A stretch of 64,000 nucleotides of DNA from an uncultured Cohaesibacter sp. (GTDB lineage: Bacteria; Pseudomonadota; Alphaproteobacteria; Rhizobiales; Cohaesibacteraceae), in assembly GCF_963667045.1 (NCBI RefSeq), contig NZ_OY762934.1, positions 2,287,501 to 2,351,500 of the forward strand, written 5' to 3'. Both the position numbers and the translations under genes were made by a program. Below the pieces are notes generated by a model. That model was not told where the DNA came from. It made no database searches and worked only from the letters and a program-made list of their open reading frames with translations. Each line of letters begins with the position of its first letter. Position 1 is the first letter of the stretch. This document shows positions 1-64,000 of this stretch, piece after piece.

Positions 1-330
1 CTGAGCTTTCCCATCCTGAAGTGTCGTGGTGTCGCCAAAGACAGAAACCGTTTTTCCGATATAGCCAAGACCGTTGGCAGCGATCATCGTGTCCAGAGAC
101 GAAACGACGGTTTTCAGATTCTTCGCATTCTCCACCTGCTGGTCGTAGGTCGACAGCTGAACCATCTGATTGAGAAAGTCGGTCGTATCGGTGGGATCTG
201 TCGGGTTCTGGTTCTGGAGCTGCGCGACCATGAGCTGCAAGAACTGCGATGTATCCAACCCAAGCCCTTTGCTGGCAGGCGCCGCAGTTTCAGAACTTGC
301 TGTAGAAGAGGCCAGTGCAGAGACAGTCAT
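1..330 (-). CDS. flgD: Flagellar hook-capping protein FlgD, first copy (3' part outside the window)
   Basis: Hook-cap scaffold needed for hook polymerisation, exported through the flagellar channel. The first 110 residues are visible: a short Ser/Ala/Thr-rich leader, then the FlgD signature FLQLMVAQLQNQNPTDPTD and a helical stretch ending near GYIGKTVSVFG; the rest runs off the left edge. The ATG at 328-330 gives a typical FlgD N-terminus, but no good ribosome site precedes it; in-frame GTG (358-360) and ATG (400-402) codons lie upstream, so the start is uncertain. It is the last visible gene of a minus-strand filament cluster with fliD and fliS. A second, different flgD lies at 58831-59250, which argues for two flagellar systems. 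Confidence 0.85.
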   Translation of the reverse strand, partial: MTVSALASSTASSETAAPASKGLGLDTSQFLQLMVAQLQNQNPTDPTDTTDFLNQMVQLSTYDQQVENAKNLKTVVSSLDTMIAANGLGYIGKTVSVFGDTTTLQDGKAQ

Positions 331-745
331 GGCTTTAGCTCGCGCGTTTCCAGAGAACACGAGATCAAGGCGCGCATTCCGCGCAATGCCTTCATCCCTC
401 ATATTTCTGAAACGGAGTAGCCAGATAAATCAGGCGAAGTTTTTTTAATTTTTATTTAGGAAAATTTTGCCCAATACTTATTTCCCCTAGGAACAATTTG
501 CCTATCTATGTAATTTTGAATTTTTACTTAAATATTATTAAATATAATTTTTCCGTTTTACACACAGACATCGACACAAATACAATATAAAGCCAAATCA
601 AGCCGGTTCTTCAGCAATTCAACAACAAAGACAATTGATGGATATTTTGCAAAAGGCAACCCGTCCATTACCCAGATCCAGCGATCCCTGACATATCAGG
701 ATGATCAGCCACATGGCCGCCTTCAGCAACCTGTGAGCTTCTGAT
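331..745. other. Gene-free gap between flgD and the small ECF-associated gene
   Basis: About 415 bases with no convincing gene on either strand. The part from about 435 to 600 is strongly A+T-rich and could hold a promoter for the flgD transcript, but no clear -35/-10 pair was recognised. The flagellin-type promoter element found upstream of the three flagellin genes was not seen here. Confidence 0.5.
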
Positions 746-991
746 CTATTCCTTGATCTTGGACATGATGCGATTGACAAGCGAGGCTGGCGCTTTGGGG
801 GCTGGGGCAGCCTTGGCCAGTTTTGACAAGCTCGCGGCGAAGCGCAAGCTCAGTTGCGCCTCTTCCGATTGGTCCAGAAGAGCAAGAGCCAGGCTCGATT
901 GCTCTTCCGGCCATTGGGTTAGATCCGGGCCATATTGATCCAGCAGCTCCTCGAAGCGCTCAATCGACATATACCCTTCGGACTTGGCCAT
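746..991 (-). CDS. Small YGxDxxxWP-motif protein, possible ECF sigma partner
   Basis: An 81-residue cytosolic, mostly helical protein without a membrane segment. It carries the sequence FEELLDQYGPDLTQWPEEQ near residues 12-30. Short alphaproteobacterial proteins with this YGxDxxxWP motif are commonly encoded directly after RpoE-like ECF sigma genes and have been suspected to act with them; that is recalled family knowledge, not proven function. Here an ECF sigma gene lies at 8627-9283, with the flagellin, fliD and fliS genes in between. AGGG six bases before the ATG at 989-991 supports this start. The function is unknown; anti-sigma or co-regulator is inference. Confidence 0.6.
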   Translation of the reverse strand: MAKSEGYMSIERFEELLDQYGPDLTQWPEEQSSLALALLDQSEEAQLSLRFAASLSKLAKAAPAPKAPASLVNRIMSKIKE

Positions 992-1045
992 GATCGCCCT
1001 ATCATTGACTGGACCACCATGCCTTCAGGCCTGACTATCCAGATG

Positions 1046-1498
1046 CTATCCCGCTTCAGCGGCAATCTGTTCAGTCCCCTGATCTAAAATCCCACCGATA
1101 ACAGTGTCAATGCTTCGTTGCTGCATTCTTGCCATTTCTGCCCATGCATTACGCAATTCCAGGATACCGCTCGCCAAAGTCGCATATCTTTGAATTGCAT
1201 CATCCCGTCCATAAGCATTGTGCAGGGCGAAGATATTGCTGGTATACATGTCGATGAACTGCTGCCCCATTTGCGGATCCGGCTCAAGGCGAACATTCTG
1301 CCGCAGCCCGCTCAGGATCTTTGAGGCATGCACCACGCGACCAAAGGCGCTCTCGAATTCCTTGCGCTTGAGATAATAGGCAGTCAACACGATGGCGTTG
1401 ACAGCTTCATCAAGCAGCATAGCAACCGCCTTCACGGGTGAAACAGCCGTGTTTGCCGTTCTGTATGCGCTAATGGCGCGACTTTGCGCATAACTCAT
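1046..1498 (-). CDS. fliS: Flagellin export chaperone FliS
   Basis: Cytosolic chaperone that binds the C-terminal helix of flagellin and keeps it unfolded for export. The 150-residue all-helical protein starts MSYAQSRAISAYR, with the family's Y-x-x-x-x-x-x-x-Y start region, and has VKAVAMLLDEAVNAI (the usual LI-x-ML-Y/D-G position) around residues 23-37. The start at 1496-1498 is preferred over a longer reading because GGAG inside the end of fliD stands about eight bases before it, and it lies one base after the fliD stop, so the two genes are translationally linked. FliS is typical of enteric-type flagella and unusual in rhizobial loci. Confidence 0.85.
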   Translation of the reverse strand: MSYAQSRAISAYRTANTAVSPVKAVAMLLDEAVNAIVLTAYYLKRKEFESAFGRVVHASKILSGLRQNVRLEPDPQMGQQFIDMYTSNIFALHNAYGRDDAIQRYATLASGILELRNAWAEMARMQQRSIDTVIGGILDQGTEQIAAEAG

Positions 1499-1499
1499 A

Positions 1500-3258
1500 T
1501 TATTTGTCTCCAGAGTTGAGAATTGCGTCCAGATAGTCCAGCGAGCTCTGAGCCTGCTCAATCGCGGCTTGGTAGGACGAATAGAGGGTCGTTAGACGCG
1601 CTTCATAGGCATCCACGGTTTTCATGAAGTCCTTGTATTCGGTTTCGTAATCTTCATTCTGCTCTTTTAGCGAGGCAATCTTTTCCGTCAGAAGCCCGGT
1701 GTCTTCATCTGTATAGGTGGTCAGAGTCTGAAAGAGCCGCTCGGCAAGGCCAGTAGAGCTGGTAAATTGGATGGTGGCGTCTTGGTCACCTGTGTAGACG
1801 AATGTAATGCCTTCGTATTCGGTCCCCTCAACGCCAATAATGCGCGATCCGTCGACTTCAAACAGCCCAGAACTACCGCCCACGGTGACCCCGGTCATGC
1901 TCCCGTTTTCATCAACGGTAATGTCCAGATCCAGATCCGCAGGCATGTTTGCGTTGCGGCGCAAAACGACAAGGTCAGAAGAACTGGTTTCATACTGGAA
2001 ATTGAGAACATCCTCGATCTGATCGATATTGTTCAACAAGGCATCGTTGAAATCGGTTTCATTCAGCTCAAGGTAATTATTCTCATCATAGGTGAGACCC
2101 AGAAGGGCCATGCTTTCGCTGTCAATGACCGTCGACAGGGCGTTCGCAACCTGACTGTTGGCACTCCGCAGCATATTGTCGCCAAACAGGATCGCGTCAC
2201 TTGAAACGGACCCGCTCGCATCAATCGCCTGTTGCTCGATCGCCCATTTACGATAGGCGTTGTAAGTATCAACCAGAGAGACCACTGAATTCTTGATGTC
2301 CGAGAGAGACTGGCCGATCTCGACTGCGATGGATTCTCCAGGGCCCGTCGTCTGATAAAGGGAGAAGGTAATGCCTTTAATGACGTCGTCCACGGTGTTG
2401 GTTTCGCGCTGCACCTGCACGCCATCAACAGAGAAAATTGCCACCTGAGAGGACTGAATCTCGTTCACGTAGGCACCGCCACTGTCCTGGATTCCCAGTT
2501 CCTGCCCGATGTCATCTCCGTCAAGCGATGTCATGACAACATCAGCACCGGTTTTGCCCGTCAGAACCAGACGGTAGTCCCCCGTATCGACGGCCACAAC
2601 GGTGGCTGTCACGCCGGTGTAATTGGTCTTTGTATTGATCTCGCTGGCGATCCCGACCAAGCTCATGCCGTCCCGGATTTCCACTTGCAGCAGCGTCGGG
2701 TCCGGCTCCTTTTTGTTATTGAGCGGAATATCGGCGCCTTGCATGGAAAGAGAGAGCGTACCCGTATATCCGAGCGCATCATAACTGCTGCTCTGGGAGG
2801 CACTGACAACCTTCTGGGATGTCGCGAGCTGGTCAATCTTCAGCTCATAGGTTTGTATCGCAACGCCTGCCTCAGCGGTCACGACCAGCGAATTACTAGC
2901 GTCCGCACCACCTAACCCTGTCAGATAGGCCTCGCGTTTGGAAAAGATGTCGTCCCGCTCGCTCGGAGATTCCGATGTGCCAGTGATTGTCTCCACAGAA
3001 GTCTGAAGCCCTTCAAAAAGCTCCTGCATCTTTGTGTAGGCTTCTATCTTGGAATCGTTCTTCTGGATTTTGGCGTCAATGCGATCGGCAGGCAGCTTCT
3101 TTTGCAGCACAGCCGCCTCAATCAACGCATCCCAGTCGATTTTGGAATCAGACGAGACATTTGTCGTCGACTTAACCGTCGACTTGCTGGTTGAGCTTGT
3201 CGAAGACGAGGGGGGGGGGCGTCGCCGCACTCGTATCGGTAGAACTAACACTCGTCAT
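1500..3258 (-). CDS. fliD: Filament cap protein FliD (frame interrupted by a C10 run near the 5' end)
   Basis: FliD (HAP2) forms the pentameric cap that folds flagellin at the filament tip. The body (KIDWDALIEAAVLQKKLPADRID onward, about 545 residues) shows FliD N- and C-terminal helical regions and a central beta domain. The best start is the ATG at 3256-3258, with AGGAG eight bases upstream, reading MTSVSSTDTSAATPPP. In this sequence a run of ten C (coding strand; 3210-3219) shifts that frame to a stop at 3172-3174 after 28 codons. The body is open only from a GTG at 3249-3251, which gives an Arg-rich, atypical leader. Nine or twelve C would join the ATG to the body. This is either a phase-variable OFF state or a base-count error. 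It follows flagellin gene 1 and overlaps the fliS signals. Confidence 0.88.
3210..3219. repeat. Homopolymer run of ten G/C inside fliD
   Basis: Ten consecutive G on the plus strand (C on the fliD coding strand) lie about 40 bases after the best fliD start codon. It is by far the longest G or C run noticed in the window. Runs of this length are slippage-prone, and the run sits where one base decides whether the ATG-initiated frame continues into the FliD body. Confidence 0.9.
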
Positions 3259-3280
3259 TCGCCAAACTCCTATCTACATG

Positions 3281-3320
3281 ATACGGACGAGCGCACCCAA
3301 TCAGGCGCACTCGTCCGTAT
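3281..3320 (-). other. Hairpin between flagellin gene 1 and fliD
   Basis: A perfect ten-base stem (atacggacga / tcgtccgtat) with further pairing inside lies between the flagellin stop codon and the fliD ribosome site. On the minus-strand transcript it is not followed by a T run, so it may act as an mRNA-stabilising or processing element rather than a terminator. Read on the plus strand it is followed by tatttttag and could stop transcription entering from that side. Confidence 0.6.
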
Positions 3321-3325
3321 TATTT

Positions 3326-4843
3326 TTAGCGGATCAGGCTGAGCAGGTTCTGCGGCATCTGGTTGGCCTGGGAAGCAGCGGCCACAGCGGCCTGAACCTT
3401 CACAGTAGAAGACGACAGGCTGGCCTGTTCCTTGGCGATATCCACGTCAGCGATGGCAGACTTGGCAGCTTCGAGGTTTTCGACGCTGGTGTCGATCTGG
3501 GCCGAGCGGAACTCGAACCGGGACATGGTGGCACCCATTTCCGCACGGGCATTGGAAATGGTGTCAATGGCGGTATCGAGAACGGAAAGCGCCTTGTCGG
3601 CCCCTTCTTTGGTGGACACGTCCAGATCAGCGATCCCCAGATCCTTGGCGGTCAGGCCTTCGATGGACAGGTTGATGGTATCAGCCGAGGTGGAACCGAC
3701 AACGATATCTGCACCTGTGGTGGCCACTGCCGTGGTGGTGCCATGGGTGGTGCTCGCGGTCAGTCCGAGCGTTGCAAGGCTCAAGCCGCCTTCGGTATCG
3801 AAGTCAGCAAGGGTAACTGTCGCTTTTTCACCTTTGGTGATGCTGGTCAGTTCAATCTGGTTGGTAGTGCTGTTGACGCTTGCAGAAACCGTGTAATTGC
3901 CGGCATCCTTCAGTCCCGAGTTGATCTGGGCAGCCATGTCATCAGCGGTGATGGTCGCACCAGCTTCAGCCGTCAGGGTGACTTTGGTGCCATCAATCGT
4001 GATGGTGCCAGACTGATCTTCCGTACCGGAGTTGGTATAACTGGCGGTTGCGTGAGAGCTCAAGGCTAGGTCCGTGGTGTCAGCCACTTTCAAATTCGTG
4101 GACACATCAAAACCACTGGTACCATCAGCAACATTCAGCGGATTGACTGTGCTGGTAATCGTCAGCTTGCCGGATGCGTCAGCCGACGCAGTAACGCCTT
4201 CAATCTTTGCTTCGTTAATCTTATCGGCAATCTCGCTTGCGGTGACGCTAACACCGCTGTCCAAGTCACTGCTGATCACCACATTTGTACCGTTGATCGT
4301 AATATCGACAACAGTATTGTCTGTACCAGATGTATATCCGGCGTCGGCAGTTGAGGTCACCGTTGCTGTTTTTCCAGCGTGCGCAACAGCTGCGGTTTTG
4401 GTGTCATCAACCGAGAAGTCGCTGGAGCCGTCCAGAAGGCTCTGGCCGTTGTAACGGGTGGATTCGGTGATACCGTCAACTTCGTCCTTGAGCTGGGAAA
4501 ATTCAGCCTGGATGTAGGTACGTTCCTTGTCGGTCACCGTACCGGAAGCCGACTGGGACGCCAGCGTTTTCATACGTTCGACGATGTCGGCGATGTTGGA
4601 TGCGCCACCGTCTGCGGTCTGCAAAACAGAAATACCATGGGAAGCGTTGGTGGATGCCTGTTCCAGCGCGGCAACGTCGGTGCCGATTTTCGTGGAAATG
4701 GCCAGACCGGCAGCATCATCAGATGCCTTGTTGATGTTGGACCCACTGGCCAATTTGGCCAAGGAACTGGATTGTTCCGTTGCGTTTCTGTTCAAGAAAC
4801 GAACAGCGGTGTTTGCAGCCGTATTGGTTGAAATTACTGGCAT
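3326..4843 (-). CDS. Flagellin, lateral-type, copy 1
   Basis: Structural subunit of the filament, 505 residues. The N-terminal D0/D1 part (MPVISTNTAANTAVRFLNRN, then LASGSNINKASDDAAGLAI) and the C-terminal D1/D0 part (RFEFRSAQIDTSVENLEAAKSAI ... ending QNLLSLIR) are classical flagellin helices that pack into the filament core. The middle (about residues 150-370) is the surface-exposed variable region. AGGAG seven bases before the ATG supports the start. A 310-base stretch of the middle is identical to copy 2, while the normally conserved ends differ at many bases. It is followed by fliD and preceded by a candidate ECF promoter. It is unlike the short rhizobial flagellin at 45178. Confidence 0.95.
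   Translation of the reverse strand: MPVISTNTAANTAVRFLNRNATEQSSSLAKLASGSNINKASDDAAGLAISTKIGTDVAALEQASTNASHGISVLQTADGGASNIADIVERMKTLASQSASGTVTDKERTYIQAEFSQLKDEVDGITESTRYNGQSLLDGSSDFSVDDTKTAAVAHAGKTATVTSTADAGYTSGTDNTVVDITINGTNVVISSDLDSGVSVTASEIADKINEAKIEGVTASADASGKLTITSTVNPLNVADGTSGFDVSTNLKVADTTDLALSSHATASYTNSGTEDQSGTITIDGTKVTLTAEAGATITADDMAAQINSGLKDAGNYTVSASVNSTTNQIELTSITKGEKATVTLADFDTEGGLSLATLGLTASTTHGTTTAVATTGADIVVGSTSADTINLSIEGLTAKDLGIADLDVSTKEGADKALSVLDTAIDTISNARAEMGATMSRFEFRSAQIDTSVENLEAAKSAIADVDIAKEQASLSSSTVKVQAAVAAASQANQMPQNLLSLIR
4077..4386. repeat. 310-bp tract identical to 6054-6363
   Basis: Read base by base, this stretch of flagellin copy 1 matches 6054-6363 in copy 2 without a difference, at a constant offset of 1977. 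It covers most of the surface-exposed central domain. The flanking bases on both sides are diverged. The pattern points to recent gene conversion between the two flagellin genes. Confidence 0.93.
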
Positions 4844-4920
4844 AGTCGAACTCCTAAACTAATCGATACCGCCCAGCGAGCTTGTGCAGATTCTTGTTTG
4901 TTCTCGCGTTTCGAATATGT

Positions 4921-4947
4921 AACGGGGCAGGCACGGAAATTCAGGCG
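4921..4947 (-). promoter_or_regulatory. Candidate ECF-type promoter of flagellin copy 1
   Basis: On the minus strand the element runs from CGCC(T)G to CGTT over 27 bases, ending about 78 bases before the start codon. The same CGCC...CGTT frame with the same 27-base length occurs upstream of flagellins 2 and 3, and with 26 bases upstream of the ECF sigma gene. A short GC-rich -35 and a CGTT -10 at about 16 bases is ECF-promoter geometry. The rest of the 4844-5229 leader is A+T-rich and shows nothing else I recognise. Confidence 0.55.
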
Positions 4948-5229
4948 CACTTAATTTCGTAAAATTATCGATGAATTTAACTATAGATAAACATTTTGCA
5001 GATCTTTCTCCTTCCAAATCCTCACAATTGGCCAATTTCTGCCAATTTTCTAATCTTGAAAATCAAAACAACTGCCTCTTCAAAAGTATTCCCTTATTCA
5101 AATGAGCTCAAATATAATTAATGAACTTAAAATACCCCCTTAAGAATCCATAAATCAATTTTAAAACAAGGTAAATACTTCTTTCCATGATTAATATTTC
5201 ATTTACCACATCAGATCCATAAACCAGAA

Positions 5230-5261
5230 AACCCGGCGTTTCGTCAGGGAAACGCCGGGTT
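5230..5261 (-). terminator. Hairpin terminator after flagellin copy 2
   Basis: A perfect 13-base stem (aacccggcgtttc / gaaacgccgggtt) with a six-base loop begins about 40 bases after the flagellin 2 stop codon. On the minus strand it is followed by TTCTGGTTT, a weak T-rich tail. It separates flagellin 2 from flagellin 1, which has its own candidate promoter. Confidence 0.8.
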
Positions 5262-5302
5262 CAAGCGGAAAGGAAATGTCTTCAGGCGAAAGCCCGACCT
5301 GC

Positions 5303-6820
5303 CTACTTCAGCAGGCTGAGCAGGTTCTGTGGCATCTGGTTGGCCTGGGAAGCAGCAGCAACAGCGGCCTGAACCTTCACACTGGAAGAAGACAGGCTGG
5401 CCTGTTCCTTGGCGATATCCACGTCAGCGATGGCAGACTTGGCAGCATCAAGGTTCTCGACACTGGTGTCGATCTGGGCTGAGCGGAACTCGAACCGGGA
5501 CATGGAGGCACCCATTTCAGCACGCGCATTCGAGATCGTCTCAATTGCCGTATCCAGCACAGACAGCGCCTTGTCGGCCCCTTCTTTGGTGGAGACGTTG
5601 AGGTCACCAATCCCAAGAGCTTTGGTGGTCAGGGACTCGATGGAAAGGTTGATGGTATCAGCCGACGTCGACCCGACAACGATTTCTGCACCAGTGGTGC
5701 CAACGGCCGTTGTTGTTCCTTTATACGTTGCCTCTGTCAAGCCGAGCGTTGCAAGGCTCAGCCCGCCAGACGAGTCATAGTCGGAGAGCACAACCGTCGC
5801 ATTGGCGCCCTTGTTCAGACTGGTCAGCTCAATCTGGTTGGTGGTCGAGTTAAGGCTTGCAGATACCGTATAGTTGCCACCATTCGTCAGGGCCTGATTG
5901 ATCTGGTCAACCATGTCCTGAGCCGTGATGGTCGCGCCAGCAGCAGCCGTTATTTCCACCTTGGTACCATCAATCATGATGATGCCAGACTGATCTTCCG
6001 TACCGGAGTTGGTATAGCTGGCAGTTGCGTGAGAGCTCAAGGCTAGGTCCGTAGTGTCAGCCACTTTCAAATTCGTGGACACATCAAAACCACTGGTACC
6101 ATCAGCAACATTCAGCGGATTGACTGTGCTGGTAATCGTCAGCTTGCCGGATGCGTCAGCCGACGCAGTAACGCCTTCAATCTTTGCTTCGTTAATCTTA
6201 TCGGCAATCTCGCTTGCGGTGACGCTAACACCGCTGTCCAAGTCACTGCTGATCACCACATTTGTACCGTTGATCGTAATATCGACAACAGTATTGTCTG
6301 TACCAGATGTATATCCGGCGTCGGCAGTTGAGGTCACCGTTGCTGTTTTTCCAGCGTGCGCAATAGCTGCTGTTTTGATGTCGTCCACGGAGAAGTCGCT
6401 GGAGCCGTCTAGCAGTCCCTGCCCGTTATAACGGGTGGATTCGGTGATGCCGTCGATTTCTTCCTGCAGCTGGGAAAATTCAGCCTGGATGTAGGTACGT
6501 TCCTTGTTGGTCACCGTACCGGACGCCGACTGGGACGCCAGGGTCTTCATACGTTCGACGATGTCGGCGATGTTGGACGCACCACCGTCTGCCGTGTTCA
6601 ACACCGAAACGGCGTGGGAGGCGTTGGTGGATGCCTGTTCCAGTGCAGCCACGTCAGTCGAGATCTTGGTGGAAATAGCCAGGCCGGCAGCATCATCAGA
6701 TGCCTTGTTGATGTTGGACCCACTGGCCAGTTTGGCAAGCGAGTTGGACTGGTCATCGGCGTTTCTATTCAGAAAGCGCACTGCAGTGTTTGCAGCTGTG
6801 TTGGTAGAGATTACTGGCAT
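5303..6820 (-). CDS. Flagellin, lateral-type, copy 2
   Basis: Filament subunit of 505 residues, paralogous to copy 1: the same MPVISTNTAANTAVRFLNRN start, the same LASGSNINKASDDAAGLAI motif and a C-terminus ending QNLLSLLK. Differences from copy 1 concentrate in the second half of the variable region (about residues 275-400) and as many silent changes in the conserved ends. The central tract 6054-6363 is identical to copy 1 at the DNA level. It has its own candidate promoter (6896-6922) and its own terminator (5230-5261), so it is probably a separate transcription unit. Whether both copies enter one filament or alternate is not shown by the sequence. Confidence 0.95.
   Translation of the reverse strand: MPVISTNTAANTAVRFLNRNADDQSNSLAKLASGSNINKASDDAAGLAISTKISTDVAALEQASTNASHAVSVLNTADGGASNIADIVERMKTLASQSASGTVTNKERTYIQAEFSQLQEEIDGITESTRYNGQGLLDGSSDFSVDDIKTAAIAHAGKTATVTSTADAGYTSGTDNTVVDITINGTNVVISSDLDSGVSVTASEIADKINEAKIEGVTASADASGKLTITSTVNPLNVADGTSGFDVSTNLKVADTTDLALSSHATASYTNSGTEDQSGIIMIDGTKVEITAAAGATITAQDMVDQINQALTNGGNYTVSASLNSTTNQIELTSLNKGANATVVLSDYDSSGGLSLATLGLTEATYKGTTTAVGTTGAEIVVGSTSADTINLSIESLTTKALGIGDLNVSTKEGADKALSVLDTAIETISNARAEMGASMSRFEFRSAQIDTSVENLDAAKSAIADVDIAKEQASLSSSSVKVQAAVAAASQANQMPQNLLSLLK
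6054..6363. repeat. 310-bp tract identical to 4077-4386
   Basis: Second member of the identical pair inside the flagellin genes. The first mismatches are a6053/g4076 on one side and t6364/c4387 on the other. Being identical even at synonymous positions, it cannot be explained by protein-level selection alone. Confidence 0.93.
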
Positions 6821-6895
6821 GGTACAATCCTGACTTTAAAAATTGGCTCCACATTACAGTGCCGAAAAGTGCGATATTTCACGCGTTGTTCTTGT

Positions 6896-6922
6896 AACGT
6901 GTCAGGACAGTCAAACCGGGCG
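6896..6922 (-). promoter_or_regulatory. Candidate ECF-type promoter of flagellin copy 2
   Basis: Minus-strand CGCCCGGTTT followed after 13 bases by CGTT, 27 bases in all, about 76 bases before the start codon. It shares CGCCCGGTTT, an internal TCCTGA and the CGTTA end with the element upstream of flagellin 3 at identical spacing. The remaining gap 6923-7284 holds no gene that I can support. Confidence 0.6.
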
Positions 6923-7284
6923 AGAATTATTTTACTTTATTTTTTAACCTTTTAAAGCTTTGTTAACCATAAGGTTTTATCGCGCCACACCGCTTTTATT
7001 AGTAATAAACGCCCGAATTCTGCCTTTTTCTTCCCCCTGCCGCCCATCCGGTAAGGTTAACAATCCATTAACAACCAACCAATACTTAATGAATAAATTC
7101 TTTTCCCGTTTCAAAAAGCATCGCAAAAGGCAAAGGCGACGGATTGATCAACAAAAAACCGTGGGGAGGGCTCCCGACCGCCACAGACCGGCCAAGCCAA
7201 TACGCAAGTCAAAAGAGAAGCCAACCAGACCGCATTGCCACTTGGCTCCGCCTGTCTGACCAGGGCAAAACGGCCAGACCCTGC

Positions 7285-8499
7285 CTACTGCAACAGTTTG
7301 AGCAGATATTGCGGCACCAGATTGGCCTGTGCCACCGCAGCGGCAGCCGCCTTCACCCGCACGGTATCGGAGGACATCCGCGCCATTTCCCGGGCGATGT
7401 CGACATCCATGATGGCGGACTCTGCCGCTTCGAGGCTTTCGATGCTGGTATCGATCTGGCGAGCCCGGAATTCGAACCGCGACATGGTGGCTCCAAGCTC
7501 GGCCCGCATGTCGGCGACCGAACCAATGGCAACATCAAGCAGCGAAAAGGCCTTGCTGGCGCCGCTCCTGGTAGAGAGATCAAGGCCCGAAAGCCCCAGG
7601 GCCTCGGCGGTCAGGGACTGGATGGACAGATTGATGGTATCGCCCCCCTCGGAACCGACCACGACATTTGCGCCAGTGGTCAGAGCGACAATGGAGCTGC
7701 CCTGTTCCCGAACGACAGATCCGGCAGTCAGCCCGACAGAAGCCAGCAAACTGGCGTCTCCGGCAACATCGGTGATTTCGAGCTCGGCGCGTTCGCCGGT
7801 TTCCACCCCGGCCATCACAACGGCGCCACTGGCGTCAACCGACGCAGAAACCGTGTATTGCCCCTGCTCCTGCAAAGATGCGTTAATGGCTGCAGCCAGA
7901 TCATCAGCCGACATCGCGGATGTGTTCGTGCCGTCGCTAAGGCTGGCAATCGTCACCGTTGTACCATTGACCTTGAAGCTGGCCGTCACATCCTCCGTCG
8001 CGGCGGCTGCGCTGTAGCCACCGGCAACACCACTTTCATAAACAGCCGCCGTTTCCACCGTGTCGTCAGAATAGTCGCTGGAGCCATCCAGCAGGCTCAC
8101 CCCGTTATAGCGCGTGCCGGTGCTGATACTGTCAATTTCTTCCAGCAGGGCAGCAAACTCGGTCTGGATATTGCTGCGTTCGTCGTCGCCGATGGTGCCG
8201 GAAGCCGCCTGAGAGGCAAGGCTCTTCATCCGTTCCAGAATTTCCGAGATCGACGCCGCACCGCCATCCGCTGTCTGCAACAGGGCAAGGCTGTTGGATG
8301 CATTGACCGATGCCTGTTCGAGGCTGGCCAAATCCGACGAGATACCCGTCGCGATAGCCAGACCAGCCGGATCATCCGACGCCTTGCTGATCCGCGAACC
8401 GCTGGACAGTTTTGCAATGGAATCCGAGAGCCTGTCCGAGTTCTTGTTCAGATAGCGCACTGCGACTGTCGCGGCGATATTTGTTGAAATAATGGGCAT
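7285..8499 (-). CDS. Flagellin, lateral-type, copy 3 (shorter and divergent)
   Basis: Filament subunit of 404 residues with the same family ends (MPIISTNIAATVAVRYLNKN; LSSGSRISKASDDPAGLAI; C-terminal RFEFRARQIDTSIESLEAAESAI). It is about 100 residues shorter than copies 1 and 2 because the surface domain is reduced. The ATG at 8497-8499 is chosen because AAGGAG stands eight bases upstream; a TTG two codons earlier lacks support. It lacks the 310-bp shared tract. G+C content and codon choice look higher than in copies 1 and 2, so it may be the older resident or a separately acquired gene. It is the flagellin nearest to the ECF sigma gene. Confidence 0.95.
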   Translation of the reverse strand: MPIISTNIAATVAVRYLNKNSDRLSDSIAKLSSGSRISKASDDPAGLAIATGISSDLASLEQASVNASNSLALLQTADGGAASISEILERMKSLASQAASGTIGDDERSNIQTEFAALLEEIDSISTGTRYNGVSLLDGSSDYSDDTVETAAVYESGVAGGYSAAAATEDVTASFKVNGTTVTIASLSDGTNTSAMSADDLAAAINASLQEQGQYTVSASVDASGAVVMAGVETGERAELEITDVAGDASLLASVGLTAGSVVREQGSSIVALTTGANVVVGSEGGDTINLSIQSLTAEALGLSGLDLSTRSGASKAFSLLDVAIGSVADMRAELGATMSRFEFRARQIDTSIESLEAAESAIMDVDIAREMARMSSDTVRVKAAAAAVAQANLVPQYLLKLLQ

Positions 8500-8571
8500 G
8501 CTCAAACTCCTTGTCGCTCAGCGCAACACCTGCATATTCGCATGCATGCATCGCCTGGCATTCCCCCCTCT

Positions 8572-8598
8572 AACGCATCAGGAAAGCAAAACCGGGCG
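8572..8598 (-). promoter_or_regulatory. Candidate ECF-type promoter of flagellin copy 3
   Basis: Minus-strand CGCCCGGTTT, 13 bases, then CGTT: 27 bases in all, ending about 73 bases before the flagellin 3 start. It matches the element upstream of flagellin 2 in both blocks, in spacing and in an internal TCCTGA, while the DNA around it is unrelated. It lies between the ECF sigma stop codon and the flagellin. Confidence 0.6.
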
Positions 8599-8626
8599 AA
8601 ATAAAATCAAAACAGGTGGAGTTTGA

Positions 8627-9283
8627 TTAAGGCTGGGTAAACAGGGACAGGATGTCTGCGCTGTGGCTTTTAAGGCTATCGCGCAGTTTCTGACGCCCGC
8701 GCTTGAGAAGCGATTCAACCGCCGAGACGCTGGTCTCCATGATTTCAGCAATCTCGCTGTTGCTCATACTTTCATTGTAGGAGAAGACAATGGCAATGCG
8801 CTGCTGGTCGGGCAGCTTGGCAACGGCATCCTCCAGCAGGTCGATGACTTCCTGCATTTCAAGCACGGCCGACTGGTTGGAGCTGTCATCCTTGACATCC
8901 GGCAGCTCCTCCATGGCGGATGTCCGGTTCTTGCGCAGCAGGTCAATACAGCGGTTGGTCACGACCTTGAAGAGCCAGGTGGAGAATTTGGCACGGCCAG
9001 CTTTCCATGAGCCCCGGCGGGTCCAAACCTGAAGAAACGCATCCTGCAAGACATCCTCAGCCTCTGGCCCATCCTGAAGAATCCGGTAGGCAACGGCGTA
9101 TCCCCTGTCGACATGGCGTTCCACGAGTGCCTGAAAGGCTTCTTCCTGACCAAGGGCGATCAGCCCAAGCAATTCATCATCACTCAGCGCAACCAGATCG
9201 CGCGCCTGCAACAACTGCGGTTTTGATGCAGCAGGTTCAGACACGATCGAATGTGAAACAGATTGCACGGTTGCGTTCTTCAT
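8627..9283 (-). CDS. ECF-type RNA polymerase sigma factor
   Basis: Extracytoplasmic-function sigma factor, 218 residues. After a 35-residue leader, region 2 spans about residues 45-110 (FQALVERHVDRGYAVAYRIL, EAEDVLQDAFLQVW, FSTWLFKVVTNRCIDLLRK). Region 4 spans about 150-205 (LPDQQRIAIVFSYNESMSN, SEIAEIMETSVSAVESLLKR, GRQKL), the helix-turn-helix that reads the -35 element. It lacks sigma-28 region 3, so it is not FliA. It is the first gene of the minus-strand filament cluster, and a small protein of the type often paired with such sigma factors lies at 746-991. A variant of the flagellin promoter element precedes it, suggesting autoregulation. The role in flagellin control is inferred. Confidence 0.92.
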   Translation of the reverse strand: MKNATVQSVSHSIVSEPAASKPQLLQARDLVALSDDELLGLIALGQEEAFQALVERHVDRGYAVAYRILQDGPEAEDVLQDAFLQVWTRRGSWKAGRAKFSTWLFKVVTNRCIDLLRKNRTSAMEELPDVKDDSSNQSAVLEMQEVIDLLEDAVAKLPDQQRIAIVFSYNESMSNSEIAEIMETSVSAVESLLKRGRQKLRDSLKSHSADILSLFTQP

Positions 9284-9344
9284 TGTTCAGTCCATCAACA
9301 GTTCAGGCTAGGAAGACACCTCACAAAATTCTTCATACTTATAA

Positions 9345-9370
9345 AACGTTCTAGCGAACTCTTTCAGGCG
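9345..9370 (-). promoter_or_regulatory. Variant of the flagellin promoter element upstream of the ECF sigma gene
   Basis: Minus-strand CGCCTGAA followed by CGTT, 26 bases in all (one shorter than at the flagellins), about 62 bases before the sigma start codon. The first block matches the flagellin 1 element (CGCCTGAA). It would make the sigma factor autoregulated, as is common for ECF systems; one-base shorter spacing may weaken it. Confidence 0.35.
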
Positions 9371-10228
9371 TGTAACTATAAGTTTTTTTTCAGCTTATTT
9401 CTGATCTTTTCTAGGAAAAATGTGCAGTTTGCGAGGAAACTTTTGCCTAGTAAAAAGTGATTATTCATCTTCTTAACTATTTTTGCGTAATTTTCTTTCA
9501 ATTTACAATTTTAATCGAAATTCAACTCAATAAGTTTGATATAAATAAATTTTTTCATTTATTTATATGTAAATATAGAATATTTATGATTTATTATGTT
9601 AATCTTTTTAAGTTAAATATTTAATATAATATACTATTACTATATGTAAATAATAAATATCGTAAATCTTAAATATAATTATCAATATTTTTAAATATTA
9701 TACATATTTTTTTAAAAATATTTGTAGTATATATTTTTTACATAAGTAGTTTAATTTATTTTTCTTCGGTCTTCAGATAATTAATTCACTTTAATTCTTG
9801 AAATTTTCCATTTTCCCTAACTGAGTTAGGAAGCCATTAATTATTCCTTACAAATCGTAAATTCTTTCAATTTTTACGAGAGAAAATCTTGAATATAGAT
9901 AGAAACTATCAGAAACAATTTTAAACATATGCATACAAAAACTTCAGATCTGGAAATGGTTTCCCTGTCGATTTCTGCACAGGAAGTTCTATCCAGAAGT
10001 GGCCTTGACCGTCACATGATATCCGACATCAAGAGGTTGACTCGCATTGCTTGCAAAACGAATCACTTGCTGCAAGCCGCCGCCGCTTGCAAGCCACTCG
10101 CACGAACGCGTCATCTTGCACAGAACAGCGACTCGAAACAAATGGCTGAATTCAGCCAAATTGGCGAGAGATGATAGCTTCAAGAACCTGCACCATCTGC
10201 CCATTGCGTCTAGCAGGAAGCTGGACAT
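9371..10228. other. Gene-free, extremely A+T-rich block
   Basis: From about 9450 to 9930 the sequence is almost entirely A and T (runs such as aaatatttaatataatatac), unlike the G+C-rich neighbours. No gene is supported. A possible 81-codon frame at 9929-10174 has no ribosome site and no recognisable motif. The block separates the filament cluster from the oxidoreductase operon. It could bind an H-NS/MucR-like silencer, or mark a recombination border; neither is shown. Confidence 0.6.
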
Positions 10229-10260
10229 GAAAAAGCCCCCGGAGTTACCTCCGGAGGCTG
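10229..10260 (-). terminator. Terminator of the nifJ-nfn operon
   Basis: On the minus strand GCCTCCGGAG, a short GTAA loop and CTCCGGGGGC form a ten-base stem with one G-T-type imperfection, followed by TTTTTC. It stands about 25 bases after the stop codon of the fused transhydrogenase gene and has the form of an intrinsic terminator. Confidence 0.85.
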
Positions 10261-10284
10261 ATTGTTTCATTGAACCAGACAGGC

Positions 10285-13050
10285 TCAGTTGAGCTTGTGC
10301 TTTTCCATGCTGCGTACTTCCTGTGCCTTGAACTGGCCAAAGCGCGGCAGGAACTTGTCCCATTCGACGGAGTGGGCGTCGAACTCCGGTCCGTCGATAC
10401 AGGCATGCTGACGCAGGGTCTTGCCATCCTTGAGCACAGGCACCATGCAGGCACCGCACATGCCGGTCGCGTCCACCATGATGGAGTTGAGGCTGACCAC
10501 GGTCGGCACTTCGTAAGGCTTGGTCAGATCGCTGACAGCGCGCATCATCATCGGAGGACCGACCGAGACGACTTCCGCGATCTTGCGGCCCTTGGAAGAC
10601 TTGCCATCCTTGAGCATGTCTTCGAGCGGGTTGGTGACGAAGCCCTTGATGCCGAAGGTGCCATCGTTGGAACAGTAGATGACGTCCAGCATGTCGCCAT
10701 ATTTGGCCTTCAGAAGCCCCATGCGTTCGTCTTCGCCCGTCCAGAACAGATGGTCTGCCGAACGGAAGCCGATGATCATGGTGACATGGTTGCCGATTTC
10801 CAGATGGGCCTTGGCAATCGGATAGATTGCTGGCAGGCCCACGCCACCGGCAGTGAAGACAACCGTTTCCGTCTCCGGATCGAACTTCCTGACGTCACTC
10901 GGTTCTCCGAGCGGGCCAGCGATACCGGCGAAGAAATCGCCTTCCTTCATCTTGTTCATCAGTTTGGTCGAGGTACCCATGCCCTGAATGACCAGATCGA
11001 TGGTGCCGTTTTCGCGGTTCCAGTCGGCAAGGGTCAGCGGAATGAGCTCGCCGTCCTGGGTTGCCAGAACGCGAACGAACTGACCGGCCCGAGCCGAATG
11101 GGCGATGACCGGTGCGCGGATTGTCATCTCGACAATGCCTGCGGCCAGATCGGTGTGCTTGAGAACGGTGTGTTCGGCCAGCCCAAGGCTGGTGAAGTGA
11201 TCCGCTCTCTTGACCATGTCGGCGATGTTGTCAGAGGCCAGATCGATGGATCCGAGGATCTGTCGAGCGGCTGCCTGACCGTCACCGGCGGCAAGAATGG
11301 CCGTGGAGCCACCGCGGGCTGCGTCACCACCGGTGTAGATGCCATCGATGGAGGTTTCCTGGCTGTCCTTGCCAACGTTGATCGTGCCCCATTTGGAGAC
11401 CTCGAGCTTCGGCTCGGAGGACGGGATGATCGGGTTGGACTTGTTGCCAAGGGCCATGATGACCAGATCGGCCGGCATGTTGATGACTTCACCGGTCGGA
11501 CGTGGACGACGGCGGCCGGATGCATCCGGTTCACCCAGCTCGTTCACATCCACAACAGCGTGGGTGACAAAGTGGGTGTGGTGATCGCCGACGAACTCTT
11601 TCGGTCCGCGCAGTTCTGCCAACTGGATACCCTCTTCCAAAGCATGCTCGAGCTCTTCAACACGGGCAGGCATTTCGGACTGGGTGCGGCGATAGACGAT
11701 GGTCACGTTGCCGCCGAGGCGTTTTGCCGTACGGGCTGCGTCCATCGCGGTGTTACCGCCACCAATCACGAGGATATTCTTGTCCTTGACGTCCGGAAGC
11801 GGCGTTTCATAGGCCGGATCGCGGCCACGCATCAGGTTGACGCGGGTCAGGAACTCGTTGGCCGACATGACACCGAGCAACTCCTCGCCCGGAACATTCA
11901 TGAAGGTTGGCAGGCCAGCACCGGAGCCGACGAAGATCTTCCAGAAGCCTGCGGCTTTGAGATCTTCAAGGGTTGCGGACTTGCCGACCACGAAGTTCTT
12001 GACGAACCGGCCACCCAGAGCGTCGATCTTGGCAACCACGTCGTCGATCAGCGTGTTTGGCAGACGGAATTCAGGAATACCGTAGCGCAGCACGCCGCCC
12101 AGCTCGTGGAATGCTTCGAACACCGTTACCGGGAAGCCCTCAACAGCCAGAAGATAGGCGTTGATAAGGCCGGAAGGACCGGAACCGACCACCGCGATGG
12201 GGGGCTTTTCGGCCTTCTGCCACGGGCTGACGATGCCAGCGAAGCGGGAAAGCTGATCCGGGTTGGCTGCCTTTTCGTGTTCCGGCAGGAACCATTCCAG
12301 CTGACCAATCTCGATCGGACGGTTGGTGTGCTTGCACACGCCCTGGCACTGATGTTCCTGCGGACAGACGCGGCCGGTAACGTTCGGCAGCGGGTTGCAG
12401 CTTTCGATCAGTTCCAGCGCCTTGCGGATCTTGCCCTTGGCGAGCAGGTCGATCATTTCCGGAATGTGGATCTTGACCGGGCAGCCGCCAATCTTCTTGG
12501 CTTCCTCGTCCTTGGTGCGCTGGATGATACGGCCCAGCTCGCAAGGCTTGTCTTCGCACTGCTTGTCACGCAGCACTTCAAGCCAGACGATCAGCTCGAC
12601 CTCACGCAAGGAGAAGCCGAGTGTCTGATAGCCAAGATAGCCCTGGTTGACGAGTTCAAAGTCGGTAGACCGCTCTTCCGGCGCCCGGATGTAAGGCGGA
12701 ATATAGTTGTCTTCGGGCCAGCCTTCGGACAGACCCTTGAACATCGGGTAGCGGTCGGACATGTAGGCATCGAGCGCCTTGATGAACTTGCGTTTGAAGC
12801 GGAGCGGCAGGCTCCACAGGAAACGCTGGATCAGGGTGCTCATGTCGTCGTTTTTCAGCAGAAGGCCCCAGAGCGTGTTGATGAATTTCTCGCTCAGTTC
12901 ATCCTGCTGGAATTCCCAGGCCATGGCCTGGGCTCCATCCGCGATGAAGACATTCCGCAGGGACCTGGGGTCCGCTGCGAGATGTTTCTTCAGAACGTCC
13001 ATTTGATGATCAAACAGCGCGCCCTGAGTGACTGCGGTGTCAACTGTCAT
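10285..13050 (-). CDS. Fused NfnB-NfnA-type ferredoxin:NAD(P) oxidoreductase
   Basis: A 921-residue fusion of a GltD/NfnB-like flavoprotein and an NfnA/SudB-like reductase. After an unusual N-terminal region of about 170 residues comes an iron-sulfur region (GGCPVKIHIPE, then RVCPQEHQCQGVC near 225), an FAD/NAD fold (VVGSGPSGL near 288) and a second nucleotide fold (VIGGGNTAMDA near 430). From about residue 640 there is a ferredoxin-reductase fold (RAGQFVRVLA, FTAGGVGLPAIYPIA) ending in a [2Fe-2S] site (GMCGACMVPV, CIDGP near 862-885). The known separate NfnAB couples reduced ferredoxin and NADH to NADPH formation by flavin electron bifurcation; that activity is inferred here. The ATG overlaps the upstream nifJ stop (ATGA), so the enzyme is translationally coupled to a PFOR. 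Separate NfnA and NfnB paralogues lie at 22924-25400. Confidence 0.87.
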   Translation of the reverse strand: MTVDTAVTQGALFDHQMDVLKKHLAADPRSLRNVFIADGAQAMAWEFQQDELSEKFINTLWGLLLKNDDMSTLIQRFLWSLPLRFKRKFIKALDAYMSDRYPMFKGLSEGWPEDNYIPPYIRAPEERSTDFELVNQGYLGYQTLGFSLREVELIVWLEVLRDKQCEDKPCELGRIIQRTKDEEAKKIGGCPVKIHIPEMIDLLAKGKIRKALELIESCNPLPNVTGRVCPQEHQCQGVCKHTNRPIEIGQLEWFLPEHEKAANPDQLSRFAGIVSPWQKAEKPPIAVVGSGPSGLINAYLLAVEGFPVTVFEAFHELGGVLRYGIPEFRLPNTLIDDVVAKIDALGGRFVKNFVVGKSATLEDLKAAGFWKIFVGSGAGLPTFMNVPGEELLGVMSANEFLTRVNLMRGRDPAYETPLPDVKDKNILVIGGGNTAMDAARTAKRLGGNVTIVYRRTQSEMPARVEELEHALEEGIQLAELRGPKEFVGDHHTHFVTHAVVDVNELGEPDASGRRRPRPTGEVINMPADLVIMALGNKSNPIIPSSEPKLEVSKWGTINVGKDSQETSIDGIYTGGDAARGGSTAILAAGDGQAAARQILGSIDLASDNIADMVKRADHFTSLGLAEHTVLKHTDLAAGIVEMTIRAPVIAHSARAGQFVRVLATQDGELIPLTLADWNRENGTIDLVIQGMGTSTKLMNKMKEGDFFAGIAGPLGEPSDVRKFDPETETVVFTAGGVGLPAIYPIAKAHLEIGNHVTMIIGFRSADHLFWTGEDERMGLLKAKYGDMLDVIYCSNDGTFGIKGFVTNPLEDMLKDGKSSKGRKIAEVVSVGPPMMMRAVSDLTKPYEVPTVVSLNSIMVDATGMCGACMVPVLKDGKTLRQHACIDGPEFDAHSVEWDKFLPRFGQFKAQEVRSMEKHKLN

Positions 13051-16000
13051 CGTACGATCTCCGCATTGCATTTTGCCGCCACTTTCATGATGCGGGACTT
13101 CAGGTCCGGAGTGACTTCGACGGTTTCCAGGGCACCCGGAATGGTATGGGCCACTTCCATGACCGATCCATTTTCGACAACCTTGGTCAACTCGAAGAGC
13201 TCAGGAACGTCCTGATAGCAAGCCTTGCAGTTGGTGCACAGGCTTACGTCTTCATCATGGATGTGCGGCAGGCTGGCGCCCCCGGCTGCCGGAGCTGCGG
13301 TTGCAGCGCCATTACCGGCAGATGCAGCTGCGGCCGTACCGCCCAGACCGAGAACGGCAGGAGACGCGGACATGGAGGCCATTTCAGCCATGCCGGCTGC
13401 AATGCTGTCCATGGAGAGCTCGCGGGATTCCAGAGCTTCCTTGTACTTCTGCTCCATCGCGGCCAGCTCTTTGCTGTGTGCAGCATCGAGTTTGGCAGCG
13501 GTCTGACCGGCCAGATGCTGAAGCGTACGCCAGTTCTGACGACGTTCTTCAACCAGATGCACGATCATGGCACCGACTTCCAGCTTGATCAGTTCACGCC
13601 TGGAATTGGCCTTGAGGATGTATGGCACCTTGCGGCCACGCTCTACCAGCGGCATGTCGATGAACTCATGCAGCGGCACAGCATCCACTTCGCCCTTGAG
13701 CGGACGGAACTGCTTCTTGAAGCGCACTTCGTCGTAAGCATAGTCAGCCGGGGTGAGTGGCAGATCCATCAGCTTGAGCTGGCCATCTTCCATGTAGGAG
13801 ATGGTCTGGCTTGCCCAGTCCTGATCGATTGCCGGGTTGCCTTCGATGTTGAAGCGTTCGGCAAGGGTCTTGCCAGCCTTCGGATCATGAACGAAAAGCG
13901 GGCTTACGCGCGCTTCGACGGCTAGTTTCGAACGGCGGTTGGCAGCATCGTCGGCAATCCCGTGCTCACCCTGACATGGCGTGTAGACGTCAAGCAGAGC
14001 AGGCGAAGAGGAATGCTTCAGATAGGCCATCACATTCTTGAGGAAGTGACCCGGGAAGGAGGTCGCACTCTGCACCACGAAGACTTTCGGGTGGAAGCTT
14101 GCGATCAGACCCAGTTCCTTGCGGTCCTCGACCTTGCCAGGGTTGGCCTTGCCAAAGCGTGCAAGGTCACTGTCCTGACCAGACAGGGATGCCGTGGATG
14201 CCTGACCACCGGTGTTGGAATAAACGCCGGAGTTGAGCACCATTACCTTGACTGGCGTGTTGCTTGCCAACAGGCGGGACAGGGCACCAAAGCCGATGTC
14301 ATAGGCAGCACCGTCACCGGAGATGTTCATGAAGGTCGGCAGCAGGTCACGTTCCGCGTCAGAGAAATTGTGCCATTCGAAGTTGCTCAGGAAAGCCCCA
14401 TCGGTTGCCGGATCATAGGCGTTGGCCAGTTCCAGCTTGGCAAGACGCATGGCCTTGAAGTCAACCGCAGCATTTGCGGTCATGCCTTCGAAGATACCCT
14501 TGATGACAGCCGGTCCGTCATGGAACAGGCTGTTGACCCATGGGTCATTGTAAGGGTTGAACGGGAAGGTCGACGCGTAAACCGAGCTACAGCCTGTCGC
14601 GTTGGCAACAACCAACGGAGACTGACCATTGCCGGTCGGGCCGCCTTCGAGCATGAAGAGACGTTTTTCGAGCGTCTTGAGGGCGCCGGAAATACGGGCT
14701 TCACGATCTGCATCGCCCTTGACTTCCTCGAGCTTGAGGGAAAGACCGTTGATCAGTTCTTCCAGCTCGCGGATATGGGCCTTCTCGCGACGATTGTGGA
14801 TCGCATGGGTTGCGGAAACAACCTGACGGATTGCCGTCACCTCGCCACAGCCGCGGCAAGCACCATGACCACCGGTGGTGGAATAGTAGTTGGCACGATC
14901 AAGCATCATGCGCTTGATTTCGTTGTTGTCCTCATAGGCAGGCTCAACGAAACGGGCTGGCGTGTTCGGGGTCTTCGACAGGAAGTTGAACTTGGACTGC
15001 AGGTCATGCAGCAAGCCGGCATCCTGATCGGTAGCCACCAGAGCGCCCGGACCGCAGATGTCCACGCATTCCAGACAGCCGGTGCATTTCCACGGGTCGA
15101 CAGCGACTGCAAACAGACCGCCCTGACCGGTGTGTTCCTTCTCCACTGCATCGAAGAAAGGACGGGTCTTGGCGACCGGCAGAACAGCAACCGCTTCAGC
15201 GATGCGGTCCAGATTGCCCTTGACAACGGCGCTCTCGACATAGAGCTCGTTGATGGCTTCCTTGACAAGCGTTGCAAAGCTCGGGGCATCGTCCAGAGCA
15301 TTGAACTTGCGGCGGACAGCCTCACCGATGGTGCGGACATACTCGCGAATGACTTCGCGCTGTTTTTCCGGCATTTCGACGTCTTTGGCAGCAGCCATCA
15401 GCAGAGCGTCGATGTCGAAAACGGTCGGCGGGATGGCGGCATCCGGGCAGACCATCGAGCAATCAAGGCAGCCGGTGCATTTTTCCGGATCGAACACCGG
15501 CACTTCGCGACGGAAGAGACCCTTGTCCTTGGCAGCAGCAGAGCCTGCAGGCATGAACATGCCGGAGCCCGGTAGAACCGGTGCCTCGCCAATTTCACCT
15601 GCGCGGAACGGAGCGGCAACAGTCTCTTCATAGTAGAGGCTGTCGAACAGGCCTTCCGGAGAGGACTCGGCGGCGATGCGGCACATGCTGGAAGAGATGG
15701 CCGGGGTGAATTCGGGAACCGGATCGCCAGCGGCGTCCACTTCAACGAACTCAGGAGCGGCATAATCAACGACAATCGTCTCGTCGACGCCGTCGCGGAT
15801 CACAGCCATGTTGCCTTCGACAACGGCTTCACCCTTGGTGCCGAACTTGTAGTTGATCTGGCTGCGGATCTTCTCGATCACGGCAGCGCGATCAGCCCCT
15901 TCGGTCACGCGTTCCACATGGCCACAAACGGCGCCGATGAAGGCGATACCCATCATGCGGGTCTGCAGGGCGGCAACCGGAGCATGTTTTCTGGCGATTG

Positions 16001-18029
16001 CGAAGCCGTCGACGACGAGGAACTTGATCTTCCGGTCGCGGATGGTCTTGCGCATGGCAGACGGCAGTTCCTTCCAGACCTCAAGCGGAGACAGGTTGGA
16101 CTGCAGGATGAAGGTGCCGCCTTCGACAAGGCCGCGCAGCGGGTTGCTGTGAGCGAATACCTTGTGGTCAGGCGAGACAACCACTTCAACATCTTCGAGG
16201 TCGGCGTTGGTGATCAGCACCGGTTCCGGAGACAGGGTGATGTAGTAGTTGGTCGGAGCGCCCGATTTTTCCGAGCCGTATTTCGGTGCGGACTTGGAAT
16301 AGAGATGCAGGGCGTTGGCCAGAATGTCCGTCAGCAGCTTGCCGGTCGCGATGGTACCGTAACCGCCAACCGAGTGGAAGCGGATGCGCAGGGCGCCGTC
16401 CGGCAGCAGGCTCGGGTTCGGTTTGGTTTCCAGAGCCATCAGCTCGGTTTCAGGATAAGCCGCTTTCAGCTTGGCCTGAAGCTCGGTCATCAGCGGGCTG
16501 GTATCCTTGGAGAAGAACTGGCTGCCGAGATAAACGAATGGCTGGCAAGCACCTTCCATGTTTTCAAAGGCTGCCACCAGATGGCGTGGCTGCAGGTCAT
16601 GGGCACCCAGGCCGAAGATGGCAGTGGTCAGTTTTGGCAGTTCGGAAAGGGTCGGCATGTCCGGATAACGGTCGCCAGCGCCATTTTCCATGGCCTTCAG
16701 GAGAGCTGCCTTGACAAAGGCGGTCAGAGCGGTGTTGTCGGAACGCTCTAGAATGGTGACGGCCTTCTTGCCCTTGACGGCTGCAACGAATTCGGCATCC
16801 GGGAACGGCTGAAGCATCTTGATGGAGACCACGCCAACCTTCTTGCCCTGACGACGCAGGTAGGCGGCAACAGCCTGGGCATCATCGGTCACGGACCCCA
16901 TGCCGACAACAACGGTTTCAGCATCTTCGCATCCATAGCATTTGACAGGCGAATAGCTGCGGCCGGTCAGTGCCGAGAATTCGTCCATGGCTTCTTGCAC
17001 GAAGCGCGGCACGTCGCGAACAAAGTGGGTGCGATGGTCGACGGCACCGGCCTGGAAGTCAGGCTGGTTCTGAACACCACCGGTCAGGCCCGGATTGTTG
17101 ATGTCCACCTGGGCAGGAACGCGCTGGCGGGTGCCTTTCTGGAAGGCGTTCAGCCACTGGCGGTTCCATTGCTTGTGCAGCTCGGCAGGCATCAGATCAA
17201 GGGTCTTGGCGACCAGTTCGCCAGCGTTGTCGGCTTCGACGGCGTCGGCATTGCCGTCAAGGAAGGCAACGAGCTTGGCGTAGGCGTCCTGCTCCATGTC
17301 AGAGCTGTGGCGACCGAGATAGCGCTTCAGCTGGAAGACACGCCCCTTGGCGCCATACAGCATTTCCTGAGCGACCGTCGGGCACATGATGCGGTCGGTC
17401 GGATCGCCGATGAATTCACGCAGAAGCCCATCTTCCGGCATCTGCACTTCGCTCATCATGTGCGAGGTGACAAAGCCATCCATGCCATTGGCAACCGGGA
17501 TCATTGACATCGCGCTGACCTTGTAGGAGATCGCGGCGAGGTCGGCAGCTTCCTGCGGGTTGGACCCGAACAGGATGGTATAGCCTGATGGCAGCAGGGC
17601 GTAGATGTCGTCGTGGCCAGCCATCACGTTCAGCGAATGGCGGGATACCGAACGGGCAGCCACCTGCATGACAAAACCGCCGACTTTCTTGCCGACGGTT
17701 ACATAATGAGATTCGAGGCCATAGAGAACGCCTTGGGAGGAAGACGCGTTGGACACATACTGTCCGCCGGTCAGCGCGGCACCAAGAGCACCCGACTGGG
17801 CGGAGTGTTCACCTTCTGGCTCGAAGAAGAAGGGATGGCGCCCCCAGACGTTGACACCGCCGCCAGCTCTGAAAGCTTCGTAGATTTCGGCGATCTCGGT
17901 AGAAGGCGTGATCGGGTATCCGATGACACCGCCGCACACCTGACCCATAACCTGGGCCACGGCACCGTTGCCGTTGATTACCGTTGTCTTTCCGGGATAC
18001 GCCGGCGTTTTTGGAAATTTATCGTTCAT
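13047..18029 (-). CDS. nifJ: Long-form pyruvate:ferredoxin (flavodoxin) oxidoreductase
   Basis: Oxidises pyruvate and CoA to acetyl-CoA and CO2 and reduces ferredoxin. At 1660 residues it is much longer than the usual ~1170. Order: alpha domain (GVIGYPITPSTEIAE near 35), gamma domain (about 560-750, SVGGYGTIATGKLL), two [4Fe-4S] sites (CTGCLDCSMVCP near 850, CTGCLECVDICG near 985), a coiled-coil insert, the thiamine site (ISGDGAAYDIGFG near 1235, then VLNSGVYSNTGGQ), and an extra tail with an Ala-rich linker and a cysteine site (CTNCKAC near 1598, last Cys near the end). The tail resembles a built-in ferredoxin. The ATG at 18027-18029 follows GGTGGAG closely; a GTG three codons earlier is an alternative. 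It is the first gene of an operon with the Nfn fusion, and an FNR-type box lies 270 bases upstream. Confidence 0.93.
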   Translation of the reverse strand: MNDKFPKTPAYPGKTTVINGNGAVAQVMGQVCGGVIGYPITPSTEIAEIYEAFRAGGGVNVWGRHPFFFEPEGEHSAQSGALGAALTGGQYVSNASSSQGVLYGLESHYVTVGKKVGGFVMQVAARSVSRHSLNVMAGHDDIYALLPSGYTILFGSNPQEAADLAAISYKVSAMSMIPVANGMDGFVTSHMMSEVQMPEDGLLREFIGDPTDRIMCPTVAQEMLYGAKGRVFQLKRYLGRHSSDMEQDAYAKLVAFLDGNADAVEADNAGELVAKTLDLMPAELHKQWNRQWLNAFQKGTRQRVPAQVDINNPGLTGGVQNQPDFQAGAVDHRTHFVRDVPRFVQEAMDEFSALTGRSYSPVKCYGCEDAETVVVGMGSVTDDAQAVAAYLRRQGKKVGVVSIKMLQPFPDAEFVAAVKGKKAVTILERSDNTALTAFVKAALLKAMENGAGDRYPDMPTLSELPKLTTAIFGLGAHDLQPRHLVAAFENMEGACQPFVYLGSQFFSKDTSPLMTELQAKLKAAYPETELMALETKPNPSLLPDGALRIRFHSVGGYGTIATGKLLTDILANALHLYSKSAPKYGSEKSGAPTNYYITLSPEPVLITNADLEDVEVVVSPDHKVFAHSNPLRGLVEGGTFILQSNLSPLEVWKELPSAMRKTIRDRKIKFLVVDGFAIARKHAPVAALQTRMMGIAFIGAVCGHVERVTEGADRAAVIEKIRSQINYKFGTKGEAVVEGNMAVIRDGVDETIVVDYAAPEFVEVDAAGDPVPEFTPAISSSMCRIAAESSPEGLFDSLYYEETVAAPFRAGEIGEAPVLPGSGMFMPAGSAAAKDKGLFRREVPVFDPEKCTGCLDCSMVCPDAAIPPTVFDIDALLMAAAKDVEMPEKQREVIREYVRTIGEAVRRKFNALDDAPSFATLVKEAINELYVESAVVKGNLDRIAEAVAVLPVAKTRPFFDAVEKEHTGQGGLFAVAVDPWKCTGCLECVDICGPGALVATDQDAGLLHDLQSKFNFLSKTPNTPARFVEPAYEDNNEIKRMMLDRANYYSTTGGHGACRGCGEVTAIRQVVSATHAIHNRREKAHIRELEELINGLSLKLEEVKGDADREARISGALKTLEKRLFMLEGGPTGNGQSPLVVANATGCSSVYASTFPFNPYNDPWVNSLFHDGPAVIKGIFEGMTANAAVDFKAMRLAKLELANAYDPATDGAFLSNFEWHNFSDAERDLLPTFMNISGDGAAYDIGFGALSRLLASNTPVKVMVLNSGVYSNTGGQASTASLSGQDSDLARFGKANPGKVEDRKELGLIASFHPKVFVVQSATSFPGHFLKNVMAYLKHSSSPALLDVYTPCQGEHGIADDAANRRSKLAVEARVSPLFVHDPKAGKTLAERFNIEGNPAIDQDWASQTISYMEDGQLKLMDLPLTPADYAYDEVRFKKQFRPLKGEVDAVPLHEFIDMPLVERGRKVPYILKANSRRELIKLEVGAMIVHLVEERRQNWRTLQHLAGQTAAKLDAAHSKELAAMEQKYKEALESRELSMDSIAAGMAEMASMSASPAVLGLGGTAAAASAGNGAATAAPAAGGASLPHIHDEDVSLCTNCKACYQDVPELFELTKVVENGSVMEVAHTIPGALETVEVTPDLKSRIMKVAAKCNAEIVR

Positions 18030-18297
18030 ATGCTCCACCCAATTACAGCAGACCTGTCATTAGGAGTTCCAGTCTGCCGAATGAAATAAAGTGCTCAAAG
18101 AAGTGCCCGCAACCAAAGCCTAGAGACGAAGACTCGTTACCCCAGGGTCCTCAACTATCCTTGGCTGGCCGAAGCAGTCGCGTGGTTGGTCATGGTCATG
18201 TGAGCCACACAAAAAGTCTCGAAAAGGCATTCCCAGACGGTCATTTTTTTCGATACTTTAGTGTTATAATCGTTAGTCTATCGCAAGGCTTCAGGCG

Positions 18298-18311
18298 TTG
18301 ATTTGCATCAA
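18298..18311. promoter_or_regulatory. FNR/FixK-type box upstream of nifJ
   Basis: TTGATTTGCATCAA is a perfect match to TTGAT-N4-ATCAA, the palindrome bound by FNR, Anr, FnrL and FixK proteins. It lies about 270 bases before the nifJ start, on the side expected for activation of the minus-strand operon. Oxygen-controlled expression of PFOR would make sense; which regulator binds is not known from this window. Confidence 0.75.
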
Positions 18312-18816
18312 CGTACTGCAGAGAGCCGCTTTTGGCCCTGCACGGGGGTACAATTTCCAGCAGCTATAGAGCCGCTGTAAAATGAACTCTTACCCTCTGA
18401 TTTTTCAGCAGAAACAGCCTTCAACCCGAAACAGGCAACACCCCTGCGATACACCTTAGGATTAGGTGAAAGCCGATTTTCTCGACATATATGATAATAA
18501 GACCAAAGAATTAGGGGGCGTTATGCCGCAACAGGGCGCAAGCCACTGTTTCCTCTACATTTCAATCACCTTTCAGACCACCCGGCAGCACCCAACTCCT
18601 ATTCTGTCCACTCACTGGCGACAGGAAACAACAGGAAGCCGAGAGCTGGAGACCCTAGCCACCTCTTAACACCGGCCTGACACCGGCCTGATCGGCAATC
18701 CCAGACTCAGATTCGTTTTCTCCAGAAGCGATTATTATTATAATGGGTTGCGCTTTTGGCAGACATTCTTGCCGCCCTCCCTCCCGCCTATGGCCGCTCT
18801 GATGAGACCCACAGGT

Positions 18817-18857
18817 TGCACAGCAGTTAATATGCACAGGCTGCACAATATTGCACA
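18817..18857. repeat. Four TGCACA direct repeats upstream of mmdA
   Basis: TGCACA occurs at 18817, 18833, 18842 and 18852, at intervals of 16, 9 and 10 bases, roughly one helical turn for the last three. A TTATGCAAAC follows near 18871. Such phased repeats about 280 bases before mmdA could be an operator, perhaps for a short-chain acyl-CoA-sensing regulator, but no regulator gene is nearby. Confidence 0.4.
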
Positions 18858-19132
18858 TCGATTCTTTGAGTTATGCAAACTACCTCTATCCACTTTGGTC
18901 TAATGCGCGATTCGGCGCGGGAATGAGCGAATAACCGCTTCTACTAGCCTTTGGTCCAAACGTTTTCTGCCTTCCAACCCTTTATCTCATTAGAATAAAT
19001 GAGTAATACTTCCGTCATTGAGGATTTTGTCATCGGGTGTCCGATCCATAATTTCCGGCGGGTTTTTACCCGTTCAACCTCAACCTTAACGCAGCGCTCA
19101 ATCCGGGCGCTGCCTAGCATAGCGGTAATAAA

Positions 19133-20686
19133 ATGGCGATTTCCAAAACTCTTTCTGATGAGTTGGAGAAACGGCGCAAAATCGCACTGGACGGTGGCGG
19201 CGCAAAGAAAGCTGAAGACAGACATGCCAAAGGTCGCATGACCGCCCGTGAACGCCTTGGATCTCTCTTTTCCAAAGGTACGTTCCAGGAGTTCGGCTTG
19301 CATGCGCAGCACAATACGCGTTATTTCGGCATGGCAGACAAATCCATCCCGACTGACGGTGTCATTTGCGGCACAGGCTTTGTCGACGGTCGTCCAGTAG
19401 CAGCCTTTTCCCAGGATTTCGGTGTGGTCGGTGGTTCCTTGGGTGAAATTCACGCCAAGAAAATTTGTGCAGCCCTCGATCATGCTGTGAAAGCAGGCGT
19501 TCCTGTTGTCGGTTTCAACGATTCCGGCGGGGCACGCATTCAAGAAGGTGTTGGCGCCCTTTCCGGCTACGGTCAGGTGTTCTATCGCAACGTTCAGCTT
19601 TCTGGTGTTGTTCCTCAGATTTCTGTCATCGCGGGCCCTTGCGCCGGTGGCGCAGCCTACAGCCCTGCCCTGACTGACTTCATCATCATGACCCGCAAGA
19701 ACGCACAGATGTTCATCTGTGGTCCCGAGGTCATTCGCTCCGTTACCGGCCAGGTAACCACGATGGATGAAATCGGTTCTGCCCAGGCTCATGCCTCGGT
19801 TTCCGGTAACATTCACTTCATCGCGGAAGACGACGCTCATGCTGTGCAGATCGTGCACAAGCTGCTGTCCTTCCTGCCATCCAACAACATGATGGATCCG
19901 CCGCATCACATCGAGCCGGACCTGAGGATTGTTGACGATCCGGCACTCGATGAACTCGTTCCAGCCGATTCCAAGACCCCGTTTGATTGCCGCAAGGTTA
20001 TCAAGAGTCTTGCTGACGGTGGCGACTTCCTCGAAGTCATGGAACATTTTGCAGCCAACATCGTGATCGGCTTCGGCCGTATTGGTGGTGTTGTTGTCGG
20101 TTTCGTATCCAACCAGCCAACCGTCAAGGCCGGCACCCTGGACATCGACGCCAGCGACAAGGCCGCACGCTTTGTTCGTTTCTGCAACGTCTACAATATC
20201 CCGATCGTCACCCTCGTCGACGTTCCTGGCTTCCTGCCGGGTGTCAACGAAGAACGTCGCGGTATTATCCGTCACGGCGCAAAAATGCTCTTTGCATATG
20301 CCTCCGCCACAGTTCCGAAGATCACGGTCATCATGCGCAAGGCCTATGGCGGCGCTTACCTGGCCATGTGCTCTGAAGACATGGGTGCAGACCGCGTCAT
20401 CGCATGGCCAACGGCCGAAATCGCGGTGATGGGTGCAGAGGGTGCTGTCAGCATTCTTTATCGCAAGGAACTGGCAGAAGCTGAAGACAAGGTTGCGAAA
20501 GCAAAAGAACTGGCCGATGAATATCGTACAGAATTTGCCACCCCATACCTGTCTGCAGGCCGACTGGCTATCCACGACATCATCCAGCCACGCGAAACCA
20601 AGAGCTCCATTGCCCTTACCCTTCGTGGCTTGATGTCCAAACGGGAAACCCGTCCGCCGAAGAAACACGGCAACATTCCACTCTGA
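19133..20686 (+). CDS. mmdA: Methylmalonyl-CoA decarboxylase-type carboxyltransferase, alpha subunit
   Basis: Cytosolic 517-residue carboxyltransferase of the PccB/MmdA family that moves CO2 from an acyl-CoA to biotin on the carrier subunit. Crotonase-fold halves carry oxyanion-hole glycines (FNDSGGARIQEGVGALSGYG near 120-140; AGPCAGGAAYSPALTDF near 163; YGGAYLAMCSEDMGAD near 405; WPTAEIAVMGAEGAV near 425). Linked to delta, biotin carrier and beta genes, it belongs to a membrane Na+-pumping decarboxylase rather than to propionyl-CoA carboxylase, since no biotin carboxylase gene is present. Oxaloacetate is unlikely because OadA is unrelated. Methylmalonyl-CoA is most likely; glutaconyl-CoA or malonyl-CoA cannot be excluded. 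The ribosome site before the ATG is weak. Confidence 0.88.
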   Translation: MAISKTLSDELEKRRKIALDGGGAKKAEDRHAKGRMTARERLGSLFSKGTFQEFGLHAQHNTRYFGMADKSIPTDGVICGTGFVDGRPVAAFSQDFGVVGGSLGEIHAKKICAALDHAVKAGVPVVGFNDSGGARIQEGVGALSGYGQVFYRNVQLSGVVPQISVIAGPCAGGAAYSPALTDFIIMTRKNAQMFICGPEVIRSVTGQVTTMDEIGSAQAHASVSGNIHFIAEDDAHAVQIVHKLLSFLPSNNMMDPPHHIEPDLRIVDDPALDELVPADSKTPFDCRKVIKSLADGGDFLEVMEHFAANIVIGFGRIGGVVVGFVSNQPTVKAGTLDIDASDKAARFVRFCNVYNIPIVTLVDVPGFLPGVNEERRGIIRHGAKMLFAYASATVPKITVIMRKAYGGAYLAMCSEDMGADRVIAWPTAEIAVMGAEGAVSILYRKELAEAEDKVAKAKELADEYRTEFATPYLSAGRLAIHDIIQPRETKSSIALTLRGLMSKRETRPPKKHGNIPL

Positions 20687-20702
20687 GCAAAGGATTGTCT
20701 TG

Positions 20703-21101
20703 ATGCTCGAAAACCTGGAAATCATTTTGACAGGCTTTGCTGTGGTGATGATCGCACTCGCACTCCTCTGGGGTGCCTGTGCAATCGTCGGGTCCTTCTT
20801 TACCCGCACACCACAGGGAACGTCTGGCACAGGTTCATCGCATGCACCGAAGGTACCGCCGAGCGCGGCGGTAGCCTCTCGTGCGGGCGTACCTCCACAT
20901 CATCTGGCTGCCATTGCAGCAGCCGTAGCCTACACACTCGGGCCGGGGTATATCGTGACTCGCGTCGCCGCGCCCCCGCACAAAGTCAGCGAATGGCCGC
21001 TGGAAGGTCGCATCGCCACCTTCTCGGCTCATAACACCCGCACCGGATGGGGCCCAATTGTTCCCACGAACAGCGGCCAAACCAATACTCTGAGAGGATA
21101 A
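20703..21101 (+). CDS. Na+-pumping decarboxylase gamma/delta subunit (OadG/MmdD type)
   Basis: Small membrane subunit that helps assemble the decarboxylase complex. The 132-residue protein has one N-terminal transmembrane helix (LTGFAVVMIALALLWGACAIVG, about residues 9-31) and a Pro/Ala-rich cytosolic tail, the classic OadG layout. The tail contains HHLAAIAAAVAYTLG, resembling the domain that contacts the carboxyltransferase. The ATG at 20703 follows AAAGGA about ten bases upstream; the preceding TTG is not needed. It lies between mmdA and the biotin-carrier gene. Confidence 0.82.
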   Translation: MLENLEIILTGFAVVMIALALLWGACAIVGSFFTRTPQGTSGTGSSHAPKVPPSAAVASRAGVPPHHLAAIAAAVAYTLGPGYIVTRVAAPPHKVSEWPLEGRIATFSAHNTRTGWGPIVPTNSGQTNTLRG

Positions 21102-21106
21102 TATCA

Positions 21107-21505
21107 ATGAAACGCTTGCGGATCACCGTACAGGGCATCACCTACGATGTGACGGTGGAAGACGAAGATTTGGATGCTGCCGCTGTTCCAGCTCCGGCTG
21201 CCAAACCAGCAGCCCCGGCTCCTGTTGCAGCTCCTGTAGCAGCTCCTGCCCCTGTCGCAGCTCCTGCTGCAGCTCCGGCTGCCCCTGCAGGTGACGGCGC
21301 TGTTCCCAGCCCGCTGGCAGGTACTGTCATGAGCGTGGAAGTTTCTGTCGGTCAGAAAGTTTCCGGCGGCGACACTCTTGTTGTTCTTGAAGCCATGAAG
21401 ATGAACACCAACATCAGCGCTCCATCTGATGGTACTGTTACTGCTGTGAACGTGGCTCCCGGTGCTACCGTGACCGAGGGTCAGATTCTTGTAACCCTTT
21501 CATAA
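21107..21505 (+). CDS. Biotin carrier subunit of the Na+-pumping decarboxylase
   Basis: Mobile carrier protein, 132 residues. A short N-terminal segment ([20 protein letters not shown]) is joined by a long Ala/Pro linker (about residues 30-64) to a biotinyl domain with the attachment motif VLEAMKMNT near residue 103, where Lys is biotinylated. The flexible linker is typical of carriers that shuttle CO2 between the alpha subunit and the membrane beta subunit. The ATG at 21107 is chosen because AGAGGA precedes it; a longer frame would overlap the previous gene without reason. Confidence 0.92.
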
Positions 21506-21522
21506 GGAGGGAGATCCTTCTC

Positions 21523-22680
21523 ATGGAAGGCACTGCAACTACAGTAACACAGGTCTCAAAGATCGAGCAGATCTGGCATCTGACCGCCTTTGGCGACGTG
21601 ACCTGGCAAATGCTGGTCATGTGGGCGATCATTGCGCTGCTCTTCTATCTTGCGATCTACAAGAAGTTCGAACCACTGCTGCTGATCCCGATCGCATTCG
21701 GTGCTCTGCTGGCCAACCTGCCTACGCAGGGCCTGGTCAACTTGCCCCATGGCGAAGAGGCTGGTGGTCTCTATTATTACATCTCCAAGGGCGTCGAGCT
21801 GGAAATCTTCCCGCCGCTCATCTTCATGGGCGTTGGTGCCCTGACCGACTTTGGTCCATTGATCGCCAACCCGCGCACGCTGCTCCTCGGGGCTGCTGCT
21901 CAGTTTGGTGTGTTCGCCACCTTCCTTGGTGCAACACTGCTTGGCTTTGAAGCTCATCAGGCTGCCGCCATTGGCATCATCGGTGGTGCAGACGGCCCGA
22001 CCTCGATCTTCCTTGCCAACAAGCTGGCCCCGGACCTTCTGGCTCCAATCGCCGTTGCTGCCTACAGCTACATGGCGCTTGTGCCGATGATCCAGCCACC
22101 AATCATGCGTGCCCTGACCTCGGAATCAGAACGCAAGATCAAGATGAAATCCCTGCGTAAAGTGAGCCGCCTTGAAAAGCTCATCTTTGCTGGCATGGTG
22201 ACCATCCTTGTGATCCTGCTGGTTCCGGCAGCGTCCGCCCTGATTGGCATGCTGATGCTTGGCAACTTCCTGCGTGAAAGCCTTGAGACCGAACGTCTGA
22301 CCAAGGCTGCACAGAACGAAGTGATCAACGTCGTGACGATCTTCCTTGGAACCTCTGTCGGCATCACGATGACTGCAGAACGCTTCCTGAACTTCGAAAC
22401 CATCAAGATTCTGGCACTCGGCATCGTTGCATTCAGCATCGCTACCGGAGCCGGGGTCATCATGGCCAAGATCATGAACGTGTTCTCGAAGAACAAGATC
22501 AACCCGCTTATCGGTTCTGCCGGCGTGTCCGCAGTGCCAATGGCCGCCCGCGTAAGTCAGGTGGAAGGTCAGAGAGCGGATCCGAGCAACTTCCTTCTCA
22601 TGCATGCCATGGGCCCGAACGTTGCCGGTGTGATCGGTACGGCCGTTGTGGCCGGCTTCTTCCTGGCGTGGTTCTCCTGA
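21523..22680 (+). CDS. mmdB: Na+-pumping decarboxylase beta subunit (OadB/MmdB type)
   Basis: Integral membrane subunit, 385 residues with about nine to eleven transmembrane helices, which removes CO2 from carboxybiotin and exports Na+. Family motifs are seen: [20 protein letters not shown] near 95-115, [20 protein letters not shown] near 149-168 (the Asp is part of the Na+ site), and [20 protein letters not shown] near 327-346. A strong AAGGAGGGAG stands before the ATG. It is the last gene of the four-gene operon, followed by a terminator. It converts the free energy of decarboxylation into a sodium gradient. Confidence 0.93.
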
Positions 22681-22707
22681 TCATCAATTATACTGATCTG
22701 GAAACAA

Positions 22708-22743
22708 CAAAAAGGCGCGGACCACGGGTTCGCGCCTTTTTCT
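22708..22743 (+). terminator. Terminator of the decarboxylase operon
   Basis: AAAAGGCGCG and CGCGCCTTTT form a ten-base stem around an eleven-base loop, and the T run continues as TTTTTCTTT. It begins about 30 bases after the mmdB stop codon and separates this operon from the next one. Confidence 0.9.
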
Positions 22744-22805
22744 TTGCGCCCTTTTCACCAGTCCTTTAATTCCTTAGTCGTAGCTGGCGACTGATGCCAA
22801 TCCTT

Positions 22806-22819
22806 TTGATTGGTGTCAA
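22806..22819. promoter_or_regulatory. FNR-like box upstream of the nfn-kor operon
   Basis: TTGATTGGTGTCAA matches TTGAT-N4-ATCAA with one mismatch (GTCAA). It lies about 112 bases before the NfnA start codon, a plausible activator position. It would place this operon under the same oxygen control as the nifJ operon. Confidence 0.5.
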
Positions 22820-22923
22820 TGTTTCCACCCTTCATGAGCGTAGCGTCGAAGTTGTTGTGTTTGTTCAGCATATTGCCCTGGTGCAATCCGCTTGACAAAT
22901 TCTGCAACAAGGGGAGGTTAACA

Positions 22924-23892
22924 ATGTCCGATTGCGGGCTCGCCAGCGGTCGCGAGGAGGATCAGTCTGTCGGCATACGACAGAACGGGTCCGGAAAGGG
23001 TGTCACTTCATCTTTTCCAATCCTGACGCGCACCGATTTTTCAAAATCAACATTCCTTGTCGAAATAGAGCACCCGGTTATGGCGAAGGCTGCCAGACCC
23101 GGTCAGTTCGTCATCGTCATGCTGCATGAGCAGGGCGAGCGCGTACCGCTGACCATTGCCGATTTCGACCGGGACAACGGCACCATCACGCTTGTCGTAC
23201 AGGCCGTCGGCAAGTCCACGCGGGAAATGCAGCTGCTCTGCAAGCCCGGGCGGGACATCTATGCCATGCTCGGGCCGCTGGGCATTCCGAGCGAGATCTC
23301 CAGCAAAACCAAAAAGGTGATCTGTGTGGGGGGCGGACTTGGCATCGCCCCGATCTATCCGCAGGCGCGCGCCTTCAAGGAGGCCGGGGCCCATGTGATA
23401 GGCATTCTAGGCTTCCGGTCAAGCAACCTGATGTTCTGGGAAGAGAAGTTCCGGGCGATCTGCGATGATTTCATCATCTGCACCGACGATGGCTCGGCGG
23501 GCATTCACGGCCTTGTCACCCAAGGCATTGAAGCGGCAATCAAAGCGAATCCGGACGTAGACGAAGTGGTCGCCATCGGGCCTCCGGTGATGATGCGGGC
23601 CTGCGCAGAGACAACCCGCCCCTATGGCATCAAGACCATGGTCAGCCTCAATCCGATCATGGTGGACGGCACCGGCATGTGCGGCGGCTGTCGCGTCAAG
23701 GTCGGCGATGAAATCAAGTTTGCCTGTGTTGACGGACCAGACTTTGACGGCCATAAGGTTGACTTTGCCGATCTGTTCACCCGCCTGCAACGCTACCGTC
23801 CAGAAGAGGCCGAAGCGATGGAACGCTATTCGGAAAGCTGCCGCAGGCTGGCGCTTGCACCGGATGCAGCACCCAGCGAGGGAGGCAAGTAA
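22924..23892 (+). CDS. NfnA/SudB-type ferredoxin-NAD(P) reductase subunit
   Basis: A 322-residue FAD, nucleotide and [2Fe-2S] protein of the ferredoxin-NADP reductase/DHODB class. The FAD part has ARPGQFVIVML and RVPLTIADFDRDNGTITLVV. The NAD part has VICVGGGLGIAPIYPQARAF, and the iron-sulfur site near the end is GTGMCGGCRVKV followed by CVDGPDFDGH. In NfnAB this subunit binds NAD and the [2Fe-2S] cluster. The ATG at 22924 follows GGGGAGG; upstream in-frame Met codons lack one. Its stop overlaps the NfnB start (TAATG). It is clearly paralogous to the C-terminal third of the fusion protein at 10285-13050. Confidence 0.88.
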   Translation: MSDCGLASGREEDQSVGIRQNGSGKGVTSSFPILTRTDFSKSTFLVEIEHPVMAKAARPGQFVIVMLHEQGERVPLTIADFDRDNGTITLVVQAVGKSTREMQLLCKPGRDIYAMLGPLGIPSEISSKTKKVICVGGGLGIAPIYPQARAFKEAGAHVIGILGFRSSNLMFWEEKFRAICDDFIICTDDGSAGIHGLVTQGIEAAIKANPDVDEVVAIGPPVMMRACAETTRPYGIKTMVSLNPIMVDGTGMCGGCRVKVGDEIKFACVDGPDFDGHKVDFADLFTRLQRYRPEEAEAMERYSESCRRLALAPDAAPSEGGK

Positions 23893-25400
23893 TGGCTCGC
23901 AAGACAATTCGCTCGATCCCGCAGCAACGGGCGATCATGCCGGTGCAGGATCCGGAAATCCGCGCCCGCAATTTCGATGAAGTGGCGCTGGGCTTCGATC
24001 TGGAAAATGCCCTTCTGGAATGCGACCGCTGCCTGATGTGCCCGCAGCCCGCCTGCATCGAGGGATGCCCGGTGAAGATCGACATTCCCGGCTTCATTTC
24101 CAAGATGCTCGAAAAGGACTATCGCGGCGCCTATGAGCATCTGACCGACTCAACCCAGCTCCCGGCCGTTTGCGGCAGGGTCTGCCCACAGGAGGACCAA
24201 TGCGAGGGCGTCTGCGCGGTCGGCGCGGGAACCGGCCTCGAACCGGTTGCCATCGGACGCCTTGAACGCTTCCTCGGTGACATGGCCATCAGGGAGGGTT
24301 GGCAGAAGAAGGCACAGATCGCGCCAAACCGCTTCCGTGTCGCCATCGTGGGGTCTGGCCCGGCGGGCATGGCTTGTGCGGCGGATCTGGCAAAAGCCGG
24401 ATGCGCCGTTACCATTTATGAGGCCTTTCATGTGCCCGGTGGCGTGCTGCGCTACGGCATTCCGGAATTCCGTCTACCCAAGAGCGTGGTGGATGCCGAG
24501 ATTGCCAATCTGAAGGCGCTCGGTGTCGATATCCAGTGCAACACGCTGGTCGGTCGGCTGTTCACCATTGAGCAGATGCTCGGCGAGATGGGCTATGACG
24601 CGATATTCATTGGCGTCGGCGCCGGTACGCCACATTTCATGGACATCCCCGGAGAAAATCTCAACGGCGTTCTCTCGGCCAATGAGCTGCTCACACGCTG
24701 CAACCTGATGCATGCCGGTGACTTCCCCAAATTCGACACACCGCTCGGCCTTGGCAAGCGGGTTGCCGTGATCGGTTCGGGCAACACGGCCATGGACGCC
24801 ATGCGCGTTTCCCTTCGCCTTGGTGCCGAACAGGTTCATTGCATCTACCGGCGCAGCGAAGTCGAGTGCCCTGCCCGCAAGGAAGAGCTGCATCACGCCC
24901 AGGAAGAAGGTATCGCGTTCCACTGGCTGACCAATCCGGTCGAGATCCTTGGCGATGCGGACCACAATGTCCGGGCCATCCGCTGCGTGCAGATGGAGCT
25001 TGGCGAACCGGACAGCTCGGGGCGGCGACGCCCTGTGGTGGTGGAAGGCAGCGAGTTCGATTTCGAGGCCGACACGGTGGTCTATGCCATCGGCACCTCG
25101 CCGAACCCGATTCTCGGCCAGACCTCATCGATCGGCCTCAACAAGTGGGGCTATATCGATACCGATGAAGATCTGGCGACATCCCTTGCCGGGGTCTATG
25201 CGGGTGGCGACATCGTGACCGGTGCGGCAACCGTGATCAAGGCGATGGGGGCGGGCCGCAAGGCTGCTGACAGCATCCGCCGCTATCTGGGCCTGAGGGA
25301 CACCAATGTCATCTACGAGCCGGAGCAACCCGGTTTCGATAACAGCCTGTTCGGCATCGACCTCGCCGAGCATTGCTTTACCAGAATAAGACAAATCTAG
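23892..25400 (+). CDS. NfnB/GltD-type flavoprotein subunit
   Basis: A 502-residue protein homologous to the small subunit of glutamate synthase and to NfnB. The N-terminal region has the two [4Fe-4S] motifs in standard form (LLECDRCLMCPQPACIEGCP near 40-60, then CGRVCPQEDQCEGVC near 94-108). FAD and NAD folds follow (VAIVGSGPAGMACAADLA near 150; VAVIGSGNTAMDAMRVSLR near 290), ending with the AGGDIVTGAATVIKAMGAGR motif. No large GltB gene is present, so glutamate synthesis is not its role. With NfnA it should form a ferredoxin/NAD(P) transhydrogenase supplied by the oxidoreductase encoded downstream. GGAGG precedes the ATG. Confidence 0.88.
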   Translation: MARKTIRSIPQQRAIMPVQDPEIRARNFDEVALGFDLENALLECDRCLMCPQPACIEGCPVKIDIPGFISKMLEKDYRGAYEHLTDSTQLPAVCGRVCPQEDQCEGVCAVGAGTGLEPVAIGRLERFLGDMAIREGWQKKAQIAPNRFRVAIVGSGPAGMACAADLAKAGCAVTIYEAFHVPGGVLRYGIPEFRLPKSVVDAEIANLKALGVDIQCNTLVGRLFTIEQMLGEMGYDAIFIGVGAGTPHFMDIPGENLNGVLSANELLTRCNLMHAGDFPKFDTPLGLGKRVAVIGSGNTAMDAMRVSLRLGAEQVHCIYRRSEVECPARKEELHHAQEEGIAFHWLTNPVEILGDADHNVRAIRCVQMELGEPDSSGRRRPVVVEGSEFDFEADTVVYAIGTSPNPILGQTSSIGLNKWGYIDTDEDLATSLAGVYAGGDIVTGAATVIKAMGAGRKAADSIRRYLGLRDTNVIYEPEQPGFDNSLFGIDLAEHCFTRIRQI

Positions 25401-25417
25401 CTGCCGGAGCCAAGACC

Positions 25418-27370
25418 ATGACGGAATATGGCATGCAGACTTCCTCTCATGATGCCCCACCAAGCGAAAGCGGTGTGGCATCAAGGAAGCTTCCCGCACG
25501 TGGACCTGCGGAAGTCATTCAGGAACACATCGTAGAAATCGTCAGTGACTCGGGCGAAGGCGCACAAAGGTGCGGCCAGGCGCTCGCGTCCATCGCGGCC
25601 CGATCCGGGCACGGGATCTGGACCGTGGAAATCATTCCCGCCGAAATCCAGCCCCCTCACCGTTCCGTGGCCGGAGCCAGCGGCAACCGGGTGCGCATGG
25701 CCGCGCACAAGGTGACAAACGTCGGCGACCAGGCCGATCTGGTCATCGCCTTCAACGAGCAGGTTCTCCTCAGCCGTCTTCAGGCCAGGGAAATCAAGCC
25801 CGGTGCCACCATCCTCATCGAGGAAATGTGGAAGCACGACAAGGATCCCGCCATCGCCGAAAACTATGCCCGGGTGACTGCGGATGTCAGGGCTCAGGGT
25901 TACCGGCTGTATGAGATTCCGATGGAGACGGAATGCCTCAAGTATGTGCCGGACGCCCGCAAGGGCAAGAACATGTTCGTGCTCGGCATCCTGTGCACGA
26001 TCTACAGTCTCGATAAGGCGCTCGCCGAAGCGCAGGTCCGGCTGACCTTTGCCAAGAAGGATCAGAAGATCGTCGATGCCAACCTCGAGCTGCTGGCCGC
26101 CGGTCGGGCATGGGCAGAGGACAATCTCGCCATCCGCTTCATGATCCCGGCAGCCCCCGTGGTCAAGCCGCAGATCGTGACCAACGGCAATGCCGCTCTG
26201 GCGCTCGGCGTTGTGGCCTCCGGCATGGAGGTCTGCGCGATGTATCCGATCACGCCAGCCACCTCGGCATCGCACTATCTGTCGACCATCTTCGAAAAGG
26301 TCGGTTGCGTCGTGCATCAGGCAGAAGACGAGATCTCGGCGGCTACCTTTGCCATCGGGGCATCCTATGCAGGCAAATGCGCCGTGACCATCACCTCCGG
26401 CCCTGGCCTGTCGCTCAAGCAGGAAGCCATCGGCCTTGCGGTGATGACAGAGATCCCGCTGGTGGTGATCGACGTGCAACGCGGTGGCCCGTCCACCGGT
26501 CTGCCGACCAAGGTCGAGCAGGGCGACATGATGTCGGCGATGTTCGGCAGCCATGGCGACGCCCCCAAGATCGTCATGGCGGTGGATTCCATCGAGGACT
26601 GCTTCTATTCGGTGATCACCGCACGCAAGATCGCCGAGACCTTCAACATGGTGGTGGTCATCCTGTCCGACGCTGCCCTGTCGACGGCCCAGCAGCCATT
26701 TGACCGGCCGCAATTCAATGCCGACTGGCTGGCACCTCCGGTCAACCAGAGCGCCGTGCCCGAGGATGCCCATCCCTATGACTGGGACGAGCGTACCGGT
26801 ATCGCCACCCGCTTCATTCCGGGACAGCCGAACGGCATGCACTGTCTCACCGGCCTTGCCCATGACCGGGACAGCCACGTCGCCTATGATCCTCAAATCA
26901 ACGAGGAAGGGCTTTTGAACCGCAGCCGCAAGCTGGCCGCCTTCCAGAAGACCCTGCGGCTGGCGCCTGTCTATGGCGATGAGGAGGGCGATCTTCTGCT
27001 CATCGGATGGGGCAGCACCCGCGGTGCCATCGAGGAAGCCGTCCAGACCATGCGCGCGCAGGGTCACAAGGTGTCTTCGCTGCATCTCAAATATCTCCAG
27101 CCCATGGCTTCCGGCATCGACGCGGTGATGAAGCGTTTCACCAAGGTGATGACCATCGAGAACAACTGGAACGACCCCAAGAGCGATCCACTGATCAACG
27201 ATGCCAACCGGCGCTATTCGCATCTGGCGATGCTGCTGCGGTCACGCTGGCTGGTCGATATCGACTGCTGGGGCAACGCCCGCGGCCAGCCGCTGAAGCC
27301 GGGAGAGATCATCCGGGCGGCTCTGGCCAAACTGAACGAAGACGAACAGCAAGCGGCGGGAGGGCAATGA
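25418..27370 (+). CDS. korA: 2-oxoacid:ferredoxin oxidoreductase, fused gamma-alpha subunit
   Basis: A 650-residue KorA-type subunit with the gamma domain first (about residues 25-205, with VIAFNEQVLLSRLQAREIKPG) and the alpha domain after (NGNAALALGVVASGMEVCAM, YPITPATSASHYLSTIF, QAEDEISAATFAIGASYAG, and GGPSTGLPTKVEQGD near 365). The two-subunit gamma-alpha plus beta layout is usual for 2-oxoglutarate or branched 2-oxoacid enzymes; the exact substrate cannot be read from the sequence. The ATG at 25418 is preferred because GGAG precedes it; the longer frame overlaps the end of NfnB. It is followed after one base by korB. Confidence 0.9.
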   Translation: MTEYGMQTSSHDAPPSESGVASRKLPARGPAEVIQEHIVEIVSDSGEGAQRCGQALASIAARSGHGIWTVEIIPAEIQPPHRSVAGASGNRVRMAAHKVTNVGDQADLVIAFNEQVLLSRLQAREIKPGATILIEEMWKHDKDPAIAENYARVTADVRAQGYRLYEIPMETECLKYVPDARKGKNMFVLGILCTIYSLDKALAEAQVRLTFAKKDQKIVDANLELLAAGRAWAEDNLAIRFMIPAAPVVKPQIVTNGNAALALGVVASGMEVCAMYPITPATSASHYLSTIFEKVGCVVHQAEDEISAATFAIGASYAGKCAVTITSGPGLSLKQEAIGLAVMTEIPLVVIDVQRGGPSTGLPTKVEQGDMMSAMFGSHGDAPKIVMAVDSIEDCFYSVITARKIAETFNMVVVILSDAALSTAQQPFDRPQFNADWLAPPVNQSAVPEDAHPYDWDERTGIATRFIPGQPNGMHCLTGLAHDRDSHVAYDPQINEEGLLNRSRKLAAFQKTLRLAPVYGDEEGDLLLIGWGSTRGAIEEAVQTMRAQGHKVSSLHLKYLQPMASGIDAVMKRFTKVMTIENNWNDPKSDPLINDANRRYSHLAMLLRSRWLVDIDCWGNARGQPLKPGEIIRAALAKLNEDEQQAAGGQ

Positions 27371-27371
27371 G

Positions 27372-28364
27372 ATGACTGCTTCCATGAGCCAATGTCTGAT
27401 GCAGATGGTGCAGACAGACTATCAGATTTCAGACTATCAGAGCGCCATCACCCCACGCTGGTGCACCGGTTGCGGCGACAACGCCATTCTGACCGCCATG
27501 CAGCGGCTCTGCCGCGATGAACAGCTGCCTCCGGAAAAGACCGTTTGTGTCTCGGGTATCGGCTGCGCCTCGCGTCTGCCCCACTATATGAACGCCTATG
27601 GCTTCCATGGCATTCACGGGCGCGCCCTGCCGATTGCCGAAGGCGTCAAGATCCGGCGACCCGACCTCCATGTCTTCGTGACGACCGGCGACGGCGACTG
27701 CTGCTCCATCGGGGCGGCCCACTGGCTGCATGCGGTGCGTTACAACATGAACATGACGATGCTGCTGCATGACAACAATGTCTATGGTCTCACCAAGAAA
27801 CAGGCATCGCCGACATCACCCAAGGGATTGAAGAGCAACACCACCCCCTTCGGGGCAACCCTCAATCCGCTCAACCCGCTGAGTGTCACGCTGGGTATTG
27901 CCAACGTGTCCTTTGTGGCACAGGTGCCCGACTGGATCCCGGAACTGCTCTATGATGTGCTGTCCAAGGCCTATCATCACAAGGGCTTTTCCTTCATCCG
28001 CATTCTGCAACGCTGCCCGAACTTCATGAACCATCATTTCGATGCAGCCGTGCAGGATCCGCTGCGGATCCGGATGCTCACCCATTCGAACGGACTTCGA
28101 CTGAAACCGGAACTGTCCCGCATCTACAAGAATCAGGAGACCCACGACCCGCTTGATCTGCATCGGGCGCAGGCTCTTGCCGTGCTGGATGAGGAGATCC
28201 CGGTCGGTGTGCTCTATTCCAACCCGGATGTGCCCTGTTATGACGAATTGCGCAAAGGCAAGCGTCCCAACACGCCGCAACTGGTGGAAACCGTCCTGAA
28301 TGAAGAATTCGACAAGGTCGGCATCTGGCCCGAAGGCCAGCAAGCCGCCTCAAACGGGGAGTGA
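27372..28364 (+). CDS. korB: 2-oxoacid:ferredoxin oxidoreductase, beta subunit
   Basis: Thiamine-diphosphate-binding subunit, 330 residues. It shows the beta-subunit signature PRWCTGCGDNAILTAMQRL near residue 30, CVSGIGCASRLPHYMN, the TPP/Mg motif TTGDGDCCSIGAAHWLHA near 105, and NNVYGLTKKQASPTS near 138. The cysteines near residue 30 and further ones are positioned for the [4Fe-4S] cluster typical of this subunit. GGAGGG at the end of korA serves as its ribosome site. Together with KorA it should oxidatively decarboxylate a 2-oxoacid to an acyl-CoA and reduce ferredoxin. Confidence 0.92.
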   Translation: MTASMSQCLMQMVQTDYQISDYQSAITPRWCTGCGDNAILTAMQRLCRDEQLPPEKTVCVSGIGCASRLPHYMNAYGFHGIHGRALPIAEGVKIRRPDLHVFVTTGDGDCCSIGAAHWLHAVRYNMNMTMLLHDNNVYGLTKKQASPTSPKGLKSNTTPFGATLNPLNPLSVTLGIANVSFVAQVPDWIPELLYDVLSKAYHHKGFSFIRILQRCPNFMNHHFDAAVQDPLRIRMLTHSNGLRLKPELSRIYKNQETHDPLDLHRAQALAVLDEEIPVGVLYSNPDVPCYDELRKGKRPNTPQLVETVLNEEFDKVGIWPEGQQAASNGE

Positions 28365-28370
28365 CCGATC

Positions 28371-30608
28371 ATGCAGGTGGCTCAAATGATCACGGACCCT
28401 CAGGTCCCGGGCTCCGATGCTTCCGCCAGCGCGGCAGCATTGACGGCCCTCCGTCCGGCGCTCTTTGCCCGCTATATGGCGCTCGACACCTTGCGCTATG
28501 ACTATCCGCTGGTTCTGGTCGAGGGGGAGGAGGTTGAAAAGCCGCTCATCCCTCTCAGCCAGATCGTCGATGACGCGTTGCGCCTCGTCGCGCCGCATGG
28601 CCCCGACGGCGAGGAGCTGCGCCAGCAGGTTCTGCGCCTTGAACAACGCATGCGTGACAAGGTCACCAAAGGGGCGGAGGAAAAGCTCTCCGAACTCTGG
28701 CGGATCAGCGAAGCCGAACTGGTAGCCGAAAGCGGCCAGTCAACTTTCGGTCCGCTCGATGAGACACTGGAACGGGCATGGGGCGCCATCACCGTGGATG
28801 GCCGGGTCATAGGTTGCACGGAGGCAACGCCCGGCAAGGTGCTGGCCCATGTATGGCAGGCGATGCATCACATGCGGGCCCGCAAGTTCCGCTACAAGGT
28901 CGACCGGCTTGTCCTCAAGCTCAACGACATCCTGAAATCGGATCACATCAAGTCCGACGAGGCCCACAGCCCCGAGGCACTGGCCCAGTCGATGGGCCTT
29001 GATGGCGACAAGTCCATCGATTTCAGCGCCCTGTCGAACATCCTGCATCGGGTGCGTCCGGAAGACCGGCTGCCGGCCGATCGGGTGGCACGCATCCGGC
29101 ATGTGCTACAGGTGCTGCAGACCCAGGCCTTCTTCGGGCCGGGTCGGGCAACCTTCAGCTATCCGGACAAGGCCGTCTGCTACAGCTATGTGTTCCAGAG
29201 CTGCACCGAGGCGCTTGATGCCTATCGGGATCGCCTGCCAAGCGTCATCGAATTCACCAAGGCGCTGGCGATTGCCGAAATGGAGGCCGAGAACAAGTAT
29301 GTTCCCGCGCTGCATGACGCGATCTTCGAGAGTTTTGATGAGAGCGACCTCACCGAAGAACAGATGGCCTTTCTGCCTCCGGCCGTCGTTTTCCTGCGCG
29401 ATGGCGTGACCGAATCCGTCGAACTGGCCCGGGCCTTTGAGGCTCTTGCCTGCGGGTTGCCGATCAAGGTGCTGATCCAGGTCGATGACATTCTCGGCCC
29501 GACCTCGCCCGAGCCTCCCCGCAATTCCTTCGGGGCGGGCAATGCGCGGCTTGCCAGCATGGCCATGGGTATCAACAATGCCTTCGTCGTGCAGTGTTCC
29601 AGTGCCCATATGGTCCGCATGCAGGATGATCTGGTTGCCGCCATGCAATATGGCGGGCCAGCGATGTTCAGCATCTACTCGGGTGCCACGAAAACCGTTG
29701 TCGGGGTCCCGGCCTATATACTGGCAGCGGCAGCAACCGAATGCCGGATGTTCCCCAATTTCAGCTATGACCCGTCAGCGGGGAATGATCTGGCAAGCCG
29801 GTTCGACCTGTCCGCCAACCCGCAGCTGGATCGGGACTGGCCGGAACATACGCTGCAGTTCGAGGATGCCTCGGGGCGGCGCCAGGAGGAGACCGTGCGG
29901 TTCACCCTTGGCGACTTTGCTCTGGCCGATGCCCGCTATCACCGCTTCTGCCAGACGGTTGAGGCGAGCAGCTGGAGCGGTGACATGGTGCCGTTCGATG
30001 AGAGGCTGAAGGCGTCGAGTTCGGCAACGGACATCAAGCGCGCCTTCGTGCTTGGCATTGACCGTCAGGACCAGATGATGCGGGTTGTGGTTGATGACAA
30101 GATCACGGTCGCAGCACGGCGTTGCAATGATGCCTGGACCAAGCTGCAGGAGCTGGCAGGCATCAACAACTCCCATGTGCTGGCCCAACTGGCCGAGGAA
30201 CGCCGCAAGCGGGAAGCCCTTGTGGTCGAACTCTCGACAGAAGGGGCTCAGGCAGCCACGACCGCAGCAAAGGCGGAACCGGCTCCGGAGACCTCGGCGC
30301 CAAAAGCCGAGACGACGACCGCCGAGGCAGAAAGCGATAGCGCCGTTGCGGAAGTGCTCGACGACATGCCGTGGATCGAGACATCACGCTGCACAACCTG
30401 CAACGAGTGTCGCCAGATCAACGACCGTCTGTTCGGCTACAATGAAAACATGCAAGCCTTTATCGCCGATCCGGATGCGGGCACCTATCGCCAACTGGTG
30501 GATGCGGCCGAGGGCTGTCAGGTCAGCATCATTCATCCGGGCAAACCACGCAACCCGAATGAACCGGACCTTGAAGACCTGATGGAACGGGCAAAGCCGT
30601 TTCTCTAG
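28371..30608 (+). CDS. PFOR C-terminal-half homologue with inactive thiamine site and ferredoxin-like tail
   Basis: A 745-residue protein with no standard name known to me. Residues from about 335 on align by eye with the thiamine domain and tail of the long PFOR at 13047-18029: FLPPAVVFLRDGVTESVELA corresponds to the PFOR GDG region, AFVVQCSSAH to VFVVQSATS, and DPSAGNDLASRFDLSANPQL to DPKAGKTLAERFNIEGNPAI. The catalytic GDG is RDG here and the paired Asn region is lost, so it should not bind thiamine normally. After an Ala/Glu linker (about 625-660) comes a cysteine site, CTTCNECRQIND near 672, with a later Cys in EGCQVSI, like the PFOR tail. It starts six bases after korB with GGGAG upstream, so a third, electron-carrying or scaffolding subunit of the oxidoreductase is the likely role. 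Confidence 0.75.
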   Translation: MQVAQMITDPQVPGSDASASAAALTALRPALFARYMALDTLRYDYPLVLVEGEEVEKPLIPLSQIVDDALRLVAPHGPDGEELRQQVLRLEQRMRDKVTKGAEEKLSELWRISEAELVAESGQSTFGPLDETLERAWGAITVDGRVIGCTEATPGKVLAHVWQAMHHMRARKFRYKVDRLVLKLNDILKSDHIKSDEAHSPEALAQSMGLDGDKSIDFSALSNILHRVRPEDRLPADRVARIRHVLQVLQTQAFFGPGRATFSYPDKAVCYSYVFQSCTEALDAYRDRLPSVIEFTKALAIAEMEAENKYVPALHDAIFESFDESDLTEEQMAFLPPAVVFLRDGVTESVELARAFEALACGLPIKVLIQVDDILGPTSPEPPRNSFGAGNARLASMAMGINNAFVVQCSSAHMVRMQDDLVAAMQYGGPAMFSIYSGATKTVVGVPAYILAAAATECRMFPNFSYDPSAGNDLASRFDLSANPQLDRDWPEHTLQFEDASGRRQEETVRFTLGDFALADARYHRFCQTVEASSWSGDMVPFDERLKASSSATDIKRAFVLGIDRQDQMMRVVVDDKITVAARRCNDAWTKLQELAGINNSHVLAQLAEERRKREALVVELSTEGAQAATTAAKAEPAPETSAPKAETTTAEAESDSAVAEVLDDMPWIETSRCTTCNECRQINDRLFGYNENMQAFIADPDAGTYRQLVDAAEGCQVSIIHPGKPRNPNEPDLEDLMERAKPFL

Positions 30609-30623
30609 CAACTGAAACGTGAT

Positions 30624-30651
30624 CCGCCGGATTCAAAGGGGTCCGGCGGAC
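30624..30651. terminator. Hairpin between convergent genes (candidate bidirectional terminator)
   Basis: TCCGCCGGA and TCCGGCGGA form a perfect nine-base G+C-rich stem around a ten-base loop, about 15 bases after the stop of the PFOR-like gene. It sits between genes that converge from both sides. Neither side has a T run, so termination strength is doubtful. Confidence 0.5.
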
Positions 30652-30677
30652 ACCCCTCACCCCGGCGATTGCAGCCG

Positions 30678-31175
30678 CTATTCGAGCAGCCCGTTGGCTA
30701 CCCAGCGGGCTTCCGGCTGTTTGAGGCGAGCATCGGACAGCACCCGCACAAAGCGCTCAATGTCGCCGTTGCTATCGTTGGTGCCATCTTCATAGCTGAT
30801 ATCTTCCAGCAGGATCTCCGTTTCTTCACCCAGGAACAGAAGTCTGAAACGGGCATTGAGATCGAGATGGCGGAACTGCATCCCCAACAGAACTTTCGGC
30901 GGGCCGGACCATTCCAGTTCGGCCTCGGCCGTACCCCGGTAGAACAGGGTGTTTTCCTTCAGGAACAACTCGCAGGACGAAGCGACCAGATCCTGGATGT
31001 TGGCATGGGAATCCGTGAAAATGTAGGAAACGAGGTGCCCTGCATCGACAAGCCTCAGCTCATTGATGATATCCCTGATTGCCCATAGCATGGCGTGTTT
31101 ATAGACTTCTTTACGATCTGCGGTCGCAAGAGGGTCTCGACTGATCATGGTCGAATTCCGGGAAGCGTTGTTCAT
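30678..31175 (-). CDS. Uncharacterised protein at the end of the motA-flhB operon
   Basis: A 165-residue soluble protein that I do not recognise by name. It is mixed helix and strand, without signal peptide or membrane segment; characteristic stretches are KHAMLWAIRDIINELRLVDA and PPKVLLGMQFRHLDLNARFR. It starts two bases after the flhB stop, so it is probably co-translated with flhB and has a flagellar role. The ATG at 31173-31175 has AGGA directly against it, too close to work well; Met-10 at 31146-31148 with GGAA eight bases upstream is a realistic alternative. It ends against the convergent PFOR-like gene. Confidence 0.6.
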   Translation of the reverse strand: MNNASRNSTMISRDPLATADRKEVYKHAMLWAIRDIINELRLVDAGHLVSYIFTDSHANIQDLVASSCELFLKENTLFYRGTAEAELEWSGPPKVLLGMQFRHLDLNARFRLLFLGEETEILLEDISYEDGTNDSNGDIERFVRVLSDARLKQPEARWVANGLLE

Positions 31176-31177
31176 TC

Positions 31178-32263
31178 CTAGCCCGAAGCTGTTTTGTAAT
31201 TCGAGCCGTCGGCAGAATACACATAGTAGAGAATTTCTGCAACAACTCGGAAAAACTGTGGTGGTATAGGCAGATCGACTTCACTCTCGGCAAACAGAGC
31301 CCGCGCCAGAGGCACGTTCTCGATCACCGGAATGCCGTTTTCTTCTGCAATTTGACGTATCTTAAGCGCGATGAGATCCTGCCCCTTGGCAACGACCACG
31401 GGCGCCTTGTCTACGCTGTGTTCATAGCGCAAGGCAACGGAAAAGTGTGTCGGGTTGGCGATCACGACCGTTGCCTGGGGAACAGATGCAATCATGCGGT
31501 TGCGGGCACGATCCCGCGCCAGAGAGCGCATCCGGCCCTTGACCATGGGATCGCCCTCGGACTGCTTGATTTCATCCTTCACTTCCTTGGGGCTCATGCG
31601 AATGTCGCGGCGCCATTTGCCCCTGACCCAGAGCACGTCGAGCAGAACCAGCGAAACCGTTGCAACACAGATGCCGGACACCAGCCGGATCGTGAGGCTG
31701 AGGAGTTCCTCAGGCAGCAGGGTTGGATCTGTAAACATGCTATTCACCAGAACCTGTCGTTGACTTGAAATGATGATGCTGAGCACAACGCCAAGCATGA
31801 TGAGTTTTGCGAGGGCCTTGAGGAATTCGACCCAACCCTGAACCCCGAACATGCGCGAAAGGCCCTTGCCGGGAGACAGTTTGGAAAAGTCGGGTCGCAG
31901 CCGCTCGAAAGCGATCTGCGGCGGATGCTGAACCCATGTTGCAGCAAGCCCGAAGACAAGCAGGATGCAAACCGGAGCGACAAGAAACTTGGCCACCACG
32001 ATGCCGACGGCTGATCCGAGCTGGGCAAATTGCGCTTCGTTTTCAAGTCGGATGTCTCCTGTTCCATCAAGTATCCGTGACAAGGCCGCCGAAAGTGAGG
32101 CCACCTGGGTTTCTACTGCAAACGCCAGAATGATCAGCAGCCCCAGAAAGGTAGCAAAGGCGTTCACCTCCTTGGACAAAGGAAGGTTGCCCTTTTCTAT
32201 CGTGTCCCTGATCTTTTTTTCTGTCGGCTCTTCTGTCTTGCTGTCTTTATCTTCGTCTGACAT
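31178..32263 (-). CDS. flhB: Flagellar export switch protein FlhB
   Basis: Membrane component of the flagellar type III export gate that changes substrate specificity from hook to filament proteins. In 361 residues there is a charged N-terminus (KTEEPTEKKIRDTIEKG), four transmembrane helices between about 30 and 215, and a cytosolic C-domain with the autocleavage motif NPTH (VIANPTHFSVALRYE) near residue 268. The length is normal. It follows fliG on the minus strand with a gap of about 50 bases and belongs to the motA-fliM-fliN-fliG-flhB operon. Confidence 0.96.
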   Translation of the reverse strand: MSDEDKDSKTEEPTEKKIRDTIEKGNLPLSKEVNAFATFLGLLIILAFAVETQVASLSAALSRILDGTGDIRLENEAQFAQLGSAVGIVVAKFLVAPVCILLVFGLAATWVQHPPQIAFERLRPDFSKLSPGKGLSRMFGVQGWVEFLKALAKLIMLGVVLSIIISSQRQVLVNSMFTDPTLLPEELLSLTIRLVSGICVATVSLVLLDVLWVRGKWRRDIRMSPKEVKDEIKQSEGDPMVKGRMRSLARDRARNRMIASVPQATVVIANPTHFSVALRYEHSVDKAPVVVAKGQDLIALKIRQIAEENGIPVIENVPLARALFAESEVDLPIPPQFFRVVAEILYYVYSADGSNYKTASG

Positions 32264-32316
32264 CGTGACCTACATCATCTGGTGCCTGAAGTCCGACGGG
32301 CACTCAGGCAAGAAGC

Positions 32317-33366
32317 CTACTGCAGGAAGGCTCCGCCTTCCTGTTTCGGGTTGAGATCGATCTCTCCGCGTCCGGCCATTTCGAGCGCCAGATCGGTGAT
32401 CTCGCGTCTCGCGGCAAAGACATCGCGCTCGGCTGCAGGTTGGCCACTCGACAACTCGTGCTCGATGATCCTGCGAGTTCGGCTGGCCAAGGTCGAGAGA
32501 ATCGACTGGCGCAGCCCCTGATCGGTTCCCTTGAGGGCCATGACGATCTGCTCGGTGTTGATCTGATCGAAGATGGCCATGCGCGCCCGCGGCGTGAGAT
32601 TGATGATGTCGTCGAAGGTGAACAGCAGACCCTTGAGGGCTTCGGCCGCCTTCGGCTGGCGTTCTTCGAGAGAATTGAGAGCGGCCTCCATCTGGTCGCG
32701 TTCCATCTTGTTGAGGATGTCGGCCATACGCGAGAAGGTATCCGCCTGCATGTTGCCCGAGAAGTTGAGCAGGAAGTCCTCATGCAGCACTTTCTCGATG
32801 TCTCTGGCCGCCTCGGGCACGATCGGCTTGATCGTCAGCATACGCCGCATCAACTGGTTGCGCATCTCCGGCGGCAGCTGGTTCATGATCTTGGCAGCCG
32901 CTGTCGGCTTGCTGCGTGACAGGATGAAGGCCGCCGTCTGGGGGTGTTCCTTCTTGAGATAGTTGGCAATGGCCGTCTCGGAGATGTTGGCGATCCTGTC
33001 CCAGATGGACCAGTTCGATGACCCGGCCACATCGGCGATGATGTCGGATACCTCATCTTCGGGCAGGACGCCGGTCAGCAGCTTCTGCACCTCATTGACA
33101 GATCCGTAAAGGCTTGCCCCTTCGCCGAACTGCTTGACGAATTCATCAATGATGGATTCCATCTCCCGGGCATTGATGCTGCCCAGCTGGGCAGCAATGC
33201 GGGTGATCAGCCGGATCTCGTCACTGTCGAAGTGGGAGAGCACACGGGCAGCGTTGGTCTGCCCCATTCCCAGAATCAAGGCAGCAACCTTTTCAACGCC
33301 TCTGAACTTTCTCAGCTGGGGTTCGGGAGGCTGAATTTCGTTTGCAACAGCAGGCACGGCCGCCAT
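32317..33366 (-). CDS. fliG: Flagellar motor switch protein FliG
   Basis: Rotor protein of the C-ring that contacts MotA and sets rotation direction, 349 residues. It shows the three FliG domains: the N-terminal FliF-binding part (KVAALILGMGQTNAARVLSH), the middle domain with HPQTAAFILSRSKPTAAAKI (the EHPQ-type motif for FliM binding), and the C-terminal torque domain with LLFTFDDIINLTPRARMAIF. The C-terminus has alternating charges. Order and orientation match rhizobial flagellar loci. AGAGGTGTGTC precedes the ATG. Confidence 0.96.
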   Translation of the reverse strand: MAAVPAVANEIQPPEPQLRKFRGVEKVAALILGMGQTNAARVLSHFDSDEIRLITRIAAQLGSINAREMESIIDEFVKQFGEGASLYGSVNEVQKLLTGVLPEDEVSDIIADVAGSSNWSIWDRIANISETAIANYLKKEHPQTAAFILSRSKPTAAAKIMNQLPPEMRNQLMRRMLTIKPIVPEAARDIEKVLHEDFLLNFSGNMQADTFSRMADILNKMERDQMEAALNSLEERQPKAAEALKGLLFTFDDIINLTPRARMAIFDQINTEQIVMALKGTDQGLRQSILSTLASRTRRIIEHELSSGQPAAERDVFAARREITDLALEMAGRGEIDLNPKQEGGAFLQ

Positions 33367-33397
33367 GACACACCTCTACTTGATGGACTTTACTTGC

Positions 33398-33823
33398 TTA
33401 ATTGAAGGCTTCGGGTTTGGAGACATTGCCGGTTCCGACAATCTCCGTCAGGGAAACGCCGAAGCGAGAGTTGTCATCCTCGACGACGACCACTTCGCCG
33501 CGGGCAACCACCCGACCGTTGACCACGACCTCGACCGGCTCGCCGACCCGGTGGTCAAGCGGGATCACCGCACCACGGCCAAGCTTGAGCAGGTTGGAGA
33601 CCAGCATCGAGGCCGAGCCAAGAACCACCTGGATCTCCACTGGAATACCAAGGATATTGTCGAGGTTGCGGTCCGTGTCGATGGTAGCGCCTATGGTCGG
33701 ACCATCGCTGTTGGTCATCGAGAAGTCGGCCAGAGCGGGCCCTTCTTTCTTGGCAGCAGCAGAGTGAGGTGCTGCCGGTTCGTCAAATTCGATTTTCTGG
33801 AACTCGATATCATCAGGATTCAT
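33398..33823 (-). CDS. fliN: Flagellar motor switch protein FliN
   Basis: C-ring protein of 141 residues that works with FliM and FliG in torque and in docking export substrates. A variable acidic leader of about 55 residues is followed by the SpoA-type domain: LDNILGIPVEIQVVLGSASM, LLKLGRGAVIPLDHRVGEPV and VVVNGRVVARGEVVVVEDDN, ending RFGVSLTEIVG. This is the standard FliN core. It lies between the coiled-coil protein gene and fliG. Confidence 0.95.
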   Translation of the reverse strand: MNPDDIEFQKIEFDEPAAPHSAAAKKEGPALADFSMTNSDGPTIGATIDTDRNLDNILGIPVEIQVVLGSASMLVSNLLKLGRGAVIPLDHRVGEPVEVVVNGRVVARGEVVVVEDDNSRFGVSLTEIVGTGNVSKPEAFN

Positions 33824-33876
33824 GGGTCTGTTCCTCTAGAGTGTCTGACTGGTCCGGTTGACGCTGGCAACCGGCC

Positions 33877-34419
33877 TCATGATTTCAGGTTGACGCGGCG
33901 CAACATGGAAGGCAGTTGGTCTTCGATGCGATAGAACGGCGTCCGCTCAGCCGAGGCTCCAACGGCACCGCCGCCCTGCCCTGACTGGCCAGTCAGACCC
34001 GTTTGGCCGGTTGAGGTTTCCTTCCTCACCGCTTCGTTGGCCGCTTCGCTGATCTTTTTCAGAATGCCGATCTGGTTGTTGCATTCCTTGCCGATCGCTT
34101 CCTGGAAGGCGATCATTTCCAGACGCAGTTCCTTCTGCTGGCCACGCACTTCGCGGGTCATCTTGTCGATGTCGGTGACAATGTCGCGCGCTTCATCGAT
34201 CCGCCTGCCCAGAGCATTGAGAACCTGCTGCCCGCGCACGTTGATCTCGTCAATCGACACTTCGATCCCTTCGAGGGCCTGATTGGTCTGTTCCATGACG
34301 CGGCGAAACTCAAAATGATTGTCGCGCAGCTTCTGCAGGCGATTGTTCATTTTCATCACCCAGACCGAGGTAACGATCAGGGCGATCATCAAAATGCCGT
34401 CAGCGAGATAAGATATCAT
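33877..34419 (-). CDS. Membrane-anchored coiled-coil flagellar-locus protein (DUF6468-like)
   Basis: A 180-residue protein with one N-terminal transmembrane helix (LADGILMIALIVTSVWVMKM, about residues 5-23), then a long coiled coil (MNNRLQKLRDNHFEFRRVME, and further heptads to about residue 130) and a Gly/Gln-rich tail. It overlaps the end of fliM by 20 bases, so it is translated together with the switch proteins. Similar single-pass coiled-coil proteins occur beside fliM or fliL in many alphaproteobacterial flagellar loci; I recall the family name DUF6468 but cannot confirm it. The role is unknown, perhaps at the motor or export base. Confidence 0.7.
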   Translation of the reverse strand: MISYLADGILMIALIVTSVWVMKMNNRLQKLRDNHFEFRRVMEQTNQALEGIEVSIDEINVRGQQVLNALGRRIDEARDIVTDIDKMTREVRGQQKELRLEMIAFQEAIGKECNNQIGILKKISEAANEAVRKETSTGQTGLTGQSGQGGGAVGASAERTPFYRIEDQLPSMLRRVNLKS

Positions 34420-35329
34420 CTAGGATGTCCTCTTTCTGGTGGATCTGCTCTTCGACCTGGAGACAATAGGAACCCTCGGACTGGCCCATTGAACAACTGA
34501 AGAGAGGCTGCCTGTTGCATTGCAGCGAAACTTTGGAACGCGGGGTGGCCTGCAGTTGAAGAACATCGCCAACCTTGAGATCCGCAAGCCTGTCGAGCGA
34601 GATGGTCTGTTCCTCGAGCACGGCATCGAGCTTGATTTGGGTGCGCTGGATTTCCGCCTGGAACTGCTGGGTCCAGGCCTTGTCGCGATTGTTGCCCTCG
34701 CCGCTGACAACCTGAGCCAGATTCTGGCGCAACGGGGTCAGGGCGGAATGCGGCACGACGACAAACATCTCCCCACCCCGGCCGATGGCCTGCAACAGCA
34801 GGCGACCGACGACCGCCGAGTTGTTGCGGCGACCGATCACGGCAAAGTCCATGCGGGTTTCGATGCGCTCGAATTTCAACGTGATGTTCGAGATCGACTT
34901 CAGGGCATCTTCCAGCGCCTTGATGGCATCCATGAACAGGGAACGGGCGACACGTGTCTCGATATTCGAGAAAGGCCGCTCGTCATCAATCGGCGGCTCG
35001 GTGCCATCCGCCCCGAACAGAACCTCCATCATCGAGAAGATGAAGTCCCGGTCAAAGCCGATCAGCAGGCGAGTGTCCCATTCCGGCGTATAGACGACCG
35101 CAGCCAGTGCATTGGCCTCATTTTCGTCCAGGATGTCGCCGATGCGATCGTTGCCGATATAGCTTACGGAAACAAAAACCGGAGACGCCGCCCGCTGACG
35201 CATTGTGTCTGCAAACACCCGTGCCATTCGATCAAAAATGATCGGGAGCATCGGCAGACGTTCAATCGAGTTTCCTGCTGCATCCAGCAGCCGATCGGTG
35301 ATCGGTGAAAGGTGATGAGCCTGGGCCAT
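34400..35329 (-). CDS. fliM: Flagellar motor switch protein FliM
   Basis: C-ring component that receives the chemotaxis signal, 309 residues. The middle CheC-like domain (ERLPMLPIIFDRMARVFADT, MEVLFGADGTEPPIDDERPF, then SNIETRVARSLFMDAIKALE) and the C-terminal SpoA domain (KLDAVLEEQTISLDRLADLK, VGDVLQLQATPRSKVSLQC) are visible. The N-terminal CheY-binding peptide typical of enterics is not obvious, as in other alphaproteobacterial FliM proteins. It sits between motA and the coiled-coil gene, three bases after the motA stop. Confidence 0.93.
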   Translation of the reverse strand: MAQAHHLSPITDRLLDAAGNSIERLPMLPIIFDRMARVFADTMRQRAASPVFVSVSYIGNDRIGDILDENEANALAAVVYTPEWDTRLLIGFDRDFIFSMMEVLFGADGTEPPIDDERPFSNIETRVARSLFMDAIKALEDALKSISNITLKFERIETRMDFAVIGRRNNSAVVGRLLLQAIGRGGEMFVVVPHSALTPLRQNLAQVVSGEGNNRDKAWTQQFQAEIQRTQIKLDAVLEEQTISLDRLADLKVGDVLQLQATPRSKVSLQCNRQPLFSCSMGQSEGSYCLQVEEQIHQKEDILDDILSR

Positions 35330-35332
35330 GGA

Positions 35333-36241
35333 TTATGCAGCTCCCTTTTGCGAAATCTCATGGATGGTGCCGTCGCCAGCGCCGATGGAGCTCACATTCA
35401 TTGTCTGGCTTTCCACTTCGTCAATGCTCGGGCGATCGATTTCGGAAATCGTCTTGCGACCGTGTTCGAGCGCGATCTGCGGGGCGGCTCCGTTCATGAA
35501 GGCCAGAAGGGTCTGCTTGACGATGACATAGAGGCGGCCCTTCTTCTCGCGGACCGACTTGACCTTGTTGGCCAGCGGCCCGACCACGGCATAGGAGCAG
35601 AAGATACCGGCAAAGGTTCCCACCAGAGCAGCCGCTATCAACCCGCCGAGAATGGCCGGGCTCTGGTCGATGGCACCCATCGCCTTGACCACGCCCAGCA
35701 CAGCGGCAACGATGCCTATGGCTGGAAGGCTTTCGGCCTGCAGAGACAGGGCGAGATAAGGCTTCATCTGATCACGCATCCGCGTCATCAGCTCTTCGTC
35801 CATCAAGCTCTCGATTTCATGGGGCCTGGCGTTGGAAACAATCAGGATTCGGAAATAGTCGCAGATGAAGTCACGCAGGGCCGGATTGTCCGAGACCGAC
35901 TTGTACTGCTGGAAGATCGTCGAATCGTCCGGGTTCTCGATATGCGGTTCGACCTCGTTGCGCCCCTTGGAGCGAAACTCCCGCATGATCGTATAGAGCA
36001 GTCCCAGAACATCGAGATATTCCTTTCGTCTCGGCGTCGCGTTGGTGATTGCCTCCAGAATGGCGCGCCCGGTATCGAAGACGACCTTCAGCGGGTTGGC
36101 AATGACAAACGTCCCGAAGGCGATCCCGAATACGATTACAAATTCCCAGGGCTGAAGCAGAACTGCAACATGCCCCCCCATTGCGGCAAAGCCACCAAGC
36201 AAAGATGCCAGCGCTATGGCAAGTCCTAAAAATACACTCAA
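35333..36241 (-). CDS. motA: Flagellar stator protein MotA
   Basis: Ion-channel subunit of the motor stator, 302 residues with four transmembrane helices (about 2-22, 33-52, 170-192 and 202-222). The large cytosolic loop has charged residues for FliG contact, and the channel helices are SLQAESLPAIGIVAAVLGVV (about 165-185) and LGGLIAAALVGTFAGIFCSY. The protein is the first gene of the minus-strand motor operon, divergent from the DUF1217-flgF operon. Whether the motor uses H+ or Na+ cannot be decided safely from sequence alone, although the rhizobial type is H+-driven. Confidence 0.95.
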   Translation of the reverse strand: MSVFLGLAIALASLLGGFAAMGGHVAVLLQPWEFVIVFGIAFGTFVIANPLKVVFDTGRAILEAITNATPRRKEYLDVLGLLYTIMREFRSKGRNEVEPHIENPDDSTIFQQYKSVSDNPALRDFICDYFRILIVSNARPHEIESLMDEELMTRMRDQMKPYLALSLQAESLPAIGIVAAVLGVVKAMGAIDQSPAILGGLIAAALVGTFAGIFCSYAVVGPLANKVKSVREKKGRLYVIVKQTLLAFMNGAAPQIALEHGRKTISEIDRPSIDEVESQTMNVSSIGAGDGTIHEISQKGAA

Positions 36242-36490
36242 GATCGGCTCTCCAGATTTGGTCTTCTCGTTGAAACCAATCTAGATTTGCTGTCTTGCGC
36301 GAACCTGACCTTGCGCAAGACCGAGCGGAAAAGAGGGACGAGTGCGGTATTGCCCGGACTTGTTCCCCTTATAGGGCTTCAAGCAGACAGCCTTTCAGAA
36401 AAGGGAGACTATCGGTGACAGGCAGCAGGACGTCAGCCTCAGGCAAGGCGCAGGCGGCATGATCGACGTATCTGAAACGGAGTTGCAGCC

Positions 36491-37273
36491 ATGACCGATA
36501 CATATCTGCGCGTCAGCATGCTGAATAGAGATTACAGCAAAACCATCGAGACGCTCAGTCAGGACGCCCAGGTAAGCCGGGCGACCGACAATTATCTTGA
36601 GAAGATCCGGGATATCAAATCCATCGATGATTTTCTCGATGATTATGAAATCTACAGCTACGCCATGAAAGCCATGGGCCTTGAAGACATGATCTATGCC
36701 AAGGCCTATATGCGCAAGGTGCTCGAAGAGGGCATATCCAACAGCGACTCCTTTGCCAACAAGCTGACGGATACCCGCTTCAAGGAATTCGCCACAGTCT
36801 TCAACTTTGCCTCTCACGGCGAAGCCACCACCTCGTTCGAGAAGGCGCAGCAGGGTATCGTCGACAAATATCTGGAGCAGACGTTGGAGACCCGCGAAGG
36901 GGAAGAGAACACCGGCGTTCAGCTGGCGCTCTATTTCCAGAAGAAAGCCTCTTCCATCACCTCGTCCATGGAACTGCTCGGCGACAGGGCTTTGGCGGAA
37001 GTGGCCCGCACCATCAGCGGCATCCCGTCGGAAGCCGCCGGGGCCGATATCGACTGGCTATCGGAGGCCATATCCAGCAAGATCGATATCGACCAGCTGT
37101 CCGATCCGGACTATGTCGATGAACTGGTCCAGCGCTTCTCCGTCCTTTATGATCTGGAGAATGGCACCACGACGGCCAGTGTTCCCAATGTTCTCATTTC
37201 CAGCAGCTCGATCATCGGAATGGATGAGGATCTGCTTCTGTCGCTGCAGGGTCTGCAGCTCGGGGGTATCTGA
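36491..37273 (+). CDS. DUF1217-type flagellar-locus protein
   Basis: A 260-residue soluble, helical protein that begins MTDTYLRVSMLNRDYSKTIE. Proteins of this type are usually found before flgF in rhizobial flagellar loci and carry the DUF1217 domain, which I recall but cannot verify. Two internal parts look repeated in style (helix-rich with KLTDTRFKEFATVFNFAS). The stop overlaps the flgF start (TGATG), so it is co-translated with the rod protein. GGAG nine bases upstream supports the start. The function is unknown; it may be a rod/hook-related export factor. Confidence 0.75.
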   Translation: MTDTYLRVSMLNRDYSKTIETLSQDAQVSRATDNYLEKIRDIKSIDDFLDDYEIYSYAMKAMGLEDMIYAKAYMRKVLEEGISNSDSFANKLTDTRFKEFATVFNFASHGEATTSFEKAQQGIVDKYLEQTLETREGEENTGVQLALYFQKKASSITSSMELLGDRALAEVARTISGIPSEAAGADIDWLSEAISSKIDIDQLSDPDYVDELVQRFSVLYDLENGTTTASVPNVLISSSSIIGMDEDLLLSLQGLQLGGI

Positions 37274-37998
37274 TGCCGACATCAAACTATGTCTCCCTGT
37301 CCTCGCAGATTGCCCTTGATAACCGGATGCAGTCGGTTGCTCGCAATGTCGCCAACATCAACACGGCGGGATATCGCGGTGAAGCGGTGAGCTTCTCCGA
37401 AATCCTTGCTGATGCCGGCAGCGATTCCATCAGTTTCGTTTCCATGGGACAGACCCATATTTCGCGCACAAAGGGAGCGATCACCCAATCGGGCAACCCG
37501 CTTGATCTGGCGATCGAGGGTGACGCCTGGTTTTCCTTCCAGCGTGGCAGCGAGGTGGCCTACACCCGCGATGGCCGCATGCAGATGGACAGCACGGGCC
37601 GCCTGACCACAGTCAATGGCGAACCGATCCTGTCGGCCAGCGGCTCGACAATTCAGGTTGATCCGCAAGGGGGACAGCTGGTCATTCAGGCCGATGGCGA
37701 GATTGCCCAGAACGGCCACACCGTCGACCGCATCGGCCTGTTCGAAATCAGCCCGGATGACAAGCTCAAACGCTATGGCGGCTCGGCCGTCGTGCCGGAA
37801 GGGGTGGCGTTCCCGTTGCAGGATCCAGCCAAGGCCCGCGTGCTGCAAGGCTTTGTAGAAGGCTCCAACGTCAACCCGATGACGGAAATGACCCGTCTCA
37901 TCATGATCAGCCGCGCCTTTGAAAGCGCTCAGAAGGTTATGGAGACATCCGAGGAGGCCCAGCGCGGGGCCATTCGTGACCTTGGAGAAACCTCATGA
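37273..37998 (+). CDS. flgF: Flagellar basal-body rod protein FlgF
   Basis: Proximal rod protein, 241 residues, exported through the flagellar channel. It has the rod/hook signature near the N-terminus (QIALDNRMQSVARNVANINT AGYR) with the ANxNTxGY motif and the C-terminal heptad helix (MTRLIMISRAFESAQKVMET). The internal domain SGNPLDLAIEGDAWFSFQRG matches FlgF/FlgG (DLAI-G-FF). It starts within the stop codon of the upstream gene and its end overlaps the next gene by four bases. Confidence 0.92.
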   Translation: MPTSNYVSLSSQIALDNRMQSVARNVANINTAGYRGEAVSFSEILADAGSDSISFVSMGQTHISRTKGAITQSGNPLDLAIEGDAWFSFQRGSEVAYTRDGRMQMDSTGRLTTVNGEPILSASGSTIQVDPQGGQLVIQADGEIAQNGHTVDRIGLFEISPDDKLKRYGGSAVVPEGVAFPLQDPAKARVLQGFVEGSNVNPMTEMTRLIMISRAFESAQKVMETSEEAQRGAIRDLGETS

Positions 37999-38567
37999 CG
38001 GTTCCGGATCTATCAAGCGCGGCACTGGATGCCATCCAGCCACGGGACCTGTCGACCCGGTCGCTGCGTCAGGACGGCGCCTCCGGGGTTGCCTTTCCCC
38101 GTCCGACACAAGGCTTCGGCATGCGCCAACCGGAGACGGTCGGGCTCCTTAGCGGTTCGTTTTCGCTCGAAACCATTCCGGTGATCGGGGATTTCTTCTC
38201 GGTCATCTCCTCGCTGTTTTCGTCCTTCGACAGCTCGGCAACCGAAGTTGTGTCCAGCCATGGCAATCAGGCGATGTCGCAAGCATCCCCTGCCAGTTCC
38301 GACCGGACGGCACGTCCGCCTGCGTCGGGCAGCAGCAATGCGCCGCTTGATCTGTCGGCCTATATCCGCGCCCTTGATGAAATGGCAACCGGCGTGGTCG
38401 ATCTGACCGGCAAGGACAGCGACCAGATGGCCGCCATCGAAAGCAGCGACGAGACGGTTCTGCCGCAGATTACAGGACTGGCACAGCATCCGGCCAACAA
38501 GATTCCGCTGGACGCTCTGGCCCAAATGCAAGCGCGTTATATCGCGATGACGTCCAAAGAGGACTGA
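37995..38567 (+). CDS. Uncharacterised protein between flgF and fliI
   Basis: A 190-residue protein of low complexity, rich in Ser, Ala and Pro, with one moderately hydrophobic stretch (SFSLETIPVIGDFFSVISSL near 53-72) that is a possible amphipathic helix rather than a clear membrane segment. It starts in an ATGA overlap with flgF and ends four bases before fliI, so it is part of the same operon. I do not recognise a family. Fast-evolving genes at this site may encode export chaperones or regulators of hook length; this is a guess. Confidence 0.6.
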   Translation: MTVPDLSSAALDAIQPRDLSTRSLRQDGASGVAFPRPTQGFGMRQPETVGLLSGSFSLETIPVIGDFFSVISSLFSSFDSSATEVVSSHGNQAMSQASPASSDRTARPPASGSSNAPLDLSAYIRALDEMATGVVDLTGKDSDQMAAIESSDETVLPQITGLAQHPANKIPLDALAQMQARYIAMTSKED

Positions 38568-38571
38568 CAAG

Positions 38572-40002
38572 GTGTCTATAACGACTTCGCCCGAGAGCAG
38601 ACCAACAAGCCGCCGTCGCGAAACCGCGAATAAACTGGATCGCCTGCAGGGCGTTGTGCGCCTGCTGCAGGAAGAGCACCAAACCGTCCGGATCTGTGGT
38701 TCCGTCACCCAGATCACCCCGGCCTATTTCGGCATCAGCGGGCTCGACAAGCATGTGCATATCGGGGACTGCGTCGAACTCGACGTCATGCGCCCCGCAG
38801 GCAGAGGTCCGGCACGGGCCGAGATCATCCGCATTGATCAGGGCAAGGTGTTTGCCAAACCCTACAGCCGCCATCTCGATGTCGGCATCGGCACCCGCGT
38901 TTTCCGCATGGGGCCGATCCAGTTCTGCCCCGACAACAGCTGGAAGGGCCGCGTGATCGACGCGCTCGGCCGCCCGATTGACGGCAAGGGCATGCTGGTG
39001 CCGGGCAACAGGAGCGTGCATCTGGAAAATGACCCGCCTTCGGCCATGGAACGCGGCCTTGTCAACACACCGGTGCGCACGGGCGTGCGGGCCATCGACC
39101 TGTTTACGCCGCTCTGTGTCGGCCAGAGGATCGGCGTGTTCGCCGGCTCCGGCGTCGGCAAGTCCACCCTCTTGGCGATGCTGGCCAAGGCGCTGGCCTT
39201 TGACATCGTCATTGTTGCACTTGTCGGCGAACGCGGACGAGAGGTGCGCGAGTTCATTTCCGACACCCTCGGCGATGCGCTGGAGCGTTCGATTGTCGTG
39301 GTCGCAACTGGCGACGAGAGCGCCATGATGCGACGGCAGGCCCCCAAGACGGCGATGGCGTTGGCCGAGTATTTCCGCGATCAGGGCAAATCGGTACTGA
39401 TGATCATGGATTCGGCGACCCGCTTTGCGCTGGCGTCCCGGGATGTGGCCATGGCCTCAGGTGAACCGGCCGTGGCGCGCGGCTTTGCCCCGAGTGTCTT
39501 TTCCGATCTGCCGCATCTGCTGGAACGGGCGGGGCCCGGCCCCGCTATCGAAGAGTCCGACAAGCCCTGCGGGACCATCACCGGCGTTTTCGCCGTGCTG
39601 GTCGATGGCGACGATCACAATGACCCGGTCTCTGATTCCATTCGCGGCATTCTGGACGGCCACATTGTTCTGGACCGCTCGATCGCCGATCAGGGCCGCT
39701 ATCCTGCAATCAACTTGCTGTCCTCGGTCTCGCGCATGGCCAACAAGGCCTGGGCCCCCAATGAGACCAAGCTGATCATGAAACTCAAGGGCATGATTGC
39801 CCGCTACGAGGAGACCCGCGATCTACGGCTTCTGGGAGGCTATACCAAGGGGAGCGACGTCGAGCTTGACCACGCCATGGAACTGGTGCCGCGCATCTAT
39901 GATGCGCTGTGCCAGCAGCCGGGCGAGAAGATCGACGTCAAGACCGATCCGTTCCGCGCCCTGTCCGAAGCCCTGATGGCCCAGGACGTGAGGAAGGGCT
40001 GA
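38572..40002 (+). CDS. fliI: Flagellar export ATPase FliI
   Basis: Hexameric ATPase at the base of the export apparatus, 476 residues, related to F1-beta. Visible motifs: Walker A GSGVGKST near residue 190, VALVGERGREVREFI near 220, Walker B VLMIMDSATRFALA near 275 and the following RDVAMASGEPAVARGFAPSV. The start is GTG with GAGGA eight bases upstream. The N-terminal 60 residues are charged and could bind a FliH-like regulator. It is near the rod-binding protein gene and flhA. Confidence 0.94.
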   Translation: MSITTSPESRPTSRRRETANKLDRLQGVVRLLQEEHQTVRICGSVTQITPAYFGISGLDKHVHIGDCVELDVMRPAGRGPARAEIIRIDQGKVFAKPYSRHLDVGIGTRVFRMGPIQFCPDNSWKGRVIDALGRPIDGKGMLVPGNRSVHLENDPPSAMERGLVNTPVRTGVRAIDLFTPLCVGQRIGVFAGSGVGKSTLLAMLAKALAFDIVIVALVGERGREVREFISDTLGDALERSIVVVATGDESAMMRRQAPKTAMALAEYFRDQGKSVLMIMDSATRFALASRDVAMASGEPAVARGFAPSVFSDLPHLLERAGPGPAIEESDKPCGTITGVFAVLVDGDDHNDPVSDSIRGILDGHIVLDRSIADQGRYPAINLLSSVSRMANKAWAPNETKLIMKLKGMIARYEETRDLRLLGGYTKGSDVELDHAMELVPRIYDALCQQPGEKIDVKTDPFRALSEALMAQDVRKG

Positions 40003-40100
40003 AACAGCCCTCCCCCGAACGGGTGGCAAGCTTCGAGCAAGCCCTGAGGCCTACTGTCTGAGATGTCTTTTTAGATCGAGACTGATCCGAGGATCCCGAA

Positions 40101-40562
40101 ATGGTTATTTCAATCCCTTCCGATCTGGTGATGGACGTTGTCAATGCGGCCGATCCGGTCGAACGCCAGATGGCAACCCAGAAGCTCGGCACCGCCCCCT
40201 TGCAGCGCCTGCACTATGCCAGCGCCGCGGCAGCGGACGGCGGCAACAGCGCAACCGATGCTGCGAGCTTTGAGAAGCACTATGCCAGCCTTGCCGAACC
40301 GGCTGTCCTGTCGGATGCCAGCATATCCCGTTATGCCAAAGGCATTGCCAGAACACAGAACCCGGTGAGCGAGAAATTCGTCGCCCTGATGCTGCACGAA
40401 ATGCTGGAAACCATGCTGCCAAGAGATACCGAAGGCATCTATGGCGAAGGGCTTTCAGGCGACATGTGGCGTTCGATGCTGTCCGAACAGCTCGGCAACC
40501 AGATGGCCAAAAGCGACATGCTCGATCTTGCCTCCTATCTCGGCCTGCCCGATCAGGCCTGA
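40101..40562 (+). CDS. FlgJ-type rod-binding protein (CheL-like)
   Basis: A 153-residue protein whose C-terminal half (SEKFVALMLHEMLETMLPRD, then EGIYGEGLSGDMWRSMLSEQ and LGNQMAKSD) is the FlgJ N-terminal rod-binding domain; it lacks the FlgJ muramidase domain. Rhizobial relatives are called CheL. It probably acts as a rod cap or scaffold in the periplasm, with peptidoglycan opening supplied by another enzyme such as the lytic transglycosylase at 53090-53677. It begins 98 bases after fliI. Confidence 0.82.
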   Translation: MVISIPSDLVMDVVNAADPVERQMATQKLGTAPLQRLHYASAAAADGGNSATDAASFEKHYASLAEPAVLSDASISRYAKGIARTQNPVSEKFVALMLHEMLETMLPRDTEGIYGEGLSGDMWRSMLSEQLGNQMAKSDMLDLASYLGLPDQA

Positions 40563-40596
40563 GCTTTCCTGCAACTGACTGAAAACAGAGACTGAC

Positions 40597-41031
40597 ATGC
40601 AAACATCTCTTCAAAAGCGCGACGCACAAACGGTTGATCCTTCTCTGGTGCCGGGTGGCGATAACGGGCGAACCGATCGGTTGCCCCCCATCGAGGACAC
40701 CATTCTGGAAACCGTGCAACGCGCCATTCGCGTGGTGGCAAAGGAAACCCGTGCCCTGCGTGAGGAACGCCACGTCAACCTGCGCTCCTACAGCGACGAG
40801 AAATCCCGTGTGCTGCTTGATCTGAGCCGGTTGACTGATGCGGTTGATATCAAGACCCTGTCCGCTTCGGTGACCAACGAGCTGACCGTTCTCAAGCGCC
40901 TGCTGGCGGAGAACAAGGAGATCCTCGGCCGCCATCTCGATGCGGTACGCGAGATCACCGAGCTGTTGTCCAAGGCCATGCTGGCAGCCGAGTCCGATGG
41001 CACCTACGCCGCCCAGATGCAGGAAAGATAG
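40597..41031 (+). CDS. Helical flagellar-locus protein, possibly FlgN-like chaperone
   Basis: A 144-residue protein, nearly all helical after residue 30, with coiled-coil character (ERHVNLRSYSDEKSRVLLDL, TNELTVLKRLLAENKEILGR). Size, helicity and place in the operon fit a hook-filament junction chaperone of the FlgN kind, but the primary sequence similarity is weak and not conclusive. AGAGA precedes the ATG. The gene ends six bases before the next start. The alternative is a locus-specific protein of unknown role. Confidence 0.55.
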   Translation: MQTSLQKRDAQTVDPSLVPGGDNGRTDRLPPIEDTILETVQRAIRVVAKETRALREERHVNLRSYSDEKSRVLLDLSRLTDAVDIKTLSASVTNELTVLKRLLAENKEILGRHLDAVREITELLSKAMLAAESDGTYAAQMQER

Positions 41032-41037
41032 GACGCC

Positions 41038-41493
41038 ATGCGCTATGCCCTGCTCGCTCTGTGGATCGGTGCCGTCTCAACCCTGTCGGCCTACCTGTCC
41101 GGTCACTGGATGAACAACAAGAGCTTTACCGAACTGTCCGCCTCGCCGATGCAGGAAGGCATGGACTTCGAGAAGACCCGCGCCATCAGCGTGCCGATGA
41201 TCACGGATGGCAAGGTGCGCGGCTATGTGGTGGCGCAATTTGTCTATACGATCGATTCCACCACCCTGAAGGAACTGGCCATTCCGCCCAATCCGTTCGT
41301 CGTGGATGAGGCCTTCCGCGCCATCTTCACGGACAGGACGATCGATTTCGAAGACCTCAAGCATTATGACATCGATGCCCTGACCACTCTGATCAGGGAC
41401 AATGTCAACGCACGCATGCAGGCGCAGCTGGTCCATGACATTCTGGTCGAGGAATTCAGCTTCTTCCCCGAATCCGCCATCAACAAGATCTGA
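41038..41493 (+). CDS. Membrane-anchored periplasmic protein upstream of flhA
   Basis: A 151-residue protein with one N-terminal hydrophobic segment (YALLALWIGAVSTLSAYLSG, about residues 3-22) that is either a signal anchor or signal peptide, followed by a soluble periplasmic domain. The sequence VVAQFVYTIDSTTLKELAIP and the C-terminal LTTLIRDNVNARMQAQLVHD recall the FliL layout, but I cannot assign it with certainty. AGGA five bases before the ATG supports the start. It is six bases after the preceding gene and 138 bases before flhA. Confidence 0.55.
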   Translation: MRYALLALWIGAVSTLSAYLSGHWMNNKSFTELSASPMQEGMDFEKTRAISVPMITDGKVRGYVVAQFVYTIDSTTLKELAIPPNPFVVDEAFRAIFTDRTIDFEDLKHYDIDALTTLIRDNVNARMQAQLVHDILVEEFSFFPESAINKI

Positions 41494-41631
41494 CCGACCG
41501 GTCACGACCGGCTGTCACCTGATCAGGACAGGAGCTCTCCACCCATTGCTCCTTTCCCCTTTTCACAACAAGCCCGGCGCAAGTTTGCCTTGGCATTTTG
41601 TGAAGGCACATAACGAACTACGGAGAGCGAC

Positions 41632-43725
41632 ATGTCAGACACCCAGGTCGTCGCAGCAGTTGGGTTGAACCCGGAGAAAAAAGGCAGAGACGTCGGCTTT
41701 GCATTCGGTATCGTCATTATCCTGACGATCCTCTTCCTGCCCATCCCGCCCTTTCTCATCGACGTGGGGCTTTCCCTGTCGATCGCCCTGTCGATCCTGA
41801 TCCTGATGGTCGCCCTGTGGATCCAGAAGCCGCTCGAATTCTCGTCCTTCCCGACGATCCTGCTGATCGCCACCATGCTGCGCCTGTCGCTCAATATCGC
41901 CACAACGCGCATGATCCTGTCGCAGGGTCACAAGGGGCTTGATGCGGCGGGCAACATCATCAACGGCTTTTCCCAGTTCGTCATGAGTGGCGACTTCGTG
42001 ATCGGCCTCATCGTCTTCACGATCCTCGTCATCGTCAACTTTCTGGTGATCACCAAGGGCGCCACCCGTATCGCCGAGGTGGGCGCCCGCTTCACCCTCG
42101 ATGCCATTCCCGGCAAGCAGATGGCCATCGACGCCGACCTCAATGCCGGTCTCATCGATGACAAGGCCGCGCAGGCCCGCCGCTCCGAGCTGGAAGAGGA
42201 AAGCTCCTTCTTCGGTGCCATGGACGGTGCCTCGAAATTCGTCCGCGGCGATGCGATCGCCGGCCTTATCATCACTGCAGTCAACATCTTCGGCGGCATC
42301 GTCATCGGTGCAACCCGTCACGGCATGACCCTTGGCGAAGCCTCCGACGTCTTCACCAAACTGTCGGTGGGCGATGGTCTGGTTTCGCAGATCCCAGCGC
42401 TGATCGTTTCCCTTGCTGCCGGTCTGTTGGTCTCAAAGGGCGGCACCCGCGGCTCGACGGACAAGGCCGTCATGGGGCAGCTGGGCAAATATCCGCGCGC
42501 CCTGTTCGTTGCCGCCAGCCTCTTGGTCATTCTGGCCATCATGCCCGGCCTGCCGGTTCTGCCGTTTGCCATTCTTGCCGGCATCATGGCCTTTACCGGC
42601 TATTCGATTCCGAGGCGCCTCGCCGAAGAGGAAGCCAACAAGGCCCGCACCGCAATGGTGGCAGCCCGCAAGAAAGAGGATCAGGAGCGCCTGAATGCCA
42701 AACCGAACCTCAAGACGCCGGAAATCGAGCTTTGCATCGGCAAGCAGCTGACCGCGCAGATCCTCACCTCACGGGACGATCTGGCGAACCGGGTCGCCAA
42801 GATGCGCCGCAAGTTTGCCGAGGACTATGGCTTCGTCGTACCCGACATCCATCTTACGGACAGTCTGGCGCTGCCGCCCAAGAGCTACCAGATCAAGATC
42901 CACGGCACGGTCATTGCCAGCCACGAGCTGCGCGTTGGCGAGCTGCTGGTGCTGGCTGGCCCCGAAAAAACCGGTGGGCTGCCCGGCGAGCCGACCCGCG
43001 AACCCGCCTTCGGCATGCCCGGCATCTGGGTTCCGACCACCTATCAGAGCGAAGTGGATCGCATCGGCCTCAGCTCCGTTGACAGCACCACCATCGTGCT
43101 GACGCACCTCAGCGAAGTGATCCGCAACAACCTGCCGCAGCTATTGTCCTACAAGGACATGCGTCACCTGATCAACCGGCTCGATCCCGAATACAAGAAG
43201 CTCATCGATGACATCTGTCCGGCCCACATTTCCTTCTCCGGCCTGCAGGCGGTGTTGAAGCTGCTGCTGGCCGAGCGGGTTTCCATTCGCAACCTGCATC
43301 TCATTCTGGAGGCCATCGCCGAAATCGCGCCGCATGTACGCCGGTCCGAGGAAGTGGTGGAACATGTTCGCGTCCGGATGGGCCAGCAGATCTGTGGCGA
43401 TCTGGCCAAGGGCGGCAAACTCGCCGTCATTCGCCTTGGCAACCGCTGGGATCTGGCCTTCCACGAAGCCCTCAAGCGCGATGCCAAGGGCGACATCATC
43501 GAGATCGATCTGGCGCCACAGCTGGTCGAGCAGTTCGGCCAGCAACTGACCAAGGTGGTGCACGACCAGTCGGCCAACCAGCAGAGCTATGCCCTGCTGA
43601 CAACGCCGGAAGCCCGCAGCTATGTCCGCATGATCGTCGAGCGGCTGTTCCCGACCCTGCCTGTGCTCTCCCATCTGGAAGTGACACGCGGCGTCGACCT
43701 TATCACCATCGGCAGCGTGTCCTGA
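41632..43725 (+). CDS. flhA: Flagellar export gate protein FlhA
   Basis: Largest membrane protein of the export gate, 697 residues. The N-terminal half holds about eight transmembrane helices and the conserved cytosolic loop [20 protein letters not shown] followed by [20 protein letters not shown] (the FHIPEP region). The C-terminal half is the soluble ring domain that binds substrate-chaperone complexes. GGAGAG precedes the ATG. In many rhizobia flhA follows fliQ; here it stands with fliI and fliR instead. Confidence 0.96.
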
Positions 43726-43731
43726 TCCGCC

Positions 43732-44484
43732 ATGGCCTGGTTGCAACCGACAACACTGCTTGCCGTCTTCCTGATCCATTGCCGCATCGGCAGTTGCCTG
43801 ATGGTCATGCCCGGATTCGGCAGCGCCCGCATCCCCATGCGGATCCGGCTTTACGTGTCGCTCGCCATCTCGCTGGCGCTCTCGCCGCTGCTGTTGGCGA
43901 GCGTGCTGCCGAGCTTGCCTGACACAAGGCTCGATCGCATCCTGTTGATGATCGTCACCGAGGTGCTGACCGGCATCACGATCGGCTTCATCGGGCGGAT
44001 CTTCATGGCCGCGCTTGAAACCTTCGGCAGCTATGCCGCCAACTTCATGAGCCTTGCGGCCATGGGTGGCGCACCGCTGGAAGCAGACGAGCCCCTGCCA
44101 CCGATGGTCAACATGATCATGATGGCGGCCATCGTCATGATGTTCATCTCCGGTGTGCACTGGCAGATGCTGTCCGGGCTGGTGTCGTCCTTCAGCCTTA
44201 TCCCCCCGGGCCTGACGTTCGATGCGCAAGGATCGCTGATCCAGTTCGTCGATACCCTCTCGGAAGCCTTCGTCGTCGCCCTGCGCGTGGCGAGCCCGTT
44301 CGTCATCTATTCCGTCCTTGCCAACCTATCCCTCGGCCTTTTGAACAAGTTCACCCCACAGATCCCGGTGTATTTCGTCTCCGTGCCATTCGTGATCATG
44401 GGGGGCCTGTTGCTAACCATGTTCATCGTCAGCGAAATGCTGGGCATTTTCATTGATGCCCTCTCATTAGCCCTTACTCGATGA
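43732..44484 (+). CDS. fliR: Flagellar export protein FliR
   Basis: Export-gate membrane protein, 250 residues with about six transmembrane helices. Family-like parts are FLIHCRIGSCLMVMPGFGSA, MIVTEVLTGITIGFIGRIFM and LSLGLLNKFTPQIPVYFVSV. It lies six bases after flhA and is followed by the FliJ-like gene. The ribosome site is weak, and translational coupling to flhA is likely. Confidence 0.92.
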   Translation: MAWLQPTTLLAVFLIHCRIGSCLMVMPGFGSARIPMRIRLYVSLAISLALSPLLLASVLPSLPDTRLDRILLMIVTEVLTGITIGFIGRIFMAALETFGSYAANFMSLAAMGGAPLEADEPLPPMVNMIMMAAIVMMFISGVHWQMLSGLVSSFSLIPPGLTFDAQGSLIQFVDTLSEAFVVALRVASPFVIYSVLANLSLGLLNKFTPQIPVYFVSVPFVIMGGLLLTMFIVSEMLGIFIDALSLALTR

Positions 44485-44497
44485 AACAGAGAAGACC

Positions 44498-44896
44498 ATG
44501 TCAAAAAAAACCGAAAGACTTCGCAGACTTCTGCACGCCCAGGAGCAGCTCCACAAAAGCACGATGCAGGCGGTCGAGCAGACCGTTCAGCAAAAGAAGC
44601 AGCTGCGCGCCCGGGAAGCCTCTTTGGTCAAGCTGATGGCCGAAGGCGACCCGGTTCTGGTCAACGCCCTGATGGCTTCCCACGCCAAGCAGCTCAAGAA
44701 GGTGGCGCGCGAACGGGCCGAGCTGGATCAGGCGCTGGAAACCTTGCAACAGCAATTGCGCAAGCACGGCACAACGATGGAATCCGTCAAACGGTTTCTT
44801 TCAATGGTCGAGGCCAAGGAACGCAAGGAGCAGGAAAGGCAGGACAATCTGGATATTCTTGAAATGGTTGCCAACAAGACCGGCGATGGCTTGTGA
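44498..44896 (+). CDS. FliJ-like coiled-coil protein
   Basis: A 132-residue, highly charged, almost wholly coiled-coil protein (KTERLRRLLHAQEQLHKSTM, QQKKQLRAREASLVKLMAEG, ERAELDQALETLQQQLRKHG). This fits FliJ, the central stalk of the export ATPase complex, in size, charge and locus. Sequence conservation in FliJ is low, so the assignment rests mainly on form and place. It is the last gene of the operon, followed by a terminator. Confidence 0.6.
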   Translation: MSKKTERLRRLLHAQEQLHKSTMQAVEQTVQQKKQLRAREASLVKLMAEGDPVLVNALMASHAKQLKKVARERAELDQALETLQQQLRKHGTTMESVKRFLSMVEAKERKEQERQDNLDILEMVANKTGDGL

Positions 44897-44929
44897 AAGA
44901 CACGGCAGGACCGAAAGCGAGAAAGCAGG

Positions 44930-44956
44930 AAAAGGCCCCGTTTTCGGGGCTTTTTT
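44930..44956 (+). terminator. Terminator of the fliI-flhA-fliR operon
   Basis: AAAGGCCCCG, a TTTT loop and CGGGGCTTTTTT form a strong G+C stem with a six-T tail about 35 bases after the FliJ-like stop codon. Confidence 0.92.
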
Positions 44957-45177
44957 CGTTTTTCCGTCCCCACACCCGCTGCCAATATGCACAGGCAGAA
45001 AACGCCAGCCTGACCAGCCAGGTCAGCCCCGGACAAGGTTGACCTTCTAGGGTGGGAAGCACGACAGGTTGAGCATAACTGGAAAACAAAATGCTCAAAG
45101 GCATGAAGCCGCCCTGTTGTCCCGGATAAAAGCCCGGAATGTCCCCAACAACTTCGATCCTTGAAAGGGACACTATC

Positions 45178-46095
45178 ATGTCTAACAGTATTCTTACCAA
45201 TACCTCTGCAATGACCGCTTTGCAGACCCTGAATGCAACCAACAAATCCCTGGACGCTACTCAGGAACGCATTTCTACTGGTTTGCGTGTTTCCGGTGCA
45301 GAAGATAACGCTGCTTACTGGTCCATCGCGACAACCATGCGGTCAGACAATGGTGCATTGTCTGCTGTGCAGGACGCTCTTGGTCTTGGTGCTGCTACCG
45401 TTGACACCATGTACACGGCCATGAACTCGACCGTTGATGTGATGAAGGAGATCAAGAACAAGCTGGTTGCCGCCAAGGAACCAGGCCTTGATCGTGCCAA
45501 AATCCAGTCGGATATCACTGAGCTGCAGAACCAGCTGAAGTCCATTTCGGATTCCGCTGTGTTCAACTCTGAAAACTGGCTCAGCAGTGACCCGGCCACC
45601 ACACCAACCAAAAGTATCGTCAGTTCGTTCAGCCGTGACAGCTCTGGTGCCGTCCAGATTGAAACCATCGACGTCGACCTTGCTGGTATCCAGCTCTTCG
45701 ACACCGCTAGTGCCAATACCGGTATCCTCGACAAGGCCATCACGATCGGTGCAAACGTAACCGGTGCAAACGTCTCCGACTTCGACATTTCTGCCGTTAC
45801 GGACGCTGACCTCACCGGTCTTGACTCACTGATCGATGACGTCGACTCCGCCCTGAGCAGCATCACCGATGCAGCAACCAATCTGGGTTCCATCAAAACC
45901 CGTATTGATTTGCAGAACGATTTCATCTCTGCCCTCACCGACGCAATTGACCGCGGTATCGGGCAGCTGGTGGATGCAGACATGAACGAAGAATCCACGC
46001 GCCTGAAAGCACTTCAGGTTCAGCAGCAGCTGGGTATCCAGGCTCTGTCGATTGCCAACTCCGGCTCTCAGAGCATTCTGTCGCTGTTCCAGTAA
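45178..46095 (+). CDS. Flagellin, rhizobial type
   Basis: Filament protein of 305 residues with rhizobial-style ends: MSNSILTNTSAMTALQTLNA at the N-terminus, STGLRVSGAEDNAAYWSIAT near 35-54 and LQVQQQLGIQALSIANSGSQ near the C-terminus, ending SILSLFQ. The surface domain is very short. It differs clearly from the three large flagellins at 3.3-8.5 kb. The ATG at 45178 is chosen because AAAGGGA stands about nine bases upstream; the longer frame lacks flagellin features. It is monocistronic, framed by two terminators. Confidence 0.95.
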   Translation: MSNSILTNTSAMTALQTLNATNKSLDATQERISTGLRVSGAEDNAAYWSIATTMRSDNGALSAVQDALGLGAATVDTMYTAMNSTVDVMKEIKNKLVAAKEPGLDRAKIQSDITELQNQLKSISDSAVFNSENWLSSDPATTPTKSIVSSFSRDSSGAVQIETIDVDLAGIQLFDTASANTGILDKAITIGANVTGANVSDFDISAVTDADLTGLDSLIDDVDSALSSITDAATNLGSIKTRIDLQNDFISALTDAIDRGIGQLVDADMNEESTRLKALQVQQQLGIQALSIANSGSQSILSLFQ

Positions 46096-46133
46096 GCTGA
46101 TCAGCAAGTGGGCTCTTGATGATTTGACAGCAG

Positions 46134-46171
46134 TAAAAGGCGCATCCCAACGGATGTGCCTTTTATTTTTT
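46134..46171 (+). terminator. Terminator after the rhizobial-type flagellin
   Basis: AAAAGGCGCATCC and GGATGTGCCTTTT pair around a CAAC loop with one G-T pair, followed by ATTTTTTG. It stands about 40 bases after the flagellin stop codon. Confidence 0.9.
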
Positions 46172-46286
46172 GAACCGCCCCGACCGATATTCCAATCCCG
46201 GATCAGCCTGCGCAGGGTTCGCGCAAGCTTGTCGGCTCATAGTCACATGAGACAGTTTCAAACTCCTGATAGAGGTTAGAATTTCG

Positions 46287-47927
46287 ATGCCAGGCAGTGA
46301 ACAAGCCGAAAAAATATTGGCGAATCTGAAAGAGCTTGGGCCGAGGCGGCTTCTGGCTCTCGGTCTTATCGGTCTGATCACCCTTCTGCTGGTCGGGGGA
46401 GGCGCCTATTTTCTCTCAAAGCCGCAGATGACCGTTCTCTATTCCGGTCTTGACCGCGAGGACATCACCCGGATCGGGTCCGCCCTTCAGGATTCTGGCA
46501 TCCGCTATGATGTCAACACGGAAAGCTCAGCGGTCCTTGTGTCCCACTCATCTGCGTCGCAGGCCCGCATGCTGCTGGCCGAGCGAGGGCTGCCGCGCGG
46601 CGACAGCGCCGGTTACGAGCTGTTTGACAATCTGGGCTCGCTTGGCCTTACGTCCTTCATGCAGGAGGTGACCCGGGTCCGGGCTCTTGAGGGCGAATTG
46701 GGGCGCACGATCCAGTCGATGAAGGATGTGCAATCGGCTCGTGTCCATATCGTGCTGTCCGAAAAGGGCTCGTTCCGCAAACAGGACCAGAAACCCTCAG
46801 CCTCGGTTGTCATCAAGGCATCGGGCACCGGCGAGTTCCAGACCGCACAAGCCATCCGCTATCTGGTTGCCGCCGCCGTGCCGGGCATGAAGCCTGCCGA
46901 GGTCACGGTGCTGGATTCCACTGGCGCATTGCTCGCCTCCGGTCAGGGCAAGGAAGCGACATCGGCTGGCGAGATGGCCGGTCTTGAGGATCTCGTTTCC
47001 AACCGCATTCAGGAGAATATCCGGAAGACCCTCACACCTTACCTCGGCCTTTCCAACTTCCAGGTCTCGGTCGCAGCGACCCTCAACACCGACAAGGAGC
47101 ACGTCGCCCAGACCATCTTCGATCCGGAAAGCCGCACCGAGCGGTCCGTTCAGACTGTGCGCTCCAGCGAGAGCGCGCAGAATGCCAGCTCGCAGCCGCC
47201 AACCACTGTCGAGCAGAATCTGCCCGACCAGCAGGTCAAGGACACCAACAGCGAACAGTCCGTGGAAGAGAACCAGCGGCGCGAAGAAACCGTCAACTAC
47301 GAGATTTCCACCAAGAAGGTGGAGCAGACCCGCGAGGGATATGACGTGGAGCGACTGTCGATTGCCGTTCTGGTCAACCGGGCGCATCTTCTGGAAACGC
47401 TGGGTGACAATGCGGACGACGCCACCATCAATAGCGCCATCAACCATCACATCGAGGAAATCAACCAGTTGGCCGCGTCCGCTGCGGGGCTTGATGCGGC
47501 GCGCGGCGACCAGATCAAGGTTGCCGTCGTCGACTTCCAGGCAGGCACCGGCAATCTTGACCCACTGCCGCCGCTCTCGGTCACTCAGGTCCTGTTGCAG
47601 CAGTCGGGCAATGTGGTCAATGCCGTCAGCATCCTTCTGGTTTCCACCCTGTTGATCTGGTTCGGCCTGCGTCCGGCGATCAGTGCGCTGGTTCCCAAGC
47701 AGGTTGCCAATGACAACGCGCCTGAAGGCCTGGAGCTTGAGGGCGAACTTGATGAAGCCGTTGGCTATCGGCTCTCTGATCCGAGCACCCATGCCGGTCT
47801 CATCGAGGAACTGTCCAAGAAACTCGATTCCTCTCCGGTGCGCAAGCTTGAACGGGTTGTCGAGATGAACGAAGAGCAGTCTGCGGCGATCCTCAAGCAA
47901 TGGTTCTATGAATCGGAGACGGCGTGA
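46287..47927 (+). CDS. fliF: Flagellar MS-ring protein FliF
   Basis: Forms the MS ring in the cytoplasmic membrane, 546 residues. A first transmembrane helix lies at about 22-45 (LLALGLIGLITLLLVGGGAY) and a second at about 440-460 (NVVNAVSILLVSTLLIWFGL). Between them are the ring-building domains with RGLPRGDSAGYELFDNLGSL and YLVAAAVPGMKPAEVTVLDS. The C-terminal end (LERVVEMNEEQSAAILKQWF) binds FliG. Its stop overlaps the next start (TGATG). Confidence 0.96.
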   Translation: MPGSEQAEKILANLKELGPRRLLALGLIGLITLLLVGGGAYFLSKPQMTVLYSGLDREDITRIGSALQDSGIRYDVNTESSAVLVSHSSASQARMLLAERGLPRGDSAGYELFDNLGSLGLTSFMQEVTRVRALEGELGRTIQSMKDVQSARVHIVLSEKGSFRKQDQKPSASVVIKASGTGEFQTAQAIRYLVAAAVPGMKPAEVTVLDSTGALLASGQGKEATSAGEMAGLEDLVSNRIQENIRKTLTPYLGLSNFQVSVAATLNTDKEHVAQTIFDPESRTERSVQTVRSSESAQNASSQPPTTVEQNLPDQQVKDTNSEQSVEENQRREETVNYEISTKKVEQTREGYDVERLSIAVLVNRAHLLETLGDNADDATINSAINHHIEEINQLAASAAGLDAARGDQIKVAVVDFQAGTGNLDPLPPLSVTQVLLQQSGNVVNAVSILLVSTLLIWFGLRPAISALVPKQVANDNAPEGLELEGELDEAVGYRLSDPSTHAGLIEELSKKLDSSPVRKLERVVEMNEEQSAAILKQWFYESETA

Positions 47928-48736
47928 TGGCTCTGGCACTCAAGGATCTGATCCCCTCTGTCAAGGCCAGCGAGCAGGAAGCGCCTGTTCTGCGCAAGCC
48001 GGAATTCCGATCGCTCGGACCGGTCGGCCCAATTGGAAAGAATGGTCATGACGGTGGCGCGAGGGCTGGCAAGTCCGCCTCCCTTGCCAGCCCGACAACC
48101 GTTCCGGTGATGATGCCGCTGGCGGCATCTGCCGAGCTTCAACCCATTCTCTTTGGCGGGCTGGACAAGCTGATCCCGGTCAAGGCACAGAAGACCGTGA
48201 CCATCGTGCCGGAAGAAGTCCAGATCGTGCGCACCGAAGCCTGGTCGCGAGGATTGAGGGATGCTGAGATCCTCTGGCAGGAACAGCTCTCGCAACAGCG
48301 GCAGAAGCTGCAAGAGGAATTCGAGAGCATGAAGCAGTTGCTGGCGGCCGAGCTGCACCGGCAGCTCAAAGGACAGATTGCCGGACAGCTCGAGAAGATC
48401 CGCAACGACCTGGCCGATCAGGTCGCCGAGACGCTGGAACCCTTCATTGCCGAGCATGTGCATGTCCACATCGTCAAGACGTTCGCCGATGTCACGGAAC
48501 AGGCCCTGCAGGACTCGATTGCCGACAGTCCGCTGCTGAGTGGGCCGGACCATCTCATCCGGCAACTGGGCAATGTCGTCGACTGCGAGAAGCTGACGGA
48601 ACTGGTTGGCTCTGTCGAGACGACCCGCCAGCAGACCGAGGAAACGGAGCTGTCCCTCAAGGTAGACAACAGCGTTTTCGAGACGCGGCTTTCGGATTAC
48701 CTGACCCAACTCAAACAGGCGGTGCAAGATGACTGA
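47927..48736 (+). CDS. FliH-like export ATPase regulator
   Basis: A 269-residue soluble protein following fliF. After a Pro/Gly-rich leader there is a long coiled coil (DAEILWQEQLSQQRQKLQEE, MKQLLAAELHRQLKGQIAGQ) and a C-terminal V-ATPase-E/FliH-like region (VAETLEPFIAEHVHVHIVKT). This is the FliH layout of a regulator that brackets the FliI ATPase. The sequence is divergent, so the name rests on form and gene order. The ATG at 47927 is within the fliF stop (TGATG), which supports coupling. Confidence 0.65.
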   Translation: MALALKDLIPSVKASEQEAPVLRKPEFRSLGPVGPIGKNGHDGGARAGKSASLASPTTVPVMMPLAASAELQPILFGGLDKLIPVKAQKTVTIVPEEVQIVRTEAWSRGLRDAEILWQEQLSQQRQKLQEEFESMKQLLAAELHRQLKGQIAGQLEKIRNDLADQVAETLEPFIAEHVHVHIVKTFADVTEQALQDSIADSPLLSGPDHLIRQLGNVVDCEKLTELVGSVETTRQQTEETELSLKVDNSVFETRLSDYLTQLKQAVQDD

Positions 48737-50219
48737 TCTGGAACATGAACACGAAAAGGAACTGATCATCATCCGACGGCGGCCGGACATGACCATCGAG
48801 GAGCCTCACAGTGGTGTCTGGAAGATAGCCCATGCCGACTTCATGACGGCGATGATGGCCTTCTTCATGGTGATGTGGCTCATCTCCAGCACGGATGAAG
48901 CGGCCAAGAAGCATATCGCCCGCTATTTCAACCCGGTCAATCTGTCGTCCATGACTCCCTTCCCCAAGGGTCTACAGGACCCGGAAACCAACGCCAAGCC
49001 CGTTGGCGAGGAAGCAAACCCCACCAAACCGGACAAGGCGAGCGCTGCCTCCACAGCGGCAGGTCGCGGCGGACTGGCAACGCCGGGCGCTCCTGGCACA
49101 GAGGCGGCCCAGCAGGCCATTCTCGTGCAGAAAAGCGGTATTGCCCGCAGCGGCACCACCACGCGCCAACTTCCCACCTTCACCGAGGCGGAGATCTTCT
49201 CCGACCCTTATGGCGTGCTTGATCGCATCATCATGAAAGAGGAGAAGGACAGCGGACCGGTGGAGCGGGACGATGCGTCCACCGCGCTTGCCGAAAGGAT
49301 CCAGGGACAGGGTGGCACAGCCATGCGCGATCCCTTCGCACCGCTGTCCTGGGCACTCAATCCGCTCTCGCTGGACGATATCGAACTGACGGAAGATTCA
49401 AGCTCTGCCAATTTCTCAATCACCGGCGGAGAACGTCCGGATGCGTCCTCTCTTGCCGACGGGCCATCGAACGACAAGATGGAAATCGCAAAGGCAGCCT
49501 TCGAGACCGTCCGTCCGGTCCCTGTCCTAGCCAGTCATGGCACGGCGGAGGGCCGGAAAGCAGATCAGAAGGCCGCCGGGAAGGACGCCAGTGCGTCATC
49601 CGAGCGTGTCGAGGGCCAAGCCACCGCCAGTGCGATGAAAGCCCCCCATAACAGCACCACTGAAGGCTCCAAAGAAGGCTCCACTGTCAAGGACGCCGCC
49701 AACGGACCGGATGAGGCGAAAGCCGGACAGTCGACAGAGCTTTCCGACAAGATCGACGAGTTCCGCGCCTTTCTGGCCAATGCCCTCAATGAAACGCCAC
49801 GCCAGACCATCGGCAACGAGCTGACGGTCACAACCAGCGGCGATGACATTCTGATCAACGTCTCGGACAGCGCCGACTATGGCATGTTTGCCATTGGCTC
49901 TTCCGAGCCTACGGCACGCTCCATCAAGCTTCTGGAGCGCATCGCCCACAGCCTCGGCCAGATCAGGGGTGACATCATCATTCGTGGCCACACCGATGGC
50001 CGGCCCTTCCGCAGCGGTACGTCGGACAACTGGAACCTGTCGACCGCCCGTGCCCATATGGCCCGCTTCATGCTGATCCGCGGGGGCCTCGACGAACACC
50101 GCCTGCTCAGAGTGGAAGGCTATGCAGATCGGGCCCTGAAACATCCGGACAACCCGGAGGCCGATGACAACCGCCGCATCGAGATCCTCGTGCAGCCGAT
50201 CAAGGAAACCCGGTCATGA
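48729..50219 (+). CDS. motB: Flagellar stator protein MotB
   Basis: Stator protein anchoring MotA to peptidoglycan, 496 residues. The single transmembrane helix IAHADFMTAMMAFFMVMWLI holds the channel Asp at residue 37. A very long disordered linker (about 75-335) leads to an OmpA-like peptidoglycan domain with IIRGHTDGRPFRSGTSDNWN and LSTARAHMARFMLIRGGLDE. The linker makes it much longer than enteric MotB, as is usual for rhizobial forms. It overlaps the FliH-like gene by eight bases and motC by four. Confidence 0.94.
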   Translation: MTDLEHEHEKELIIIRRRPDMTIEEPHSGVWKIAHADFMTAMMAFFMVMWLISSTDEAAKKHIARYFNPVNLSSMTPFPKGLQDPETNAKPVGEEANPTKPDKASAASTAAGRGGLATPGAPGTEAAQQAILVQKSGIARSGTTTRQLPTFTEAEIFSDPYGVLDRIIMKEEKDSGPVERDDASTALAERIQGQGGTAMRDPFAPLSWALNPLSLDDIELTEDSSSANFSITGGERPDASSLADGPSNDKMEIAKAAFETVRPVPVLASHGTAEGRKADQKAAGKDASASSERVEGQATASAMKAPHNSTTEGSKEGSTVKDAANGPDEAKAGQSTELSDKIDEFRAFLANALNETPRQTIGNELTVTTSGDDILINVSDSADYGMFAIGSSEPTARSIKLLERIAHSLGQIRGDIIIRGHTDGRPFRSGTSDNWNLSTARAHMARFMLIRGGLDEHRLLRVEGYADRALKHPDNPEADDNRRIEILVQPIKETRS

Positions 50220-51697
50220 CAAAATGCGTTCCAGCAGGCCGTTTCCTGCTCCCCGGTTGCGTCCTTTTCGCCTGCCTTGCCAGCACTCCTGTTCTGGCAA
50301 GGGCGGATCAGGCCCCGCTTCAGAAACAACCGGAGCCGAAGGCTGTGCGGGTCATCCCCGGCGTATCTCCGCTGGTCGCCCCCGATTCCAGCAAGACAGG
50401 CACCGGCACGACTGACTCCGACACGACTGGCACAGGCACGACTGGCAGCAAGGCACGCGCGGCAACGGCCGCCATGGAAACTGCCGATCCTGCTAACACT
50501 GGCAACGTGGAAGCAGAGGTGGCAGGCATCGCAGCAACAGAGGCAACGATCCGTCATTCGGTGGATGCTTCCGTCGATGAAATGCAGCCCTACATGCAGG
50601 TGCGTGTGGTCCAGAATCTTCAGGCACAAACCGCCAAGGGCTCCACTCAGGCGCTCAATGCACAGCACAAGCTGATCATCCATCTCAACGAGCATTTTCT
50701 GGCGATCGACCCGCAGGTCTGGCATGACGAACAGAATGCCCGCGCCGCGGTCATTCACCTCTTGTCCGGCGGGCACCCTGCTGTCGGGCACCGGCTGCTG
50801 AGCCTTGATCCGCCCGCAGCAATCGACCCGGCCCTGTTGAAGGGGGCGCTGGCCTATATCGAGGGCCGCAAGGCCGAGGCACGCAGCATCCTTCAGCCCA
50901 TCGACCCGCTGACACTGCCGCCGACACTGGGCGGACAGGTCGCCCTCGTTCAGGCCATCCTGGCGATGCCGGACGATCTGGAGGCGGCGCAGGTCTCCAT
51001 TGACAAGGCCCGGCTGCTGTTGCCCGGCTCGCTGGTCGAGGAAGCCGCCCTGCGCCGCGCGGTCTCGGTTGCGGCAGCACTCAACGACCCACGGATGTTC
51101 CAGTCCTATTCGCTGCAATATATGCGGCGGTTCAACAATTCGATCTACAATTCGGATTTCCGGCGCCGGTTCGCCATTGCCATGCGCCGGTTCGGCGAAA
51201 GCGAGGACAAGCACACCTTCGCCGAGCTCGACAGCGTCATTACGGAATTCGATCTTGATGCCCGCCGCAGTCTCTATCTGCTGCTGTCCTATTCGAGCCT
51301 GATCGCAGGCAATGTCACGCTGTCCAACGAGGCGGCCAAGGCGGCCCTGCCACTGACGATGGATGATTCCGAAAGTCAGGCCCGCTCCCATCTCTATCTG
51401 GCCGGCTCGATGCTGCATGCCAATACCATTGAACAATCCCTCCAGCATCTTTGGAAGGTGAAGAGAGGCAATCTGAGCGCTCGGGACCGGACACTGGCCG
51501 ACAAGATCGCCCATGTTCTGAACAACATCCGCGCCTGGCCGGAAAGCAGCGACCCGGCACTGGGATACAGCCTGTCTACCACCGATGCCGGCAAGGGCGA
51601 GCCCGGCTGGCAACTGGGAACGCTCGAGCATGGCAAGCAGGCCCTTGACAAGACCGACCTCTTCCTGTCGACCGCACAACAATCCTCACTACGGTAA
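50216..51697 (+). CDS. motC: Periplasmic motility protein MotC
   Basis: A 493-residue periplasmic protein with a signal peptide (hydrophobic LLPGCVLFACLASTPVLARA, about 11-30) and a Thr/Ala-rich linker. The main domain is helical, with LNEHFLAIDPQVWHDEQNAR and AVIHLLSGGHPAVGHRLLSL, and ends FLSTAQQSSLR. In Sinorhizobium MotC is a chaperone specific for MotB and needed for motility. Its start overlaps the motB stop (ATGA), the classical rhizobial motB-motC-fliK order. Confidence 0.9.
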   Translation: MTKCVPAGRFLLPGCVLFACLASTPVLARADQAPLQKQPEPKAVRVIPGVSPLVAPDSSKTGTGTTDSDTTGTGTTGSKARAATAAMETADPANTGNVEAEVAGIAATEATIRHSVDASVDEMQPYMQVRVVQNLQAQTAKGSTQALNAQHKLIIHLNEHFLAIDPQVWHDEQNARAAVIHLLSGGHPAVGHRLLSLDPPAAIDPALLKGALAYIEGRKAEARSILQPIDPLTLPPTLGGQVALVQAILAMPDDLEAAQVSIDKARLLLPGSLVEEAALRRAVSVAAALNDPRMFQSYSLQYMRRFNNSIYNSDFRRRFAIAMRRFGESEDKHTFAELDSVITEFDLDARRSLYLLLSYSSLIAGNVTLSNEAAKAALPLTMDDSESQARSHLYLAGSMLHANTIEQSLQHLWKVKRGNLSARDRTLADKIAHVLNNIRAWPESSDPALGYSLSTTDAGKGEPGWQLGTLEHGKQALDKTDLFLSTAQQSSLR

Positions 51698-51702
51698 AGC
51701 TT

Positions 51703-53136
51703 ATGCCAAATCAGACCATTGCCGCATCCGGCACGCTTGCAAATCCCCAGTCGCTTCTTTCCGGCAAATCCGCCATCAAGGGTGACAGCCAGAACAACCA
51801 TCGCGCGCACGGCAACGGAACCGGGAGCGGCGATGCGGTTGATGGCAGTGCCACAGATGCCAATACGGCCGACACCGGTGCACGGGCCGAAGATGCCTCT
51901 GCAAGGGACGGACAATCGCCTTTTGAACAACTGCTTGAGCAGGTTTCACCGAACACCAGCAAAAAGGCCGCAAGCAAAGAAGCAGGCGATGGCGACAACG
52001 CCAGCTCCTCCTCCACGGATGGCACCTCCCAGTCTGCGACGGGCATGCGCTCGGTCGGCATGACCGTGCAACAGTTGCTTGCTGAAGCCGGATTTGGCCC
52101 GGCCACCGTGCCGCAGAACACTCCATCGCCGCAGGCAGACAAGGCACAAGGTCTGGCGAACACGACGACCGAAACGGACACATCAACGGCCAGACAGGCT
52201 GACGCTGCCGGGGCAAGAAAGGCCCGCTCGGATCTGTTCTCTTCGGTTGACAAGGGGGGTGACAATCAGCAGCCGCAGAAAGTTGCGCTTGGCACCCTTG
52301 ACCAACTGACAAAAGCCAGCCGGACCAGCAGCATAACCGCGCAGGATCGCAGGGACCAGTCCCTTGACGTGCGCGCCACATCGGCCTTCGACAAGGTGTT
52401 GCCGATCGTCAAGGAAGCCATTTTGACACCAACGCAGCAGGCCCAAAGAGACGGCTTCTCGGTGCTCAAGCAGGAAACCCATTTTGCACCGGTCGACATG
52501 GTCGAAACGCTGACCGGCACGCAGTCCCAGACGGGCTTCTCCGTGGCGGATTCCGTCATGAAGCAGATCGGTGATGCCATCGGCAAGGGCCTAGATGCCC
52601 CGGCAACCCGATCGGAGGGTGCCCAGTCCTTCAACGGCGGGGAGCCGCAGACCAGTGCCTTGCGGCTTCATCGCAGTGGCGATCTGTTGCGCGTTCTCGA
52701 CATCCAGCTGCATCCTGCCGATCTGGGCAAGGTGCGCCTGTCGGTGCGCCTCAATGACAACAATGTCGAGGTGCGAATCGAGGCTTCCAAGGCGGAAACC
52801 GCCAAGATGCTCCAGAGCAATCAGGGCGAGCTCAACCGCCTGCTGCAGCGGGCAGGCTATCAGGCAGACCACATTTCGGTGGTGGCCGTGGACGACCGTG
52901 GAGCATCGCAGATCCTGCCCCCCTCGACGAGCGACAGCCTTGGTCAGCAGGCCAGCCAAGACAAATCCGCCTTTTCCGGCTTCAACAACGGCTCCGGTGC
53001 AGGCAACGGAGCGGATCAACGCTCCGCTGGTGGTGATGGCGGGCTTTTTCAATTTGACGGCATGGACGAGAACAACGATGGAGCTGACCATGAAAGCCTG
53101 TCAGGCACTCAGCCTTATCGGGGGCTTACTCTCTAG
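51703..53136 (+). CDS. fliK: Hook-length control protein FliK
   Basis: Secreted molecular ruler for hook length, 477 residues, formerly MotD in rhizobia. The first 300 residues are Ser/Ala/Thr/Gln-rich and disordered. The C-terminal Flg_hook domain is clear: SALRLHRSGDLLRVLDIQLH PADLGKVRL near 310-345 and VEVRIEASKAETAKMLQSNQ with GELNRLLQRAGYQ. It starts five bases after motC and its last codons overlap the start of the lytic transglycosylase gene in another frame. Confidence 0.9.
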   Translation: MPNQTIAASGTLANPQSLLSGKSAIKGDSQNNHRAHGNGTGSGDAVDGSATDANTADTGARAEDASARDGQSPFEQLLEQVSPNTSKKAASKEAGDGDNASSSSTDGTSQSATGMRSVGMTVQQLLAEAGFGPATVPQNTPSPQADKAQGLANTTTETDTSTARQADAAGARKARSDLFSSVDKGGDNQQPQKVALGTLDQLTKASRTSSITAQDRRDQSLDVRATSAFDKVLPIVKEAILTPTQQAQRDGFSVLKQETHFAPVDMVETLTGTQSQTGFSVADSVMKQIGDAIGKGLDAPATRSEGAQSFNGGEPQTSALRLHRSGDLLRVLDIQLHPADLGKVRLSVRLNDNNVEVRIEASKAETAKMLQSNQGELNRLLQRAGYQADHISVVAVDDRGASQILPPSTSDSLGQQASQDKSAFSGFNNGSGAGNGADQRSAGGDGGLFQFDGMDENNDGADHESLSGTQPYRGLTL

Positions 53137-53677
53137 CAGCATGGCGATGGCTTCTGCGGTCGCGCAGGCAGAAACCGCTACGGTCGATGCTGTTTGCGAA
53201 AAGGAGATGCGCGCCGCCGCCACCAGCGAGGGCGTGCCGCTGGGCATTCTCTATGCGGTCGGGCTGACGGAAACCGGGCGCGGCCTCAAGCTGCATCCGT
53301 TTGCCCTCAACATCGAGGGCAAGACTGTCATGACCGGCTCCAAAAAGGCGGCGCTCGATACTGTCCGGCAAGCGCGTCAGGATGGCAAGAAACTGATCGA
53401 CATCGGCTGCATGCAGATCAATCACCATTATCATTCCAACCAGTTTGCCTCTCTTGATGAAATGATCGATCCGCACGCCAACGTGCGCTATGCGGCAAAA
53501 TTTCTCAAGCAATTGCGTGCCAGTCAGGGCAGCTGGACCATGGCAGTTGCCCGTTATCATGCGGGCCCTGACAACAATCCCGCCCAGAAGCGCTATGTCT
53601 GCGCGGTGATCCGCAATCTTGTCGCCAGCAAGTTCGGGCAATGGACCGAACAGTCGCGCGCCTTTTGCGGCAAATAG
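53090..53677 (+). CDS. Secreted lytic transglycosylase of the flagellar operon
   Basis: A 195-residue SLT-type enzyme that cuts peptidoglycan so that the rod can pass the wall. Signal peptide about 1-27 (LSLIGGLLSSSMAMASAVAQ). The catalytic Glu is residue 61 in ILYAVGLTETGRG; IGCMQINHHYHSN and MAVARYHAGPDN are the other family motifs. The ATG at 53090 is preferred because GGAG stands six bases before it; an ATG four codons earlier is in frame. It overlaps the 3' end of fliK by 47 bases in a different frame. It complements the domain missing from the FlgJ-type protein at 40101. Confidence 0.87.
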   Translation: MKACQALSLIGGLLSSSMAMASAVAQAETATVDAVCEKEMRAAATSEGVPLGILYAVGLTETGRGLKLHPFALNIEGKTVMTGSKKAALDTVRQARQDGKKLIDIGCMQINHHYHSNQFASLDEMIDPHANVRYAAKFLKQLRASQGSWTMAVARYHAGPDNNPAQKRYVCAVIRNLVASKFGQWTEQSRAFCGK

Positions 53678-53943
53678 CCCGTTCCCCCCTCCCAGATACG
53701 CGTCTCTCTGATGCCGAAGCGGCCGCCTCAACGCCTCTGCCGGTGCTTGCCAGCATTTTGCACGTTGCTGACATTGAAACTAAAAATTTAATTAATTCAT
53801 GATGTTAGATAACTTTCAAGGCCAGTTTCGCGCAAGCCTCTTGTCTTATCCTCGGGCCAAGGAGATCACTCGTCCCTATCTGGTCATGGAAAGCGCCTGT
53901 TCCGGATTTGGGAGATATCGGACATATTTGACAGGAGACTACC

Positions 53944-55248
53944 ATGGGCCTTTATGGCGTAATGCGTTCCAGTGTTTCAGGCATGAATGCCCAATCGAGC
54001 AAGCTTGGCACTGTATCTGATAACATCGTCAACGCGAACACTGCCGGCTACAAAAGGGCGGAAACGGAGTTCAAGTCTGTCGTGACGACCCAGAGCACGA
54101 CATCCTACAACTCTGGCGGCGTTGAAGCGATCACGTCCTATGCCATTTCATCCGCGGGCAACATGGAATACACGACGAGTGTCACCGACCTTGCGATCGA
54201 CGGAAGTGGCTTCTTCGTCGTCGCAGACAATGACGGCACCCCGTTTCTGACTCGCGCGGGCCATTTTGTTGCTGATTCCGATGGCAATCTGGTGAACACC
54301 GCAGGCTACTATCTGCAAGGCTTCGACCTGTCCAATGGCGATCCATCGGTGGTTGCCAACGCGCTCACCGGACTTCAGCGGGTCAACATCAATCAGGCCC
54401 AGCTGGAAGCCAACCCAACCACAAAAGGCGCGATCAGCGGCAACCTGCCAGCCAATGCGGCCATTGAGGCGGCCCCCCTGCCCTCTGCCAACAACGGCGC
54501 ACTCAGTGCCATCAACTACACGTCGAAGACCTCGCTTGTTGCCTATGACGATGTCGGCAATGAAATGCAGCTTGATATCTATTTCACCAAGACAGGCACC
54601 GATACCTGGGAAGTCTCCGTCTTCAACAACGCCGATTCAACTGACGGCAGCTTCCCCTACGCCACCCCGGTCACCACTGTGCATGGCAACACCTATGCCA
54701 ACCCCATGTCGACGACCACGCTGACCTTCGAGGCCAATGGCAAGCTATCGGCAACATCGCCAACGTCCTTCGGTTTCCATATCCCGGATCATGAACCAGC
54801 CGGTGAAGATGTGAAGATCTCGATTGAAGGCATGACCCAGCTTGCCGCCGACTTCGGTGTTGATGATCCGGTGCTTGACGGCAATGCGCCGCAGAGTGTC
54901 GAGAGCGTCAGTATCGACAAGGATGGCACGCTCTACATGGTTTATGAAGATGGCTCACGCGAAGCAACCTATCGCATTCCGATTGCCGATGTGGCCAGCG
55001 AGGACAATCTGGCGCCGATGGGCGGTGAGGTCTACACCACCACCAACGAAAGCGGTGATGTTCAGGTCGGCTTCCCCGGCGAAAACGGCATGGGCCTGAT
55101 GGTTTCCGGTGCCGTTGAGGGGTCCAACGTCGATCTGGCAGAAGAGCTGACCAACATGATCGTCGCCCAGCGATCCTTCTCCGCCAACTCCAAGGTCTTT
55201 CAGACTGGCTCCGATCTGCTGAGCGAGGTTGTCAACCTCACGCGATAG
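53944..55248 (+). CDS. flgE: Flagellar hook protein FlgE
   Basis: Hook subunit, 434 residues. N-terminal signature MGLYGVMRSSVSGMNAQSSK with DNIVNANTAGYKRAETEFKS (ANxNTxGY); DLAIDGSGFFVVADNDGTPF near 80; C-terminal helix LTNMIVAQRSFSANSKVFQT. AGGAG six bases before the ATG. About 266 bases separate it from the previous gene, with a TTGACATT and A+T-rich stretch near 53771-53800 that could be its promoter. It begins the hook-junction group flgE-flgK-flgL. Confidence 0.95.
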   Translation: MGLYGVMRSSVSGMNAQSSKLGTVSDNIVNANTAGYKRAETEFKSVVTTQSTTSYNSGGVEAITSYAISSAGNMEYTTSVTDLAIDGSGFFVVADNDGTPFLTRAGHFVADSDGNLVNTAGYYLQGFDLSNGDPSVVANALTGLQRVNINQAQLEANPTTKGAISGNLPANAAIEAAPLPSANNGALSAINYTSKTSLVAYDDVGNEMQLDIYFTKTGTDTWEVSVFNNADSTDGSFPYATPVTTVHGNTYANPMSTTTLTFEANGKLSATSPTSFGFHIPDHEPAGEDVKISIEGMTQLAADFGVDDPVLDGNAPQSVESVSIDKDGTLYMVYEDGSREATYRIPIADVASEDNLAPMGGEVYTTTNESGDVQVGFPGENGMGLMVSGAVEGSNVDLAEELTNMIVAQRSFSANSKVFQTGSDLLSEVVNLTR

Positions 55249-55332
55249 GTCCGGTCTCACGAGGCTGCAAGGGATTCCCCGAAAAAGTCCTCCCAACATT
55301 GCAGTCTCGTGCTCTTTCTAAGGTTAAGTGTC

Positions 55333-56763
55333 ATGAGTCTTTCAGTCGCCCTACAGGTCGCACAATCCGCTTTGAGCACGCGGCAAAAGGAAACGGCAAT
55401 CCTTTCCCGCAACATCACCAATGCCAGCCAGGCAGGCTATACGCGCAAGACCGCGCTTGTTTCCACCCTGTCCGCCAGCGATGGTTCCGGCGGTGGCATC
55501 TATGTCAACTCGATTGGCCGGGCGACCGATCAGGCTCTCTACAAAAGCCTTCTCAACGCCACATCCATCGGCGAGAAGAGCGAAGCCTATCTGGATGGGT
55601 TGACCAATCTGTCCGAAACGATTGGTGACACCAAGCAGAATATTTCCCCTGCCGCCGTGCTTGGCAAGCTGGAAACCGCCCTGCAGGCCTATGGCGCCAT
55701 GCCATCGGATTCGGTTCTGGCCAGTCAGGTTCTGTCGGCGGCCCAGTCGATGGTCTCGACACTGAACGGGGCAACGGCAACCGTTCAGGCCGAGCGGGAA
55801 AGTGCCGACACCCAGATCGGGCAGTCCGTTGAGACCATCAACAGCCTGCTCTCCCACATCGAGACACTGAACAAGGAAATCGTCCGCGGCAGCGAACTTG
55901 GCAGTGACACGTCAGATCTGATGGATTCCCGTGATCAGGCCGTGCTCGAGCTTTCCGCCGAGATGGGCATCAAGACCCAGACCCGCGAGAACAACGATCT
56001 GGTGATCACGACAGAAAGCGGCGTGATGCTGTTCGAAACCACCGCCAGAAGCGTCACCTTCGAACAGACGAACACCTTCTCGGCCTCGACTGAAGGCAAT
56101 GCCGTCTATGTTGACGGGGTTGCAGTTGCCGGTCCCAACGCCCGCATGGAAATCAGTACAGGGCGCATCGCCGGTCTCGTGGCCATTCGCGATGATGCCG
56201 CTGTTACCTACCAGACCCAGCTTGATGAAATGGCCCGCGGTCTCATTGCCGTCTTTCAGGAAAGCGGCACCGCAGGCCTCTTTACCAATGGTGGCTCGTC
56301 TGCGGTTCCGGGCGGTCTGGTCACGGGACTGGCCGGTACGATCAGCGTCAACAGCGCTGTTGATACCGACCATCTCGACCTGATCCGGGACGGCATCACC
56401 ACCGATTACAACCCGTCTGATCATGCCAGCTATGGCAACCGCATTCAGGCGCTGCTTGGCAACCTTGGCAACTCGATGGTGTTTGACGGCTCCACCGGGG
56501 TGGACACCACCGGCACCCTCACGGATTTCGCCGCATCGTCCGTCAGTTGGCTCGAATCTGCACGCCAGAGCGCCGATACCGTTGCGGACAACCATTCCAT
56601 AACTCTCAACCGGGTGTCGGAGTCTCTCTCCAACAAGACCGGCGTCAATATCGATGAAGAAATGCAAAGCATGCTGGAGATTGAGCGTAGCTATACGGCG
56701 ACCGCAAAATTGATCAGCACCATTGATGAAATGTTGGATCAACTTCTCAAGATCGCGGGCTAA
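55333..56763 (+). CDS. flgK: Hook-filament junction protein FlgK (HAP1)
   Basis: Joins hook and filament, 476 residues. N-terminal rod/hook motif ILSRNITNASQAGYTRKTAL near 28-47, helical D1 (AERESADTQIGQSVETINSL) and C-terminal LNRVSESLSNKTGVNIDEEM followed by LEIERSYTATAKLISTIDEM. The ATG at 55333 is selected because AAGG precedes it and the family begins MSLS-type; the longer frame adds eight unneeded residues. It is followed after three bases by flgL. Confidence 0.93.
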   Translation: MSLSVALQVAQSALSTRQKETAILSRNITNASQAGYTRKTALVSTLSASDGSGGGIYVNSIGRATDQALYKSLLNATSIGEKSEAYLDGLTNLSETIGDTKQNISPAAVLGKLETALQAYGAMPSDSVLASQVLSAAQSMVSTLNGATATVQAERESADTQIGQSVETINSLLSHIETLNKEIVRGSELGSDTSDLMDSRDQAVLELSAEMGIKTQTRENNDLVITTESGVMLFETTARSVTFEQTNTFSASTEGNAVYVDGVAVAGPNARMEISTGRIAGLVAIRDDAAVTYQTQLDEMARGLIAVFQESGTAGLFTNGGSSAVPGGLVTGLAGTISVNSAVDTDHLDLIRDGITTDYNPSDHASYGNRIQALLGNLGNSMVFDGSTGVDTTGTLTDFAASSVSWLESARQSADTVADNHSITLNRVSESLSNKTGVNIDEEMQSMLEIERSYTATAKLISTIDEMLDQLLKIAG

Positions 56764-56766
56764 ATC

Positions 56767-57807
56767 ATGACCAGCTATATTTCGACCCTATCCCTGTCTA
56801 CCGCCACGAACAAATCCATCTCCTCGCAGACCAGCGCGCTGGTCAAGCTGCAGAAAGAGGTTGCCTCGGGCCGCAAGTTCGATGTCGGCCTGGACCTTGG
56901 CAGCGGAACGGGAGAAGCGGTCTCCATCCGCGCCCAGTTCCAGACGCTCAATGCCATTGTCGACACCAACGCGCTGCTGTCCAGCAGTCTGGACATTTCG
57001 ATCAAGGCTCTGGAAAACACGTCCAAAGCCGCCTCGGATCTGCAGGCAACACTGCTCACCACGATCGGCAGCAACTCGGCCCGCAGTGTGGTGGTGTCAA
57101 GCACCCAAGGGTATCTGAACGAGCTGATTTCGACCCTCAACAGCTCGTTCAATGGAACCTTCCTGTTCTCGGGCATCAACACCGACTCGCCAGCCCTTAC
57201 CAGCTATGAGCCCGGCTCGACCAGCAAGGCGGCCATCGACGGATCGTTCCTGTCGACCTTCGGCTTTGCCCAGGATGACCCCAGCGTCTCGACGATTTCG
57301 GCTTCCGCCATGGAGAGCTATCTGGATGGTGACTTTGCAGACCAGTTCAATGACGCCAACTGGTCTGCCAACTGGTCTTCGGCCACCGATGAAGTCACGT
57401 CCAGCCGGATTTCGACCACCGATGTGATCGACACCTCGGTCAGCGCCAACGAGGACTCCCTGCGCAAGCTGGCCATGGCCTACACGATGGTCTCCGAGCT
57501 GGGCTCGTCCGACATGACACAGGAGGCCTTCGATGTGGTGACCACAAGGGCAACCGAGCTCATCGGATCGGCCATTCAGGGCCTGAACAACGTTATCGGC
57601 CAGGTGGGCAACGCCCAGGCGCGGGTTTCAGACGCCTCGGATCGTATTGCCATCCAGACCGACCTGCTCAATGAACGCATCATCAAGCTGGAAAATGTCA
57701 ATACCACCGAAGCATCGGTGAAGCTGTCGAACGCCGTAACCCAGCTGGAGCTGACCTACATCATCACAAGCCGCATGCAGAATCTGAGCTTGCTGAACTA
57801 CCTCTAG
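56767..57807 (+). CDS. flgL: Hook-filament junction protein FlgL (HAP3)
   Basis: Second junction protein, 346 residues, related to flagellin at its ends: MTSYISTLSLSTATNKSISS, LQKEVASGRKFDVGLDLGSG near 28-47, FLFSGINTDSPALTSYEPGS near 133-152, and a C-terminal helical region ending SRMQNLSLLNYL. The size fits alphaproteobacterial FlgL. It is three bases after flgK. Confidence 0.92.
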   Translation: MTSYISTLSLSTATNKSISSQTSALVKLQKEVASGRKFDVGLDLGSGTGEAVSIRAQFQTLNAIVDTNALLSSSLDISIKALENTSKAASDLQATLLTTIGSNSARSVVVSSTQGYLNELISTLNSSFNGTFLFSGINTDSPALTSYEPGSTSKAAIDGSFLSTFGFAQDDPSVSTISASAMESYLDGDFADQFNDANWSANWSSATDEVTSSRISTTDVIDTSVSANEDSLRKLAMAYTMVSELGSSDMTQEAFDVVTTRATELIGSAIQGLNNVIGQVGNAQARVSDASDRIAIQTDLLNERIIKLENVNTTEASVKLSNAVTQLELTYIITSRMQNLSLLNYL

Positions 57808-57952
57808 GGGCTCCCGTTCCATGCACCCGTGCGGCGGCTCCGCCTTTCGGGTGCGCGACCAGCAGAATGACGGGAGATGGCGGCAGAGGCCAGGCCATGA
57901 GGGTCGGCGCACCGGACATCTCTCTTGAAAGACCACAAGGGCGAGGAAAAGA

Positions 57953-58303
57953 ATGTACACGTCTTATTATGCGGAAAGCTCCCAGCTATCGGGATCATGC
58001 CAGCGCAGCCAGGAACTACAGGCCATCAATCACGTGCTCGAAAGCCTGAGGGAAGCGAAAGCCATGGGCATCCAGTCGCCTCAGGGCGTCAAGGCGCTCT
58101 ATGAGACCAGCACACTGTGGAGCTTCCTGCTCGAAGATCTGATCAAGCCGGAAAACGCCATGCCCGAGCAGATCAAGGCCGACCTCATCTCGCTGGGGAT
58201 CTTCATCCTCAAGGAAGTGGGCCGGATCCGGCTCAACCAGTCGGACGGGATCGACACCCTGATTGACCTCAACGCAATGATCAGCAGTGGATTGACACAA
58301 TGA
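57953..58303 (+). CDS. flaF: Flagellin synthesis regulator FlaF
   Basis: Cytosolic 116-residue helical protein, typical of alphaproteobacteria, which promotes flagellin translation and secretion, opposing FlbT. It shows QELQAINHVLESLREAKAMG, ALYETSTLWSFLLEDLIKPE and LKEVGRIRLNQSDGIDTLID, all FlaF-like. AGGA is found before the ATG. The stop overlaps flbT (ATGA). In Caulobacter FlaF binds flagellin; that may apply to the rhizobial-type flagellin here. Confidence 0.92.
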   Translation: MYTSYYAESSQLSGSCQRSQELQAINHVLESLREAKAMGIQSPQGVKALYETSTLWSFLLEDLIKPENAMPEQIKADLISLGIFILKEVGRIRLNQSDGIDTLIDLNAMISSGLTQ

Positions 58304-58764
58304 AACCGATGCGCCTCACCTTCAAATCCGGCGAACGCTTCTACATCAATGGAGCGGTCATCCGGTTCCCCAAGAAGACCACGATCGAGCTGTTGAACGA
58401 AGCGGAATTCCTGCTCGAGAACCACATCATTCAGCCAGAAGAGACAACGACGCCCCTGCGGCAGCTCTATTTCATTGCCCAGATGATGTTCACCTCGCCC
58501 ACCAATCTGGTCGAGGCGCACGGAACATTCCTGAAATTTGCCCGCAGCCTGACGAGCTCCGTCGATCACTATCTGCTGTGTGCGGGGATCCAGGAGATCG
58601 TCGATATCGTCAATGCAGGCAACTATTATGAGGCCATGAAGCGCATTCGCGAGCTCTATCCGCTGGAGGACAGCCTGATGAGCGATGTGGTTGATATCCG
58701 CGACAAGGCCAGCGACCCGCACGATCACAGATCCGGTGTGCATGCCGAATACCCGGCGGAATAG
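58300..58764 (+). CDS. flbT: Flagellin mRNA repressor FlbT
   Basis: A 154-residue post-transcriptional regulator that binds flagellin mRNA 5' leaders in Caulobacter and related bacteria. Family features: MRLTFKSGERFYINGAVIRF, FLLENHIIQPEETTTPLRQL YFIAQMMF and AGNYYEAMKRIRELYPLEDS. It starts in an ATGA overlap with flaF, the conserved flaF-flbT pair of alphaproteobacteria. Confidence 0.94.
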   Translation: MKPMRLTFKSGERFYINGAVIRFPKKTTIELLNEAEFLLENHIIQPEETTTPLRQLYFIAQMMFTSPTNLVEAHGTFLKFARSLTSSVDHYLLCAGIQEIVDIVNAGNYYEAMKRIRELYPLEDSLMSDVVDIRDKASDPHDHRSGVHAEYPAE

Positions 58765-58830
58765 CCCCCCCATCAAATGACAGCGGTAGCCGAGCGCTGC
58801 TGCTTTGAAGAAAAGGAAGGAAATCCATTC

Positions 58831-59250
58831 ATGTCCGTATCCGCCGTCAACAACAACGCTGCCGCCAATACCGCCGCCGCGAACCGAACAAGCTCAAGCA
58901 CCAGCGACGCCATGACCCTCGACTATGATGCATTCCTGCAGATGATGGTCACCCAGATTCAATATCAGGACCCGACCGATCCCACCGACATGTCCGAGCA
59001 GATGGGGCAGTTGGCCTCCTTCTCCAACGTCGAGCAGAATATCCAGACCAACAACAAGCTTGATAGCGTGCTGTCCCAGCTCTATGTCAACCAGTCGACA
59101 ACCCTCGTCGGCAAGTCGCTCTCGGCCATTCAGAACGGCGAGGCCGTCAACGGCACGATTGAAAGTGTCACGATCTGCTCTGATGGTGTGGTTGCCCAGC
59201 TGGACAGCGGCAAGAATGTCATCATCGGTGCCGGAGTGACAATTTCCTGA
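58831..59250 (+). CDS. flgD: Flagellar hook-capping protein FlgD, second copy
   Basis: Hook scaffold of 139 residues. After an Ala/Asn-rich leader comes DAFLQMMVTQIQYQDPTDPT near 32-51, then MGQLASFSNVEQNIQTNNKL. The C-terminal half is short and ends VIIGAGVTIS, the usual size in rhizobia. The ATG at 58831 follows GGAAGG and gives a FlgD-like start; the longer frame adds an implausible Cys-rich leader. Its stop overlaps fliQ. It differs from the flgD at 1-330, supporting two flagellar systems. Confidence 0.92.
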   Translation: MSVSAVNNNAAANTAAANRTSSSTSDAMTLDYDAFLQMMVTQIQYQDPTDPTDMSEQMGQLASFSNVEQNIQTNNKLDSVLSQLYVNQSTTLVGKSLSAIQNGEAVNGTIESVTICSDGVVAQLDSGKNVIIGAGVTIS

Positions 59251-59516
59251 TGAATGAGGTCGATGCACTGGATCTGGTCCGGGAAGCCTTCTGGACCATC
59301 ATTGTTGCCGCCAGCCCCGCCGTCGGGGCCGCCATGGTGGTGGGGATCGCTATTGCGCTGTTTCAGGCTCTGACACAGGTGCAGGAAATGACCCTCACCT
59401 TCATTCCCAAGATTCTGGTCATCTTCCTGATGCTGATCGCCAGCGGCACCTTCATTGGCGCCCAGATCACCAGCTTCACTCAGGTGGTCTATGACAGGAT
59501 CGAACACGGCTTCTGA
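59250..59516 (+). CDS. fliQ: Flagellar export protein FliQ
   Basis: Small export-gate protein of 88 residues with two transmembrane helices (FWTIIVAASPAVGAAMVVGI and IPKILVIFLMLIASGTFIGA) and the motif LFQALTQVQEMTLTFIPKI. It starts in the flgD stop (TGATG). In rhizobia flhA usually follows fliQ; here it does not, because flhA lies at 41632. Confidence 0.95.
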   Translation: MNEVDALDLVREAFWTIIVAASPAVGAAMVVGIAIALFQALTQVQEMTLTFIPKILVIFLMLIASGTFIGAQITSFTQVVYDRIEHGF

Positions 59517-60204
59517 AAACCGTGCCTGACCGACGGTTCCTCGCCCTCGTGACCAGCCCTGACACCTGTCGGGTCTGCGCTGCGTGCGCCTTTTCGTGCC
59601 CGGAGAGCGCTGCGGTCCTTCTGTCACTGACCCGCGCCGATGCGCATGAATACCCCTATCTTTTCCCTGAAACCAACCAGCTTCAGCCAGCCTCACGATG
59701 AAGGCATTGGTGAGGTCGTTATCTCTCGACCCAAATGCCGATGGCCTGCTCGAAAGGCTATCATACGGTCTCAGAGAGCGGACAATACACCTTGGGAAAT
59801 GGGCTAGAAGAGGTATCTCCGAGCTAATCGAGGGGGGATGATACAAGGCAGGCCAGCTGGCGCCTTGTAAGGCAGGAAATGCGTTGTGAGCGCTCTCTAC
59901 CATCTAGACACTGGAGGGCAATCGCCGACAGGGCTACGTCTTCAGGCTACGTCTTTAGGCTACGTCGTTGGGCCACAATTTCAGCCCATGAATTCTGATG
60001 GTATCACCGGCTGGGTAGAACGCACGCCGGATTTTAGAAAAGCCTTCGCCCAGACATCATGTCTGGAAACCCGCGGTAAGTCATTCCGTGTCTTTTCGAG
60101 GCTTTGCGGTTCACAATAATGAACCAACTCAAAATGAAAAAACTGGTTCGAAAAGGAAGGTTGAAACAGATTGCAGTGCAATCGTTCAGTTCAGTGGAGC
60201 TCGC
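59517..60204. other. Gene-free convergent gap between fliQ and rem
   Basis: About 690 bases without a supported gene. Frames present (for example 59886-60119 on the plus strand) lack ribosome sites and family features. The gap holds a short tandem repeat at 59932-59966. No strong terminator with a T run was recognised on either side. Confidence 0.55.
59932..59966. repeat. Three copies of GGCTACGTC with a 13-base period
   Basis: GGCTACGTC begins at 59932, 59945 and 59958, with spacers TTCA and TTTA. The unit of 13 bases is close to one and a quarter helical turns. It is outside any supported gene; it may be a simple duplication. Confidence 0.7.
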
Positions 60205-60894
60205 TCAGCCCTGTTCCGTCAGAGCATTGAACATGTAGCCAAGGTAACGCTTGGAATCGATCGGGTCGTAACCCAGACGTTTCTTGAGCTTCTTGCGCAG
60301 CTTGCTGATGTGGCTTTCGACGACAGTTTCCTCAACGTCCTCATTAAGCAGCCCGTAGACAGCGTTGTAGATCTGGGCACGGCTCACACGGCGATCCCGG
60401 TTCTTGACAAGATACTCCAGAATACGACGCTCCCTGCGTGGCAGCTCGAGGGCTTCACCGCAGATCTCCGGGGATCTCCCGTCAAAATAGACCCGCACAT
60501 CACCTTCCACTTGCTGCATTTCAGATTGCTCCCCGGACCGCCTGCTGATGACAGCCGCCCTTACCAGAATTTCCCTTACATGAATTGGTTTGCTGACCAC
60601 GTCGTCAAAACCGGCGGCAAACAGATCCAGGGTCTGTTCCAGAGACGTCTTGTCATTGAGAGCAATCAGAGGCGTTTTCCGGCAGCGGCTGCGGATCAGG
60701 CTGGGATAGCGGTTTCTTTCTTCGCAATCCCCCAGCAGAAAGGCTTCCACTGCGTTGATATCCGAGTCTGAAATGCTGGTCACCCAGCTGCCGAAATCCT
60801 GGGGCACAATGCCAATGGAAGGAACCCCTTCCCGCTGAAAGCCGGCGGTGTAACCATCCGATACCAGCTCTCTGTTTTCAATCAGTACGATCAT
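60205..60894 (-). CDS. rem: Rem-type OmpR-family flagellar transcription regulator
   Basis: A 229-residue response-regulator-like activator. The receiver domain (MIVLIENRELVSDGYTAGFQ onward) has EN where canonical receivers have acidic DD, but keeps the late Lys (DDVVSKPIHVREIL). The C-terminal winged helix (about 135-229) shows LPRRERRILEYLVKNRDRRV, VESHISKLRKKLKKRLG and KRYLGYMF, typical of OmpR. Rem in Sinorhizobium activates swimming genes in exponential growth. The ATG at 60892-60894 follows GGAG by eight bases; the longer frame adds a 70-residue leader that is not Rem-like. It probably governs the rhizobial-type flagellum. Confidence 0.87.
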   Translation of the reverse strand: MIVLIENRELVSDGYTAGFQREGVPSIGIVPQDFGSWVTSISDSDINAVEAFLLGDCEERNRYPSLIRSRCRKTPLIALNDKTSLEQTLDLFAAGFDDVVSKPIHVREILVRAAVISRRSGEQSEMQQVEGDVRVYFDGRSPEICGEALELPRRERRILEYLVKNRDRRVSRAQIYNAVYGLLNEDVEETVVESHISKLRKKLKKRLGYDPIDSKRYLGYMFNALTEQG

Positions 60895-61699
60895 CGCAAT
60901 ACTCCATCCTTGATAGGTATAGAGGTATTGCAACTGCCGCCTCTCGTCACTAGAAAAGGCGACCTCCAGTACAGCTTTCAAACAGTGCGGGAAAAGAAAT
61001 ATAAATCGCAAGTACGCGCTTTTAGTAGAATTATGTCTAAAAGTGGCTGCATTTTTCTGATTTATTTTATTCAAGCGCCTTAATGCACTCGATTTACTAG
61101 ACATTTATGCCTGAGACTGTACACAATCAAGCCTTCACATGGCCGGATGGTTAACGACTGTTTACACTTATATTACACACAATCCAATAACACCATTGAA
61201 ACAATAGCTTTTCAAATTTTATGCTTTGGATAAATTTTCACAGGGAAAGTACATACTCCAAAGAATATGGCATTGATATTTTTACATAGTACATCTATCG
61301 CAACAAACCATTCAATTTTTTGCATATTACATGCCCGCTTTGACGGATCTGGAAACAGAACAGACCTTCATAAAGGACATCCGGAGACAAAACCGGAAAG
61401 GTCCAACAGCACGCCCTTGCATTAACCAAACGACGTGCAACAGGGTGATTGCCATGTGCCGACAGCTTGCATCAAGGCATGAGGAAAGGCTGCTTGGACA
61501 GGTCCCCATCCTTGGGCATCCAGATAGCAGAAAGCCGCCACAGGAAGCCCACAGAAGCCCCACAGAAGGCCTCCGTTTGAGACGCAAGGAAGAGCCGTAG
61601 CTAAGGAAACGGGACATGCGGTTTGCCAAATACACCAGAGCCCGCGTCAGGGCGGCACCTGGCGCGGGCTCTGCATGAATTGCAGCAGGGAGAGAGTGG
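60895..61699. other. Gene-free region upstream of rem
   Basis: About 800 bases. The part 61080-61330 is A+T-rich and is the likely rem promoter region, but no specific element was recognised. A frame at 61331-61600 has no ribosome site and no family features. The hairpin at 61637-61672 follows flgI. Confidence 0.55.
61637..61672 (-). terminator. Hairpin downstream of flgI
   Basis: AGAGCCCGCG and CGCGGGCTCT form a perfect ten-base stem around a 16-base loop, about 28 bases after the flgI stop codon. The minus-strand tail (GGTGTATTTGG) is only weakly T-rich, so it is a possible rather than certain terminator. Confidence 0.6.
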
Positions 61700-62812
61700 C
61701 TACTGAATAACCAACTCAGCCTGCAGGGCACCAACCGACTTGATCGTCTGGAGGATGGATATCACGCCCGATGGCCTGAGGCCAATGCGGTTGAGGCCAC
61801 TGACGATGGTCTGCAGGTCGGTGCCGCCAATGATCGACAGGGAGCCCCCATCCTGCGACGCGGTGATGTCTGTCTGCGGTAGGACGACCGTCTGTCCGCC
61901 TCGCGAGAAGGGCTGTGGCTGGCTGGCGACGGGATTCTCGGTGATCCGCACCACCATACTGCCGTAGGTGACGGCAACCGTCGAGATCTGCACATTGTTG
62001 CCGATGACCACCGTTCCCGTCCGTTCATCCACCACGACCTTGGCCGGGGTGTCGGGCTGGATCACCAGCCCCTCTATCTGGGCTATGAAACGGGTGGCAC
62101 TGACCCGTCCGGGCTTTTGCAGAACGACCGAGCGGAAGTCCCGCTCCTTGGCCAGCATCAGCCCGTAGCGATCCCGCGAGAAGGCGTTGATGGCGTCGGC
62201 GATCCGTACTGCGGTGTTGAAGTCCGGGTTGGAAAGCTGCAGCACGAAGGTAGGCAGATTGATGAAGTCGTCATCAAGTTCCCGTTCGACAATCGCCCCG
62301 TTGGGGATCATGCCCGAGGTGGCGATGCCTTCACTGAGAGACTGGGCCTGCCCCTGTTCGGAAAAGCCGGCAACGGCAAGTCCGCCCTGGGCGACAGCAT
62401 AGACCTTGCCATCTGATCCCATCAGCGGGGTTGCAATGAGAGTGCCGCCGGACAGGGAAGACGCGTCCCCCAGTGAGGAGACATTGATGTCGATCCGCGA
62501 CCCCTTCTTGATAAAGGCGGGAAAATTGGCCGTCACCACCACAGCGGCGACGTTGCGGGTGCGCAGGTTGGCATTGCGCACATTGACGCCCATGCTGTCG
62601 AGCATCGACTGCAGGGACTGCTCAGTGAACGGCGAGTTCCGCATGGTGTCGCCAGACCCCTTGAGGCCGACCACGAGGCCATAGCCGATGATCTGGTTGT
62701 CGCGCACCCCTTCAAGGGAGGTGACATCCTTGATGCGCACGGCAGCCGAGGCGTCCCAGACAAGCGCCAGCGACCAGAGCGCGGCGACAAGGCATTTGGT
62801 GAAAGTCTTCAT
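61700..62812 (-). CDS. flgI: Flagellar P-ring protein FlgI
   Basis: Periplasmic P-ring subunit, 370 residues, with a signal peptide (MKTFTKCLVAALWSLALVWD ASA). It shows VRIKDVTSLEGVRDNQIIGY, GLVVGLKGSGDTMRNSPFTE, TLIATPLMGSDGKVYAVAQG and the C-terminal LNRIGLRPSGVISILQTIKS followed by GALQAELVIQ. It starts one base after the flgA stop, in the rhizobial flgG-flgA-flgI order. Confidence 0.96.
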   Translation of the reverse strand: MKTFTKCLVAALWSLALVWDASAAVRIKDVTSLEGVRDNQIIGYGLVVGLKGSGDTMRNSPFTEQSLQSMLDSMGVNVRNANLRTRNVAAVVVTANFPAFIKKGSRIDINVSSLGDASSLSGGTLIATPLMGSDGKVYAVAQGGLAVAGFSEQGQAQSLSEGIATSGMIPNGAIVERELDDDFINLPTFVLQLSNPDFNTAVRIADAINAFSRDRYGLMLAKERDFRSVVLQKPGRVSATRFIAQIEGLVIQPDTPAKVVVDERTGTVVIGNNVQISTVAVTYGSMVVRITENPVASQPQPFSRGGQTVVLPQTDITASQDGGSLSIIGGTDLQTIVSGLNRIGLRPSGVISILQTIKSVGALQAELVIQ

Positions 62813-62813
62813 G

Positions 62814-63329
62814 TTATGGCCCTATCGAAATCGTACCATTCTCTTCAACGCGCCCGACGACGATCAGACCGGTGTCGACATTGCGGACCCGGATGATTTC
62901 GCCTGCAACCCCGTCTTCCAGCGGCTCGACATGGGCGATGATTTCCAGACCCCGGTCCTGAAAGACCAGCTGGGCGGGCTCGCCACGCTTGACGATTTCG
63001 CGGCGGCGAACGGCGGAGCGCTGGATCGGCATGCCCACGGGCAGGCGGCGGATGGCCTCCTTGCCCAGAATGTCATTGACATTGGGGACGACGGAGAAGC
63101 GATCAAAACTGGTGGCATTGAACTTGCGGCTTTCCAGCGCGGAAAGCGTGATCACATCCCCGGCCGCAATGGTGGCCCGTGGCACCGGCAGGGTCACCAC
63201 GGAACGGGTTGCAGCGCCAGCGATCTGGACAAGGGCAAGGGCCATCATCAGCGAGGCCCCGCACGTCAGGACAACGCGTGTCACAGGCCGCATCGTGGCG
63301 GTTTCCGCCTTTACAACCGCCTCAGTCAT
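62814..63329 (-). CDS. flgA: Flagellar P-ring assembly chaperone FlgA
   Basis: Periplasmic chaperone for P-ring assembly, 171 residues. A hydrophobic segment (VVLTCGASLMMALALVQIAG, about residues 19-38) acts as signal peptide or anchor. The SAF-like domain follows: TIAAGDVITLSALESRKFNA, ILGKEAIRRLPVGMPIQRSA and FQDRGLEIIAHVEPLEDGVA, ending GRVEENGTISIGP. It starts in the flgG stop (TAATG) and is followed by flgI. Confidence 0.9.
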   Translation of the reverse strand: MTEAVVKAETATMRPVTRVVLTCGASLMMALALVQIAGAATRSVVTLPVPRATIAAGDVITLSALESRKFNATSFDRFSVVPNVNDILGKEAIRRLPVGMPIQRSAVRRREIVKRGEPAQLVFQDRGLEIIAHVEPLEDGVAGEIIRVRNVDTGLIVVGRVEENGTISIGP

Positions 63330-64000
63330 TACCGGATCCCCTGTGTGACAACGCCGGCCATGTCATCGGCGGCCTTGATCACCTTGGAGTTCATTTCGTA
63401 GCCACGCTGGGCTGCGATCAGGGCTGTGATTTCCTTGACCGGATCAACGTTGGAATCTTCCAGATAGCCCTGACGGATGGAGCCGAAGCCAGTCTCGCCG
63501 GCATTGCCCTCCACCGCTTGTCCAGACGCTTCGGTCTCGGCAAACAGGTTGCCGCCCTTGGCTTCGAGACCGGCGTCATTGGCAAAGACGGCAAGCTGCA
63601 ACTGGCCCAGCAGCTGAGGGGCGGCCTGACCGTCGATGGTGGCATAGACCTGACCGTTTTCGTTGATCTGCACGTCGGTGGTATCATCGGGAATGGTGAT
63701 GGCCGGTTCCACCGGATAGCCATCCGATGTCACAAGGCGCCCTTCGCCGTTGGTGTTGAAGGAGCCCGCACGGGTATAGAAGGTCTCGCCGTCGGCGTTG
63801 CTGACCGTGAACCACCCCTTGCCGTCGATAGCCAGATCGAAGCTGTTGGAGGTATTGTTCAGGGTTCCCTGAGTGTGCAGGTTGCGGATGGCGGCGGTGC
63901 GGACGCCAAGACCAAGCTGCGCCCCTTCCGGGATCGGTGCCTCGCCGGTGCGGTTGGGCACACCCTGCACGCGTTCTGCCTGATAGAGCAGATCGGTGAA
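63329..64000 (-). CDS. flgG: Flagellar distal rod protein FlgG (5' end outside the window)
   Basis: Main distal rod subunit; 223 residues are visible, with the frame open to the right edge (FTDLLYQAERVQGVPNRTGE), where about 40 N-terminal residues must lie outside. It shows QLGLGVRTAAIRNLHTQGTL, FDLAIDGKGWFTVSNADGET, FYTRAGSFNTNGEGRLVTSD and the C-terminal LIAAQRGYEMNSKVIKAADD. These are standard FlgG motifs. It overlaps flgA by one base. Confidence 0.95.
   Translation of the reverse strand, partial: FTDLLYQAERVQGVPNRTGEAPIPEGAQLGLGVRTAAIRNLHTQGTLNNTSNSFDLAIDGKGWFTVSNADGETFYTRAGSFNTNGEGRLVTSDGYPVEPAITIPDDTTDVQINENGQVYATIDGQAAPQLLGQLQLAVFANDAGLEAKGGNLFAETEASGQAVEGNAGETGFGSIRQGYLEDSNVDPVKEITALIAAQRGYEMNSKVIKAADDMAGVVTQGIR

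What the first reader, a model, noticed from the sequence alone, without database searches (positions are those of the whole stretch)
28371..30608. Third subunit made from a PFOR half with a dead thiamine site
This 745-residue protein aligns with the thiamine domain and tail of the long PFOR, but GDG has become RDG and the paired Asn region is gone, while the cysteine tail is kept. It is encoded six bases after korB. It looks like a catalytic domain recycled as a structural and electron-transfer subunit of a KorAB enzyme, which I do not know as a described complex.
Basis: partly seen in the sequence, partly recalled or inferred. Interest (0 to 1): 0.8.

Follow-up and report, generated by a model that had tools for sequence, protein, structure and literature searches.

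The report
Gutted PFOR half beside KorAB genes
Some alphaproteobacteria carry, right behind the genes of a 2-oxoacid-oxidising enzyme, a protein made from half of a related enzyme whose catalytic parts have been removed but whose terminal iron-sulfur tail is kept, so it probably wires the enzyme to its electron acceptor.

Summary
Observation confirmed and extended. The 745-residue protein (28371-30608; TS) aligns from about residue 20 to its end with the whole C-terminal half of long PFORs (hhalign probability 100, E 5.8e-87), not only the thiamine domain. In 9 of 9 TS proteins compared, both ferredoxin clusters of PFOR domain V are deleted, the TPP-proximal cluster is broken, GDG is changed and the Asn is gone; only the four Cys of the C-terminal single-cluster tail survive, 9 of 9. 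It is under purifying selection: dN/dS about 0.11 overall, 0 to 0.02 in the tail. In two genome samples (199 and 289) 13 genomes carry it, always directly behind korB, and the same 13 are the ones with this KorB type; nfn genes precede in 11 of 11 whose contig reaches. Best explanation: a non-catalytic KorAB partner with a tethered ferredoxin passing electrons between KorAB and NfnAB. Complex and electron path are inferred, not shown. Of named families only single-cluster ferredoxin models match it credibly, in the tail. PFORs with the same tail lie in Rnf loci.

The parts
28371..30608 (+). third-subunit gene (TS), 745 aa, PFOR C-terminal half without catalytic cofactor motifs
28371..28796 (+). 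TS residues 1-142: probable remnant of PFOR domain V (intramolecular ferredoxin) with both 4Fe-4S loops deleted
   Evidence: hhalign score 47 against best of 30 shuffles 24; none of the 8 domain V Cys in 9 of 9 TS
28797..29360 (+). TS residues 143-330: segment that in PFOR carries proximal-cluster Cys (GACxGCGE became GRVIGCTE) plus the helical insert shared with PFORs of Rnf loci
29361..30230 (+). TS residues 331-620: PFOR domain VI core, thiamine-site motifs lost
   Evidence: hhalign E 4.5e-44 for this part alone
29397..29405 (+). RDG in place of GDG (residues 343-345)
29484..29510 (+). residues 372-380 in place of PFOR's DTxVYSNTGGQ stretch
30231..30359 (+). variable linker, residues 621-663
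   Evidence: mean pairwise identity 0.29, dN/dS 0.68 and 0.27
30360..30605 (+). C-terminal single-cluster ferredoxin-like tail (Fer4_13), residues 664-745, Cys 674, 677, 680, 716 and IHPGKP
27372..28364 (+). korB, catalytic beta subunit (GDG...N and candidate cluster Cys present)
25373..27370 (+). korA, fused gamma-alpha subunit of the 2-oxoacid oxidoreductase
   Evidence: POR and POR_N, TIGR03710 over cut-off
23892..25400 (+). nfnB-like NAD(P)H flavoprotein, large subunit
   Evidence: Fer4_20, Pyr_redox_2, TIGR01316 over cut-off
22810..23892 (+). nfnA-like FAD/2Fe-2S small subunit (start uncertain; a relative's 322-aa frame begins near 22924)
   Evidence: PRK06222 over cut-off; L003
13047..18038 (-). 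full-length PFOR-like protein (1663 aa) with its own C-terminal Cys tail; homologue for comparison
   Evidence: PFOR domains by Pfam; below NCBIfam's PFOR cut-off, 400 of 911 bits
10285..13071 (-). fused NfnB-NfnA protein beside that PFOR
   Evidence: PRK12779 over cut-off

Best explanation
The gene makes a non-catalytic partner subunit of the neighbouring KorAB 2-oxoacid oxidoreductase. It derives from the C-terminal half (domains V and VI plus tail) of a long PFOR (well supported), probably of the kind now found in Rnf loci (suggested by shared tail and insert). Its thiamine-site motifs and the ligands of PFOR's three clusters were lost, while KorAB keeps the thiamine and cluster motifs. The conserved PFOR-like core docks on KorAB and/or NfnAB (inferred). 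A one-cluster ferredoxin domain, tethered by a variable linker of about 43 residues, moves between KorB's cluster and NfnAB (inferred), so electrons from a 2-oxoacid (perhaps 2-oxoglutarate, not shown) reach NAD(P), possibly by Nfn-type confurcation, without free ferredoxin; the reverse direction is also possible.
For: Near end-to-end homology, E 5.8e-87; six tested stretches all above 30 shuffles each; as negative controls KorA, KorB, NfnA, NfnB and the fused NfnBA stay at probability below 1. Cofactor table: none of 9 keeps a domain V Cys, the first or fourth proximal Cys, or the Asn; 9 of 9 keep the four tail Cys. Purifying selection on the core (dN/dS 0.04 to 0.14), tail 0 to 0.02, linker relaxed. 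KorB directly upstream in 13 of 13 and the same genomes found by either query in the two samples; nfn genes upstream in 11 of 11 contigs that reach, one of them only into nfnB. Two-subunit OFORs lack domain V and have a pocket where ferredoxin was modelled (PMC5020499, passages). The tail type is shared with PFORs in Rnf loci.
Against: No structure: the AlphaFold model has pLDDT 36 and is unusable. Complex formation is untested. In G113 the next gene is rnfB and its contig is cut upstream, so the partner may differ between lineages. The genome also has SucA, a standard 2-oxoglutarate dehydrogenase E1, so substrate and role of KorAB are open. Gene order alone cannot show electron flow. The tree has no outgroup, so descent from the Rnf-locus type is not rooted.
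Confidence: 0.6

Rival explanations
1. TS is an assembly, stability or oxygen-protection factor for KorAB; its one cluster is structural or a sensor, and electrons leave KorAB through free ferredoxin to NfnAB.
For: Strict linkage to korB in the samples and a conserved core with low dN/dS fit equally; sequence does not show electron transfer.
Against: The tail is the most conserved part and sits behind a variable linker, and PFORs with the same tail lie beside rnf genes, which suggests an electron-transfer site.
Confidence: 0.22
2. TS links KorAB to the membrane Rnf pump (or to free ferredoxin), and NfnAB acts separately.
For: G113 has korB-TS-rnfB; a Gemmatirosa plasmid has korA-korB-ORF344-rnfB-PFOR-rnfC; the tail is of the type of PFORs in Rnf loci; the window genome has an rnfC elsewhere.
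Against: The 11 genomes whose contigs reach have nfn genes in the operon. In 16 kb around the window genome's rnfC the reference proteins matched only rnfC; the rnfB query was from G113 and may have missed a distant rnfB.
Confidence: 0.12
3. TS is a catalytically active, unusual thiamine subunit, or a decaying pseudogene.
For: Homology to domain VI is retained.
Against: GDG, Asn and most cluster Cys lost in the 9 compared, no domain I match; dN/dS about 0.11 and no internal stop in the matches listed.
Confidence: 0.03

Closest known systems
PFOR / NifJ (pyruvate:ferredoxin oxidoreductase), domains V-VI
   Same: TS aligns collinearly with the whole C-terminal half
   Different: ligands of all three standard clusters and the thiamine-site motifs are lost; no match to domains I-IV
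Long PFORs in Rnf loci (L065, L068, L069, L075; L074 with rnfC)
   Same: same single-cluster tail with IHPGxP (or LHPGxP in L074); helical insert aligned with that of TS, shorter in L075
   Different: PFOR domains found by Pfam in the three scanned and C-terminal motifs intact in five of five, L075's first domain V loop not covered; KorAB seen in only one of the five stretches
Two-subunit OFOR, Sulfolobus tokodaii type (PMC5020499, passages)
   Same: KorAB here has the same gamma-alpha plus beta make-up without a domain V match
   Different: the Sulfolobus enzyme is described as (ab)2 with free ferredoxin as acceptor
[quoted passage not shown]
   Same: window nfnA/nfnB are separate genes of this type
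   Different: here in one operon with korAB and TS; 'oxoglutarate' does not occur in that review's main text, PFOR appears once in a gene-arrangement legend
2-oxoglutarate:NADP+ oxidoreductase of Azoarcus evansii (recalled, seen in no call)
   Same: a KorAB-type enzyme that reduces NADP+ through an additional subunit (recalled)
   Different: as recalled its extra subunit is a flavoprotein; not checked here
Split PFOR C-terminal halves of about 550 aa (L040, L042)
   Same: domains V-VI as a separate protein
   Different: cluster and thiamine motifs read as intact and no Fer4_13-like Cys tail seen (read by eye)

Membership tests
PFOR catalytic half (domains V-VI) | collinear sequence homology | tested here: met
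   E 5.8e-87 over 713 columns
PFOR catalytic half (domains V-VI) | GDG...N thiamine/Mg motif | tested here: not met
   first G of GDG 0 of 9, Asn 0 of 9 TS; 9 of 9 PFORs have both
PFOR catalytic half (domains V-VI) | four Cys of TPP-proximal cluster | tested here: not met
   first Cys 0 of 9, second 8 of 9, third 4 of 9 by alignment, fourth 0 of 9
PFOR catalytic half (domains V-VI) | eight Cys of domain V | tested here: not met
   none in 9 of 9 TS
Fer4_13 single-cluster ferredoxin domain (tail only) | Pfam score over gathering cut-off, four Cys | tested here: met
   window TS 26.5 bits against 24.5; 8 of 8 members match at E up to 0.01; four Cys 9 of 9
Fer4_13 single-cluster ferredoxin domain (tail only) | bound, redox-active 4Fe-4S cluster | not testable with these tools
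   needs protein
dicluster delta subunit (PorD/OorD type, recalled) | two-cluster ferredoxin domain | tested here: not met
   only single-cluster Pfam models match the 8 TS
KorAB two-subunit OFOR (korA, korB) | gamma-alpha fusion with POR and POR_N; beta with TPP_enzyme_C and candidate cluster Cys | tested here: met
NfnAB (nfnA, nfnB) | sequence family and Cys-rich cluster motifs | tested here: met
   PRK06222 and TIGR01316 over cut-off; Cys positions
NfnAB (nfnA, nfnB) | electron bifurcation | not testable with these tools
   PMC6405883 says functions of Nfn homologues cannot be told from sequence alone (passage)

The most novel reading that the evidence does not exclude
KorAB, TS and NfnAB form one supercomplex in which a swinging, tethered ferredoxin domain feeds 2-oxoacid electrons straight into an electron-confurcating flavoprotein (2-oxoacid + CoA + NADH + 2 NADP+ giving acyl-CoA, CO2, NAD+ and 2 NADPH, or the reverse), and the scaffold that holds it is a pseudo-enzyme made from another enzyme of the same superfamily.
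Probability: 0.35. Interest if true: 0.8.

Novelty: new variant of a known kind. Interest (0 to 1): 0.62.

Why it matters
2-oxoacid oxidoreductases occur as one long chain or as separate subunits; here a whole catalytic half appears to have been stripped of its cofactors and reused beside a different member of the same superfamily. If the complex is real, it is a ferredoxin-free route from 2-oxoacids to NAD(P)H, and the PFORs of Rnf loci with the same tail suggest a common plug that couples such enzymes to Nfn or Rnf, which can be tested directly.

Tried and rejected
A viral-contig scan confirmed no relative; plasmids gave two records, both with PFORs of the Rnf-locus type. The match in G196 (E 5e-4, 109 residues) lies in a 372-aa frame opposite a transporter-like gene and was dropped. 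In the phylum sample, 38 of 49 matching genomes match only a stretch within about positions 390-532, mostly in ORFs of about 550 aa; the two opened (L040, L042) are PFOR halves with intact motifs, the other 36 were not opened. The Gemmatirosa ORF344 as a TS relative: not significant in one comparison (probability 0.6, E 0.1); in another above all 40 shuffles but at probability 15.8 only (P 0.0016); left as suggestive. RnfB as an hhalign control against the TS profile gave probability 21.7, in the ferredoxin tail, as expected for Fe-S domains. The nine-sequence table and tree hold 9 of the 12 full-length TS seen; L004/G149, G175 and G197 were left out as near copies, and the pieces from G057 and G392 as incomplete. 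PFOR sequences were cut to their last 870 residues there, which removes the first domain V loop of one. The tree shows TS as one group (100/99) but has no outgroup and a long G113 branch. Limits of the genome searches: only 5, 3 or 2 first-look candidates per genome were scored, so absences are not proof.

Full report
What is there. The frame at 28371-30608 codes for 745 residues and begins 6 bases after the end of korB. It closes a run of five genes on one strand: nfnA-like (22810-23892), nfnB-like (23892-25400), korA (25373-27370), korB (27372-28364) and this gene, called TS below. Pfam sees only the tail (Fer4_13, residues 670-722, 26.5 bits against a cut-off of 24.5) and NCBIfam nothing. 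Over eight family members Pfam gives Fer4_13 in 8 of 8 and Fer4_15 in one; NCBIfam gives one weak, surely chance match in one member (E 0.0048). The named relatives found by a scan that reaches close relatives only are two Cohaesibacter species, 94% and 81% identical, so the window is Cohaesibacter by inference.

Relation to PFOR. BLASTP against the window's own 1663-residue PFOR-like protein gives 24% identity, E 6e-25. A profile of eight TS proteins against five long PFORs from Rnf loci gives E 5.8e-87 over 713 columns, from about TS residue 20 to the end, against the whole PFOR C-terminal half. Six stretches tested alone each beat the best of 30 column shuffles. As controls KorA, KorB, NfnA, NfnB and fused NfnBA stay at probability below 1, RnfC at 2.6, and RnfB reaches 21.7 in the ferredoxin tail only. 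Residues 1-142 are the weakest part (score 47 against 24, probability 79), so their origin from domain V is the least certain step.

What was lost and kept. Across 9 TS (of 12 full-length ones seen) and 9 PFORs (one PFOR was cut before the first four domain V Cys and one PFOR has no tail): the eight domain V Cys are gone in 9 of 9 TS; of the four proximal-cluster Cys the first and fourth are gone in 9 of 9, the second is kept in 8 and the third in 4; GDG's first G is gone in 9 of 9 and its D is kept in 6 of 9; the Asn of the second thiamine motif is gone in 9 of 9. The four tail Cys and the HPG motif are kept in 9 of 9. That PFOR domain VI binds thiamine and the proximal cluster and domain V the other two is from PMC5020499 (passages); which residues are the ligands is recalled.

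Selection. Between the window and L004 and L003, dN/dS of TS is 0.108 and 0.112; residues 331-620 0.064 and 0.129; the tail 0.000 and 0.020; the stretch 621-663 0.68 and 0.27 (simple Nei-Gojobori counting, silent sites near saturation for L003). KorA, KorB and NfnB are at 0 to 0.06. TS is thus evolving as a working protein, faster than its neighbours, with a conserved tail on a variable linker.

Occurrence. In 199 genomes of the order, 14 have a match: 9 are TS (six genomes of the window's genus, itself included, G161, G057 in two pieces on two contigs, and the divergent G113), 4 are long PFOR-type frames (G014, G137, G165, G180) and one is spurious (G196). In 289 genomes of the class 5 have TS, the window's included; a profile search of 385 class genomes found the same five. 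The samples overlap in part. KorB of this type occurs in the same 9 of 199 (E up to 1e-70) and the same 5 of 289 (E up to 1e-80): 13 distinct genomes, always directly upstream on the same strand. Weaker KorB relatives were not counted. The full order nfnA-nfnB-korA-korB-TS is seen in 10 of the 13 and in C. marisflavi (L003); G392's contig ends inside nfnB, G161's inside korA, G113's inside korB. That L004 is genome G149 is inferred from equal contig length. Among 398 genomes of the phylum only the window's has TS. TS is thus uncommon and, in these samples, alphaproteobacterial. Other phyla could not be sampled apart from the plasmid collection.

Origin and neighbours. TS forms one group (support 100/99; unrooted, G113 on a long branch). 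It shares with PFORs of Rnf loci a helical insert (shorter in L075) and the tail CxxCxxC...C...HPGxP, which the other PFORs compared lack in this form. Such PFORs lie between rnfB and rnfC in L065, L068, L069 and L075 and before rnfC in L074. In G113 the gene after TS is rnfB, and on a Gemmatirosa plasmid korA-korB-ORF344 precede rnfB-PFOR-rnfC. So related enzyme types appear beside two kinds of acceptor genes, nfn and rnf.

How it most likely works. Shown: PFOR descent, loss of catalytic motifs, retained tail, selection, gene linkage. Inferred: TS binds KorAB; the tail carries a 4Fe-4S cluster; it takes electrons from KorB's cluster, which in the Sulfolobus two-subunit enzyme lies near a pocket where ferredoxin was modelled, and hands them to NfnAB. 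Substrate and direction are unknown. The genome also encodes SucA; the long PFOR-like protein of the window scores below NCBIfam's PFOR cut-off (400 of 911 bits), so its substrate is not certain either. A methylmalonyl-CoA-decarboxylase-like sodium pump set lies just upstream (its carboxyltransferase is below that family's cut-off), so a role in anaerobic 2-oxoglutarate to propionate metabolism is a guess.

Literature. Ten searches of the open library were answered. Among the papers they listed (lists capped) none describes such a subunit by title or the start of the abstract; most subscription papers are not held. Passages, not whole texts, were seen of PMC9973337 (KorAB and the fused Nfn AadN as alternatives in Rhodopseudomonas palustris), PMC3534657, PMC5020499, PMC9765128, PMC6405883, PMC12174285 (no occurrence of PFOR, additional subunit or oxoglutarate) and PMC6349859. 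The Azoarcus evansii enzyme is recalled only.

Noticed in passing
L065:7781-12736, L068:7494-12425, L069:7237-12165, L075:5989-11094, L074:6019-10908: Long PFORs with a Fer4_13-type tail lie inside Rnf loci (rnfB-PFOR-rnfC in four; before rnfC in L074), suggesting direct PFOR-to-Rnf coupling.
   Followed up: partly
L075:4035-5069: 344-aa ORF right after korA-korB on a Gemmatirosa plasmid, no Pfam match, weakly like TS 178-495 without the tail (not significant).
   Followed up: partly
window 10285-13071: Fused NfnB-NfnA beside the long PFOR seems to lack part of the Cys that NfnB of the korAB operon has before GCPVK (read by eye).
   Followed up: no
window 19133-22680: Methylmalonyl-CoA/oxaloacetate decarboxylase-like sodium pump genes (carboxyltransferase, biotin carrier, beta subunit) lie between the PFOR and the korAB operon.
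   Followed up: no
L040:358-2034 and L042:1375-3009: Stand-alone PFOR C-terminal halves of about 550 aa with cluster and thiamine motifs intact.
   Followed up: partly
L060:12927-16849 and L064:1-3652: Behind TS in G251, and on the G057 contig that holds the TS tail, lies a second set of split PFOR-like and NfnB-like genes.
   Followed up: no
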